A stretch of DNA of 49,441 nt from an uncultured Pseudomonadota bacterium (GTDB lineage: Bacteria > Pseudomonadota > Alphaproteobacteria > Rs-D84 > CASDRH01): positions 1 through 49,441 of the forward strand of contig CASDRH010000040.1 in NCBI GenBank assembly GCA_949283075.1, given 5' to 3'. Made by a program: the position numbers and the translations under genes. The notes under the pieces were generated by a model. The model was not told where the DNA came from and ran no database searches. It was given only the letters and a program-made list of their open reading frames with translations. The first letter of the stretch is position 1, and each line of letters begins with the position of its first letter. Positions 1-49,441 of this stretch are shown here, one piece after another.

Positions 1-672
1 AAAGTTATTTACAAAATTTAAATAATCATCAATAAAATTGATAATATCATCAATATTGTTTAATTCAATCTTTGAAATATCAACAAAAGTCTTATTAAAT
101 TTTAATTTATAAACTTTATGTATCATTCTAACATAACGAACTATACGTAAAGCATCTTCATTTATTTTTGTATCAACATTTCCAACAAATCTAACACAAA
201 AATGTTTTGCATCTTGTAAAGATTTATCTATCGGAGAAATAATATTAGAATTTTTATCTAAATACAAAGCATTAAAAGTAAAATCTCTACGCATAGCGTC
301 ATCAAATATATCAGAAGTATATCTGACATCAGGATATCTGCTATTTTTAAAATAAATATCCTTACGAAACATAGTAATATCGTATTTAATACCATTTAAA
401 AATAAATTTATAACTCCATATTGCTTTAAATTATCAGAAATTTTAACTTTACCAGACACTTTTTGTTTTAAAGCATTATAAAATTCTGATACTTCCATAT
501 TTACGCAAAAATCAATATCAAGTATATTTTCAACATCAATATTTTTTTTTAAAGTATCAAAAAAAATAATATCTCTGACAGCCCCGCCAACAATATATAA
601 ATCAGCAATATCACCAACAATATTAAATATTTGTTTAATATCATCTCTTTGTATTAATTTATCAAAAAGCAT
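1..672 (-). CDS. CCA tRNA nucleotidyltransferase / poly(A) polymerase head domain (3' part outside window)
   Basis: Reading the minus strand from the ATG at 672 gives an open frame of 224 codons that runs off the left edge. Residues 25-34 read LYIVGGAVRD, which is the nucleotide-binding G-G-x-V-R-D motif. Residues 52-54 are DID, the metal-binding acidic pair of class II nucleotidyltransferases. Further on, DAMRRDFTFNAL matches the conserved RRDFTxNAL motif of CCA-adding enzymes and poly(A) polymerases. The family adds or repairs the 3' CCA end of tRNA, or adds A tails. The RNA-binding C-terminal half lies outside the window, so CCA addition and polyadenylation cannot be told apart. The start is divergent from envC, with only a short shared control region between them. 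Confidence 0.88.
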   Translation of the reverse strand, partial: MLFDKLIQRDDIKQIFNIVGDIADLYIVGGAVRDIIFFDTLKKNIDVENILDIDFCVNMEVSEFYNALKQKVSGKVKISDNLKQYGVINLFLNGIKYDITMFRKDIYFKNSRYPDVRYTSDIFDDAMRRDFTFNALYLDKNSNIISPIDKSLQDAKHFCVRFVGNVDTKINEDALRIVRYVRMIHKVYKLKFNKTFVDISKIELNNIDDIINFIDDYLNFVNNF

Positions 673-684
673 AAAGTTTGACCC

Positions 685-713
685 TTGCATTATTTACTAA
701 ATTTCAGTATTAT
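685..713 (+). promoter_or_regulatory. Putative sigma-70 promoter of envC
   Basis: TTGCAT (685-690) and TATTAT (708-713) are separated by 17 bases. A second TATAAT lies at 716-721. Transcription would begin near 720, downstream of the only canonical in-frame start codon (TTG at 678), which bears on the choice of envC start. Confidence 0.5.
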
Positions 714-761
714 ATTATAATTGATAAATATAAGATTTTTATAACAAAAAAGGAAACAAAA

Positions 762-1901
762 ATTTTAAAACATTCAATATATGTTTTAATAATATTAAGT
801 ATCATTACCGGACCCAATAACGTCTCGGCACAAAATCTTGGCGATTTAAATAATAAATTAAAAGATATAAAAAACTCTATAACCGGACAAAAAGAAAAAG
901 AAGACGCTATACGCCAAGAAAGAAAAGCTTTAATAACAGACATTAACAGCATACAGCAAAAAGTAGTAAAAGTTGCAAAAGAAGTAAAAGAATTCGAAAG
1001 AATATTATCTCAAATAGATAACAGAATTGCTAAATTATCAAAGAATGAACAAGAAATCCTAAACCAATTATCAGAAGAAAAAAATAAAACCGTAGAAACA
1101 ATAGCAATATTACAAAGACTATTAACTACACCTGCTGGAATATTGATAACAGAGCCTCAAAGACCAACAGATGTTATACAAACAGCAATAATGCTAAACC
1201 ATATAATAAATTACCTAGATTCTCATTCAGAAAAGCTTAAATCTGATTTAACAAAACTACAATCAATCAGAAAACAAATAAATTCTGAAAAGAAAGATTT
1301 ATCAGTAGCAAAAAATAAAATATCCAGAGAAAAAGACAAAATTAACGGCTTGCTAAATCAAAAGAAAAGCATTGAAGCAAAGCTAAACAAACAGCAACAA
1401 CAAACTCAAAAAGAAATACAAAAACTTATTTCAGAATCAAAAAATATTGAAGATTTGATTAAGAAAATTAAATCTCAACAAGGTAAATACGCAAATATAA
1501 TTTCAGATGTGGACAGAAATTCTCAATTTGCAAAGATGCAAGGAAAAATGCCACTACCAGCAAATGGAAAAATAACAACTAGATTTAATGAAAAGAACAG
1601 ATTGGGATTAGTATCAAAAGGAATAACAATCCAAACAACAAATAATGCTCAAGTTATAACCCCATATGATGCAGCAGTTTTATTCGCCGGAGTATTTAAA
1701 AGCGGTAAAATAACAATTATCTTGTATCACGGAAATAATTACTATACCGTTTTAACAGGAGTAAATAAAACATTCGTAAGCGAAGGTTCTAATGTATTAT
1801 CAGGAGAACCAATTGCAGAAATGGGCGGAAAAAACACATATCTACAAGTTGAGTTAAGATATAAAGAAAAAACAATAGACCCATTATTATACTTCAATTA
1901 A
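762..1901 (+). CDS. envC: Murein hydrolase activator EnvC (degenerate LytM/M23 domain, coiled coil)
   Basis: An exported protein with a hydrophobic signal segment ending near NNVSA, a long Lys/Glu/Gln coiled coil, and a C-terminal LytM-type domain (about the last 115 residues). The usual M23 zinc ligands are absent: the HxxxD position reads KGITIQ and the HxH position reads YLQVEL. This is what is known for EnvC, which activates periplasmic amidases and does not cut peptidoglycan itself. ctpA follows on the same strand, a common alphaproteobacterial neighbourhood. The start is uncertain. The open frame extends back to TTG 678, but the best ribosome site (AAGGA, 750-754) is 7 bases before an ATT codon at 762, and that start gives a compact signal peptide. 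With the TTG the protein would be 407 residues. Confidence 0.85.
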   Translation: MLKHSIYVLIILSIITGPNNVSAQNLGDLNNKLKDIKNSITGQKEKEDAIRQERKALITDINSIQQKVVKVAKEVKEFERILSQIDNRIAKLSKNEQEILNQLSEEKNKTVETIAILQRLLTTPAGILITEPQRPTDVIQTAIMLNHIINYLDSHSEKLKSDLTKLQSIRKQINSEKKDLSVAKNKISREKDKINGLLNQKKSIEAKLNKQQQQTQKEIQKLISESKNIEDLIKKIKSQQGKYANIISDVDRNSQFAKMQGKMPLPANGKITTRFNEKNRLGLVSKGITIQTTNNAQVITPYDAAVLFAGVFKSGKITIILYHGNNYYTVLTGVNKTFVSEGSNVLSGEPIAEMGGKNTYLQVELRYKEKTIDPLLYFN

Positions 1902-1904
1902 AAG

Positions 1905-1933
1905 TTGAAAATAAAAATGGCTTGTTATATTAT
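1905..1933 (+). promoter_or_regulatory. Putative promoter of ctpA
   Basis: TTGAAA (1905-1910), a 17-base spacer and TATTAT (1928-1933) lie between the envC stop and the ctpA ribosome site. ctpA can therefore be transcribed apart from envC. Confidence 0.45.
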
Positions 1934-1998
1934 TTTTACAATAAATAAATTAACATTTAATATTTTAGATTTTTCAGAGGAATGGAAGGGTAATCAAA

Positions 1999-3558
1999 AT
2001 GAAAAAAACAAAAGAAAATAAAAGTGTAAAAAAACAATTTATCACAGATAAAAAAACAAAAGTTTTATTCATAATAGGAATAGTATTTGTTCTATTATCT
2101 GTATCATCCTTTTTGTTAGTTTCATCAAATGGAATTTTTGCAAAAGATGATAAGAAAGAAAAATCAGTTCAAGAAATGCTAGACTTATTCGGAAAAGCAT
2201 ACGAAATCACAAAAGCATATTATGTTGAAGACATCAGCCCTCAAAAGCTAATAGAAGGAGCAATTGAAGGTATGTTATCAGCACAAGACCCACATTCAGG
2301 ATATTTAAACGAAGAAGACTTTAAAGAAATGAATGAAAGCACATCAGGTTCTTTTGGTGGTTTAGGTATAGAAGTTACAATGGATAAAGGTGTAGTAAAA
2401 GTTATTTCTCCAATGGATGACACACCTGCATACAAAGCTGGTATAGAAGCAGGAGATTATATTACTCATATTAATGGAGAACAAGTTCAAGGACAAAGAT
2501 TAACTGATGCCGTTAAAAAAATGAAAGGTGAACCAGGAACAAAAGTATCATTAACAATATATCGTGAAGGTAAAGAACCATTTGATGTAAAATTGACAAG
2601 AGCTATCATAAAAAACAAAGCAGTAAAATCTTGGATTTATAAAGATTCTATTGGATATTTACGTATAAGCTCATTTAATAGCAACGCCTCAAAAGAATTA
2701 TCATCTCATATTAAAGATATAAAGAAAAAGCTTGGTAAAGATTTATCAGGTTATGTGCTAGATTTACGTAATAACCCAGGTGGATTACTAACACAAGCAG
2801 CAGAAGTTTCAGATGTATTCTTGGATAAAGGAGAAATAGTTTCTGTAATTGCAAGAACAAAAAATGGAACTCAAACACTATATGCAAATAAAGGCGATGA
2901 AACAGATGGTAAACCAGTTGTTGTATTAATCAACGGAGGTTCAGCATCAGCATCAGAAATTGTTGCAGGAGCATTACAAGATCAAAAAAGAGCTGTAATT
3001 GCAGGAACAAAATCTTATGGAAAAGGTTCTGTTCAAACAATGGTTCCTCTTGAAAAAGGTAAAGTTGCTTTAAAAATAACAACAGCTAGATACTACACTC
3101 CATCAGGAAAATCTATACAAGCAGATGGAATAGTTCCAGATATAGAAATAAATCAAGCAGAACCTGTAAAAGAACAAGAAGAAAGCAGAATTTTCAGTGA
3201 ATCAACATTGAAAAACGCTTTAAAAAATGATAACGACGAAAAATTAGACTTCTTTAAGAAAGACGAAAATAAAAAATTAAAATATCCTCTTTCAAAAGAA
3301 GACCAAAAAAGATTAGATAAAGATTATCAATTACAACGTTCTCTTGAATTAGTAAAAGCTTTATCAATATATGATAAAATAGAAAAAGCAAGATTAAGCG
3401 AAGAAAATGCAGCAAAAGAAAATGATAAATTAAAAGATAAAAAAGAAGAAACTGCAAAAGATAAAGCTTTAAAATTACAAGAAAAGGAAGAACAAGACAA
3501 ACAACAAGAAAATTCTGATGATTCTGAAACAACAGAAGAAGAAATAGAAGAAGAATAA
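1999..3558 (+). CDS. ctpA: S41 family C-terminal processing peptidase
   Basis: 519 residues: an N-terminal membrane anchor (about 24-45), a PDZ domain (about 115-195) and an S41 protease domain. The serine sits in GSASASE (S317 likely) and the lysine in SYGKGSVQ (K342). The 25-residue spacing between them is typical of the Ser-Lys dyad in this family. C-terminal processing peptidases act in the periplasm on substrates with exposed C-termini and affect murein hydrolase turnover. The last 110 or so residues are highly charged Lys/Glu sequence, longer than in many relatives and probably flexible. The ATG at 1999 follows an AAGGG site. A hairpin terminator follows the stop. Confidence 0.93.
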   Translation: MKKTKENKSVKKQFITDKKTKVLFIIGIVFVLLSVSSFLLVSSNGIFAKDDKKEKSVQEMLDLFGKAYEITKAYYVEDISPQKLIEGAIEGMLSAQDPHSGYLNEEDFKEMNESTSGSFGGLGIEVTMDKGVVKVISPMDDTPAYKAGIEAGDYITHINGEQVQGQRLTDAVKKMKGEPGTKVSLTIYREGKEPFDVKLTRAIIKNKAVKSWIYKDSIGYLRISSFNSNASKELSSHIKDIKKKLGKDLSGYVLDLRNNPGGLLTQAAEVSDVFLDKGEIVSVIARTKNGTQTLYANKGDETDGKPVVVLINGGSASASEIVAGALQDQKRAVIAGTKSYGKGSVQTMVPLEKGKVALKITTARYYTPSGKSIQADGIVPDIEINQAEPVKEQEESRIFSESTLKNALKNDNDEKLDFFKKDENKKLKYPLSKEDQKRLDKDYQLQRSLELVKALSIYDKIEKARLSEENAAKENDKLKDKKEETAKDKALKLQEKEEQDKQQENSDDSETTEEEIEEE

Positions 3559-3580
3559 AATTACAAATTAATCATAAACA

Positions 3581-3605
3581 AAAAGGAGATTTAATATCTC
3601 CTTTT
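3581..3605. terminator. Bidirectional terminator between ctpA and uvrA
   Basis: Perfect 10-base stem AAAAGGAGAT / ATCTCCTTTT with a 5-base loop. T-runs lie on both sides, so it can serve both convergent genes. Confidence 0.85.
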
Positions 3606-6452
3606 TTATTTTTTCAAATAAGGTTTTAAATATTTACCAGTCCAACTATTAGAATTATTAACAATATCTTCAGGCGTTCCAACAGCAACAACTTGTCCTC
3701 CACCATTTCCACCTTCTGGTCCAATATCAATAATCCAATCAGCAGTTTTAATAACTTCTAAATTATGTTCTATAACAGCAACAGTATTACCATTATCAAC
3801 AAATTTATGAAGCACATCTAATAATTTATGAACGTCAGCAAAGTGCAATCCTGTTGTAGGTTCATCAAGAATATACATAGTTCTACCAGTAGAACGCTTT
3901 GACAATTCTTTTGCAAGCTTTACTCTTTGAGCTTCACCACCAGAAAGAGTTGTAGCAAACTGTCCGATTTTAATATAAGATAAACCAACCTGATTTAAAA
4001 ATTCTAATTTATTTTTAATTGCAGGTATATTTTCAAAAAACACCAAAGCCTCTGCGACAGTTAAATCCAAAACATCAGCAATAGACTTATCTTTATATTT
4101 AACATCTAATGTTTCTCTATTATACCTTTTTCCCCTGCACTCTTCACATTCAACATAAACATCTGGTAAAAAGTGCATTTCAATCTTAATAACACCATCA
4201 CCTTGACACGCTTCACAACGTCCACCTTTTGTATTAAAAGAAAAACGACCTTCTGAATATCCACGTTGTTTTGATAAAGGCAATTTTGCATACCAATCAC
4301 GAATAAAATCAAAAACCCCAGTATAAGTAGCAGGATTACTGCGAGGAGTTCTTCCAATAGGAGACTGGTCAATATGAATAATTTTATCAATATTTTCTAT
4401 TCCAGATATAGATTTAAATTTTCCTATTTCATAAGTCGAATTATGTAATTCTCTCATTATAGCAGGATAAATAGTATCCAATAATAAAGAAGACTTACCA
4501 GAACCAGAAACTCCAGTAAAACAAACAAATTTACCAAGAGGAATATCAACAGAAACATTTTTCAAATTATTATGGCAAGCCCCTTTAATAGAAATAAAAT
4601 TACCATTACCTTTGCGACGTTTTTTAGGAATTTGAATAAACTTACGGCCACTTAAATATTGAGCAGTCAAAGACTCCTCTGATTTCATAATATCATCAAG
4701 AGAACCAGAAGCAATCACATGACCACCATTAACCCCAGCACCAAGCCCCATATCAACAATGAAATCAGCACTTCTAATAGCATCTTCATCGTGTTCAACA
4801 ACAATAACAGTATTATCTTGATTTTTAAGCTTATTCAAAGTTTGCAATAATCTGTCATTATCTCTTTGATGAAGTCCAATAGAAGGTTCATCAAGAACAT
4901 ATAAAACACCTGTTAAACCACTTCCAATTTGCGATGCAAGACGAATACGTTGAGCTTCACCCCCAGACAAAGTTCCAGCTTTTCTTGATAAAGTCAAATA
5001 TCCCAAACCAACATTTATCAAAAATTGTAATCTGTCAGTAATTTCTTTCAAAATTCTGCTAGCAATTTCTTTATTTTTAGGAGATAAATTATCTCTTACA
5101 CTTTCAAACCATTTCAAAGCTTCAGAAATAGAAAAATCAGTAGCTTCAGAAATATCCTTACCAGCAACTTTAACAGCTAAAGCTTTTGGGTTTAAACGCT
5201 TACCTTTACATACAGAACATTGTCTTTCTGCTTGATATTTAGAAATTTCCTCACGACGCCAACTTGAAGTAGTATCTTTAAATAATCTAGCTAAATTATT
5301 AACAACACCTTCATAAGGCTTTTTAACAACCCAACCATTTAAATTGCTAGAAACAGAAGTATCCCCAGTTCCATATAAAATAATATCTTTTTGTTCTCTT
5401 GTTAAATCATACCAAGGTTTATCCATAGATATTTTATAATGTTTGCAAACACCTTCAATCAAATGTTCGTATGTAGTAATCATACCATTACGACTAAATG
5501 GAGCAATAGCACCTCTACGAATAGATAAAGAATCATCAGGAATAATAAGCTCTTCTGTAAATTGAAATTCAACACCTAAACCAGCACATTTTTCACAAGC
5601 TCCTTGCGGAGAGTTAAAAGAAAATAATCTTGGCTGAATAGATTCAATGGCAAAACCAGAAACAGGACAAGCAAAATTTTCAGAGAAAATAACTTGATTT
5701 TTCGTAGCAATATTTTCCGCAAGAGCAATACCATTTGATAATTTTAAAGCACGTTCAAAAGCTTCACTGACTCTTGAAATAAACTGCTTTTTAGTTTCAG
5801 GATAATTATCATCATTTTTAACAACTAATCTATCAACTACGACTTCAATATTATGTCTTTTATTTTTATCCAAAGAAATAATACCAGACATTTCATAAAT
5901 TTCACCATCAATACGCAAGCGAGTAAAACCTTGCTTTTGTAAATCCATTTGTTCTTTTTTATGCTCACCTTTTTTAGCACGTATAACAGGAGATAAAATT
6001 AAAATTTTATCACCATCATTAAAACTTTCTAAAACTCCATTAGCCATTTGTTCAATACTCTGACTTTCAATTGGTAATCCAGTTTCAGGAGAATAAGGAA
6101 CCCCAACTCTAGCCCATAAAAGACGCATATAATCATATATTTCAGTAATAGTTCCAACAGTAGAACGTGGATTTTTAGAAGTAGTTTTTTGTTCAATAGA
6201 AATTGCAGGAGATAAACCTTCAATAACATCAACATCAGGCTTTTTTTGAATATCTAAAAACTGACGAGCATAAGCAGATAAACTTTCAACATATCTTCTT
6301 TGTCCATCAGCATATATAGTATCAAAAGCTAATGATGACTTACCAGAACCAGAAACCCCAGTAATAACAACTAATTTATCACGAGGAATATCAATATCTA
6401 CATTTTGTAAATTATTTTCACGAGCACCACGAATTTTAATAAATTTTTGCAT
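3606..6452 (-). CDS. uvrA: Excinuclease ABC subunit A
   Basis: 948 residues, normal length for UvrA, the damage-sensing ATPase of nucleotide excision repair. Two ABC modules are visible. Each has a Walker A motif GVSGSGKSS and an ABC signature LSGGEAQR, and each has a D-E-P Walker B ([18 protein letters not shown]). Cys pairs of the zinc modules are present (CEKC...; CEACQGDG...CEEC). The ATG at 6452 follows an AGAGG site. The gene stands alone; no uvrB is in the window. The C-terminus ends just inside the shared terminator with ctpA. Confidence 0.97.
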
Positions 6453-6473
6453 AAAAACCTCTATTTTATAGAA

Positions 6474-6501
6474 TTTATAACAGATTTAAAAATTCTATCA
6501 A
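6474..6501 (-). promoter_or_regulatory. Putative promoter of uvrA
   Basis: On the minus strand TTGATA (6501-6496) is followed after 16 bases by TATAAA (6479-6474), giving a leader of about 15-20 bases. I see no clear LexA box of the alphaproteobacterial GTTC-N7-GTTC or GAAC-N7-GTTC type here. Confidence 0.45.
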
Positions 6502-6606
6502 AAAAAAATAAAAATGCAATTTTAATAAAAAATAAAAAAACTTGATTGACAAAAACAGTTTTATAATTAAAATACACCTTTACCCTAAATTTTAAAGGAG
6601 AAATGT

Positions 6607-6921
6607 ATGTGTCAAAAATGTAATAATAATTGTAATACTTGTAATTGCAGCAAAGTTAATGTTAACACTATTAACCATGTAGTATGTCAAAAAAATACTA
6701 CAAAAATAATAATGTTAAAGCCAAAGACTGAAAATTCTTTAAATAAAGAGGAATTAAAAAAATGGCTAATAAAAAATCTAAGTAATTATAATGAAAATAT
6801 TATAGTTATAAACACTAAAGCCTCATCAGAAACAGTAAAAGAGACTATAAATAGTTGCTGTCTAGAAATAGGCAAAAAAATTGAGTTCGTTGAAGGCCAA
6901 TATTGCGGAGATTACAAATAA
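6607..6921 (+). CDS. Small protein with Cys-rich N-terminus, unknown function
   Basis: 104 residues, not recognised. The first 14 residues hold five cysteines (C2, C5, C9, C12, C14), spaced like a metal- or cluster-binding knot. The rest is a Lys/Asn-rich soluble domain with a later CC pair and one C near the end. No signal peptide is visible, so it is probably cytoplasmic. The start is well supported by AAAGGAG at 6594-6600, six bases before the ATG, and the gene ends in a strong hairpin terminator, so it is a stand-alone unit. A metal-binding or redox role is inference from the cysteines only. Confidence 0.75.
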   Translation: MCQKCNNNCNTCNCSKVNVNTINHVVCQKNTTKIIMLKPKTENSLNKEELKKWLIKNLSNYNENIIVINTKASSETVKETINSCCLEIGKKIEFVEGQYCGDYK

Positions 6922-6942
6922 GAAGAATAAAAATATTTATTT

Positions 6943-6977
6943 AAAAAAGTGGTTGATTCAATTTCAACCACTTTTTT
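6943..6977. terminator. Terminator after the Cys-rich small gene, also facing tolA
   Basis: AAAAAAGTGGTTGA (6943-6956) pairs perfectly with TCAACCACTTTTTT (6964-6977) across a 7-base loop. It has T-runs on both strands and lies about 85 bases beyond the tolA stop, so it can end both transcripts. Confidence 0.85.
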
Positions 6978-7061
6978 ATTAAAAATAATAAATAAAATTA
7001 ATTAAGATAAGATTAAATAAAATTTAAAATAAGTATATTTTTAATATATTGTGGTTTTCAT

Positions 7062-8180
7062 TTACATAACATTTTTCTTATCTGGATAAAAATTAAAATC
7101 TATAACTTTCCATTGTTCATAAGCTTCTTTAGGTAATTTATAAGGAGCACAAACAACAATAGCTCTACGAGCACTATCAGCAACAGCTTTAAAGGATTGT
7201 AATCCAGCATAATCAGAAGCATTCATAATATGAGTACTTTTAATGTATCCATTAGGTAAGAAATAAACCTTAATATGAATTTTCATATTACTTACTCCTT
7301 GAGCACCAACATCAATATCCCAACAATTTTGAACACGAAACTTAACCATATCAATATAAGAGGCTTGTAATCTTTGACCTTGAGCTAAATTATTAACATT
7401 ATTAGATTTAACAACAGCAGGAACTTCAATTTTCTTTAAAGCAACACCTTTAATATTCTTTTTAACATCAACTAATAAATCATCAACATCCCCTGTAATA
7501 TTCTTTTCTGCCTCTTTTACATCAGCAATATCTTCTTTTTGAACTTTATTTTCAACAGCAGACTCTTTCTCAGATTTTTTATCATCTTTCTTTTTATCTT
7601 TTTTACTTTCAGCATCTTTTTTATCAGTAATTTTGTTATCTTTATCAGCAGTTTTATTATCCTTTTTAACTTCTTTTTTAGTATCTTGTTTCTTATCTTC
7701 TTTTTTATCTAAATCATTATTATCAGTTTTGTTATCTTCTATTTTATTTTTAACAGCTTCTTTTTTTACACTAGGAATAACTTGAACAGGCTTTTTATCG
7801 TTTTTTTTCTCTTCAACGACAAGCTTTTTATCAATATCTTCATTAACAGTTGGTAAAATAGTATCAGCACCAACATCTAAATCAGATAAATCAAAAATAA
7901 TCACAGGGTCAGATTTTAACTTATTTTCAGCAGGCTTAATTTTCACAAACGGATAAACACTTAAAAATAAAAAAATCATTATATGAGCAGTAAATGATAA
8001 AAAAAATCCATCATAAAAATTTTTATTTGAAAACAAATCTAATAAAGAATATCTAAAATCATTAGCAAAAATTTTCATCTTAAATTTAAAAGATTTAAAA
8101 GAAAAACTCCCAGAATTTTTATTAATTCTTCTGGTCATTTTTTTAATGGCTTTTTTTAAAAATTTTTCATCTTTTTTCAT
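7062..8180 (-). CDS. tolA: TolA-like energy-transducing protein
   Basis: One membrane segment (about residues 55-75, FLSFTAHIMIFLFLSVYPFV) follows a basic cytoplasmic tail of about 50 residues. Next comes a long Lys/Asp/Glu-rich periplasmic stretch, then a C-terminal TolA/TonB-type domain with the conserved pair of cysteines (NCWDIDVG... and VVCAPY). TolA links the TolQR motor to the outer membrane during division. Its place directly after tolQ and tolR supports the call. The ATG at 8180 lies just past the tolR stop. A TTG at 8189 overlaps that stop (TTGA) and could also be used by translational coupling. The N-terminal tail is longer than in E. coli TolA. No tolB or pal is in the window. Confidence 0.85.
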   Translation of the reverse strand: MKKDEKFLKKAIKKMTRRINKNSGSFSFKSFKFKMKIFANDFRYSLLDLFSNKNFYDGFFLSFTAHIMIFLFLSVYPFVKIKPAENKLKSDPVIIFDLSDLDVGADTILPTVNEDIDKKLVVEEKKNDKKPVQVIPSVKKEAVKNKIEDNKTDNNDLDKKEDKKQDTKKEVKKDNKTADKDNKITDKKDAESKKDKKKDDKKSEKESAVENKVQKEDIADVKEAEKNITGDVDDLLVDVKKNIKGVALKKIEVPAVVKSNNVNNLAQGQRLQASYIDMVKFRVQNCWDIDVGAQGVSNMKIHIKVYFLPNGYIKSTHIMNASDYAGLQSFKAVADSARRAIVVCAPYKLPKEAYEQWKVIDFNFYPDKKNVM

Positions 8181-8185
8181 AATAA

Positions 8186-8608
8186 TCAATTCGCATTAAA
8201 AGATGTTTTTAAACCAACTTTTGAATACCCAGCATCTTTTAATTTTGCCATCAAAGAAACTATATATCCATAATTAGTATTTTTATCACCACTAATAACA
8301 ATTGAAGATTCAGGATTTTCCTTCATCATAGCTTGTAATTTAGCTTTCACCGCATCAACAGAAGGCATTTTTGACTTACCAATAAATATTTCACCTTTTT
8401 TATTTACAGCAATATCAATGGTAATCCCCTTCCCTTGCAAAGAAGTCTTACCACCTTGAGGTAAATCTACATCAACTCCACTAGTCAATAATGGAGCAGT
8501 AATCATAAAAACCGCCATTAAAACGGTCATAACATCAACCATAGGAGTAATATTGATTTCAGCTTTAGTTTTATTTTTAAATCTTCTATTATTTTTGCTT
8601 AATAACAT
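8186..8608 (-). CDS. tolR: TolR (ExbD/TolR family)
   Basis: 140 residues with a short cytoplasmic N-terminus, one membrane helix that starts INITPMVDVMTVLMAVF with the conserved proton-pathway aspartate (D25), and a periplasmic domain. It is the stator partner of TolQ in the Tol-Pal motor. A TGAGG site precedes the ATG at 8608. The gene is 11 bases downstream of tolQ and meets tolA. Confidence 0.95.
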   Translation of the reverse strand: MLLSKNNRRFKNKTKAEINITPMVDVMTVLMAVFMITAPLLTSGVDVDLPQGGKTSLQGKGITIDIAVNKKGEIFIGKSKMPSVDAVKAKLQAMMKENPESSIVISGDKNTNYGYIVSLMAKLKDAGYSKVGLKTSFNAN

Positions 8609-8619
8609 AAAAACCTCAA

Positions 8620-9342
8620 TTATTTAGTAGTTTCATCAACTTGACGAGAAATAATAGTAGCAAATTCAGAAGAAAAATTTTCAACCTTCAAAGAATAAGA
8701 ATTTATTTCATTAGAAATTTTATTAAAGCCAACCACCGCAGGAATAGCAACAATCAAACCCAAAGCAGTAGTAGCAAGTGCAATAGCAATACCAGGAGCA
8801 ATAACAGCTAAAGAAGTATTATGATTTTCTCCAATAGAAGAAAACGCAGACATAACCCCCCAAACAGTTCCAAACAAACCTAAAAAAGGAGCAACAGTTC
8901 CAGCAGTTCCCAAAAAAGAAACTCTGCGTTCTAATAAATCAATTTCTCTTTCCAAAGAAACTTGCATAATACGTTCCATTCTTTGCTGAACATTACTAAT
9001 TTTATTAATACTCTTTGCATCAATAGACTTTCCAGAAGAATTCAAAGGTATCAATTTAGAACTTTTCTTCCATTCTTTCATAGCAGCAACAAAAACTTTA
9101 GACATAGGATTTAAAGCTTTATCTTTATATTCCATATATAAATCATCTAAAGAACCACCAGACCAAAATTTTTCTTCAAAAACTCTTGTAGTTTCTTTAA
9201 TTTTTTTCAAAGAAATAAGCTTCTCGATTATAATAGCCCAAGACCAAACAGAAGCCAATATCAAAGCAACAGACATAACACGAGTCAACCAATCAGAATC
9301 AGTAAATAAATAAATTAAAGAAAATGTAGTATTTGTATTCAT
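8620..9342 (-). CDS. tolQ: TolQ (MotA/TolQ/ExbB proton channel family)
   Basis: 240 residues with the family's three membrane segments: one near the N-terminus (VMSVALILASVWSWAIII) and two in the C-terminal half, in the region LGTAGTVAPFLGLFGTVWGVM and the following ALATTALGLIVAIPAVVGF. It forms the proton channel with TolR that energises TolA. The ATG at 9342 follows AAGGGGAATT. It is the first tol gene and follows a small exported protein in the same operon. Confidence 0.96.
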   Translation of the reverse strand: MNTNTTFSLIYLFTDSDWLTRVMSVALILASVWSWAIIIEKLISLKKIKETTRVFEEKFWSGGSLDDLYMEYKDKALNPMSKVFVAAMKEWKKSSKLIPLNSSGKSIDAKSINKISNVQQRMERIMQVSLEREIDLLERRVSFLGTAGTVAPFLGLFGTVWGVMSAFSSIGENHNTSLAVIAPGIAIALATTALGLIVAIPAVVGFNKISNEINSYSLKVENFSSEFATIISRQVDETTK

Positions 9343-9362
9343 AATTCCCCTTTATATTTGCA

Positions 9363-9746
9363 TTAATTTAAAAAATCTCCGGATTCAATAATATTCAAAC
9401 CTTCCGAAGGATTTACAAAGTTTGGCTTAATTTCCTTTTCTTCTTCAACAAACCTATAATCTTTCAAGGATTCTTCATCTAAATCAACAGGTTCCAAAGC
9501 ATATTTTTGCTCAGCAGAATAAATAACACCAGAACGGCTATCAACTGTATGCTCGCCAATATCACGAGTTTTATCAATAATAGGTTCATAACCAACTTCT
9601 AAAATAGAATTATTTTTATCAATTTCTTTTGAACTGCCATCAGCACGCTTTATTTGAACATATCCTCCAAATCGTCCAAAAGCAGCAAAAGAATCCTCAA
9701 TAAAAGAGGAAAACAACACAAAAACAGCAATAAAAAATATCTTCAT
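9363..9746 (-). CDS. Small exported protein of unknown function, first gene of the tol operon
   Basis: 127 residues from ATG 9746, with a clear signal peptide (MKIFFIAVFVLFSSF...FAA). GGAG five bases before this ATG decides it over the frame's more distal possible start at 9764. The mature part is acidic with no family I recognise. It has one tyrosine-rich stretch and no cysteine. It is 20 bases upstream of tolQ and shares its promoter, where many proteobacteria have ybgC. It bears no resemblance to YbgC, which is a cytoplasmic thioesterase, so a periplasmic accessory to Tol is only a guess from position. Confidence 0.7.
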   Translation of the reverse strand: MKIFFIAVFVLFSSFIEDSFAAFGRFGGYVQIKRADGSSKEIDKNNSILEVGYEPIIDKTRDIGEHTVDSRSGVIYSAEQKYALEPVDLDEESLKDYRFVEEEKEIKPNFVNPSEGLNIIESGDFLN

Positions 9747-9781
9747 ATTATCTCCAAAAAACAATCAAAATCACAAAGATA

Positions 9782-9810
9782 AATATATCATTTGTAAGGT
9801 TGATTTTCAA
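9782..9810 (-). promoter_or_regulatory. Putative promoter of the tol operon
   Basis: On the minus strand TTGAAA (9810-9805), a 17-base spacer and TATATT (9787-9782). Its -35 box touches the -35 box of the rnpB promoter on the other strand. Confidence 0.5.
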
Positions 9811-9828
9811 ATAAATAATGTATACAAT
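9800..9828 (+). promoter_or_regulatory. Putative promoter of rnpB
   Basis: TTGATT (9800-9805), a 17-base spacer and TACAAT (9823-9828). The predicted start, about 9835, coincides with the first base of the P1 helix of RNase P RNA. Confidence 0.55.
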
Positions 9829-9834
9829 AACAAA

Positions 9835-10153
9835 TGGGTGTGGGATTGCTGATAATTTTGTGCAAACAAATGATTATCAGAGGAAAGTCCGGACACACAA
9901 AAGGAATGATAGTGGGTAACGCCCACCACTTTGTTGACTGTGAAAGGAATACACAAAGGAGGACCAGTGCCACAGAGACGAACCATTCAGTTGGTGTGAA
10001 ACGAGGTAAACTCTATCATGTGCAAAGTCAAATGTGCCTATACGTTTATCCTTTTAACTCGGGCAAGGTAGACTGCTAGAAATTTGTAGTAATACAAGTT
10101 CAAGATAAATAATCCCTGCCGGAAGGCAAACAGAATCCGGGGTACAGCACCCA
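9835..10153 (+). ncRNA. rnpB: RNase P RNA (catalytic RNA of ribonuclease P)
   Basis: Universal bacterial motifs are present in order. The P4 5' strand region reads GAGGAAAGTCCGGAC (9879-9896 region). CAGTGCCACAGAGA follows in the middle, then GAAACG-type joining sequence. The 3' P4 strand lies in ACAGAATCCGGGGTACA (about 10130-10145). The ends pair as P1, GGGTGT (9836-9841) with GCACCC (10147-10152). At about 318 nt it is somewhat shorter than many proteobacterial class A RNAs. A promoter and a terminator frame it. This RNA processes the 5' ends of tRNAs such as the tRNA-Leu in this window. Any reading frame through this region is not a gene. Confidence 0.96.
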
Positions 10154-10161
10154 AAAAATAA

Positions 10162-10190
10162 AAAAACACATAAATCAATTATGTGTTTTT
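10162..10190. terminator. Terminator of rnpB, also usable by accC
   Basis: AAAAACACATAA / TTATGTGTTTTT with a 5-base loop. A T-rich tail follows on the plus strand and an A-rich flank precedes it, so it can act in both directions between the convergent genes. Confidence 0.85.
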
Positions 10191-10213
10191 TATTTTTAAT
10201 AAGATATAAAAAT

Positions 10214-11698
10214 CTATTTACGATGTTTAACTTTTTCAACACCTTTACCAGTAAGCTTCTGCATATCAGACTTTTGCTTTTTAGCATATTTTCTTGCTTG
10301 TTCAGTAGCTTTCTGTTTTTCTTTTTCTGCTAATTTAGCTTTTTCTTCATTGTGCTTAGCAATCCATTTTTCCAACCAATTATTATCATAATTAGCATTA
10401 TCAATAACTTCTTTTTGCTTAATTAATTCTTTATGCAAAGGAAGATTTGTTCTGACACCATCAACAACAAATTCTCTTAAAGCGTGTTCAGCACGAACCA
10501 AACAATCTTGACGAGTATCAGCAAACACAATCAATTTTGCAATCATAGAATCATAAAATGAAGGAATTTTATAACCAGCATAAACACCAGATTCTATACG
10601 AACCCCAAGTCCACCAGGAACATTTATTTTATCAATAGTTCCAGGCCAAGGAACAAAAGTATCAGGGTCTTCAGCATTTATACGGAATTCTAAAGCGTGT
10701 CCTTTAATTTTAATATCTTCTTGTTTAACAGATAACTTTTCACCCATAGCAATTCTAATCTGCTCTTTAACGATATCAACACCAGTAATCATTTCAGTAA
10801 TAGGGTGTTCAACCTGTAAACGAGTATTCATTTCCATAAAGTAAAACTTACCATCTTGATACATAAATTCAATTGTTCCAGCATTAGTATAACCAATAGA
10901 TTTAACAGCATTACGAACTTTTGAACAAATATCCTCACGAGTTTTTTCATCTAAAACAATTGCAGGAGCTTCTTCCATAACTTTTTGATGTTTACGTTGC
11001 AAAGAACAATCACGTTCTGCCAAAGTAACAACATTACCGTAATTATCAGCTAAAACTTGAATTTCTATATGTTTAGGACGTTCAAGATATTTTTCCATAT
11101 AAACTCTGTCATCATCAAAAGAAGCTTTTGCTTCAGATTTAGTAATCAAAAACTTACTACGCAAATCTGCTTCTTTTCTAATAATAGTAATACCTTTACC
11201 ACCACCACCAGAAGCTGCTTTTAAAATAACAGGATAACCAATTTCTTTTGCAACCTTCAAAGCAGTATCTAAATCAGGTAAATCACCATCAGAACCAGGA
11301 ACAACAGGAATTCCAGTTTCAATAGCAGTCCTTTTTGCTTCAACCTTATCACCCATTTTAGCAATAAGTTTTGAAGAAGGTCCAATAAAGACTATTCCGT
11401 GTTCTTCTGCCATTTCAGCAAAATCAGCTTTTTCAGATAAAAAACCATATCCAGGATGGATAGCATCAGCACCTGTAATAACAGCAGCAGATAAAATAGC
11501 AGACTTATCTAAATAAGATTCAGAAGCAAGTGCAGGACCAATACAAACAGATTCATCAGCCATTTTAACGAACATAGCAGAACTATCTTCAGTAGAATGA
11601 ACCGCAACTGTTTTAATACCTAATTCCTGACACGCGTGAATTATACGAATTGCAATTTCCCCACGATTTGCAATTAAAACTTTTTTAAACTTTGCCAT
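10214..11698 (-). CDS. accC: Acetyl-CoA carboxylase, biotin carboxylase subunit
   Basis: 494 residues. The N-terminal KVLIANRGEIAIRII motif, the ATP-grasp glycine loop ASGGGGKGI, MEMNTRLQVEHPITE and the C-terminal biotin carboxylase domain are all present. It carboxylates biotin on AccB in the first step of fatty acid synthesis. accB is 34 bases upstream on the same strand, and an AAGGTG site precedes the ATG. It exceeds the usual 445-450 residues by a C-terminal tail of about 45 residues rich in Lys, Ala and Glu (from WIAKHNEEKAKL to the end), which no catalytic motif explains. Confidence 0.96.
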   Translation of the reverse strand: MAKFKKVLIANRGEIAIRIIHACQELGIKTVAVHSTEDSSAMFVKMADESVCIGPALASESYLDKSAILSAAVITGADAIHPGYGFLSEKADFAEMAEEHGIVFIGPSSKLIAKMGDKVEAKRTAIETGIPVVPGSDGDLPDLDTALKVAKEIGYPVILKAASGGGGKGITIIRKEADLRSKFLITKSEAKASFDDDRVYMEKYLERPKHIEIQVLADNYGNVVTLAERDCSLQRKHQKVMEEAPAIVLDEKTREDICSKVRNAVKSIGYTNAGTIEFMYQDGKFYFMEMNTRLQVEHPITEMITGVDIVKEQIRIAMGEKLSVKQEDIKIKGHALEFRINAEDPDTFVPWPGTIDKINVPGGLGVRIESGVYAGYKIPSFYDSMIAKLIVFADTRQDCLVRAEHALREFVVDGVRTNLPLHKELIKQKEVIDNANYDNNWLEKWIAKHNEEKAKLAEKEKQKATEQARKYAKKQKSDMQKLTGKGVEKVKHRK

Positions 11699-11732
11699 AA
11701 ACTACACCTTTTTAATTAATTAAAAAAATACC

Positions 11733-12212
11733 TTATTCAATAATGAATAAAGGTTCTGCATATTCAACAGATTGAGATTCTTTAACCAAAATTTCTTTAA
11801 CAACACCATCACGATCTGCTTTAACAGGATTAAAAGTTTTCATTGCTTCAACTAAACATAAAATATCGCCAACTTTAACTTTATCACCTTTTTTAACATA
11901 AACAGGAGCAGATGGATTAGGAGCCAAATAAACAACTCCAACCATAGGAGAAGTTATAGCCTTTGACATATCAATACTTGGTTCAGATGCGGCAGCTTGT
12001 TGAGCATTTGCAGAACTTACAGCAGGAGCACTTGGAACGCTTACAGGTGAAGAAGCAACAGGAGCACTAGCTGCATTAGCAAACTTAGACAATCTTAATT
12101 TCATACCATATCTACTATATTCAATTTCAGCCAAATTATGCTTATCAATAGCATTAGCCAACATATCAATAATAATGTCTTCTTTTTTTCTACTACCAAA
12201 GAATAAAACCAT
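11733..12212 (-). CDS. accB: Acetyl-CoA carboxylase biotin carboxyl carrier protein
   Basis: 159 residues from ATG 12212. An N-terminal helical segment is followed by an Ala/Pro/Ser linker (about 45-80) and a C-terminal biotinyl domain. The lysine in CLVEAMKTFN (about K125) is the biotin attachment site; most AccB proteins have EAMKM or EAMKL here. The start is set by AAGGA upstream of the ATG, although a TTG at 12251 would lengthen the frame by 13 residues. It carries biotin between AccC and the carboxyltransferase, whose genes are not in the window. Confidence 0.93.
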   Translation of the reverse strand: MVLFFGSRKKEDIIIDMLANAIDKHNLAEIEYSRYGMKLRLSKFANAASAPVASSPVSVPSAPAVSSANAQQAAASEPSIDMSKAITSPMVGVVYLAPNPSAPVYVKKGDKVKVGDILCLVEAMKTFNPVKADRDGVVKEILVKESQSVEYAEPLFIIE

Positions 12213-12289
12213 TTTAAAATAATCCTTTTCTTTTATATTTGTTATATGCAAAAACGCATTTTGTTAGTTTAATATTTAATCAGGTCATT

Positions 12290-12318
12290 ATTATGTAATA
12301 AATAGATTCAATTTGCAA
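12290..12318 (-). promoter_or_regulatory. Putative promoter of accB-accC
   Basis: On the minus strand TTGCAA (12318-12313), a 17-base spacer and CATAAT (12295-12290). Confidence 0.5.
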
Positions 12319-12398
12319 GTATTTTACAAAAGCATTTATTTTTTACAAAACAAATAAAAAATATATATAAATCATAAAGTTAAATATAAAAATAAAAG

Positions 12399-12428
12399 TT
12401 GCATAAAAAATATATATTTATTTAATAT
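12399..12428 (+). promoter_or_regulatory. Putative promoter of the CYTH-domain gene
   Basis: TTGCAT (12399-12404), an 18-base spacer and TAATAT (12423-12428), in the 230-base very A+T-rich divergent gap between accB and the CYTH gene. Nothing else is evident in that gap. Confidence 0.4.
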
Positions 12429-12482
12429 GATTAAAATCATAAATTTAAAGTAAAAGCAAAATATAAAAATAAGGATTTAATT

Positions 12483-13019
12483 ATGGAATTAGAAATAAAG
12501 CTAAAATTAAAAAGAGATATAACAGAAAACATAAAAAACATAGGCTTTAAATATATAAAAGAAACTCATCAAATAGACACTTATTACATAGTAAATGAAT
12601 ATTATCAATCAAAACAGACATATTTAAGAATAAGAGAAGATTTAATAAATAAAACATATTCATTTGATTTGCATCAAATTCATTCAGATATAGCAACAAA
12701 AGAATATGAAATACAAATGAATAAAAACAACATAAATACAGCAAAAAATATAATAGAAATATTAGGTTTCAATGAAAAATGTAAAATAGATAAAGAAAGG
12801 AAAATATATAAAAAAGAAGATATAATAATAGTAATAGATAAAGTAAAAGAGTTAGGAGACTTTATAGAAATTGAAATACAATCAGAGCCATCAAAAGAAA
12901 ATGAAGAAAAATTATTTAATATAATGAATCAATTAAATTTAACAAAAGACGATATAATATCAGGTATAGGATACCCAGATTTATTTTTACAACAAAAGAG
13001 CAAACAAGAAAACTCTTGA
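12483..13019 (+). CDS. CYTH-domain protein (triphosphate tunnel enzyme; class IV adenylate cyclase-like)
   Basis: 178 residues beginning MELEIKLKL, which matches the signature ExExK motif at the N-terminus of the CYTH/triphosphate tunnel metalloenzyme superfamily. Later strands carry the expected alternating charged residues (YLRIRED, YEIQMNK, RKIYKKEDIIIVIDKV, GDFIEIEIQ). Members include CyaB adenylate cyclases, thiamine triphosphatases and inorganic triphosphatases. The layout with DTYY and GDFIEIE is CyaB-like, but the substrate cannot be fixed from the sequence. AAGGA precedes the ATG. It is monocistronic or is followed by fabI after 81 bases. Confidence 0.8.
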   Translation: MELEIKLKLKRDITENIKNIGFKYIKETHQIDTYYIVNEYYQSKQTYLRIREDLINKTYSFDLHQIHSDIATKEYEIQMNKNNINTAKNIIEILGFNEKCKIDKERKIYKKEDIIIVIDKVKELGDFIEIEIQSEPSKENEEKLFNIMNQLNLTKDDIISGIGYPDLFLQQKSKQENS

Positions 13020-13100
13020 AAATAAAGATTTTTTTGTTAACATCATAACAAGTTAATTTAAGAAAAACTTATAATAAACTTTAATAAAAAAGGAAAAATA

Positions 13101-13952
13101 ATGTCAAATACATCAAAATTAATGGAAGGTAAAAAAGGTATCGTATTTGGTATATCTAACGATAAAGGTATAGCATACGCGATATCAAAAGAATTACATA
13201 ATGCAGGTGCTAAATTAGCATTCAATTATTTACCTGTTATGGAAAAAAGAATAAAAGAAGCAGCAGAAGAATTCAATGCAGAAATAGTTTTACCAGGAAA
13301 TGTTCAAGACGATGAATCTATGGACAAGTTCTTTAAAGAAGTTGAAGAAAAATGGGGTGAAATTGATTTTATGCTACACGCAGTTGCATTTTCTGACAAA
13401 ACAGAACTACGTGGAGAATATAAAAATACAACAAGAGCAAATTTCTTAAACACTATGGATATATCTTGTTTCTCATATACAGATTTAGCAAACCGTGCAG
13501 CAAAATTAATGAAAAAAGGCGGAGCTTGCTTAACACTAACATATTTTGGTGGAGAAAAATTCATACCACACTATAACGTAATGGGTGTTGCAAAAGCAGC
13601 ATTAGATTGTTCTGTAAAATACCTAGCATCAGATTTAGGAAAACACAACATCAGAGTAAACGCTTTATCAGCAGGCCCATTAAGAACATTAGCAGCTGCT
13701 GGTATTGGAGATTTTCACTTAATGCAAAATTGGAACGAATTAAACGCTCCATTACGCAGAGCAGTAACATTAGAAGATGTTGGTCGTGCAGGATTATATC
13801 TATTATCAGATATGTCAAGCGGTGTTACAGGAGAAATTCATCACGTAGATTGTGGTTATAACTCTATGGGTATGATGAACGCTGAACAAATTGAACCAAT
13901 TGCAGATTTGTTAAACAAAATTGTTGAAAGCAAAAAAACAAATAAAGAATAA
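13101..13952 (+). CDS. fabI: Enoyl-[acyl-carrier-protein] reductase (NADH)
   Basis: 283 residues of the short-chain dehydrogenase fold. The N-terminal nucleotide loop reads GKKGIVFGISNDKGIAYAI. The FabI-type catalytic pair is present, with YFGG and then Y-N-V-M-G-V-A-K giving Tyr-x6-Lys. Downstream, RVNALSAGPLRTLAAAGI is typical of FabI. It catalyses the last reduction of each fatty acid elongation cycle. An AAGGAAA ribosome site precedes the ATG at 13101, and a hairpin terminator follows. The codons end mainly in A, as in the other plus-strand genes. Confidence 0.96.
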   Translation: MSNTSKLMEGKKGIVFGISNDKGIAYAISKELHNAGAKLAFNYLPVMEKRIKEAAEEFNAEIVLPGNVQDDESMDKFFKEVEEKWGEIDFMLHAVAFSDKTELRGEYKNTTRANFLNTMDISCFSYTDLANRAAKLMKKGGACLTLTYFGGEKFIPHYNVMGVAKAALDCSVKYLASDLGKHNIRVNALSAGPLRTLAAAGIGDFHLMQNWNELNAPLRRAVTLEDVGRAGLYLLSDMSSGVTGEIHHVDCGYNSMGMMNAEQIEPIADLLNKIVESKKTNKE

Positions 13953-13976
13953 TATTTGCAATCTTTAATAAAAAAC

Positions 13977-14003
13977 AAACCTTATGTTCAAAGCATAAGG
14001 TTT
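13977..14003 (+). terminator. Terminator of fabI
   Basis: AAACCTTATG (13977-13986) pairs with CATAAGGTTT (13994-14003) over a 7-base loop and is followed by T-rich sequence. Confidence 0.85.
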
Positions 14004-14049
14004 TTATTTTTGCTATAAAAAATAAGTATATATAATAAAAATCTAACTC

Positions 14050-14078
14050 TTTACTTAATATAAAAATTTTGATATAAT
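14050..14078 (+). promoter_or_regulatory. Putative promoter giving a leaderless merR transcript
   Basis: TTTACT (14050-14055), a 17-base spacer and TATAAT (14073-14078). The ATG of the next gene begins at 14085, six bases after the -10 box and where transcription should start. No ribosome-binding site precedes the ATG. Confidence 0.5.
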
Positions 14079-14084
14079 AAAAAT

Positions 14085-14570
14085 ATGGTAGGGACAAAAG
14101 ATTATCCAAATTTTTACATTTTAGATTCTGAAAAAGACAAAATATTCTGGACAATTTCAGAGGTATCAGAACGTCTTCATTTAGAAGCACACGTATTAAG
14201 ATTTTGGGAAAAAAAATTCAAAAAATTAAAACCTACAAAAAAGAATGCTGGCAACAGATATTATAAAATTTCAGACATAAGAATAATCGAAAAAATACGA
14301 GATTTGCTATACAAACAAGGATACACAATCCAAGGTGCTGAAAGAGTTTTAAATAAAGGATTTGCAGCTCCTCCAATGCCGATGGAACAAAAAACAAATG
14401 AAACAACATCAGAAATAGCAGATCAAGTTATAGAACAAGAAATAAAATCAAAAGTAGATACTCAACAAGCAAAAACTTTGATTGAAGAAATCAAAAAATC
14501 TAACGAAAACAAAGAAAAACTAATCGAATTATTAAACGATATAGAATACATAGAAAAATTATTAAACTAG
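14085..14570 (+). CDS. MerR-family transcriptional regulator
   Basis: 161 residues. An N-terminal winged helix of the MerR type runs from FWTISEVSERLHLEAHVLRFWEKKF to the wing and second helix (GNRYYKISDIRIIEKIRDLLYKQGYTIQGAERVL). An acidic, helical C-terminal tail without metal-binding cysteines follows. Small MerR proteins of this kind often sit just after ihfA in alphaproteobacteria; here it lies 8 kb away from ihfA and stands alone after fabI. The effector is unknown. The ATG has no ribosome site, so the transcript may be leaderless. An alternative start is not apparent. Confidence 0.85.
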   Translation: MVGTKDYPNFYILDSEKDKIFWTISEVSERLHLEAHVLRFWEKKFKKLKPTKKNAGNRYYKISDIRIIEKIRDLLYKQGYTIQGAERVLNKGFAAPPMPMEQKTNETTSEIADQVIEQEIKSKVDTQQAKTLIEEIKKSNENKEKLIELLNDIEYIEKLLN

Positions 14571-14591
14571 CAAGATTTTAAATAAAAAAAA

Positions 14592-15026
14592 TTACATCAT
14601 TTTTTTATGCCAAGGATGAAATTTTTCAACAGTTTTTAATAAATCTTTAGTAAATTTACCATTAAAACAAATTGCTCTGTCATCAATATACATTTTAGCA
14701 ATAACTTTTGTATTAGTAATACCAACAACAGAATTATCATAATATCTACGAACCCAAAAAGGAAGACACTTAAATTTCATATTATATTTTTTAGTCTCTG
14801 GCATATTCTTCAACCATTTTTTAATAGCACGCTTTTTTCTAGCACTCATAATAACAACATTAAAACCCAAATCTTGAACTTTTTTAATAAAAGGGAAAGC
14901 TCCATCTATCAATTTTCCAAAATCTGAATCAGAATCTAAAATTTTATTACACCCATAATAACAATTATCGTGTATTACTCCATCAAAATCAAAAGCGACA
15001 GTATTAGAAACCTTATATTTAGCCAT
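14592..15026 (-). CDS. HAD-like phosphatase of unknown substrate
   Basis: 144 residues. Motif I of the haloacid dehalogenase superfamily is FDFDGVIHD (near residue 12), motif II is VVIMSAR, and the late acidic motif is YIDDRAICF. There is no cap domain large enough to define a substrate, and the protein is cytoplasmic. Similar small HAD proteins occur in phages and as polynucleotide or nucleotide phosphatases, so the substrate is open. On the minus strand upstream, an extended -10 (TGATATAAT, near 15068-15060) may drive it. It is convergent with merR. Confidence 0.7.
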   Translation of the reverse strand: MAKYKVSNTVAFDFDGVIHDNCYYGCNKILDSDSDFGKLIDGAFPFIKKVQDLGFNVVIMSARKKRAIKKWLKNMPETKKYNMKFKCLPFWVRRYYDNSVVGITNTKVIAKMYIDDRAICFNGKFTKDLLKTVEKFHPWHKKMM

Positions 15027-15193
15027 AAAAAACCTATATAAATTAAAATTAAAAACAAAATTATATCAGGCAAATATAATACCATTTTTTAAGAATATCA
15101 TCAAGGAATTTTATTAAAAATTTTATCAACAAATCTGAAAAAAATAAAAAGCAAAAAAACAAAAAATATTTAAATAAAACAACAGTAAAGCCC

Positions 15194-15222
15194 TTGCTAC
15201 AAAATCCATTTTTTGATACAAT
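15194..15222 (+). promoter_or_regulatory. Putative promoter of the exported protein-aroK operon
   Basis: TTGCTA (15194-15199), a 17-base spacer and TACAAT (15217-15222), with a predicted leader of about 65 bases to the TTG start. Confidence 0.5.
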
Positions 15223-15292
15223 ATACAAAGTATATTTATGCAAAATTTATACGGAGAGAAAGAATAAAAAAATTAACAAAAGGAAAGTTTGA

Positions 15293-16207
15293 TTGAATGA
15301 AGCTTTGCTAAAAAAATATATCCGCATTTTTTGCATCATAACGTTAATGCTTTTAACGCATTTAAACGAGGCTATATTTTTACCTAATGCAAAGGCAGCT
15401 GTAAGAAGAAGAACACCAGCAAGAGCAGGAACAACAGCTTTAAGTAAATTCAAAAAAAACAGTGGAAGTTCAGCATTAACCTCATATCAATCACAACAGC
15501 AATCAAAGGCTGCAGAAGAAACAGAAGTCGGTCCTTGTTTAAAAGAACACATAAACGCATTAATTTCTTCTGGCGGTCCATGTGAATATTTAGTCCCAGA
15601 AGAAATAAAAATTGCAATGGGTTCAGATTTAGGAAGTTTCTATTGCGTATTCAACACAGAAACTATCGAAGTTGATGGAATAACATTACCATCAGCATCA
15701 AATATGTTTTTAAGAAGGTATTATGGAATAACAGCATCAGAGCTAAAAAAAGATTCAAAAGATTTAAGCGTATTCAATTTCACTCAAAATGTTGACATAT
15801 TCAGCGATGACAGAGTAAAAACAGATTTAGGAATAAATTATTTTAATATTCTAACAAAAGCCATATCAGAAAATAAGTTATCACAAGTTCATTTAAGTCA
15901 ATCATTATTGAACCAATTAAAATATAACAATTCAGCAATATTAGCACAAATACAAGAAAAATATCCATTTGATGTTCCTACAACGCAACAAGATATAACA
16001 ACATGCTCTGCCGCAGCAGTAGAAGCATTCACAGCTTGCGTAAGTTCAAAAACAAAAGCAAAGGCAAACAATTATCAAATAATAAAAGATAATTGTGTTA
16101 AATACGCAGAAATATTAACAGAGCAATATAAAAATCTAGCAACAAAAGTAATGATAGAAAATAAATCGCTAATAGAACAAACAGCAAATTCGATAACTCC
16201 GCAGTAA
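15293..16207 (+). CDS. Exported protein of unknown function, TTG start
   Basis: 304 residues with an N-terminal signal segment (YIRIFCIITLMLLTHL...AKA). A basic Arg/Ala/Thr/Ser low-complexity linker follows, then a folded domain with about eight cysteines (GPCLKEH, GGPCEYL, FYCVF, TTCSAAA, TACVSS, DNCVKY). I do not recognise the family. The start is TTG at 15293, set by AAAGGAAAG at 15278-15286; the nearby ATG at 15298 is out of frame. aroK follows 11 bases later and is probably cotranscribed. It belongs with the other exported Cys-containing proteins of this window in size and style, although its sequence shows only weak likeness to them. Confidence 0.75.
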   Translation: MNEALLKKYIRIFCIITLMLLTHLNEAIFLPNAKAAVRRRTPARAGTTALSKFKKNSGSSALTSYQSQQQSKAAEETEVGPCLKEHINALISSGGPCEYLVPEEIKIAMGSDLGSFYCVFNTETIEVDGITLPSASNMFLRRYYGITASELKKDSKDLSVFNFTQNVDIFSDDRVKTDLGINYFNILTKAISENKLSQVHLSQSLLNQLKYNNSAILAQIQEKYPFDVPTTQQDITTCSAAAVEAFTACVSSKTKAKANNYQIIKDNCVKYAEILTEQYKNLATKVMIENKSLIEQTANSITPQ

Positions 16208-16218
16208 AGTAAAATATT

Positions 16219-16791
16219 ATGATAATAAAAGATAAAATTTTTAATGAAATAAAAGAATATAAAAAGCCAATAATGTTAGTTGGTTTAATGGGGGTCGGAA
16301 AAACATCAATAGGAAAATTATTAGCAAAAAAACTAAAAATAAAATTCATAGATTCTGACACAGAAATAGAACAATCATCATTGTGTTCAATAGTAGAATT
16401 ATTCTCAATATACGGAGAAAGTGAATTCAGAAATATGGAAGAAAAAGTAATAAAAAGAATAATATCATCAAGTGATGATACATTTGTTTTATCAACTGGA
16501 GAAGGAGGATTTTTATCAGAAGGAGTAAGACAATACGTAAAAGATAAAGCAATAACAGTATGGATAAACACTCCATTTGAATTATTAATACAAAGAGCAA
16601 AATTTAAAAGCACTCGTCCTTTATTATTAGATAAAGACCCAAAAGAAATCATAAGCAAGCTAATGAAAGAAAGAAAAAAAATATATGAAGAATCAGATAT
16701 AAATTTAATAACAAAAAACGAATCTATATATAAAACTGTTGATAAATTAATAATCCAATTACATAAATTTATATCAAAAAATACACAATAA
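16219..16791 (+). CDS. aroK: Shikimate kinase
   Basis: 190 residues. The Walker A motif is GLMGVGKTS (about 21-29), followed by the shikimate-binding DSDTEIE, the R in SEFRNMEEKV, the glycine loop LSTGEGGFL and the lid arginine region KSTRPLL. It phosphorylates shikimate in aromatic amino acid synthesis. The glycine loop reads GEGG where many homologues have GGG. aroB, the usual partner, does not follow; a terminator and convergent nifJ come next. It is likely cotranscribed with the exported protein upstream. Confidence 0.92.
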   Translation: MIIKDKIFNEIKEYKKPIMLVGLMGVGKTSIGKLLAKKLKIKFIDSDTEIEQSSLCSIVELFSIYGESEFRNMEEKVIKRIISSSDDTFVLSTGEGGFLSEGVRQYVKDKAITVWINTPFELLIQRAKFKSTRPLLLDKDPKEIISKLMKERKKIYEESDINLITKNESIYKTVDKLIIQLHKFISKNTQ

Positions 16792-16792
16792 A

Positions 16793-16821
16793 AAAAGCTT
16801 TGTAATTTATACAAAGCTTTT
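16793..16821. terminator. Terminator between aroK and nifJ
   Basis: AAAAGCTTTGTA (16793-16804) pairs with TACAAAGCTTTT (16810-16821) around a 5-base loop. An A-run lies on the left and a T-rich flank on the right, so it can serve both convergent genes. Confidence 0.85.
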
Positions 16822-16841
16822 ATTTTATATATTAATCAAGA

Positions 16842-19800
16842 TTAATCTTTTTTACTAACAATGAATTTTGCGATATGTTCATGGAATTCATTGTCATAAT
16901 TAATACCATCTAATCTAGACTTAACTAAGATTTCCATATCAGCCTTATGAACTTCACGGAATCTATTTTCGCTTTGGAAATATTTAGTTAAATCTTCAAC
17001 AGGATTTTCACCTTGTTTAGAATCGATTTGTAATGGAGATTTACCATCAGCAATTAATCTAGGATTAAATCTATATAATCCCCAATAACCAGACTGAACA
17101 GCAAACTTTTCATGTTCTTCTGCATTCATCAAATCATATCCATGAGCAATACAAGGTGAATAAGCTATAATAATAGAAGGACCATCAAAAGCTTCAGCTT
17201 CTTTAATAGCCTTCAAAGCTTGCATAGGATTTGCTAATAAAGCAATCTTTGCAACATAAGCATTATTACCAGCCATAGCAATCAATCCTAAATCTTTTTT
17301 ATTCTGCTTACGTCCAGCAGAAGAGAATTTAGCACCAGCTCCTAAAGGAGTTGATTTAGATTGTTGTCCACCAGTATTTGAATAAACTTCTGTATCAAGG
17401 ACTAAGATATTAACATTTCTATCCATATTGATAACGTGATCCAATCCACCATAACCAATATCATAAGCCCAACCATCACCACCAAACAACCAAACACTTT
17501 TCTTCAATAGATATTGAGAATAAGAAGCCAATAATTTAGCTTTATCAGAATTCAAAGAAGAAAGTTTATTATTTAATTCTTGAATATTTTTGCGTTGTTC
17601 AGCAATTTTAGCATCATCAGATTGGGTATTATTGATAATGGCATCAACAAGATTATCACCAATTTCAGAAGATAATTCCTTTAATAATTGTTTAGCTATA
17701 TCAACATTTTTATCAATTGCTAATCTCATACCATAACCGAATTCAGCATTATCCTCAAATAGAGAGTTAGCCCAAGCAGGTCCCTGCCCTAAAACATTAG
17801 TTGCATAAGGAGTTGTAGGTAAATTACCACCATATATAGAAGAACAACCAGTTGCATTAGCAACAATCATACGGTCTCCAAACAATTGAGTAATCAATTT
17901 AATATAAGGAGTTTCACCACAACCAGCACAAGCGCCTGAAAATTCGAATAAAGGTTCCATTAATTGAGTATGTTTCATTAAAGAAGAATTTAATTTTTGT
18001 TTTTCAACATAAGGTATAGTTTGGAAGAAATCCCATCTAGCATTTTCTTCTTCACCAACAACTTCAATACTTTCCATATTGATAGCTTTTCTACCCTCAA
18101 CTTCTTTATTCAAAGCAGGACAATTTTTAACACACAAATTACATCCTGTACAATCATAAGGAGAAACTTGAACAATATAATTAGTATATTCTTCACCAAT
18201 TTCTTTAGTTTTATATTTAGCGTGTTTGAATAAAGATGGAGCATTTTTCAAATCTTCATCAGTAGCAACTTTTGTTCTAATTGCAGCGTGCGGACAAACG
18301 AAAGCACACTTACCACATTGTATACAAATTTCAGGATCCCAAACAGGAACTTCAGTTGCTATTTTACGCTTTTCATATTTTGTAGTAGCAGTAGGAAATT
18401 TACCATCAGCAGTAAATGCAGAAACAGGTAAATCATTACCTTTACCAGCAATAATCATAGCTGTAGTATTTTTAACGAAATCAGGAATATTTTCACCATA
18501 TAAAACATCTGGCATAGGTTCAGCATTTTTATCAACACTTGCAGGAATATCTAATTTATATAAATTTGATATAGCTTGATCAACAGCTTTGTAATTAGTT
18601 TCAACAACAGCTTGTCCTTTTTTCATATATGTTTTTTCAATAGCTTTCTTAATAGAAGCAATTGCAACATCTGGATTAATTATATTAGCGATAGAAAAGA
18701 AACAAGTCTGCATAATAGTATTAGTTCTACGCCCCATACCAATATCACGAGCTAAATTATTAGCATTAATAGCATAAACATTAATTTTCTTTTCAATAAT
18801 TTGTTGTTGAACTTCCAAAGGAAAGTTTTTCCACAAAGCTTCTTTTTTGAAAGGACTGTTAACTAATAAAGTAGCACCATTTTTAGCACGAGCTAAAACA
18901 TCCAAAGTATAAAATATTGGGAAATGGTGAACAGCAATAAAATCAGCTTTATTTATAAAATAAGGGCTGTGAATTTCGTGTTTAGAAAATCTCAAATGAG
19001 AAATAGTAATAGAACCTGATTTTTTAGAATCATATTCAAAATAACCTTGTCCAAACATATTAGCTTCTTCAGCAATTATTTTAATAGAATTCTTATTTGC
19101 TCCAACAGTTCCATCAGAACCTAAACCATAGAACAAAGCAGTATTCATTTCAGGATCTTCAATTTCAAAATTTTCATCAACAGTTAAAGATAATTTAGTA
19201 ATATCATCATTGATACCAACACTAAATTCTTGTTTAGGATTTTCTGATTTCAACTCATCAAAAACAGCCTTTGCCATAGCAGGATTGAAATCTTTTGAAG
19301 ATAAACCATAACGACCACCAATAACTTTAATATCATTGCGTCCCATTTCTTTTAATGAAGCAACAACATCAAGATACAAAGGTTCACCAATAGAACCACT
19401 TTCTTTTGTTCTATCCAAAACAGCTATTTTTTTAACACTTGCAGGTAAAGCCTTAACAAAATCTTCAACTGGGAAAGGACGATACAAACGAACCTTAACC
19501 AATCCATTTTTTTCACCTTTACTGTTTAAGAAATTCAAAGTTTCTTCAACAACTTCAGCCCCACTACCCATAACAACAATAACATTATCAGCATCAGCAG
19601 GACCAACATAATCAACAACATTATATTTTCTTCCTGTTAATTCAGCAAATAAATTCATTTTTTCTTTAACAACAGGAATCACATTATTATAATAAGGATT
19701 AGAAGCTTCACGAGCCTGAAAGAAAACATCAGGATTTTGAGCAGTTCCACGAATAAAAGGTTTTTCTGGATTCAAAGCAGAATTATTAAATTCCTCAATC

Positions 19801-20405
19801 TTATCCATATCCATAAGCTTACATAATTGATCATCAGATAATTTTTCTATACCTCCAACTTCATGAGAAGTTCTAAATCCATCAAAGAAATGCATAAAAG
19901 GAACTTTTGCTTTAAAAGTAGAAGCATGAGCAATAGCAGCCATATCATGAACTTCTTGAATAGAATTAGAAGCTAACATAGCAAACCCTGTTTGACGACA
20001 AGCCATAACATCAGAATGGTCGCCAAAAATAGATAAAGCATGAGTTGCAACAGTTCTAGCAGTAACGTGCATAACAAAAGGTGTTAATTCTCCAGCAATT
20101 TTATACATATTAGGAATCATCAACAACAATCCTTGAGAAGCCGTGAAAGTTGTAGTTAAAACTCCAGACATTAAAGAACCATGAACAGCAGCAATAGCCC
20201 CAGCTTCTGATTGCATCATATTAACATCAGGAACACGATTAAATACATTTTTAATACCTTTAACTGCCCAAGATTCATAATATTCAGCCATAGGAGAAGA
20301 TGGAGTAATCGGATAAATAACCGCCATATCAGTTAAACGATATGCAACATTAGCACAAAATTCATTACCATCACCTAAATATAATTTGTTTTCATTATTT
20401 GACAT
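16842..20405 (-). CDS. nifJ: Pyruvate:ferredoxin (flavodoxin) oxidoreductase, single-chain
   Basis: 1187 residues, the full length of the homodimeric enzyme. In order it has the pyrimidine-binding domain (YPITPSSPMAEYYE...), the gamma domain, and the 2x[4Fe-4S] domain with CIQCGKCAFVCP and CTGCNLCVKNCP. The thiamine diphosphate domain follows, with CAGCGETPY (a ligand of the proximal cluster) and GGDGWAYDIGYGG...SNTGGQQS. It oxidises pyruvate to acetyl-CoA with ferredoxin or flavodoxin and is typical of anaerobic metabolism, feeding the acetyl-CoA used by AccBC and FabH nearby. AAAGGA precedes the ATG at 20405. Two direct repeats lie in its leader. Confidence 0.97.
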   Translation of the reverse strand: MSNNENKLYLGDGNEFCANVAYRLTDMAVIYPITPSSPMAEYYESWAVKGIKNVFNRVPDVNMMQSEAGAIAAVHGSLMSGVLTTTFTASQGLLLMIPNMYKIAGELTPFVMHVTARTVATHALSIFGDHSDVMACRQTGFAMLASNSIQEVHDMAAIAHASTFKAKVPFMHFFDGFRTSHEVGGIEKLSDDQLCKLMDMDKIEEFNNSALNPEKPFIRGTAQNPDVFFQAREASNPYYNNVIPVVKEKMNLFAELTGRKYNVVDYVGPADADNVIVVMGSGAEVVEETLNFLNSKGEKNGLVKVRLYRPFPVEDFVKALPASVKKIAVLDRTKESGSIGEPLYLDVVASLKEMGRNDIKVIGGRYGLSSKDFNPAMAKAVFDELKSENPKQEFSVGINDDITKLSLTVDENFEIEDPEMNTALFYGLGSDGTVGANKNSIKIIAEEANMFGQGYFEYDSKKSGSITISHLRFSKHEIHSPYFINKADFIAVHHFPIFYTLDVLARAKNGATLLVNSPFKKEALWKNFPLEVQQQIIEKKINVYAINANNLARDIGMGRRTNTIMQTCFFSIANIINPDVAIASIKKAIEKTYMKKGQAVVETNYKAVDQAISNLYKLDIPASVDKNAEPMPDVLYGENIPDFVKNTTAMIIAGKGNDLPVSAFTADGKFPTATTKYEKRKIATEVPVWDPEICIQCGKCAFVCPHAAIRTKVATDEDLKNAPSLFKHAKYKTKEIGEEYTNYIVQVSPYDCTGCNLCVKNCPALNKEVEGRKAINMESIEVVGEEENARWDFFQTIPYVEKQKLNSSLMKHTQLMEPLFEFSGACAGCGETPYIKLITQLFGDRMIVANATGCSSIYGGNLPTTPYATNVLGQGPAWANSLFEDNAEFGYGMRLAIDKNVDIAKQLLKELSSEIGDNLVDAIINNTQSDDAKIAEQRKNIQELNNKLSSLNSDKAKLLASYSQYLLKKSVWLFGGDGWAYDIGYGGLDHVINMDRNVNILVLDTEVYSNTGGQQSKSTPLGAGAKFSSAGRKQNKKDLGLIAMAGNNAYVAKIALLANPMQALKAIKEAEAFDGPSIIIAYSPCIAHGYDLMNAEEHEKFAVQSGYWGLYRFNPRLIADGKSPLQIDSKQGENPVEDLTKYFQSENRFREVHKADMEILVKSRLDGINYDNEFHEHIAKFIVSKKD

Positions 20406-20432
20406 AATATATCCTTTGTTTGTTGTTTACAC

Positions 20433-20457
20433 ACCAAGGCTAAAATTTAACCAAGGC
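20433..20457. repeat. Direct repeat ACCAAGGC x2 in the nifJ leader
   Basis: ACCAAGGC occurs at 20433-20440 and 20450-20457, 17 bases apart start to start. Both copies lie between a TATAAT on the minus strand (20471-20466) and the nifJ start. They could be a regulator site or chance. No gene is visible in the rest of the 265-base gap between nifJ and rpmF; it holds only A+T-rich sequence and presumably both promoters. Confidence 0.4.
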
Positions 20458-20670
20458 ATATTTTAATTATAATTGATAATAATTTTACAAAATCATAATT
20501 ACTTTGTAAAGAAATTTAAAAATTAAACAAAAAGAAAATAATGTCTAAAAGCAAGATAAAAAAGCAAGCACAAAATAATTAATTAAAAAATAAAAAAATC
20601 TTGCAAAAACATTAAATTTAAGCTTAAATAATACCCTGAAAAAAATATAAACAAATAAAAGAGGGTAAAA

Positions 20671-20856
20671 ATGGCAGTTCCAAAAAGAAAAACTTCTAAA
20701 TCAAAAAGAGATATGAGAAGATCTCATGACGCATTAAAATCAACAAACGCTGTTGTATGTAAAAAATGCGGAGAATTAAAACTTCAACACAATGTTTGCC
20801 CATCATGTGGAGATTATGCTGGTAAAGAAGTAATATCAAAAAAACAACCCGCATAA
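20671..20856 (+). CDS. rpmF: Large ribosomal subunit protein bL32
   Basis: 61 residues with the standard [20 protein letters not shown] start and the zinc-binding CKKCGELK...CPSCGDYAG. This is the expected length and structure for bL32. It heads the conserved rpmF-plsX-fabH cluster, which couples ribosome and lipid synthesis. GAGGG precedes the ATG. Confidence 0.97.
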
Positions 20857-20889
20857 AACATAAAAACATTAAAAAACGAGGTTTTATAG

Positions 20890-21945
20890 ATGGCAAAATA
20901 TAAAATCGCAATTGATGCTATGGGTGGAGATTATGCTCCAAAACAAGTAATCAAAGGCCTTAATTATTTCTGCAAAGATTATAAGGACATAAACAATGTC
21001 CATTTTGTCATTTATGGAAAAAAGAAAATTCTTGAAAGACTAATAAAACACAATAAACATATAAATGGTCATTACGAAATTGTTGATACTCCTGAATTTG
21101 TAGCCCCTGATGCTAAGCCATCAGCAGTTATAAAAAAATCAACAAACACAAGTATGTGGCAAGCAATAAAATCAGTAAAAGATAAAACAACCGATGCAGT
21201 TGTATCTGCTGGAAATACAGGCTGTTTAATGGCATTTTCTCATTTACAATTAAGGACTCTTGCAAACATAAAAAGGCCAGCAATAACAACAATGATGCCA
21301 ACAAAAGCAAATAAAAATGTTGTTATGCTTGATTTAGGTGCAAGTATAGATTACACATCAGAAACATTCATTGACCACACAATAATGGGAAGTGTTTATT
21401 CATCAATAATAAATAAAATTGATAAACCAACAATAGGTTTATTAAATATAGGAGAAGAAGACTCCAAAGGAAATGATGAATTAAAAAAAGCTAACCAAAA
21501 ATTAAAAGAAAACAAATCTGAAATATTCAAATATTATGGATTTGTTGAAGGGCACGATATTTTATTTGGAACAACAGATGTTGTTGTAACAGACGGCTGG
21601 ACTGGAAATATTGCATTAAAATCAATTGAAGGAACAGCAAAATTTTTATCTTTTATGATAAAAAATGCATTTAAAGGGAACTCTTTATGGAGCAAATTCT
21701 GGGGTTCAATATCATATTTACTAGTAAGAAGAAGTATGAATAAAATATCAAAAAAAATGGATATAAGAAGATATAACGGAGCAGTATTAGCTGGACTAAA
21801 TGGAATAGTAATAAAAAGCCACGGAAATTCAGATGCAGTAGCATTTTATTTTGCAATAAAATACGCATTAGATTTAGTTAAAAAGAATTTCAAAGAAAAA
21901 ATAGAGGAAGCTTTAGAAGCATATTACAAAGCAAACAACAAATAG
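20890..21945 (+). CDS. plsX: Phosphate acyltransferase PlsX
   Basis: 351 residues beginning KIAIDAMGGDYAPK, the hallmark of PlsX. Conserved blocks include AVVSAGNTGCLMA, LGLLNIGEEDSKGND-like (GLLNIGEEDSKGND) and TDGWTGNIALKSIEG. It makes acyl-phosphate from acyl-ACP for phospholipid synthesis, as a peripheral membrane enzyme. It lies 33 bases after rpmF with an ACGAGG site, and 12 bases before fabH. Confidence 0.97.
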   Translation: MAKYKIAIDAMGGDYAPKQVIKGLNYFCKDYKDINNVHFVIYGKKKILERLIKHNKHINGHYEIVDTPEFVAPDAKPSAVIKKSTNTSMWQAIKSVKDKTTDAVVSAGNTGCLMAFSHLQLRTLANIKRPAITTMMPTKANKNVVMLDLGASIDYTSETFIDHTIMGSVYSSIINKIDKPTIGLLNIGEEDSKGNDELKKANQKLKENKSEIFKYYGFVEGHDILFGTTDVVVTDGWTGNIALKSIEGTAKFLSFMIKNAFKGNSLWSKFWGSISYLLVRRSMNKISKKMDIRRYNGAVLAGLNGIVIKSHGNSDAVAFYFAIKYALDLVKKNFKEKIEEALEAYYKANNK

Positions 21946-21957
21946 AGAAAATAAAAG

Positions 21958-22929
21958 ATGTTATATTCAAAAATAATTGGGACAGGTTCATATTTACCAG
22001 AGAAAGTATTAACTAACGACGACATGTCAAAATTAGTTGATACAAACGACGAATGGATAACAACAAGAACTGGAATAAAACAAAGACATATTGCAGCAGA
22101 AGATGAATATACTTCAGACCTTGGAGCAAAAGCAGCAATAGATGCAATACAATCAGCAGGACTATTGCCAGAAAACATAGATTTAATTATATTAGCAACA
22201 ACAACTCCAGATAACACATTCCCATCAACAGCTGCAAAGATACAAGCAAAAATAAAAGCATTTAATTCAACAGCATTTGATGTTCAAGCAGTATGTTCAG
22301 GATTTATATACGCTTTAACAGTTGCAGACAGTTTTATAAAAGCAGGTAATGCTAAAACAGTATTAGTGATAGGAGCTGAAACAATGTCCAGAGTAATAGA
22401 TTGGACAGACCGTTCAACTTGCGTATTATTCGGAGATGGTGCAGGAGCAGTAATTTTACAAGCAAGCAACCAAGATGAATCATCAAAACCATCAGGAATT
22501 TTAAGCACAATAATAAAAACAGATGGAAGATATTATGATGCTTTAAAAACAAACTCTGGCCCATCAATGGGAAATGAAAAATCATACTTGCAGATGTCAG
22601 GAAAAGAAGTATTTAAAATAGCAACATCAAAGATGCCAGAAGTATCATTAGAAGCTATAAAGAAAGCAAATTTATCACCAAGCGATGTAAATTGGTTAGT
22701 TCCACATCAAGCAAATGTAAGAATAATAGATGCTGCATTAAAGAAAATATCAATACCAGCAGAAAACACAGCAATGACAATATCAGAACACGCAAATACA
22801 TCTGCTGCATCAATACCATTAGCATTTGACAATTTTATAAAAAACAATAAAATAAAGCACGGAGATGTCATATTAATGACAGCAATGGGAGCAGGATTCA
22901 CTTGGGGATCCGTAGTATTAAGATACTAA
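21958..22929 (+). CDS. fabH: 3-oxoacyl-[acyl-carrier-protein] synthase III
   Basis: 323 residues of the thiolase fold. The catalytic triad is visible: C113 in AVCSGF, His in VPHQAN and Asn in SEHANTSAAS. It condenses acetyl-CoA with malonyl-ACP to start fatty acid synthesis. The start at 21958 has only a weak AGAGAA ribosome site, which fits coupling to plsX 12 bases upstream. ihfA follows after 38 bases. Confidence 0.97.
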   Translation: MLYSKIIGTGSYLPEKVLTNDDMSKLVDTNDEWITTRTGIKQRHIAAEDEYTSDLGAKAAIDAIQSAGLLPENIDLIILATTTPDNTFPSTAAKIQAKIKAFNSTAFDVQAVCSGFIYALTVADSFIKAGNAKTVLVIGAETMSRVIDWTDRSTCVLFGDGAGAVILQASNQDESSKPSGILSTIIKTDGRYYDALKTNSGPSMGNEKSYLQMSGKEVFKIATSKMPEVSLEAIKKANLSPSDVNWLVPHQANVRIIDAALKKISIPAENTAMTISEHANTSAASIPLAFDNFIKNNKIKHGDVILMTAMGAGFTWGSVVLRY

Positions 22930-22967
22930 TTAAATAATCAATTATTTAATGGAGGAAACAAACAAAA

Positions 22968-23264
22968 ATGAGCAATGTTCCAAATATAATAAAAGCAGAT
23001 ATAATAAATAAGATTACTCAAAAAGGTGTTCCATTTAATGATGCATCAGATATATTAGATGATATCTTCAATGCAATCACAGAAGCACTTGTTGAAGAAG
23101 GAGAAGTAAAAATAAAAGGCTTTGGAACATTCAAGAAGTTATCTAAAAAAGAAAGAATAGGAAGAAATTTAAAAACAGGTGAAGAAAGTGTAATTTCAGC
23201 AAGGAAAACAGTTTCATTTCACACATCAAAACTATTCAAATCAGAATTAAATAAAAGTAAATAA
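22968..23264 (+). CDS. ihfA: Integration host factor alpha subunit (HU/IHF family)
   Basis: 98 residues with the HU/IHF fold: IIKADIINKI at the N-terminus, VEEGEVKIKGFGTFKKL in the middle, then the DNA-binding arm GRNLKTGEESVISARKTVSFHTSKLFK. The placement after fabH is that of ihfA in alphaproteobacteria. HU cannot be fully excluded, because the arm reads ISARKTV where HU usually has IPAxKxV. GGAGG lies 12 bases before the ATG. merR, the frequent next gene, is elsewhere in this window. Confidence 0.88.
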   Translation: MSNVPNIIKADIINKITQKGVPFNDASDILDDIFNAITEALVEEGEVKIKGFGTFKKLSKKERIGRNLKTGEESVISARKTVSFHTSKLFKSELNKSK

Positions 23265-23289
23265 AGATTTATATAAGGTTGTTAAATAA

Positions 23290-23403
23290 ATGGTAAATAC
23301 ATTCAATCAAAATAATATTAAAAATCTAAATAAAGATTTTAATAACTTTAAATCACCAGTTATGAATAAAAGAAAAGCAATGAGACGCCCAAACGGCAAA
23401 TAA
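23290..23403 (+). CDS. Possible 37-residue protein downstream of ihfA
   Basis: The ATG at 23290 opens a frame of 37 codons ending at TAA 23401-23403. The peptide is Asn-rich at the start and basic at the end (MNKRKAMRRPNGK). It lies 25 bases after ihfA with only a distant AAGG before it. The basic tail and position are suggestive, but there is no family and no length-based support; it could be chance. Confidence 0.35.
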   Translation: MVNTFNQNNIKNLNKDFNNFKSPVMNKRKAMRRPNGK

Positions 23404-23438
23404 TAACTCAACAATCAAATTTTTTCAAAAAATAAAAA

Positions 23439-23465
23439 AAATCACTGCCATAATAGCGGTGATTT
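23439..23465 (-). terminator. Terminator of the 118-residue gene
   Basis: AAATCACTGC pairs with GCGGTGATTT (one G-T pair) around a 7-base loop. On the minus strand a long T-run follows, so it ends the minus-strand gene at 23487. On the plus strand the T tail is poor. Confidence 0.75.
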
Positions 23466-23486
23466 GTAAATAAAGAAAGATTTAAT

Positions 23487-23843
23487 TTAAGACGCTAAAT
23501 ACTCATCTATATGAACACCTTCTTTATCAAAGCCATGAGAGTTTGTATCGAATACAACTCTACTAAAAGTATTGCCATCAGAGTGCCCTCTGTTACAATC
23601 ATGCAAAATAAAAAAGTTTCCTGTTGATAAATCAACAAAGAACTTTGTGACTAAATAATTATTATAACCATATTTAATCACATCTCCACAATAAATAGCT
23701 TTGCGATTTGAGAGAGTTATAAATATTACTCCGACATCCTCACCAAGTAAGTCATATGGGTTAAGATTCCCATATTCAATATCTCCAATGTCATCATTAT
23801 ATTCATATAAAATGTTTGCATATTCTTTTCCTTTTATTTTCAT
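23487..23843 (-). CDS. Hypothetical protein, 118 residues
   Basis: A soluble, acidic, aromatic-rich protein with no signal peptide and no family I recognise. Two cysteines (IYCGD, HDCNRG) and several Gly/Asp turns suggest a small beta-rich fold. GAGG lies 10 bases before the ATG at 23843, and its own terminator follows, so it is probably a real single gene between ihfA and the OmpA-family gene. Confidence 0.6.
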   Translation of the reverse strand: MKIKGKEYANILYEYNDDIGDIEYGNLNPYDLLGEDVGVIFITLSNRKAIYCGDVIKYGYNNYLVTKFFVDLSTGNFFILHDCNRGHSDGNTFSRVVFDTNSHGFDKEGVHIDEYLAS

Positions 23844-23977
23844 ACAAGTAATACCTCATAAGATTAAATTATATTAAATATTATACAAATATAATAATTT
23901 GCCAAATAAATAATATAAAAAAATATATCTATCTGTTTTTTAAAGATAATTTAATATATGGAAGTATCTAAAAAAGA

Positions 23978-25504
23978 CTATTTTGTAACTTTCAATAATT
24001 TCACACGACGATTTTCTGGATTTTTAACTCCATCAGCAGTCTGAACCTTTAAATCAGTTTGACCTTTAGGAACAACAATAAATCTTTGTTGCTCAATTTC
24101 TTTATAAGAAGCAATAGCTTTACGAACATTTTCAGCACGACGTTCAGATAAATCCATATTAAAATCAGCAGGACCAGAAGTATCTGTATGACCCTCAACA
24201 ACCAAAGAGAAAGTCTTATCACGTTCCATCATACCAGCAACTTGTTTTAATAAACATTCAAATCTAGGATCAATTTTATAGCTACCCCAATCAAAGAATA
24301 TTTCAATAGGAAAATCTAAATCAATATCAGGACAAGCAACTTGTTTTTGCTCAGGTTTTTGTTCAACAACAGGTTGATTTTCTTCAACAACTTCTGGAGT
24401 TTCTTCCTCAATAACCACTAAAACATCTTCTTCCTCTTCTTCAGGTTTTTCAAAAACAGGTTGTATAGTAGCTAATTTATTAACTTTATCACGCAACTCA
24501 GCTAATTGAGCCTCAATACCAGAAGTATCACATTTTTCACATTTTCTATTTCTCAACTCATCAAGTTTGTTCAAAGCATCAAGTATCTGAGCATCTAATT
24601 TATCAATCTTTTTACCTAAATTATCCATATCAAATTTATTTTTAGTAAATCCATCATTCATATCAGCATTTAATTTAGCTAATCTACCATCTAAATCAGA
24701 AAGCATATCTTTCATAGATCTAATTTCCTCAACCAATTCTTTATTAGAATTAACCAAAACATCAGGCAAATCCATAAGGTAAGCTTTTGGAGGATTTGCA
24801 ACAAGCATAGCATTATCAGGCTGCCAAGTTGGAATCTTTGGGAATCTATTTTTAAAGTCATCAGTTGGCTTCTTCGCTTTTATAGCTTGAATTTCTTGTT
24901 TTTTACGCTCCAAAGCAATTTTACATTGAGCACAATCTTCATCCATTTTTTGATATAACAATCTAATTGTCACATCAAATTTATCTTTACAAGTTCCCCA
25001 GTATTTTTTAGGAAGTCCTTTAATTAACTGATCATACCAACAATCATATTTTGTTTGAGCATCAGCAACCAAGAAAGGATAAAGTTCTACAATTTCACGT
25101 TGTAGCATATAATTTAATTCTTCATAACCTCTATCTAAATCAACAATACCATATAAAGGGACACGATTATCAGAAATTCTTTCAGGTAAAACACGAACAC
25201 CAGAATAAGCATCTAAAGCTTTTTTAGCAAAGTGATTCGCAGAATTATAATCATTTAACATATCAGCCTTATACAAAGCATAAGATTTATATCCAACAGA
25301 CAAGAATTGAGCAAATTTATCAGTAGTCATAGAATCATAAATATTTACTTCTTTAATAACATCAACAGCATTTCTATAAGGCAAAATAGCAGCATCAGCA
25401 TTATTAAAAACGAAGAAAAAGTTTGCTAAAACAAGCAAAAGCATAAAAATTTTAAAAAAAGACTTACTGAAAATATTCATCTTTTTATTTACCTTATTCT
25501 CCAT
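23978..25504 (-). CDS. OmpA-family protein with coiled coil
   Basis: About 508 residues. A signal segment (IFMLLLVLANFFFVF...ADA) leads to an N-terminal domain with the pattern FAQFLSVGYKSYALYKADM...ANHFAKKAL...YDCWYDQ, which I know from alphaproteobacterial OmpA-family proteins. A coiled coil (about 255-340) and an acidic Glu/Pro/Val linker follow. The C-terminal OmpA peptidoglycan-binding domain carries VEGHTDTSGPADFNMDLSERRAENVRKAI. It should tether the outer membrane to peptidoglycan. Cysteines include CAQC and CEKC pairs. The start is either ATG 25504 or ATG 25480; the latter gives the neater signal peptide. The domain order differs from Pal, which is much shorter. Confidence 0.9.
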   Translation of the reverse strand: MENKVNKKMNIFSKSFFKIFMLLLVLANFFFVFNNADAAILPYRNAVDVIKEVNIYDSMTTDKFAQFLSVGYKSYALYKADMLNDYNSANHFAKKALDAYSGVRVLPERISDNRVPLYGIVDLDRGYEELNYMLQREIVELYPFLVADAQTKYDCWYDQLIKGLPKKYWGTCKDKFDVTIRLLYQKMDEDCAQCKIALERKKQEIQAIKAKKPTDDFKNRFPKIPTWQPDNAMLVANPPKAYLMDLPDVLVNSNKELVEEIRSMKDMLSDLDGRLAKLNADMNDGFTKNKFDMDNLGKKIDKLDAQILDALNKLDELRNRKCEKCDTSGIEAQLAELRDKVNKLATIQPVFEKPEEEEEDVLVVIEEETPEVVEENQPVVEQKPEQKQVACPDIDLDFPIEIFFDWGSYKIDPRFECLLKQVAGMMERDKTFSLVVEGHTDTSGPADFNMDLSERRAENVRKAIASYKEIEQQRFIVVPKGQTDLKVQTADGVKNPENRRVKLLKVTK

Positions 25505-25527
25505 AACCCTAACCAAAATATAAAATA

Positions 25528-25536
25528 ATTATATCA
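25528..25536 (-). promoter_or_regulatory. Extended -10 promoter element of the OmpA-family gene
   Basis: The minus strand reads TGATATAAT, a full TGn-TATAAT extended -10, with no good -35. Transcription would start near 25521, before either candidate ATG and after the TTG at 25516 at the earliest. Confidence 0.5.
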
Positions 25537-25562
25537 CAAAAAGGAAAATACATCAAATACAT

Positions 25563-26528
25563 TTACTGATGAAAATAAGGAGGCTTAGGCTCATCATTTT
25601 TAACAGCAGTTTTATTTTTCTTTTTTGACATATCATTAATATATCTCTTAAAAGACCTATAAGAAGATTTAATAAAATATACAAGCCAAGGAAAAAACCA
25701 AAAAGAAAACTTTAAAATCAATACAAAAAATACCACAAGCAATAACTTATCAAGCATTTCTATAAATTTATAAAAAGCAATTAAAGATTTATTTTTAACC
25801 ATAACAGCAGTTGAATTAGCCTTTTTAGAAATAAGCAATTCTATTTTAGATTTATTTTGAACAGATTTAAGATAATTAATAGTATTTGTTAAAGATGAAA
25901 TTTCAAAATTAACATCCAATAACATTTTATTAACTTGATTAGTTTTTTCAAAATCGCCGCGAGAAGCTTCTAACGCACTATCAAAAGCATCTTTTAATTG
26001 CTCATAAGCATCAAGTTTCATTTCATAAAAAATTAAATCAGCCTCAATAGGAGTTTTAGAGTAAATGTTGTTATCTAAATAAATATCATCAGGACCATTT
26101 ATAATCTTTGAAATAAAAGAAGAAGCATCTTGTATAGGAACTATTAAATCAATTTTATATTCAGCCCCTGCTCCCAATCCATAAACTTTATCATTAAATT
26201 TATCAATTTGACAACCATATAAACCTTCACACAAAGATTTAATATGCTTATTAATTCCATCAAAATTATTAATAGTTGATAAATTTATTTTATAAGTCTC
26301 TGGAAATCTATCTTTCTTTACATCTTTGATTCTAAAAGAAACATCTCTAACAAAACCATTATAGTCAAAATCTGAAAAAAATAAAACAGTATTTTTAGCA
26401 TCTAAAATAACCCCATCAACAATCCTCATCGGGTCATCAGGCTTACAAGAAGATAATAAAAAAACAGATGCAAATAAAAATGCATAAAAAAAAGTATTGA
26501 AATTTATATTAAATTTTAGTAAATTCAT
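25563..26528 (-). CDS. Lipoprotein with DUF4349-like layout
   Basis: About 321 residues from ATG 26528. The signal peptide ends in a lipobox (FLLSSCKPDD). A periplasmic domain (about 25-150), a helical coiled segment (YEMKLDAYEQLKDAF...INYLKSV) and a C-terminal membrane helix (about 255-285, LLLVVFFVLILKFSFWFFPW) followed by a basic tail complete it. This order (lipid anchor, V-P-x-D strand domain, coiled coil, C-terminal helix) is that of DUF4349 proteins, whose function is not known. The membership is inferred from the layout. It is 58 bases upstream of the OmpA-family gene on the same strand. Confidence 0.65.
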   Translation of the reverse strand: MNLLKFNINFNTFFYAFLFASVFLLSSCKPDDPMRIVDGVILDAKNTVLFFSDFDYNGFVRDVSFRIKDVKKDRFPETYKINLSTINNFDGINKHIKSLCEGLYGCQIDKFNDKVYGLGAGAEYKIDLIVPIQDASSFISKIINGPDDIYLDNNIYSKTPIEADLIFYEMKLDAYEQLKDAFDSALEASRGDFEKTNQVNKMLLDVNFEISSLTNTINYLKSVQNKSKIELLISKKANSTAVMVKNKSLIAFYKFIEMLDKLLLVVFFVLILKFSFWFFPWLVYFIKSSYRSFKRYINDMSKKKNKTAVKNDEPKPPYFHQ

Positions 26529-26596
26529 ATTAACAATATTATCACATTTTAGATATTTAAAAAAGATAAAAAGCTTTAAAAAATATATATTTTGAC

Positions 26597-26624
26597 TTGA
26601 CAATATTGTGATTTTTTGTATTAT
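26597..26624 (+). promoter_or_regulatory. Strong putative promoter of the 60-residue gene
   Basis: A consensus TTGACA (26597-26602), a 16-base spacer and TATTAT (26619-26624). A leader of about 85 A+T-rich bases precedes the ATG. Confidence 0.6.
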
Positions 26625-26717
26625 TTAGACAAAAATCAAAATAAGGTTATTTATTTTTTATAAAAAAAGTATTAAAAAAACAAATATTTAACTAAATAGT
26701 AATTAAGAGAGTTTCTA

Positions 26718-26900
26718 ATGGTAATAAAGACAAATAAAGGTATTAACAACGGGAATCCAGAAAAAGAAGTTAAAGAAGTTGTGGATTTAAGCCAATTAGC
26801 CTTTACTGTGGCTTCAAAAAATTTAGAAGAAAAAATAAAACAAGAAGAAAAAAATCCAACAAATATAAATATAAAACAAAAAGAGACAGAAAAAGAATAA
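26718..26900 (+). CDS. Small hydrophilic protein, 60 residues, unknown
   Basis: Lys/Glu-rich and without cysteine or membrane segment. Its middle (VVDLSQLAFTVASKNLEEKI) is likely one amphipathic helix. A GAGAG site lies before the ATG at 26718. It has a consensus promoter and its own terminator, so expression is plausible and perhaps strong. No family recognised. Confidence 0.6.
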   Translation: MVIKTNKGINNGNPEKEVKEVVDLSQLAFTVASKNLEEKIKQEEKNPTNINIKQKETEKE

Positions 26901-26919
26901 AAAAATCCATTTTTGGATT
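26901..26919 (+). terminator. Terminator of the 60-residue gene
   Basis: AAAAATCCA pairs with TGGATTTTT around a 4-base loop and is followed by a T-run. Confidence 0.8.
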
Positions 26920-27003
26920 TTTTTTATATCAAAAATATCTTGAATTCATTAACAATTTTGATATATTTATCAATAAATTAACAACAAAAAAGGACTTAAT
27001 AAA

Positions 27004-27348
27004 ATGATAAATTTTTTAATAGTAATTGATACATTAATAGCTATCGCATTAATAATAGTAATATTACTACAAAGAAGCGAAGGTGGAGTGCTTGGTTTAG
27101 GTAGCTCAAAAATGGGTGGTGTATTTACAGCAAAAGGTATGGGAGACGCTCTATCAAAAATAACAACAATACTTGGAGCAGCTCTATTCATAGTAACAAT
27201 TGCACTAGCAATAATAATAAGTAATAAATATAACAACACAAATTCAAATTTATCAAAACCAAAAGAAATTCAAGAAAAAGAAGTAAAAACAATCGAAGCA
27301 AAAAAAATTGATGAAAACAAAATAAAAGAAGAAACAAATAATAAATAA
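27004..27348 (+). CDS. secG: Preprotein translocase subunit SecG
   Basis: 114 residues. Two membrane helices flank the family signature LLQRSEGGVLGLGSSKMGGVF...KGMGDALSKIT. An additional Lys/Glu/Asn-rich cytoplasmic tail of about 40 residues follows. SecG supports SecYE during export of the many signal-bearing proteins encoded here. AAGGA precedes the ATG, and a terminator follows. Confidence 0.95.
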   Translation: MINFLIVIDTLIAIALIIVILLQRSEGGVLGLGSSKMGGVFTAKGMGDALSKITTILGAALFIVTIALAIIISNKYNNTNSNLSKPKEIQEKEVKTIEAKKIDENKIKEETNNK

Positions 27349-27373
27349 AAACAGAACAAGTAAGAAAATCAAG

Positions 27374-27400
27374 AAAACAGCTTTTTAAGCTGTTTTTTTT
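27374..27400 (+). terminator. Terminator of secG
   Basis: AAAACAGCTT pairs with AAGCTGTTTT around a 3-base loop and is followed by a T-run. Confidence 0.85.
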
Positions 27401-27428
27401 ATTAAGCATAAATCAAAAATAAGAAATA

Positions 27429-28334
27429 CTAAAAAGCTTCTCCACAATAAGTTTTTGCTTGAGAAACATAACTTGAATATATAACAGCAACAACTTCTTT
27501 CCAATTACTTCTTTTTTGCTCTACTCCACTTGCAAAAGCTTCTCCAATAGTAGTAGCATCACCAACTACATTTGAAAAACCATAACTACCAGCAGAAAAG
27601 AATCTAGATAACATCTCTTCAGAACCACCAGGAGCCCCACCACCGCACAAAGGTCTTAAAGCATTCATAAGATTATTATCAAAAACACCATTATATTGAA
27701 TTAAATAATCATAACATTTCACAGCAGCATTAACAGCTTTTTTACTCAAAACACAATCAGAAGAATTTGAAACAAAATTTTTTTCTTCTTGAACAGATTC
27801 TTTATAATAATCCATCATTAAATCTACAACATAACCTTGACAATATTCATTATATTTACGATTTTCTAAAACGGATTGATTTAACATACAATCTTCAACA
27901 TCTTTACTAACAACAGTCATAGAATTAGTTGCACAATAAGTATATGCTCCTTGTGCCTGTAATTCAGTTTTACTTTTACAAACTCTACGAATACAATCTT
28001 TGATAACTAACTCACATTCATCTTTACGATATCCAAGATTTACATTACCTCCAAAAAAGCTACCAGTATTTTTGTCATATAAAATACCAGAAGCAGCCAA
28101 AGACCCCATATTAAAATAAGTAATATTAGGCGTCCTAACAATAGGTTTAGGATTATCAGTATCAAAGTATTCTGATATAGGCTTTGTCGCTATATTAACC
28201 TTATTTGAAGAAGTTTTAGTTTTAACCTTTGCAGTAGAAGAAACTCTTGTTGCAGAATAAACCTCAGCATCTGATAAAATAAAACCAGATAAAACAACAA
28301 AAGAAACACAATATGCTATATAATTTCTCTTCAT
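27429..28334 (-). CDS. Exported Cys-containing protein of unknown function
   Basis: 301 residues with a signal peptide (IAYCVSFVVLSGFILSDAEVYSA). The mature part has about a dozen cysteines. The block CELVIKDCIRRVC resembles CEKVLRECFDSSC in the larger exported protein at 33070, and both also have a later SYVSQ followed closely by Cys. They look like distant paralogues. Disulfide-bonded periplasmic or surface proteins are inferred. The start is ATG 28334; the upstream region has GAGGG before it. It is convergent with secG and divergent from bamE. Confidence 0.7.
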   Translation of the reverse strand: MKRNYIAYCVSFVVLSGFILSDAEVYSATRVSSTAKVKTKTSSNKVNIATKPISEYFDTDNPKPIVRTPNITYFNMGSLAASGILYDKNTGSFFGGNVNLGYRKDECELVIKDCIRRVCKSKTELQAQGAYTYCATNSMTVVSKDVEDCMLNQSVLENRKYNEYCQGYVVDLMMDYYKESVQEEKNFVSNSSDCVLSKKAVNAAVKCYDYLIQYNGVFDNNLMNALRPLCGGGAPGGSEEMLSRFFSAGSYGFSNVVGDATTIGEAFASGVEQKRSNWKEVVAVIYSSYVSQAKTYCGEAF

Positions 28335-28399
28335 TTATCCCTCAAACAAATAATAACATATTTAAAAAACATAAACAAACGAAAAAAATAAAATAAACC

Positions 28400-28429
28400 T
28401 TGCGTTTTTATACATATTTAATTTATTAT
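28400..28429 (+). promoter_or_regulatory. Putative promoter of bamE
   Basis: TTGCGT (28400-28405), an 18-base spacer and TATTAT (28424-28429). Confidence 0.45.
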
Positions 28430-28466
28430 TAAACAGAGAAATTTAACAAAATACGACAATAAAAAA

Positions 28467-28922
28467 ATGAAGAAAATACTTATAATAGCATTTATATCAA
28501 TAATACTTTCATCTTGTGGAGCAAAAGTAAAAGATGGAGGATATGTTTTAAGAAATACACAAATAGAAGAATTACAAAAAGCAAAAACAAAATCAGAAGT
28601 TATAAAAATCGCAGGATCTCCATCTTCTAAATTTGATAAAAAGCTATTAGAAAATGAAAATGAAATATGGTTATATTCATCATATCATTATTATCAAACA
28701 GCATTCTTTGACCCTGTATTTGATAAATATGATTTAGTATTAATATCATTCGATGAAAAAGACAATGTTATATCAACAAAAGTAAAACAATTTAAAAACA
28801 AAGAATTCTTATCATATTCAAATGAAACAACAGAATTTGAAGGACAAATAGAATTAGGCTTAATAAGCGAATTATTCGGAAACATCGGCACAGTAAATCC
28901 ATTAGGAACAATGGGAAGATAA
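28467..28922 (+). CDS. bamE: Outer membrane assembly lipoprotein of the BamE/SmpA/OmlA family
   Basis: 151 residues. The lipoprotein signal MKKILIIAFISIILSSC gives Cys17 as the lipid site. The SmpA/OmlA fold follows, with the motif SEVIKIAGSPS (K-x-x-V-x-x-x-x-G-x-P) and the paired strands EIWLYSSYHYY and DLVLISFDEKDNVIS. It assists the Bam complex in outer membrane protein insertion. No clear ribosome site is visible before the ATG. Confidence 0.88.
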   Translation: MKKILIIAFISIILSSCGAKVKDGGYVLRNTQIEELQKAKTKSEVIKIAGSPSSKFDKKLLENENEIWLYSSYHYYQTAFFDPVFDKYDLVLISFDEKDNVISTKVKQFKNKEFLSYSNETTEFEGQIELGLISELFGNIGTVNPLGTMGR

Positions 28923-28933
28923 ACAATATTTAC

Positions 28934-29431
28934 TTAATTAATTCCTGATTTACCGAATATGGATTCTTTTCTTTTTTTAATATCTGATTTATTATTATCT
29001 GATGAATTTTCTATTTGATTATTATCAAATTTATCATTCGAATCAGTAATAATTACTTTAGTTTCAGAACGAACAGGAACATTCATTTCACTTTCGTAAT
29101 AATCATCAAGACTTTCTGAACCCCCATTATTTCTTTCACTCAAAGATTTATATTCTTTTGCTAAAACATCATCATCAATTTCAGAAAATTTACGTTCATA
29201 AGAAATATCTTCATTATATTGATTTTGCTGTTTCATTTCTGAAACACGTTTTATTTCATCTTTAGTAATTTCAACAGAAGCCATATCTATTTTATTATTA
29301 ACATAATTCATAACCCATTTACGGTCATCACGATTCATAAAGCAATAAATACCATAAAAAGCAAATGCACAAAAACAAAGCTTTAATAACAAAATTAAAG
29401 AGTGAAACAAAAATGATAATAACTTTGCCAT
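28934..29431 (-). CDS. Membrane-anchored hypothetical protein
   Basis: 165 residues. One or two hydrophobic segments lie in the first 32 residues (LLSFLFHSLILLLKLCFCAFAFYGIYCF). A long acidic and Ser/Asn-rich tail with no fold that I recognise follows. It lies 29 bases after nusB on the same strand and is probably cotranscribed with it. The tail composition suggests an unstructured region on one side of the membrane. Confidence 0.6.
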   Translation of the reverse strand: MAKLLSFLFHSLILLLKLCFCAFAFYGIYCFMNRDDRKWVMNYVNNKIDMASVEITKDEIKRVSEMKQQNQYNEDISYERKFSEIDDDVLAKEYKSLSERNNGGSESLDDYYESEMNVPVRSETKVIITDSNDKFDNNQIENSSDNNKSDIKKRKESIFGKSGIN

Positions 29432-29460
29432 ATTAAAACCTTAAAAAGTTAAAAACTATT

Positions 29461-30102
29461 TTAAGTAATATTATCATTTTCTACTAAAGAATGAAAGCTT
29501 TTAAAATCAATTTCACATTCATCTTCACGACAACGTAAAGTTCTAACTATACGGTCCAATAAAGCATTTATAAATTTAGCATGTGTTTTACCAAAAAACC
29601 AATCAGCGACTCTTGTGTATTCGCTAATAGCAACGATTTTAGGAGTTTTTAAACGATATAAAATCTCATAAATAGCAGAACGCAAAATACAAGCAAAAAC
29701 TCTATCAACCTTATCCCAATCTTTGATATTAAGCATAACAATGAAATGGTCAATACTACTCTGCCTTACAATAACACCTTTTACAATATCTCTTAACAAT
29801 CTTTTATCAGAAGATCTTTTTATAACTTTCCAATCATAGCCTTGAATTTCTTCATCAAAATCTTCATAAAATAAAACTTCATTAGCATATTTATTCAACA
29901 TTAAATCAAATTCACGACAATCATCAGAAATGCGACCATCAGCTTCTAATGAACATTCAACACTTACAAGATTCTCTGAAAATAAAGCTTGAACCGCCCC
30001 TACTCTAGCATAAAAACTTTTTTTACGTCCAATATCAGGATTCAAAGAAGCATTATCTTTATTTTTACGATTGCTATAATTATTTTTTTTATTAATTACC
30101 AT
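29461..30102 (-). CDS. nusB: Transcription antitermination factor NusB
   Basis: 213 residues. After an Asn/Lys-rich N-terminal extension of about 30 residues come the NusB helices: FYARVGAVQALFSENL near the start, DWDKVDRVFACILRSAIYEIL, and the conserved TPKIVAISEYTRVADWF followed by FINALLDRIVR. NusB with NusE (S10) binds boxA RNA for rRNA antitermination. It is somewhat longer than the common 130-165 residues because of the N-terminal extension and an insertion around residues 50-90. Confidence 0.92.
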   Translation of the reverse strand: MVINKKNNYSNRKNKDNASLNPDIGRKKSFYARVGAVQALFSENLVSVECSLEADGRISDDCREFDLMLNKYANEVLFYEDFDEEIQGYDWKVIKRSSDKRLLRDIVKGVIVRQSSIDHFIVMLNIKDWDKVDRVFACILRSAIYEILYRLKTPKIVAISEYTRVADWFFGKTHAKFINALLDRIVRTLRCREDECEIDFKSFHSLVENDNIT

Positions 30103-30193
30103 ATCACTACCAAATTTTCTCTTAATCTTTTAAATAATAATAAAGAAACAAAAATACATTACACGATAATAACATTCAGTTTCAATAAAAAAG

Positions 30194-30222
30194 TTGCAAA
30201 ATATTAACTTTTAATGTAATTT
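30194..30222 (+). promoter_or_regulatory. Putative promoter of sspB-ligA
   Basis: TTGCAA (30194-30199), a 17-base spacer and TAATTT (30217-30222), with a leader of about 45 bases. Confidence 0.4.
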
Positions 30223-30273
30223 TCTAACAAACAGATAAATAAATCTGTAATAAGGTAAGGAATAGGCTAAAAA

Positions 30274-32974
<2,701 letters not shown>

Positions 32975-32978
32975 AAAA

Positions 32979-33064
32979 TGGTGCGACTGAGAGGATTTGA
33001 ACCTCCACAAGGAAACCTTATAGCGACCTCAACGCTACGCGTCTACCAGTTCCGCCACAATCGC
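32979..33064 (-). tRNA. tRNA-Leu (GAG)
   Basis: 86 bases. The acceptor stem GCGATTG / CAGTCGC (one T-G pair) is followed by an encoded CCA. The anticodon loop TTGAGGT between TAGCG and CGCTA gives anticodon GAG. The long variable arm is that of a class II tRNA, and the T-loop is GTTCAAATC. The 5' end is 5 bases after the stop of the gene at 33070 and the 3' end is 4 bases from the ligA stop, so it probably matures from the tail of the upstream mRNA. Confidence 0.96.
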
Positions 33065-33069
33065 ATATA

Positions 33070-35052
33070 TTAATTTCTATTACCTCCGCCACCAGAACTA
33101 TTATTATTTTTAGCTTCTTGAATATAAGAATAACAATTATTCAATTTAATTTTAATATCAGATATCGCCATACCATTCATAGTAGCATCATTTCTACAAA
33201 TTTCACAATCATCAGACTGCTCATAAACATTTTTTACATTAACATTTCCAGTAGTCAAAGATTGATTATTTAAAACACTACAAACCTGAGAAACATAAGA
33301 ACGTAAAGTAGTTTGATTCATATTGTTAGAAATCTGATTAATCAATCCATAAGCAGAATTCATATTATTAACAGAAGTAATAACATTAGAAGAAGTATTA
33401 TTTATATTATTACCAATAACACGAGCCACAGCAGATAAAGTATTACCATAACACAAAGTCAAAGCACGATGAACGTCAGATGCATAACCAACAGCACGAA
33501 CAACTTTTGCACCAGACATAGCACTAGCATCACTATCAAAAGAAATTAAATTTGTATTATATGTTCCACCATCAATATTAGTATCAGCAAACAAAGAATT
33601 CATTGCACTAAGAGTATTTCCAGTAGGCAATCTACCCAATCCACCAGAAGAAGAATCAGAGGTTCCTAAACGAGGTAAACTACTACCAGCTTTAATTTCA
33701 TCTGGAGAAGGTAAACCTCCACCAACACCACTCAAAGCATTCATCATAGAAGAAGAATCAAATTTACATAAAGCTGTATCATTTTCTGTTAAACTATCAA
33801 TATACATTTTTAAAGGTTGAACATAAGGAGAAATATCATCCATACAACCAAAATCAATATTAGCCATTAAATTAGGAGATTTCATAGCAATTAAAATAGT
33901 ATCTTCAAATTCACTCATAAAAGTTTTAGCTAAATCATAATAATTAGATAAAGCAACACGAACCTCACTAACCTTCGCATTAACAGAACATGTATAGTAA
34001 TATTTACTACCTTTTTCATTAAAAGGAGCATTAATCTTAACACCAGCAGACCCATCTAAATTAGGCCCCTGAGCAATAGATGGCCCGGGATTATATTCAA
34101 CAACATCAGAATCTAATCCTAAACTATACTTCTTGTCTTTATCCTCATTAGTATAATAATCATAATACAATGTTCCATTCCTAGGATCTCTTGGTTCTTT
34201 TACCGCTTTATCAGGTCTAAACCACATCAAACCACTTTTATTTGCAACATCATCATTTTGACCAAAGTCAACTTTCTGATAACCAATAACATTTTTAGCA
34301 TCATCAATCATCGTTCCTATTTGATTTAAATTCTTTTTCAAAGCATTCAAACGCTCCACCATATCAGTCTCAGGAGTGCGACTAGCTTCAATTCTTGCCT
34401 TTTCTTCTTGTTCTATACGCATTTGTTCCATTTTCAAATCAGCTTCTGCTTGTATTCTAGCAGCTTCCGCTTGTGCTTGAGCCTGTGCTTGAGCAGCAGC
34501 TTCTTGAGCCTGTGCTTGCGCTTGAGCAGCGGCAGCCTCAGCCTGTGCTTGTGCTTGAGCTGTTTGAGCCTCTAATTGTGCTTGTTGTTGCGCAGCAGCT
34601 TCTGCATTAGCAGATGCTTGATTAGCATAAGAAACAGCGATATTTGGAACAACATCATAACAAGAATAAATATATTGAGAACCTGAGCTTAACAAACAAG
34701 CATATCCCATTTCTTTATTAACATTTATATCAGAACAAGATGAACCAGAACAAGAACTATCAAAACATTCACGTAAAACTTTTTCACAATTAGGCTTACC
34801 AATACTATAATTACTTATACATTCTTTACCTTTTGTTTCACAAGTTTTATCACCAGGATTCATTAAACCTGTTTCTTTATCAAAGTAAGGAACGCAACGC
34901 TTAAAAATTGGCATACATTCAACTTTAGAAATTTTTTTCTTAGAAGCAGACAAAGAATCAAAAATAAAAAAATCAAAGATTAACAAAGAAAGACTGGATA
35001 AAACACCAGCATAAATAAATTTTTTAAAAAAAGAAAATTTCATAAATTGCAT
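33070..35052 (-). CDS. Large exported Cys-containing protein with Ala/Gln-rich coiled coil
   Basis: About 660 residues. A signal segment (FIYAGVLSSLSLLIFDFFIF) is followed by a Cys-rich N-terminal domain (about 45-145, with CEKVLRECFDSSC and further cysteines). An Ala/Gln/Glu coiled coil (about 150-230) comes next. The C-terminal half is Ser/Asn/Gly-rich with scattered cysteines (SQVCSVL, CEICRND) and a Gly/Asn tail. The Cys motif and the SYVSQ element link it to the 301-residue exported protein at 27429. No known family. GGGAG just before ATG 35052 favours this start; ATG 35043 is also possible. tRNA-Leu follows the stop. Confidence 0.75.
   Translation of the reverse strand: MQFMKFSFFKKFIYAGVLSSLSLLIFDFFIFDSLSASKKKISKVECMPIFKRCVPYFDKETGLMNPGDKTCETKGKECISNYSIGKPNCEKVLRECFDSSCSGSSCSDINVNKEMGYACLLSSGSQYIYSCYDVVPNIAVSYANQASANAEAAAQQQAQLEAQTAQAQAQAEAAAAQAQAQAQEAAAQAQAQAQAEAARIQAEADLKMEQMRIEQEEKARIEASRTPETDMVERLNALKKNLNQIGTMIDDAKNVIGYQKVDFGQNDDVANKSGLMWFRPDKAVKEPRDPRNGTLYYDYYTNEDKDKKYSLGLDSDVVEYNPGPSIAQGPNLDGSAGVKINAPFNEKGSKYYYTCSVNAKVSEVRVALSNYYDLAKTFMSEFEDTILIAMKSPNLMANIDFGCMDDISPYVQPLKMYIDSLTENDTALCKFDSSSMMNALSGVGGGLPSPDEIKAGSSLPRLGTSDSSSGGLGRLPTGNTLSAMNSLFADTNIDGGTYNTNLISFDSDASAMSGAKVVRAVGYASDVHRALTLCYGNTLSAVARVIGNNINNTSSNVITSVNNMNSAYGLINQISNNMNQTTLRSYVSQVCSVLNNQSLTTGNVNVKNVYEQSDDCEICRNDATMNGMAISDIKIKLNNCYSYIQEAKNNNSSGGGGNRN
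34390..34625 (-). repeat. Low-complexity repeat coding for Ala/Gln coiled coil
   Basis: Short units of about 6-12 bases built on GCTCAAGCACAG-type codons (read on the minus strand) recur here and encode repeated AQAQAQA / EAAAQA blocks. Such a tract can slip during replication, so its length may vary between strains. Confidence 0.7.
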
Positions 35053-35117
35053 AAAACTCCCTCTAACATAGAATTGTATCACAAAAAGAAAAAACAGTCA
35101 AAACAAATACATAAAAA

Positions 35118-35138
35118 AACCACCAAAAAAAGGTGGTT
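35118..35138 (-). terminator. Terminator of rpsT
   Basis: AACCACC pairs with GGTGGTT around a 7-base loop. On the minus strand a T-run follows. Confidence 0.8.
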
Positions 35139-35162
35139 AAAAAAATAACAAAAAAATCATAT

Positions 35163-35420
35163 TTATTTTTTCAAACTTTTATACATTCTAGAAGTTTTTC
35201 TAGCAGCTTTATTTTTATGAATACGACCTTTTGAAGCAGCTTTTGCTAAAATAGATTCAGCAGATTTAGCTTGAGAAACAGATTCTTCTTTTTTACCAGC
35301 TTTCAACAATAATTCAACTTTTTTAACAAAAGTTTTTACTTTTGAAATAAAATTTTTATTTTGAACACGTTTTTTTTCATTTCTAATAATACGTTTCTTT
35401 GAAGATTTATGATTTGCCAT
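35163..35420 (-). CDS. rpsT: Small ribosomal subunit protein bS20
   Basis: 85 residues, Lys/Ser-rich, with the standard N-terminal MANHKSSKKRIIRNEKKR and C-terminal GRIHKNKAARKTSRMYKSL. Length is normal. AAGGAAA precedes the ATG at 35420, and its own terminator follows. It binds 16S rRNA in the 30S body. Confidence 0.97.
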   Translation of the reverse strand: MANHKSSKKRIIRNEKKRVQNKNFISKVKTFVKKVELLLKAGKKEESVSQAKSAESILAKAASKGRIHKNKAARKTSRMYKSLKK

Positions 35421-35523
35421 TTTATTAAATTTCCTTTTTTATTAAATATTCATATCAAAATTAAATTATAAAATTACATAAGTAAAATCATATACATAAA
35501 ATAATAATAATCAACAAATTATT

Positions 35524-36090
35524 TTATTCTTTTGCACGTTCTACATAAGCAATTTCTTCAGTATTAACAACGATTTTTTCACCAACATTGATGAATAAAG
35601 GAACAGTAACCTTCAAACCATTAGTTAATCTAGCAGGTTTACCAGCACCAGAAGCAGTTTGTCCTTTAACAACAGCTTCAGTATCAGCAACTTCACAAAC
35701 AATAGTTTTAGGTAAATCAACAGAAACAGGCTTACCTTCAATAAAATCAACATTAACAGTCAATCCATCTGTCAAGAAAGCAACTTTATCACCTAAAACA
35801 TCAACAGGAATAGTAAACTGTTCATAATCAGAACTATTCATAAAGTGAACTTCAGAACCATCAACATACATAAATTGACAATCAATACTTTCAGTATTTA
35901 ATTTTTCAACTGTATCAGCAGTTCTCCAACGTTCATTAGTTTTCAACCCAGTTGCAACATCACGCATTTCAACTTGGATAAAAGCTCCACCTTTACCAGG
36001 TTGTATCAACTGAATTTTTATAACAGAGTATTGTTTACCATTGTGCTCAATCACCCAACCAGGACGAATTAAATTAGCATTCATTTTCAT
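35524..36090 (-). CDS. efp: Elongation factor P
   Basis: 188 residues in three beta domains. The tip loop reads QPGKGGAF, and its lysine K33 aligns with the modified K34 of E. coli EF-P. The C-terminal block includes TASGAGKPARLTNGLKVTVPLFINVGEKI. It rescues ribosomes at polyproline. No epmA or epmB is in the window, so modification of K33 is unknown. GAGG precedes the ATG at 36090. Nothing but A+T-rich DNA is seen in the 165 bases upstream. Confidence 0.96.
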   Translation of the reverse strand: MKMNANLIRPGWVIEHNGKQYSVIKIQLIQPGKGGAFIQVEMRDVATGLKTNERWRTADTVEKLNTESIDCQFMYVDGSEVHFMNSSDYEQFTIPVDVLGDKVAFLTDGLTVNVDFIEGKPVSVDLPKTIVCEVADTEAVVKGQTASGAGKPARLTNGLKVTVPLFINVGEKIVVNTEEIAYVERAKE

Positions 36091-36255
36091 AATAACACCT
36101 CAAATCTAAAAAAATTTTAATTAAGAAGCTTAAACAAAGGAAAAGCCAATGTAAAAAGCATATTTTAAATCAGAACAATTTTGCACATATTTTCAAATAA
36201 AATCAAGAATTTTGTCTAAAAAAAGCAAAAATAAATACAAAAAATGAAATTAAAA

Positions 36256-37140
36256 TTAACTTTGAATATTTTTAATACTCGCTTTTGGAGATTCTCCAAA
36301 CATACGTTTATATTCTCTATTAAATTGACTAGCGCTTTCATAACCAACTTCATAAGCAGCATTAGCAACATAAAAATTTTCTTCTAAAATCAATCTTTTC
36401 GCCTCATAAAGCCTTAATTTTTTTTGATATTGTAAAGGACTTAAACTTGTCACCTTATTAAAATTTCTATAAAAAGAAGGAACAGACATATTAAATTGTT
36501 TAGCCAAAATTTCCATATTCAAAGGTTGTTTATAATTTTGTTTTAACCACAAAATAGCATTAGCTATTTGATAATTTCTAGAACCTTTTGTATTAACAGC
36601 TTGAATTATATCTCCCAAAGAAGAAGTCAAAAGCAAATAATGAATTTCTTTAATAATCATATTTGCCATAAATTTTTGTTTTTCAGGATTATCTAATAAC
36701 AACATCAAACGATAAAAAGCATCTAATAAAGCATCATCGACATCAGCAACACCCATACAACGATAAACATTATCGTGAAACAAATATTTTTGCTCATTTA
36801 ACAATTGATAAATAATATCTTTATCAAGCTCTAAAATCAAAGTCATAAAAGGTTTTTCAGGGCTTGCCTGTAAGACACTACCCAAAGCAGGTATATCAAC
36901 AGAAGTAACAATAAATTGTTTTTCAGAATAAACAAATTTATCATTACCAACAACAGCTTGTTTTTTACCTTGCAAGACAAGAATAACCATAGGTTTATAA
37001 AAACAATGCTGATTAAATTGAGGAGCAGTTTTCAAAGCAACAGAAAATCCATTTATATTCGTATTAAAAATCATAGGAGAAGGAACAATCTCCTGAACTT
37101 TATTTTTCAAAAAAGCAATTTTGTCATCAAAATCAGTCAT
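36256..37140 (-). CDS. AraC-family transcriptional regulator
   Basis: 294 residues. An N-terminal cupin-like arm (VALKTAPQFNQHCFYKPMVILVLQGKK...) of the AraC_N type, as in YqhC-like regulators, is followed by two helix-turn-helix motifs in the last 100 residues (MEILAKQFNMSVPSFYRNFNKVTSLSPLQYQKKLRL and AAYEVGYESASQFNREYKRMFG). It is divergent from the carboxymuconolactone decarboxylase-cupin gene across 183 bases and probably controls it. The ribosome site is weak. Confidence 0.92.
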   Translation of the reverse strand: MTDFDDKIAFLKNKVQEIVPSPMIFNTNINGFSVALKTAPQFNQHCFYKPMVILVLQGKKQAVVGNDKFVYSEKQFIVTSVDIPALGSVLQASPEKPFMTLILELDKDIIYQLLNEQKYLFHDNVYRCMGVADVDDALLDAFYRLMLLLDNPEKQKFMANMIIKEIHYLLLTSSLGDIIQAVNTKGSRNYQIANAILWLKQNYKQPLNMEILAKQFNMSVPSFYRNFNKVTSLSPLQYQKKLRLYEAKRLILEENFYVANAAYEVGYESASQFNREYKRMFGESPKASIKNIQS

Positions 37141-37323
37141 AAAAAATCTTTACATTTATAAAATATCAAAACATTAATCATTATTATACATAATTACAAT
37201 TTATACAAATAAAAATGATAGAATTAGGCAATTTTTTGATAAAATCGTATATACAAACAAAGCAAAAATTCAATTAAAATTAATCATATAAAAACATCAA
37301 CCTTAACAAAGACAGGAGAAAAA

Positions 37324-38349
37324 ATGATAAAACAAATCATCGCTACATCAGTAATAATTGGAAGTGCTTTTATTTTAAGTAAAAGCATAAGTTCAGCAAA
37401 AAATTTAAGTAATAAAGAAAAAATAATAGTAATAACAGCCTCATACACAGCAACAGGAAATCAAGAGGGATTAAAACAAGCACTAATTGAAGGTCTTGAC
37501 GCAGGAATCACAGTAAATGAGTTAAAAGAAGTATTAACACAAGCATATGCATATTGCGGATTTCCTCGCAGTTTAAATGCATTAAATACTTTAATGACAT
37601 TAACAGAAGAAAGAGGGAACAAAGACGAAAAAGGGAAAACCTCAACAGCAAAGCCAGAAGGGACAAGCCTTGAATACGGAACAAAAAACCAAACCAAGCT
37701 AGTTGGTAGCGAAGTATCAGGAAAATTATACGAATTCGCTCCAGAAATAGATGAATATCTAAAAGCTCATTTATTTGGAGATATATTCTCAAGAGATATA
37801 ATAGACTGGAAAACAAGAGAATTAGCAACAATAGCAATGTTAGCATCATTAGAAGGGACAGAAAGCCAACTACAAAGCCATATAAATATAGGAAAACATA
37901 ACGGATTAACAGATGGAGAAATAGAAGACATTTTAAAAATAACAGGAGAAATAAAAGCGAAAGAAGTAATGTTTGGATTCGGAAAAGAAAACAAAGAATA
38001 TGAAAAATACTTCACAGGAAAAAGCTATTTAAATCCGCTATCACAAACAGATATAAGCGCATCAAATGTAACATTTGAACCATCTGCACGTAATAATTGG
38101 CATATACACAATAAAAAAGGACAAACATTATTTGTTATTTCTGGAACAGGTTATTATCAAGAATGGGGCAAGGAAGCACAAAAGCTAAAAGCAGGAGATG
38201 TAGTAAACATTCCAGCAGGAGTAAAACATTGGCACGGGGCAACAAAAGACAGCTGGTTTACTCATATAGCAGTATCAGTTCCAGACAAAGAAGCAACAAC
38301 AGAATGGTTAGAAGAAGTATCAGATAAAGAATACAATAAACTAAAATAA
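37324..38349 (+). CDS. Exported carboxymuconolactone decarboxylase-like protein with C-terminal cupin
   Basis: 341 residues. An N-terminal hydrophobic segment (IIATSVIIGSAFILSKSISSAK) looks like a signal peptide. Two AhpD/CMD-type helical repeats follow (about 28-100, with AYCGFPRSLNALNTL, and about 135-215, with WKTRELATIAMLASLEG). A cupin domain (about 240-330) holds the metal ligands NNWHIHNKKGQTLFVISG and GVKHWHGA. The usual CxxC peroxidase pair is not seen; the first repeat has one Cys. Fusions of this type are common next to AraC regulators in response to aldehydes or other electrophiles, but the substrate is unknown. AGGAG is well placed before the ATG. Confidence 0.85.
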   Translation: MIKQIIATSVIIGSAFILSKSISSAKNLSNKEKIIVITASYTATGNQEGLKQALIEGLDAGITVNELKEVLTQAYAYCGFPRSLNALNTLMTLTEERGNKDEKGKTSTAKPEGTSLEYGTKNQTKLVGSEVSGKLYEFAPEIDEYLKAHLFGDIFSRDIIDWKTRELATIAMLASLEGTESQLQSHINIGKHNGLTDGEIEDILKITGEIKAKEVMFGFGKENKEYEKYFTGKSYLNPLSQTDISASNVTFEPSARNNWHIHNKKGQTLFVISGTGYYQEWGKEAQKLKAGDVVNIPAGVKHWHGATKDSWFTHIAVSVPDKEATTEWLEEVSDKEYNKLK

Positions 38350-38361
38350 TAAAAATCAAGA

Positions 38362-38416
38362 CAGCTGGTAAAGAAATAAGGAGGTTGTGCTATGAACTTA
38401 AAAACTTTACCAGCTG
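38362..38416. repeat. 12-base perfect inverted repeat enclosing a ribosome site and start codon
   Basis: CAGCTGGTAAAG (38362-38373) is exactly repeated in inverted form as CTTTACCAGCTG (38405-38416). The 31-base loop holds AAGGAGG and the ATG of the 22-codon frame. In RNA this would be a 12-base-pair stem directly around a translation start. Confidence 0.8.
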
Positions 38417-38460
38417 ATAATAAAAACCATAAAAATAAACATAAAAAATACGAAGTGTAA
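38392..38460 (+). CDS. Possible 22-residue peptide with a consensus ribosome site
   Basis: The ATG at 38392 is seven bases after a perfect AAGGAGG and opens a frame of 22 codons ending at TAA 38458-38460. The peptide is MNLKTLPADNKNHKNKHKKYEV, basic and hydrophilic in its second half. Codons 5-8 form one arm of the inverted repeat. It lies 42 bases after the CMD-cupin gene and could be cotranscribed. It might be a real small protein, a leader peptide, or a regulatory decoy. Confidence 0.5.
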   Translation: MNLKTLPADNKNHKNKHKKYEV

Positions 38461-38493
38461 GCCTATATACGAACAAACCGACCAGTAAAGTTA

Positions 38494-39030
38494 TTAGAAT
38501 TCAATTAAATTAGGGTCAACACGAGAAATACCAATCTCCGGCATAGCAGACATCAAATCCATAATCCTAACCACATAAGAAGAACATTGATTCTTAAAAA
38601 CATCACAAGATGCTTTGCATTTATTTATAACCCCACTTCTAGCTCCAGAGCAACCGACAAAACTATCACATTGTTGGCTAAAGGAAACTCCAATACTATT
38701 TGTTGATGTATATTGATATATATTTTTGCCACTACAGTTAATTGATTGACTACTATCTCCTCCACCAAGACCAGAGCAATGTTGACTACTTACTAGACTT
38801 TCACTAACATTCTCACAAGGTTTAGCACATTGTTCATACTTTTGATTAATATTACCATCAGCACATACAACAGGAACAACTAAATTCGGGTCCTTAACAT
38901 CAGCAGCAAAAACTTCACTTTGCCAAGAACCAAAAATCATTGCAAGAAACATAAAAGTAATTTTAGCAATTTTATTATTTGATTTATTTTCATTAAAAAT
39001 ATTTGTTTGTGTATTTACTATTTTTTCCAT
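38494..39030 (-). CDS. Exported Cys-rich protein of unknown function
   Basis: 178 residues. A signal peptide (AKITFMFLAMIFGSWQSEVFAAD) comes after an unusually long, polar N-terminal extension of about 20 residues. The mature part of about 135 residues has 13 cysteines, spaced CADGNINQKYEQCAKPC...HCSG...NCSG...QCDSFVGCSG...KCKASCDVFKNQC. It is probably disulfide-rich and small. No family recognised. AAGGAAAG is six or seven bases before the ATG at 39030. The gene is downstream of msbA, behind its own promoter and a long structured leader. Confidence 0.7.
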   Translation of the reverse strand: MEKIVNTQTNIFNENKSNNKIAKITFMFLAMIFGSWQSEVFAADVKDPNLVVPVVCADGNINQKYEQCAKPCENVSESLVSSQHCSGLGGGDSSQSINCSGKNIYQYTSTNSIGVSFSQQCDSFVGCSGARSGVINKCKASCDVFKNQCSSYVVRIMDLMSAMPEIGISRVDPNLIEF

Positions 39031-39061
39031 AGCTCTTTCCTTCCTTGTTTTTTAGTTTAAC

Positions 39062-39255
39062 AAAAACTGACCACCCTTTCAGCAATCAGCTGGAAGTTAG
39101 TAACTATACTTGAAAATAGTGTGATATATTCACCACAAAGACAATATGCAAAAGCATATTGAAATTTGATTTATTCAATCACCTTCCAGCATTGCACTGG
39201 ACGGCTGTTTTTTTCAAGTTAAGGCTACTAAACCTCGGGCATATCTCTATGCTTA
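39062..39255 (-). promoter_or_regulatory. Long structured RNA leader (candidate cis-regulatory RNA or small RNA)
   Basis: Read on the minus strand from the predicted start near 39255. First comes a hairpin GCATA-GAGA-TATGC (39252-39239) with a GNRA-type loop. Then nested helices follow: AAAAAC (39212-39207) with GTTTTT (39067-39062); CCGTCC (39204-39199) with GGGTGG (39076-39071, two G-U pairs); GCAAT (39195-39191) with ATTGC (39086-39082); and GCTGGAAG (39190-39183) with CTTCCAGC (39096-39089). The enclosed part has further hairpins, for example CAATATGC-TTTT-GCATATTG and smaller ones. It matches no riboswitch or small RNA motif that I know. Confidence 0.6.
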
Positions 39256-39261
39256 AAAAAC

Positions 39262-39289
39262 ATTATAAAATTTTTTAAGAATTTTGCAA
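39262..39289 (-). promoter_or_regulatory. Putative promoter of the structured leader and Cys-rich gene
   Basis: On the minus strand TTGCAA (39289-39284), a 16-base spacer and a perfect TATAAT (39267-39262). It sits between the msbA stop and the structured leader. Confidence 0.6.
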
Positions 39290-39322
39290 GATTATAAAAA
39301 AGTCAAAATAACATTTATAACA

Positions 39323-41101
39323 CTATGAATCTTCAGAAAAATCAGCAGCACTGCTAAACTGCATTTCGTATAGTTTAGCATAATAACCACCTTTTTCTAA
39401 TAATGTTTTGTGATTACCTTCTTCAACAATTTGTCCGTTATCAAACACGACAATTTTATCAGCATTTATAATAGTTGATAATCTGTGAGCAATAACAATT
39501 GTAGTCTTACCTTCCATAAGCTTTTCAATAGAATGCTGAACAATTTTTTCTGACCTAGCATCTAATGCAGAAGTTGCTTCATCTAATAATAATATAGGTG
39601 TATTTTTCAACATTGCACGAGCGATTGAAATCATCTGACGTTGACCACCTGATAAAGTCAAACCTCTTTCCCCAATAACGGTGTCATATTTCATATCAAG
39701 CTTTTCAATGAAGTTAGAAGCAGCCGCATTTTTAGCAACTCTGTAAACATCTTCATCAGTAGCATTTTCAGAACCGAATAGAATATTATTCTTTATAGTA
39801 TCATCAAATAAAATAACATCTTGAGAAACATAAGATAAACTATCACGTAAAGATTTTAAATCCACATCACGAATATCTTGCCCGTCAATTTTAATAGAAC
39901 CTTCATTTAAATCATAAAAACGTAATAAAAGGCTTATCAAAGTAGATTTACCAGATCCAGAAGCTCCAACAATAGCAGTTGTTTTATTTGCTTCTGCAAC
40001 GAAAGAAACGTTTTTCAATACAGGTTTATCTGGCCTATATGAAAAGCTTACATTATCAACAACAATATCGCATTTTTTAATATCAAGCTTTGGTTTAGAA
40101 GAATCATAATGAATAGAAGGTTTTTCATTTAAAACTTCGTATAAACGCTCCATAGAACCTAATCCAACCTGTAAAGTAGTATTAACATTTGATAAACTAC
40201 GCAAAGGTTTATATGCTGCAACAATAGCCAACAAGAAAACAATAAATTCACCAGTTGTCAATTGTCCTTGCATAATCTTGTATCCACCATAGCTTAAAGT
40301 TCCAGCCATAGCAACTCCGCCAAAGAATTCCATTAAAGGACTTAATAATGAGCCATACTTACTCTTTTTAATTTCCAATCCAAAAATTTCTTCAGTTTTA
40401 TTTTCAACATCTTTTAATTCAGCCTCTTCCATAGCATATGCTTTAACAACTCTAACTCCTTGAAAAGACTGAATTAAAGATGAAAATAATCCGCTGATAC
40501 CATCACGTTGCTTCATAGCAGATTTTTTAATCAATTTACTTAATCTTATAATTGGATAGAAAGCAACTGGCCACAAAATAGACATAATCAAAGCCATTTC
40601 AAAGTTTTTAATAAACATTAAAACGACTAAAAATATAAATGTAAAAGAGTCTTTAACAAGAGCATTAAAAGCATTTAATATACTGTCTCTTACGGCATAT
40701 ATATCATTGAAGCTATTCATAATAGTTCCAGAGTTATTCTTATCAAAATATGAAATATCAAGATATATCAAATGACGATATAAATCTAGCTGCATTTTCT
40801 TTGTAATTTTAATACCAAGTTTAGTATTAATAATAGATAGAAAATATGTAGAAATACATTTAGCAGCAAAAATTAAAAGTATTTGAATACCGATAATATT
40901 TAAGACTTCTCTGTTATTTTCAATGAAAACCTTATCAAATATAGGTTCTAACATCTGAACAGACTTAGCTTCTAATCCTCCAACAAATATCATAAGAAGT
41001 ATAGAAAATAGAACCAACCTCCACTCTGGTAAAACATAAGTTTTCCAAGTCCTTTTAAATAGTTGTAATTCTTCTTTTTTTATACTTCTTTTTTTTGCCA
41101 T
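39323..41101 (-). CDS. msbA: MsbA-like ABC exporter (fused membrane and ATPase domains)
   Basis: 592 residues. An N-terminal membrane domain of six helices (about 25-320) is followed by an ATPase domain with Walker A GASGSGKST, Q-loop YVSQDVILFDDTI, signature LTLSGGQRQMISIARAM, Walker B PILLLDEATSALD and the H-loop IAHRLST. The length and order fit MsbA, which flips lipid A core in the inner membrane. Other exporters of this type (lipid- or drug-exporting) cannot be excluded. It lies 12 bases after the META-domain gene and may be cotranscribed with it. Confidence 0.85.
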   Translation of the reverse strand: MAKKRSIKKEELQLFKRTWKTYVLPEWRLVLFSILLMIFVGGLEAKSVQMLEPIFDKVFIENNREVLNIIGIQILLIFAAKCISTYFLSIINTKLGIKITKKMQLDLYRHLIYLDISYFDKNNSGTIMNSFNDIYAVRDSILNAFNALVKDSFTFIFLVVLMFIKNFEMALIMSILWPVAFYPIIRLSKLIKKSAMKQRDGISGLFSSLIQSFQGVRVVKAYAMEEAELKDVENKTEEIFGLEIKKSKYGSLLSPLMEFFGGVAMAGTLSYGGYKIMQGQLTTGEFIVFLLAIVAAYKPLRSLSNVNTTLQVGLGSMERLYEVLNEKPSIHYDSSKPKLDIKKCDIVVDNVSFSYRPDKPVLKNVSFVAEANKTTAIVGASGSGKSTLISLLLRFYDLNEGSIKIDGQDIRDVDLKSLRDSLSYVSQDVILFDDTIKNNILFGSENATDEDVYRVAKNAAASNFIEKLDMKYDTVIGERGLTLSGGQRQMISIARAMLKNTPILLLDEATSALDARSEKIVQHSIEKLMEGKTTIVIAHRLSTIINADKIVVFDNGQIVEEGNHKTLLEKGGYYAKLYEMQFSSAADFSEDS

Positions 41102-41113
41102 AAAATATCCTTA

Positions 41114-41620
41114 TTATTGAATTGGAACATAGAAAATAATTTCATTTTTTCCAGATTTATCAAAAAATACTAAATTTAATTTAGATGAAGATACTTTCAT
41201 ACCAATAACTTTTGCAAAAGCTTGGAATAACATATCTTCTTGTTTTTGTAATTCAGGAGGTCCCATCTTTTTTGTAGAAGCTAAACCTGATAAATCTATA
41301 TTACCTTTTTCATCTAAATTCAAATTACCAAAGAAGTTATTAACAGCAACACCATTAACGCTACCATCTTGTTTAATGCTAATAAATGGAGCATTTGTTT
41401 CAGAAACTTCAAATTCTTTGCCATCAACAACTAAACTTTTTAAAATCCATTGAATATCTGTAATAGCTTTATTTTCAGCTAGATTTTTAGAATTGATAAC
41501 AGTATACATATCATCTTGAGTATTTTGTTTACCATTTTTTGTTAAATAATAGTATCCAAAAGGTATAATCAACAATGCTATAATTAAAACAAACCAAAAC
41601 ATTTTATTATCTTTTTTCAT
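41114..41620 (-). CDS. Membrane-anchored META-domain (HslJ-like) protein
   Basis: 168 residues. One N-terminal membrane segment (MFWFVLIIALLIIPFGYYYL) is followed by a domain with the META/HslJ pattern: WILKSLVVDGKEF, PFISIKQDGSVNGVAVNNFFGNL, LDLSGL-like NIDLSGLASTKKMGPPELQKQEDMLFQAF, then LNLVFFDKSGKNEIIFYVP. HslJ-type proteins are periplasmic or outer-membrane linked and tied to stress or antibiotic resistance, but the molecular role is unclear. It lies directly upstream of msbA in an apparent two-gene operon, with AAGGAAG before the ATG. Confidence 0.75.
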   Translation of the reverse strand: MKKDNKMFWFVLIIALLIIPFGYYYLTKNGKQNTQDDMYTVINSKNLAENKAITDIQWILKSLVVDGKEFEVSETNAPFISIKQDGSVNGVAVNNFFGNLNLDEKGNIDLSGLASTKKMGPPELQKQEDMLFQAFAKVIGMKVSSSKLNLVFFDKSGKNEIIFYVPIQ

Positions 41621-41768
41621 CTTTTCTTCCTTTTTTAATTAAAGTTTAATTTAAGTTAATTCAAACTCATAAGCAATTTAAAAGTTTATAAATAAAAAAT
41701 CAATAAAATATTTATTTTATTTGTAAATATATTTATATTGAATTAAGTTTAATACAAAGGATAAAAAT

Positions 41769-42158
41769 ATGATAACAATTGATGAAATAATAAAAACATT
41801 TGAAATAATACAAGATAAGAATGATAAATACGATTATTTAATTGATTTAGGCCATTCTCTACCCCAAATACCAGAAGAATATAAAAATGATAATAATAAA
41901 TTAAAAGGTTGCCAAAGCAATGTTTGGATAAACATAAATTTTAAAGATAATAAGTCAGAAATATCAATGGATAGCGATTCAGTAATGGTAAAAGGAATTT
42001 TGCAAATACTATTAAGCGTATATAACAATAAGACAAAAGAAGAAATAAAAGAAATAGACATAGAAGCAATAATAAAAAAATTAGATTTGGATAATTTGCT
42101 ATCATCTAACAGAAAAACAGGGCTTCAATCAGCAATAGATAAAATAAAATCTATATAA
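41769..42158 (+). CDS. sufE: Cysteine desulfurase acceptor SufE
   Basis: 129 residues of the SufE fold: KYDYLIDLGHSLPQIPEEYK, then NKLKGCQSNVW with the sulfur-accepting Cys48, and a C-terminal helix pair LLSSNRKTGLQSAIDKIK. It takes sulfur from SufS for Fe-S cluster assembly, which fits the Fe-S-rich PFOR metabolism. No sufS or sufBCD is in the window. AAAGGA precedes the ATG. Confidence 0.93.
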   Translation: MITIDEIIKTFEIIQDKNDKYDYLIDLGHSLPQIPEEYKNDNNKLKGCQSNVWININFKDNKSEISMDSDSVMVKGILQILLSVYNNKTKEEIKEIDIEAIIKKLDLDNLLSSNRKTGLQSAIDKIKSI

Positions 42159-42251
42159 TATAAGATTTTGCTTGAAGAAAATATCAATTTAATTTAAAAA
42201 AGTAATAGGTAGGATTTAGGATAAAGTTTATTACAATTTATAAATATCATA

Positions 42252-42280
42252 TTGATACGATTTTAAAAATTTGCTATACT
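42252..42280 (+). promoter_or_regulatory. Putative promoter of the M23 peptidase gene
   Basis: TTGATA (42252-42257), a 17-base spacer and TATACT (42275-42280). Confidence 0.55.
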
Positions 42281-42313
42281 ATTTATAATTTGTAATAATC
42301 AGGATAAAATAAA

Positions 42314-43867
42314 ATGGTATTTCTTAATAAAAAAATATTAAAATTTTTCGTATTTGGCTTTTTCATAAGCATATTCTTGGGGATTTTTATAATAAAAAAA
42401 TCAGAAAGTTTCGTTATGCAAAATTCGTATGATAATGTAAAATTTGCATCACAATTTACAAATACAGGGGACCAAATGTTCAACATTGGTCTTTCTCAAT
42501 TAATAAATGGTTCTGGTGAAAAAACAATTGCTAAAAAACTTACAAAAGAAGTAAATGAAATCTGGTCAGATGCTAAAACAGTAAGATTGAAAGTAAGACA
42601 AGGTGATACATTATCAACAGTATTACAACGTGCTGGAATAGGATATTCAGAAATTAAAGAAGTATCAAAATCTTTAAAAGATATATTTGATATTACAACA
42701 TTAAAACCATTTACAAAAGAACAAGAAGGAGATGTCTTCTCAATTACATTAGTTGAAATACCAGAAGCATCAAGAGTTGATAAAAATGTAATAGCAACTT
42801 TAAAACAAATGGAAATTATACGCTCTCCAGTTGAAAAAGTTGTTTCTAAAAAGACAGATTTCGGTTTTGCGTCATTTGTTGATAAAGTAGCTCCTGCAAT
42901 AAAATTAGTAAACAAAGGAGGAGTTATAAAAGAAGGACAAAGCTTTATATATTCAGCAAATAAATTAGATACTCCATACGATGTAATCGCAAAATTCTAT
43001 GATGTATTATCATTTGACGTAGATTTTGAAAGAGATATACACCCTGGTGATTCTTTTGAAGTTATGTATGAAGAAAAATATGCTCCAAATGGAGATTTCC
43101 TAGAAGTTGGAGATATTTTATATGCAGAATTAGTATCAAAAGGTAAAAAAATAGCATTATATAGATATAAAAGACCTGATGGAAGAACAGCATATTATGA
43201 TGAAAACGGAAAAGGGGCATCAAAAACATTAAAAAAGACTCCTCTTAACGGAGCAAGAGTAACATCAAAATATGGTATCAGAAAAGACCCTGTATTAGGA
43301 TATACAAAAAAACATAAAGGTGTTGACTTTGCAGCTCCAACAGGAACTCCCATCCCAGCTGCCGGAGATGGTATAGTCGAAAAAAGAGGTTGGAATAATG
43401 GTGGATATGGTAATATGGTAAAAATACGCCATAACGGAACATATTCAACTTTATATGCTCATATGAGCCAATTCAAAAAAGGAGTTGTTGTTGGAACAAG
43501 AGTTAAACAAGGTGATATTATCGGATATGTTGGTTCAACAGGTTGGTCAACAGGCCCTCACCTACACTATGAAATTATAAAAAATGGAGTGGCTGTAAAT
43601 CCTGCAACAATAAAGCTTCCATCAACTGATAATTTATCAGGTGAAATATTACAAGCTTTCTTAGTAGAAAAATCTAACATACAAAACGTATACGCTTCTT
43701 TGAAAACAAAATCTAACAACGGTATATGTGTAAATAACAATTCAGATGATAACTTAGGTTGTGTTATAAGCTCTATAAAAGATTCATCTAATAAAAAACT
43801 AGCTGTATCATCTGGAAAACAAAATATAAATATGTATGAATTAAATGGTCAAGGTGGTGGCCTATAA
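42314..43867 (+). CDS. M23 family peptidoglycan endopeptidase (MepM-like)
   Basis: 517 residues. After an N-terminal membrane anchor (about 10-28) come a LysM-like/OapA-type region (RLKVRQGDTLSTVLQRAGIGYSEI) and a beta-rich middle. The LytM catalytic domain has the zinc ligands H334 and D338 (HKGVDFAAPTG) and HLH at 416-418. Unlike EnvC upstream, this one has all the catalytic residues. It should cut D,D-cross-links in the periplasm. The roughly 85-residue tail after the M23 domain has no recognised fold and contains two cysteines (GICVNN, LGCVIS). Confidence 0.93.
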   Translation: MVFLNKKILKFFVFGFFISIFLGIFIIKKSESFVMQNSYDNVKFASQFTNTGDQMFNIGLSQLINGSGEKTIAKKLTKEVNEIWSDAKTVRLKVRQGDTLSTVLQRAGIGYSEIKEVSKSLKDIFDITTLKPFTKEQEGDVFSITLVEIPEASRVDKNVIATLKQMEIIRSPVEKVVSKKTDFGFASFVDKVAPAIKLVNKGGVIKEGQSFIYSANKLDTPYDVIAKFYDVLSFDVDFERDIHPGDSFEVMYEEKYAPNGDFLEVGDILYAELVSKGKKIALYRYKRPDGRTAYYDENGKGASKTLKKTPLNGARVTSKYGIRKDPVLGYTKKHKGVDFAAPTGTPIPAAGDGIVEKRGWNNGGYGNMVKIRHNGTYSTLYAHMSQFKKGVVVGTRVKQGDIIGYVGSTGWSTGPHLHYEIIKNGVAVNPATIKLPSTDNLSGEILQAFLVEKSNIQNVYASLKTKSNNGICVNNNSDDNLGCVISSIKDSSNKKLAVSSGKQNINMYELNGQGGGL

Positions 43868-43922
43868 AATAAATTTAATTCTTTATTATAAATAATTTCA
43901 TTCTTGATTTTTATACATAAAT

Positions 43923-43951
43923 TTGTATACTTTCAAACGAAAGGGTATAAT
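43923..43951 (+). promoter_or_regulatory. Putative promoter of the 1302-residue gene
   Basis: TTGTAT (43923-43928), a 17-base spacer and TATAAT (43946-43951). The spacer contains the palindrome CTTTC-AAAC-GAAAG, which could be a regulator site. Confidence 0.5.
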
Positions 43952-43990
43952 TTTGTAATACAATAATATTGTTTACAAAAATAAGGTTTA

Positions 43991-44019
43991 TAAAACAGTA
44001 TAATATAAACGCTGTTTTA
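43991..44019. promoter_or_regulatory. Palindrome before the 1302-residue gene (operator or leader hairpin)
   Basis: TAAAACAG (43991-43998) and CTGTTTTA (44012-44019) form a perfect 8-base inverted repeat with a 13-base centre that contains TATAAT (43999-44004). It ends one base before the AGGGAGG ribosome site. It is either an operator around a second -10 box or a hairpin in the leader RNA from the upstream promoter. Confidence 0.5.
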
Positions 44020-44033
44020 AAAGGGAGGATTAT

Positions 44034-47000
44034 ATGAACTATTTCTTGATTTTGATGATGGCTATAACTATGGCTAGCTATCAATATTATAATTATATTC
44101 GTGGTTTTATTTCAGATAAAAATGAAGTTGGGACAATTGAAGAAAATCAATTAAGATATCAAATCAATTGTATGAAACGTCGCCAAGCAAAATTATTAGG
44201 TGATAATAACACTTCAAAAACAAAAGTTCCAATTAATGCAACATTAAGCACTTCAAAAGAAGATTGTTTAGTTGATTCTTCTATGTTTAGCCGTAAATTC
44301 TGCTCTGATACATCAGGAACTTTAATTGCGACAAACACGACAAGTGGAGAAGCTTGCTTTGCAGATAAAAACTCTATTCAGTATGTTATTACATTTTTAG
44401 ATACTCCAATAACAAAAGATTTTTACGGTTTAATGATTAAAGAAAATGCTGCTTTTGTATCTGATTCTGGAGAATTTGTCGGAAGCGAAGGTGCATCAGG
44501 TATGTCCAAAAAAGTTATTGCAGGATTAAAAGAATTAGGTTTGGATTTAATCAACCTTCCAATGGTGGTTTTTGCTGTAAAAACATCTGAATTAGAAGAA
44601 ATAATCCAAAAAAATGAAAATAACAAAAATATGAATGAGCAAGAAACTTTGAAATTCTGCGAAGTTCCACCAGAACGACCAACAACAGCTTGTTTAGCAG
44701 GCTGGCAATATATTGGAGATGCTTGTAATTGGTATTGTCCATCAGCGACAAAAAGTATGATAAATGCCCTTGCTATGCAAAAGGGTTGCGGAAAACACGA
44801 AAGAGTTATATTACAATCAAGTCTTGCCGGAGTTTATGATTGTGTAAAAGATTACGATGATGCAAATAAAGTATGTGGAGAAATGGGAAGATTTGCAGAA
44901 TGGAGCGAAGCTGGCAGAACATTTGTATGTGCTGAAAAAAGGAAATCAGAAGCTGGTTGTTCAATTTGCCAAGTTCCAAAGATTATGCCTGACGGAAAAT
45001 GGGCTTGTTCTCAACCATCAAGCGATTCAGCTTCTATAAGCTTTGATACAGGTTCAGGAACTGCAACAATGCTTAAATATCAATGGAATAACGAAGGAAA
45101 TAGCGATGTTCAAGCTATAAAGATTGCAGGTTGTTTAAAAGATTGCGATATGAAAAATGCTACTCTAATATGGGATGCAAGCCAAAGGTTATGGAAATGT
45201 CATTCTTGTAAACCTAATCAACAATTTGATTTAAAGACAGGAACTTGTAAGACAATAGAATGTGCTGGTTCTTTGATATACGATGAAGAATTAGGTCGTT
45301 GCGTTCCTGTTAAATGGTGTAAAGTAAGCTCTGCAGATAAGGCAAGAGGTATATTCGTTGGTAATTCAAAAGGAGTATGTCCTGGCCCAAGTAAAGAGCA
45401 AAATATTGCAACATCAACAGGTTCTACATCATCAGTTGTGAAAGAAGAAGTATCAACATTATACAGAAAAACTTATAATCCAATTGATAAATGTTTTTAT
45501 TGTAGAATCAATATTCCTATTCCAATTATAGAAAACGGAGCTAAATTGAAATTACCCGAAATATTCAATAACTTAATTGGTATGATTTCAAGTATAAAAT
45601 TAATATCATCAGCAAATGCACAAGAAACTATTGATAATAGCGGATACCAAGATGCAATAGATGGAGAAAAATTTACAATTCAACCAAATTTATATCCTCC
45701 TTATGCAATAGGAAATAATCCTATGTATCTTGATAGTACAATTTTCAAAAATACTTCAGAAAAAGAAATTGGATATTGTAATCAAGAAACCGACTTCCCT
45801 GCAAACTCAACAGTTGGTTCTCCTGTATGTATCAATTGTGCTACAGCTGGAAACAGGAGCCAATGCTCAACAGCTAGCAGAACAATCATAGAAGATAAAG
45901 ATAATGCAAGATACAATGTTATTGCAGGTTATCAAGTATCTAATGGATTTTCATCAGGTTTAGGTGGAGATATGAAAAGCATTGAAACAGCTTGGATAAA
46001 TTCAGGAGAATGCTTTTTTACATGTAATTCAACAAACGTAAACTGTGGAGTAAAAAAAGGATTTAAAAGACTATTTAGAAATTCAAACGTAAATAAATCA
46101 GCAGAATGTGATAGCAAATATAACTTCTTAGCAGTAAATTCAGGAACAGGAGCTGGATTTGACATAACAGCAGGCGGTTGGTCAGGAGCATTCCGTGACT
46201 GGGCAGACAATTACAAATCATACGGTTGGTCAATGGCAGAAGTTCCAGATGATTTAAAAGCATCTGTAGGACAATTACCAGATAAGAAATATTCATCAAA
46301 TTTAAATGATCCAAATCAAAAAATAAATCTCTGCTCTATATACATAGAAAACAAAGAATATCCAGGCTTATATAAAACAACAATATATATGGTTGACCGA
46401 GATACAGGAAAAACAATATGCGTTCCTAAACTATCAATCACAGTTCCCCCTGGAAACTATGATTTAGACGACGATGTATATAATGGAGATTCGTGTGCAA
46501 GCAAATTCGGAACATCAGCTTGTATTGGAAACATAATTGAAGATACATCAAAAATACCAGGATTAACCCCACCAGGAGGATCAACATTAACCCCAGAAAC
46601 TCCGGTATCAGATTTAATATTCAGCAATTCATTTGAATGCGATATAGCAACAGGTTGCAAAGTTGACGCTCAACCACCAAAAGCTTGTGCTGATATTAAC
46701 GACAGTAAAAAGACAATATATGAGTATATAATTGAACAAGCAGTATCTGCAGGCTCAATTTCACAACCAGGAAGAGAAGACATAAATAAAAAGCCAACAG
46801 GACAAAGAGGAAAATTTGAATGTCCTGCAGGATACAGACTTGCTGTAACTTGGAAATTTGATTTAGCACATACTTGTGAAGCGAAAGATTCAACATGTGA
46901 AATACAAATTTTAAGGAATAATTGTATGTTCTGTGAAAAAGTCCTATTCGGAGCAGCCCCAGGAGATACATTAACAGGATCAGCAGATGACGTCGCAGCT

Positions 47001-47942
47001 TCATTAGGAGAAAATGGACCAACAAAAGAAACTCATTCAGCTGCAGCAAACTATTATTTAATGCAACCAGATACTTTTGATGCAGGAAAAGCTTCAAAAT
47101 ACGTATGGCACGTTGACCCAAGAAAATCAGTTGCAGAAAACGCAACAACACCTTGCCCAGAAGATAAATGTGTTGACCCATTTTCTTTTGATATAACAGC
47201 TTTAAATACTCCATCAATTGAAGAATTTGCAGATATAGCAAAAGGAAAAGGAAATATAGGATTAACAGCAGAAAAGAATCCTGTTGGCATCTGCCCTGCT
47301 GGTATGATTGAAACAAAAAGTAAGGATAGAACATATATATCTTGTTATCCTTATAACAGAAGCCCAGCAAGAGTTTTATGTCCACTTGCAAAAGAATATG
47401 ATAAAGGAGATAATAATATATTAGTTGATACAAGTAAAAATACTTCTGACAAAACAGGTGCAATTCAACGACCTGGTTGTGATATAGGAAACAAACTTGC
47501 ATATGATGAATCAACAAGAACATTTATATGTCAAGCACATGGAGATAGAAATGACAGAGAATGTCGTCCAGGATACGAATTACAACCTGTATTGACAACA
47601 GTAAAAGATAAAGAAACAAATAAAGAAACTATAGCAATAGTGTTCAAATGTAAAAAATATGATGTAAATATTCAAGACTATGTTTTAACTTGTACAGATG
47701 GTTTAACTAATCCAAGTGATGCTGGTTTAGCAAATATTACAATTGAAAGATGTCCAGTAGGATTTTATGAAAAAAGACACTGGTCAGCATCTAAATCAAC
47801 AAACGTATCTGATTCACAAAATGAACAATGTATTATGCATGATGTAAGTAAAGATGTAGCAAATGATGAGTTTGCAAGACCTTTAACATTAAAAAGATAT
47901 ACATCAATAGTATTGATTGGTGATTGTAGAATATGTATGTAA
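44034..47942 (+). CDS. Giant Cys-rich envelope protein, 1302 residues, unknown function
   Basis: The largest gene here. A short N-terminal hydrophobic helix (YFLILMMAITMASYQYYNYI) acts as a signal or anchor. The rest is soluble and holds about 60 cysteines, many in repeated short blocks such as CPAGY, CPAGMIE, CRPGYEL and CPVGFYEK, or as CxxC pairs (CSIC, CHSC, CFYC, CMFC, CRIC at the very end). These look like small EGF- or growth-factor-receptor-like disulfide knots, but I cannot assign a family. GGGAGG is well placed before the ATG at 44034. A surface or outer-membrane location is inferred. Long frames on the other strand here are shadows. Confidence 0.75.
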   Translation: MNYFLILMMAITMASYQYYNYIRGFISDKNEVGTIEENQLRYQINCMKRRQAKLLGDNNTSKTKVPINATLSTSKEDCLVDSSMFSRKFCSDTSGTLIATNTTSGEACFADKNSIQYVITFLDTPITKDFYGLMIKENAAFVSDSGEFVGSEGASGMSKKVIAGLKELGLDLINLPMVVFAVKTSELEEIIQKNENNKNMNEQETLKFCEVPPERPTTACLAGWQYIGDACNWYCPSATKSMINALAMQKGCGKHERVILQSSLAGVYDCVKDYDDANKVCGEMGRFAEWSEAGRTFVCAEKRKSEAGCSICQVPKIMPDGKWACSQPSSDSASISFDTGSGTATMLKYQWNNEGNSDVQAIKIAGCLKDCDMKNATLIWDASQRLWKCHSCKPNQQFDLKTGTCKTIECAGSLIYDEELGRCVPVKWCKVSSADKARGIFVGNSKGVCPGPSKEQNIATSTGSTSSVVKEEVSTLYRKTYNPIDKCFYCRINIPIPIIENGAKLKLPEIFNNLIGMISSIKLISSANAQETIDNSGYQDAIDGEKFTIQPNLYPPYAIGNNPMYLDSTIFKNTSEKEIGYCNQETDFPANSTVGSPVCINCATAGNRSQCSTASRTIIEDKDNARYNVIAGYQVSNGFSSGLGGDMKSIETAWINSGECFFTCNSTNVNCGVKKGFKRLFRNSNVNKSAECDSKYNFLAVNSGTGAGFDITAGGWSGAFRDWADNYKSYGWSMAEVPDDLKASVGQLPDKKYSSNLNDPNQKINLCSIYIENKEYPGLYKTTIYMVDRDTGKTICVPKLSITVPPGNYDLDDDVYNGDSCASKFGTSACIGNIIEDTSKIPGLTPPGGSTLTPETPVSDLIFSNSFECDIATGCKVDAQPPKACADINDSKKTIYEYIIEQAVSAGSISQPGREDINKKPTGQRGKFECPAGYRLAVTWKFDLAHTCEAKDSTCEIQILRNNCMFCEKVLFGAAPGDTLTGSADDVAASLGENGPTKETHSAAANYYLMQPDTFDAGKASKYVWHVDPRKSVAENATTPCPEDKCVDPFSFDITALNTPSIEEFADIAKGKGNIGLTAEKNPVGICPAGMIETKSKDRTYISCYPYNRSPARVLCPLAKEYDKGDNNILVDTSKNTSDKTGAIQRPGCDIGNKLAYDESTRTFICQAHGDRNDRECRPGYELQPVLTTVKDKETNKETIAIVFKCKKYDVNIQDYVLTCTDGLTNPSDAGLANITIERCPVGFYEKRHWSASKSTNVSDSQNEQCIMHDVSKDVANDEFARPLTLKRYTSIVLIGDCRICM

Positions 47943-47976
47943 AAAGCTAGTTTATATTCCACTATAAACTAGCTTT
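47943..47976 (+). terminator. Hairpin after the 1302-residue gene
   Basis: AAAGCTAGTTTATA (47943-47956) pairs perfectly, 14 bases, with TATAAACTAGCTTT (47963-47976) around a 6-base loop. The T-run after it is weak, so termination or 3'-end protection are both possible. Confidence 0.65.
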
Positions 47977-47995
47977 CTGTAATATTATGTTATTA

Positions 47996-48529
47996 TTATT
48001 TATAAGAATAATAAAAATTACTGCCATCAGGAAAAATAAGATACAAATCAACTTTACAACCATCTGGATATATATCACATTTTTGTTTAAAATCAATTAT
48101 AGCATAACTATTATCTGATTTAGGTGGAACTGAAATTGGTTTTTCTTCCATCGTATTATGTTGATATATAATACCATTATAAGTTACTTGTTCAATAACT
48201 TTCATATATATATTAAAATCCATGTTTCCATTACGATTCATATATATTCTATTATCTTTCATATAAAAATATACTTTGCCAGTAACATTTTTTATATTAG
48301 GAGCATTAGAACTAGTAGAAAGTTCCTTTCCAGAAGCAGTGATAATATTATCTACATTTTCTGTATAATAGTATTTATCCTTAAGTTCTAAAAATGATTT
48401 AGGCTTAGAATCATCGTCACCACCATTTCCTCCTGGATCAGTAGAGTTATTCTTACATCCAATAACAATAAATAAACATAACATAATTACTAATAAAATT
48501 AGCTTATTAAAAATATTTTTAGTTGTCAT
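47996..48529 (-). CDS. Lipoprotein of unknown function
   Basis: About 177 residues from ATG 48529. The lipoprotein signal ends FIVIGCKNNSTD, and a Gly/Asp-rich linker follows (about 30-42). The mature domain is beta-rich with YYYTENVDNI, VYFYMKDNRIYMNRNGNMDF and a late Cys pair (KCDIYPDGCKVDLYLIF). The start follows from GGAGG at 48535-48540, six or seven bases before this ATG. No family recognised. About 280 bases of A+T-rich sequence with no gene separate it from the next lipoprotein. Confidence 0.7.
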   Translation of the reverse strand: MTTKNIFNKLILLVIMLCLFIVIGCKNNSTDPGGNGGDDDSKPKSFLELKDKYYYTENVDNIITASGKELSTSSNAPNIKNVTGKVYFYMKDNRIYMNRNGNMDFNIYMKVIEQVTYNGIIYQHNTMEEKPISVPPKSDNSYAIIDFKQKCDIYPDGCKVDLYLIFPDGSNFYYSYK

Positions 48530-48758
48530 AAACACCCTCCATAAATATATTTTCTTAAATATTAAGATATGCTTATATTCTAATAAAAAACTGTAATTTT
48601 GTCAAATTTAGTGGTTTTTACATAAAAACAATAATTATTTTATTATTAAAATCAAATACTTACCATTGATTTTTAAACATATATATCAAAATTAATAATA
48701 AGAAAACTTTCCCAAAATATCAGATTTTTATTCACTCTACCCGAATCTATAAAACAAA

Positions 48759-48780
48759 AAATACCCCTTCCGGGGTATTA
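48759..48780 (-). terminator. Terminator of the last lipoprotein gene
   Basis: AATACCCC pairs with GGGGTATT around a 4-base loop. On the minus strand TTTTTTGTTTT follows. Confidence 0.85.
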
Positions 48781-48810
48781 TATTAGTTTAGCAAGTTTTA
48801 TTAGCACAAT

Positions 48811-49441
48811 TCAAGGCGTCAATTGTATAACGCTCCTTTGTCGCGCCCAATTCAAATTTCTCCAATCTTGGTTATTCCAACCAACTATAATGCAATAAAG
48901 TGGATATCCTGGACGAGCCCGGATTGTATAAGACCCTACACCTTGATACATTGAAGATTCAATGTGTAATGCTTCAAGGATTCTTGTTCTGGTCAAATCT
49001 AATTGCACAAATACAACATTAAAGCTGTATATGCCATATGATGTAACACATTGAAGTGTCACATTTACTAGACCAGTTTCCTGATCCTGCCTCATACCTA
49101 ACATAATATTGCCTTGATATGCAAATCCCTGCACCGTACCATTTGGGGTAAAATAGTAATTTACCGAATTTAGTACGGTTGTAACAGGAATGCTACCTAC
49201 TTTTGCAGCTAGTATATCAGTGTTCACCCCATTAATGTAGGTGTAAAAAGTACCAGATATTGGAGCCGGAAAAGTCCCAATAACACTTAAAACTCCACCA
49301 ACATTTGTAACTGGAGGTATATTAGTTATCCCGCCTCCTGATGATGGCGGTATTATTATAGGAGAAGTTGGAGTGTTTTGACACCCAATACTTATTAAAC
49401 TAATTAAAACTATAATTATAGTAGAAATAAAAAATTTAAAA
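48811..49441 (-). CDS. Lipoprotein, N-terminus cut by window end
   Basis: The minus-strand frame is open from the right edge to the TGA-type stop at 48811, at least 209 residues. The visible start of the protein is a hydrophobic segment and lipobox (VLISLISIGCQNTPTSP), so the true ATG is only a few codons beyond the edge. A Pro/Ser/Gly linker and a domain with Tyr/Asn/Gly strands follow (YYFTPNGTVQGFAYQG, GSYTIRARPGYPLYCIIVGW). A GTG at 49227 could be mistaken for a start, but the frame continues upstream with a signal sequence. The gene is visibly richer in G and C than its neighbours, with more varied codons, a hint of recent transfer. No family recognised. Confidence 0.7.
   Translation of the reverse strand, partial: FKFFISTIIIVLISLISIGCQNTPTSPIIIPPSSGGGITNIPPVTNVGGVLSVIGTFPAPISGTFYTYINGVNTDILAAKVGSIPVTTVLNSVNYYFTPNGTVQGFAYQGNIMLGMRQDQETGLVNVTLQCVTSYGIYSFNVVFVQLDLTRTRILEALHIESSMYQGVGSYTIRARPGYPLYCIIVGWNNQDWRNLNWARQRSVIQLTP

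Follow-up and report, generated by a model that had tools for sequence, protein, structure and literature searches.

The window, 49,441 nucleotides (positions 1 to 49,441) of contig CASDRH010000040.1 from an uncultured alphaproteobacterium of the order Rs-D84, contains on its minus strand a gene encoding an exported Cys-rich protein, preceded by its own promoter and a long leader RNA (Table 1). Elsewhere the window encodes a class A RNase P RNA (RF00010; 9835-10157, plus strand), a tRNA (32982-33064, minus strand) and two more large Cys-containing, apparently exported proteins without assigned function (33070-35082, minus strand; 44034-47942, plus strand).

Table 1. Features of the leader and its gene, listed from promoter to coding region; positions are those of the window.
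Feature	Position	Strand	Basis or observation
-35 element TTGCAA	39284-39289	-	Sequence; TTGCAAAA conserved 5' of nearly all genomic copies
-10 element TATAAT	39262-39267	-	Sequence; TATAAT kept 5' of nearly all copies
5' hairpin P0, GCATA-GAGA-TATGC	39239-39252	-	Fold
Hairpin H1, GAGG ... CCTT, loop at the a1 position	39221-39236	-	Covaries in own-genome copies and across the order
P2 5' strand (a1-like), in and beside the H1 loop	39224-39229	-	Partner 39099-39104; 98-100% of cells paired
P3 5' strand (b1-like), CTTGAAAA	39211-39218	-	Partner 39109-39116; own-versus-cross pairing
Hairpin A, CCAG ... CTGG, sequesters P4 5' strand	39186-39200	-	Covariation counts and own-versus-cross pairing
P4 5' strand, GCTGGAAG	39183-39190	-	Partner 39089-39096 in nearly every copy; covariation across genomes
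P5 5' strand, GTGAT	39178-39182	-	Strong covariation
P5 internal loop, two GAAUA motifs	39126-39177	-	AAUA ... GAAUA kept from window to sRNA-Xcc1 (by eye)
Variable hairpin P6, inside the P5 internal loop	39142-39161	-	
P5 3' strand, ATCAC	39121-39125	-	Covariation
Hairpin P7, CTAT ... ATAG, loop is P3 3' strand (b'-like)	39104-39119	-	98-100% of cells paired
P2 3' strand (a'-like)	39099-39104	-	Covariation
P4 3' strand, CTTCCAGC	39089-39096	-	Covariation
Terminator-like hairpin, GCTGATTGCT-GAAAG-GGTGGTCAGT plus TTTTGTT	39059-39090	-	-10.2 kcal/mol
Shine-Dalgarno AAGGAAGG and start context AGCTATG	39028-39046	-	GCTATG at 26 of 32 leader genes; complementary to leader ATAGTT
Putatively regulated gene for an exported protein of 178 aa, Cys-rich, C-terminus VDPNLIEF	38494-39030	-	Sequence

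Analysis of the sequence and its predicted fold confirmed the promoter, with 16 bases between TTGCAA and TATAAT, and the 5' hairpin with a GAGA loop described in the original prediction. Judging from these promoter elements, transcription of the leader is expected to start near 39255, giving a leader of about 228 nt up to the ATG at 39030. The further claim of a long structured leader ahead of a Cys-rich exported protein also held, with a folding energy of -65.6 kcal/mol compared to -48.1 +/- 4.4 kcal/mol after dinucleotide shuffling (z = -4.0; no shuffle out of 200 did as well). Most other copies of the leader have a hairpin of differing sequence at the position of P0, as judged by eye. No Rfam family matched the window leader, the matches within the element being at chance level and below the gathering score; known riboswitch classes and ribozymes, including the riboswitches from which the original prediction had set the leader apart, likewise gave no match at the gathering score.

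Rather than being a single new element, the leader is one of about 32 copies in its genome. Searches with blastn found eight related sites within this genome, diverged to 75-83% identity, and only fragments, nothing substantial, in 95 relatives, so that a covariance model was needed. The model built from the eight blastn-found copies (R1) identified 31 full-length copies (E < 2e-7) in 928 kb (a 0.93 Mb genome) as well as a 32nd, weak copy (E = 0.015), likewise located ahead of a family gene, the E-values of such home-made models being rough. The density of leader copies is about one per 29 kb. For nearly every copy with a complete gene, the downstream gene on the same strand encodes an exported, mostly Cys-rich protein, and the distance from the P4 3' strand to the gene is about 50-110 nt.

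The proteins encoded behind the leaders share a conserved C-terminal tail, (I/V)D(P/V)NLIEY/F, a pattern found at 33 places in the genome itself; the other 95 genomes gave a single, doubtful match. Alignment of twelve family members revealed similarity mainly at the end, with a nearly invariant tail and a middle that is free to vary, and the members checked against Pfam and NCBIfam, including the 178-aa protein of the window, had no match. The NLIEY/F family, comprising about 33 exported, mostly Cys-rich proteins, is lineage-specific, and its tail is possibly a sorting or processing signal. The tail genes lacking a leader that we inspected were truncated at contig ends, with one exception (contig C10, 841), an NLIEY-family gene that has the usual promoter and a degenerate leader missed by the model. 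Eight contigs (C3, C4, C6, C7, C8, C19, C30 and C36) end within or beside copies of the leader or gene. These repeats are therefore a probable cause of breaks in the assembly, and the genome may hold more copies than were counted. Strict patterns for the leader type of the window found no copy in other public genome contigs or in viral contigs, and one pattern for the type present in the order found none in viral contigs.

The structure of the leader is proven by covariation. In the 31 distinct genomic copies, which as paralogs are not independent in covariation counts, 98.9% of the cells of P1, P2, hairpin A and P5 were paired and changes on both sides of a pair numbered 63 compared to 18.5 in shuffles; in controls in which these helices were slid, pairing dropped to 24-41%. 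The corresponding values for H1, P4, P5 and P7 in 31 copies were 98.5% and 67 compared to 19.3, a count that takes in P2 as a pseudoknot. P2 (AGTAGC/GTTACT) showed up to four pair types per position. P3 (CTTGAAAA/TTTTCAAG) is variable in length and hence was assessed by own-versus-cross pairing, which gave 8.7 bp with its own partner and 5.2 bp with the partners of other copies. The variety of pair types in P2, P3 and P5 is hard to explain by shared descent alone. The seven inner pairs of P4 (GCTGGAAG/CTTCCAGC) were present in nearly all 31 distinct copies and covaried across genomes. Within the genome itself P4 and P7 hardly vary. In a set of 64 rows (62 of them distinct) from other genomes of the order, by contrast, all of these helices change on both sides, with 230 both-side changes compared to 55 in shuffles and 98.6% of cells paired. 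Variants of P4 in this set include UUGGAGG/CCUCCAA, CAGGAGG/CCUCCUG, CGGGAGG/CCUCCCG and others, and all six pairs of hairpin A formed in a fraction of 0.92 of own combinations compared to 0.53 of cross combinations among the order's copies. RNAalifold applied to the first eight copies returned the second of the two folds described below alone, P3 being misaligned, and anchored counts were used instead.

These data bear on the helices named in the original prediction, one of which, GCTGGAAG/CTTCCAGC, covaries, while the other, CCGTCC/GGGTGG, is unsupported. For the latter, pairing at six of six positions was found in 12% of own combinations and in 16% of combinations with the partners of other copies. 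The helix set proposed there was also incomplete, since the strongest helices, P2, P3 and P5 (GTGAT/ATCAC), had been missed. The broader suggestion of a cis-regulatory RNA or a small RNA with a downstream gene is favored by the covariation and cmscan results. An RNA thermometer-like element, also suggested, is unlikely because the leader contains invariant nucleotides and conserves alternative pairings.

The helices fall into two sets, each supported by covariation, that are mutually exclusive. P3 and P7 cannot easily coexist because the P3 3' strand fills the loop of P7 and leaves no spare nucleotides; hairpin A and P4 both use the P4 5' strand, and H1 and P1 both use GAGG. Given these three overlaps, two conserved folds would alternate. 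Along the RNA, the promoter is followed by P0, H1 (a1), the 5' strand of P3 (b1) and P4, which encloses P5 and P7 with b' as the loop of the latter; the 3' part consists of a', the P4 3' strand, the terminator-like hairpin, the Shine-Dalgarno sequence and the ORF.

The window leader is not unrelated to known RNAs: as far as sequence and covariance models can tell, it is a distant relative of sRNA-Xcc1 (RF02221), and it has the layout of the phage C4 antisense RNA. The relationship to sRNA-Xcc1 emerges through intermediates. The Rfam model itself gave no match to the window copy at E <= 10 or to the genome at E <= 0.1. It did match 25 of the 41 genomes that were searched with it, the best score, for a relative in the order, being 50.7 bits, under the gathering score of 53 bits, and two relatives aligned over the whole 87-nt model. 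A covariance model built from the copies of the window's own genome (R2) matched 104 of 201 genomes of the order (E <= 0.001), and individual loci were matched by R2 and RF02221 alike. A third model (R3), made from the order's relatives alone with the window's genome left out, recovered the window at E = 9.2e-16 and also found bona fide sRNA-Xcc1 loci (E = 1.8e-5 to 8.6e-4). Because R3 matches both, the window leader and sRNA-Xcc1 are statistically homologous by way of these intermediates. In the class, R3 matched 31 of 385 genomes, 27 of them outside the order. Genes behind the order's copies often encode small HTH proteins and exported proteins. The order also holds a second subtype nearer sRNA-Xcc1 (GGTCGGGG...), located before exported, autotransporter-like and HTH genes.

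The same organization could be recognized in 30 loci that RF02221 detected in other parts of the phylum. These bona fide sRNA-Xcc1 loci have an H1 hairpin and a P3 strand upstream of the Rfam core, and in 93% of them an upstream match of at least 7 nt to an a' or b' strand was present, compared to 24% of cross controls. A match at the start region of the downstream gene was present in 63%, compared to 16% in cross controls. Thus, on sequence grounds, the 87-nt Rfam model looks truncated, without H1/a1 and b1, and the loci indicate that sRNA-Xcc1 is the core of a longer leader whose 5' pairing partner is absent from the Rfam model. Among the genes behind these loci are those for SymE and for regulators of the antirepressor families Bro-N, Rha, P22_AR_N and KilA-N, and the downstream gene (SymE or a phage antirepressor) is the likely cis target of sRNA-Xcc1. 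In Xanthomonas, one study located sRNA-Xcc1 ahead of symE within integron cassettes (PMC12444791), and sRNA-Xcc1 has been detected as a discrete 88-nt RNA (PMC2996969). The window leader and sRNA-Xcc1 share P4 enclosing P5, with its AAUA/GAAUA internal loop, and P7, which corresponds to the second of the two hairpins inside the sRNA-Xcc1 model, in identical strand order; at full length, both have H1 and P3 before this core and an ORF after it. In contrast to sRNA-Xcc1, the window leader has an extra hairpin A, a longer P6 and a terminator-like hairpin with a U-run, and lacks a clear antisense match at its own start region.

How the two folds could control the downstream gene is suggested by the sequences between P4 and the start codon. 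The 5' arm of the terminator-like hairpin shares nucleotides with the P4 3' strand (2 nt in the window, as many as 4 nt in relatives), and because of this overlap P4 would act as an antiterminator and hairpin A as its competitor. A hairpin with a U-run follows the P4 3' strand in 17 of the 32 genomic copies, that of the window among them (2.8 expected), and in 44 of 59 relatives (10.4 expected). No such hairpin passed the filter in the other 15 genomic copies, and some copies may thus have an output other than termination. For the window transcript at the end of the U-run, the predicted energies were -63.2 kcal/mol for fold I with the terminator and -56.6 kcal/mol for fold II, and in the full leader the Shine-Dalgarno sequence and GCUAU were predicted to be mostly paired. 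The GCTATG start context, found at 26 of the 32 family genes, was present at none of 103 other long ORFs examined, and nearly all leaders carry ATAG(T/C)T, complementary to the AGCTAT at most family start codons. The AGCTATG context may, however, merely have been inherited with the duplicated leader.

We propose, with a probability of about 0.62, that the leader is a switch of the C4/sRNA-Xcc1 type, present in about 32 paralogous copies, that has two exclusive folds and is OFF by default. In fold I, a' and b' would pair with a1 and b1 (P2 and P3) while hairpin A holds the P4 5' strand. Fold I would be the default OFF state because it leaves the terminator free and because pairing is predicted for both the Shine-Dalgarno sequence and the start codon. 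Fold II would consist of P4 and P7; this state would be ON because the base of the terminator is then used by P4, and P7 occupies the ATAG that can otherwise pair with AGCUAU(G). A shift to fold II would need a signal, which could be the RNA of another copy acting in trans, a protein, processing by RNase P or a ligand. We infer the default OFF state, its opening by P4 and P7 and the signal from these pairings, the OFF direction being that of a thermodynamic model without pseudoknots. A point against the proposal is that the antisense match of a' and b' to the own start region, characteristic of C4, is weak in this genome and absent from the order's copies.

Several other readings of the locus were weighed against this switch. 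The leader could instead act strictly as C4 does, as a trans antisense RNA that is cut by RNase P at the 5' end of P4 and whose core uses a' and b' to block the start regions of target mRNAs. Such a role would fit the order of parts in C4 of phage P1, the detection of sRNA-Xcc1 as a discrete RNA, the matching sequence at the gene starts of bona fide sRNA-Xcc1 loci and the complementarity between ATAG(T/C)T and the family starts. In the window's own genome, matches of at least 7 nt between a' or b' and the own start region were found in 44% of cases, compared to 24% in cross controls; the order's copies, however, showed no signal (19% compared to 14%). Moreover, C4, sRNA-Xcc1 and the relatives have GG...CC ends, the latter two with GG where the outer stem begins, but the window P4 lacks such ends, having GCTGG at its start and TGATT after it, and six base pairs to a start codon are short. 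We therefore consider this reading unlikely. A broader version, in which the 32 leaders form a cross-talking antisense network and any leader could silence other family members in trans, is conceivable because nearly all leaders carry ATAGTT and most family starts lie in AGCTATG, and we regard it as improbable. If true, the set of displayed exported proteins would be chosen at the RNA level, with the variable a and b strands tuning which pairs interact.

The highly conserved core, with a P5 loop bearing two GAAUA motifs and the invariant CUGGAAGG and AACUUCCAG, could also bind a metabolite that stabilizes one fold, making the leader a small-molecule riboswitch. The mutually exclusive folds, the number of copies in a genome and the variable hairpins with U-runs on the 3' side all speak for such an element. 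The genes found across the RNA family (exported proteins, small HTH proteins, antirepressors and SymE) have no common pathway, however, and the a'/a1 and b'/b1 pairs vary freely, which fits an antisense RNA rather than a binding pocket; small-molecule control thus seems rather doubtful. Finally, the copies could be mobile-element ends or integron attC-like sites travelling with a gene cassette family, given that they are numerous and dispersed, that several lie at contig ends and that sRNA-Xcc1 occurs in integron cassettes (PMC12444791). This is very improbable, as each copy precedes its gene on the coding strand, has a promoter of its own and keeps a similar distance, the covariation fits RNA pairs including G-U, the blastn-found copies have diverged as far as described above and pattern searches of viral contigs found none.

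The proposed switch is best compared with C4 RNA of phages P1 and P7 (RF01695). The P1 immI annotation (AF234172) gives a1 at 48255, b1 at 48269, the C4 RNA at 48343-48419, a2 at 48423, b2 at 48452 and icd at 48470, and the P1 sequence could form a hairpin with a1 in its loop; b' falls within the loop of the second hairpin inside the core, and a' immediately 5' of the closing strand. C4 thus shares with the window leader the placement of a1, b' and a' and the order a1, b1, core (outer stem, hairpin, hairpin with the b' loop, a') and gene, all of which the window has within one predicted transcript. C4 was not among the Rfam matches of the window and R3 does not find P1 C4, so the leader can be called built like C4, but no claim of homology to it is made. 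In addition, C4 of P1 is without the GAAUA internal loop, the clear a2 and b2 targets of C4 are missing in the window type, and the gene controlled here belongs to a chromosomal family of exported proteins. Multi-copy use has a precedent in the 21 C4-like RNAs, apparently processed at a GG, that were seen by RNA-seq in Acinetobacter baumannii (PMC5320573).

Riboswitches of the c-di-GMP-I (GEMM) type occur in many copies per genome before genes for exported proteins. The window leader resembles them in copy number and in its position ahead of such genes, but has another fold and no Rfam match. For the order's RNA family, which R2 detected in roughly every second genome of the order that was searched, we found neither an Rfam model nor a report. 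The resemblance to C4 and sRNA-Xcc1 suggests that a control RNA of phage style was taken over to run a whole bacterial gene family. With such an RNA multiplied before a family of secreted proteins, antisense, attenuation and ligand control become directly testable against one another. The leader links phage C4, by its layout, and the integron-associated sRNA-Xcc1, by a chain of homology, to an RNA family of one bacterial order.
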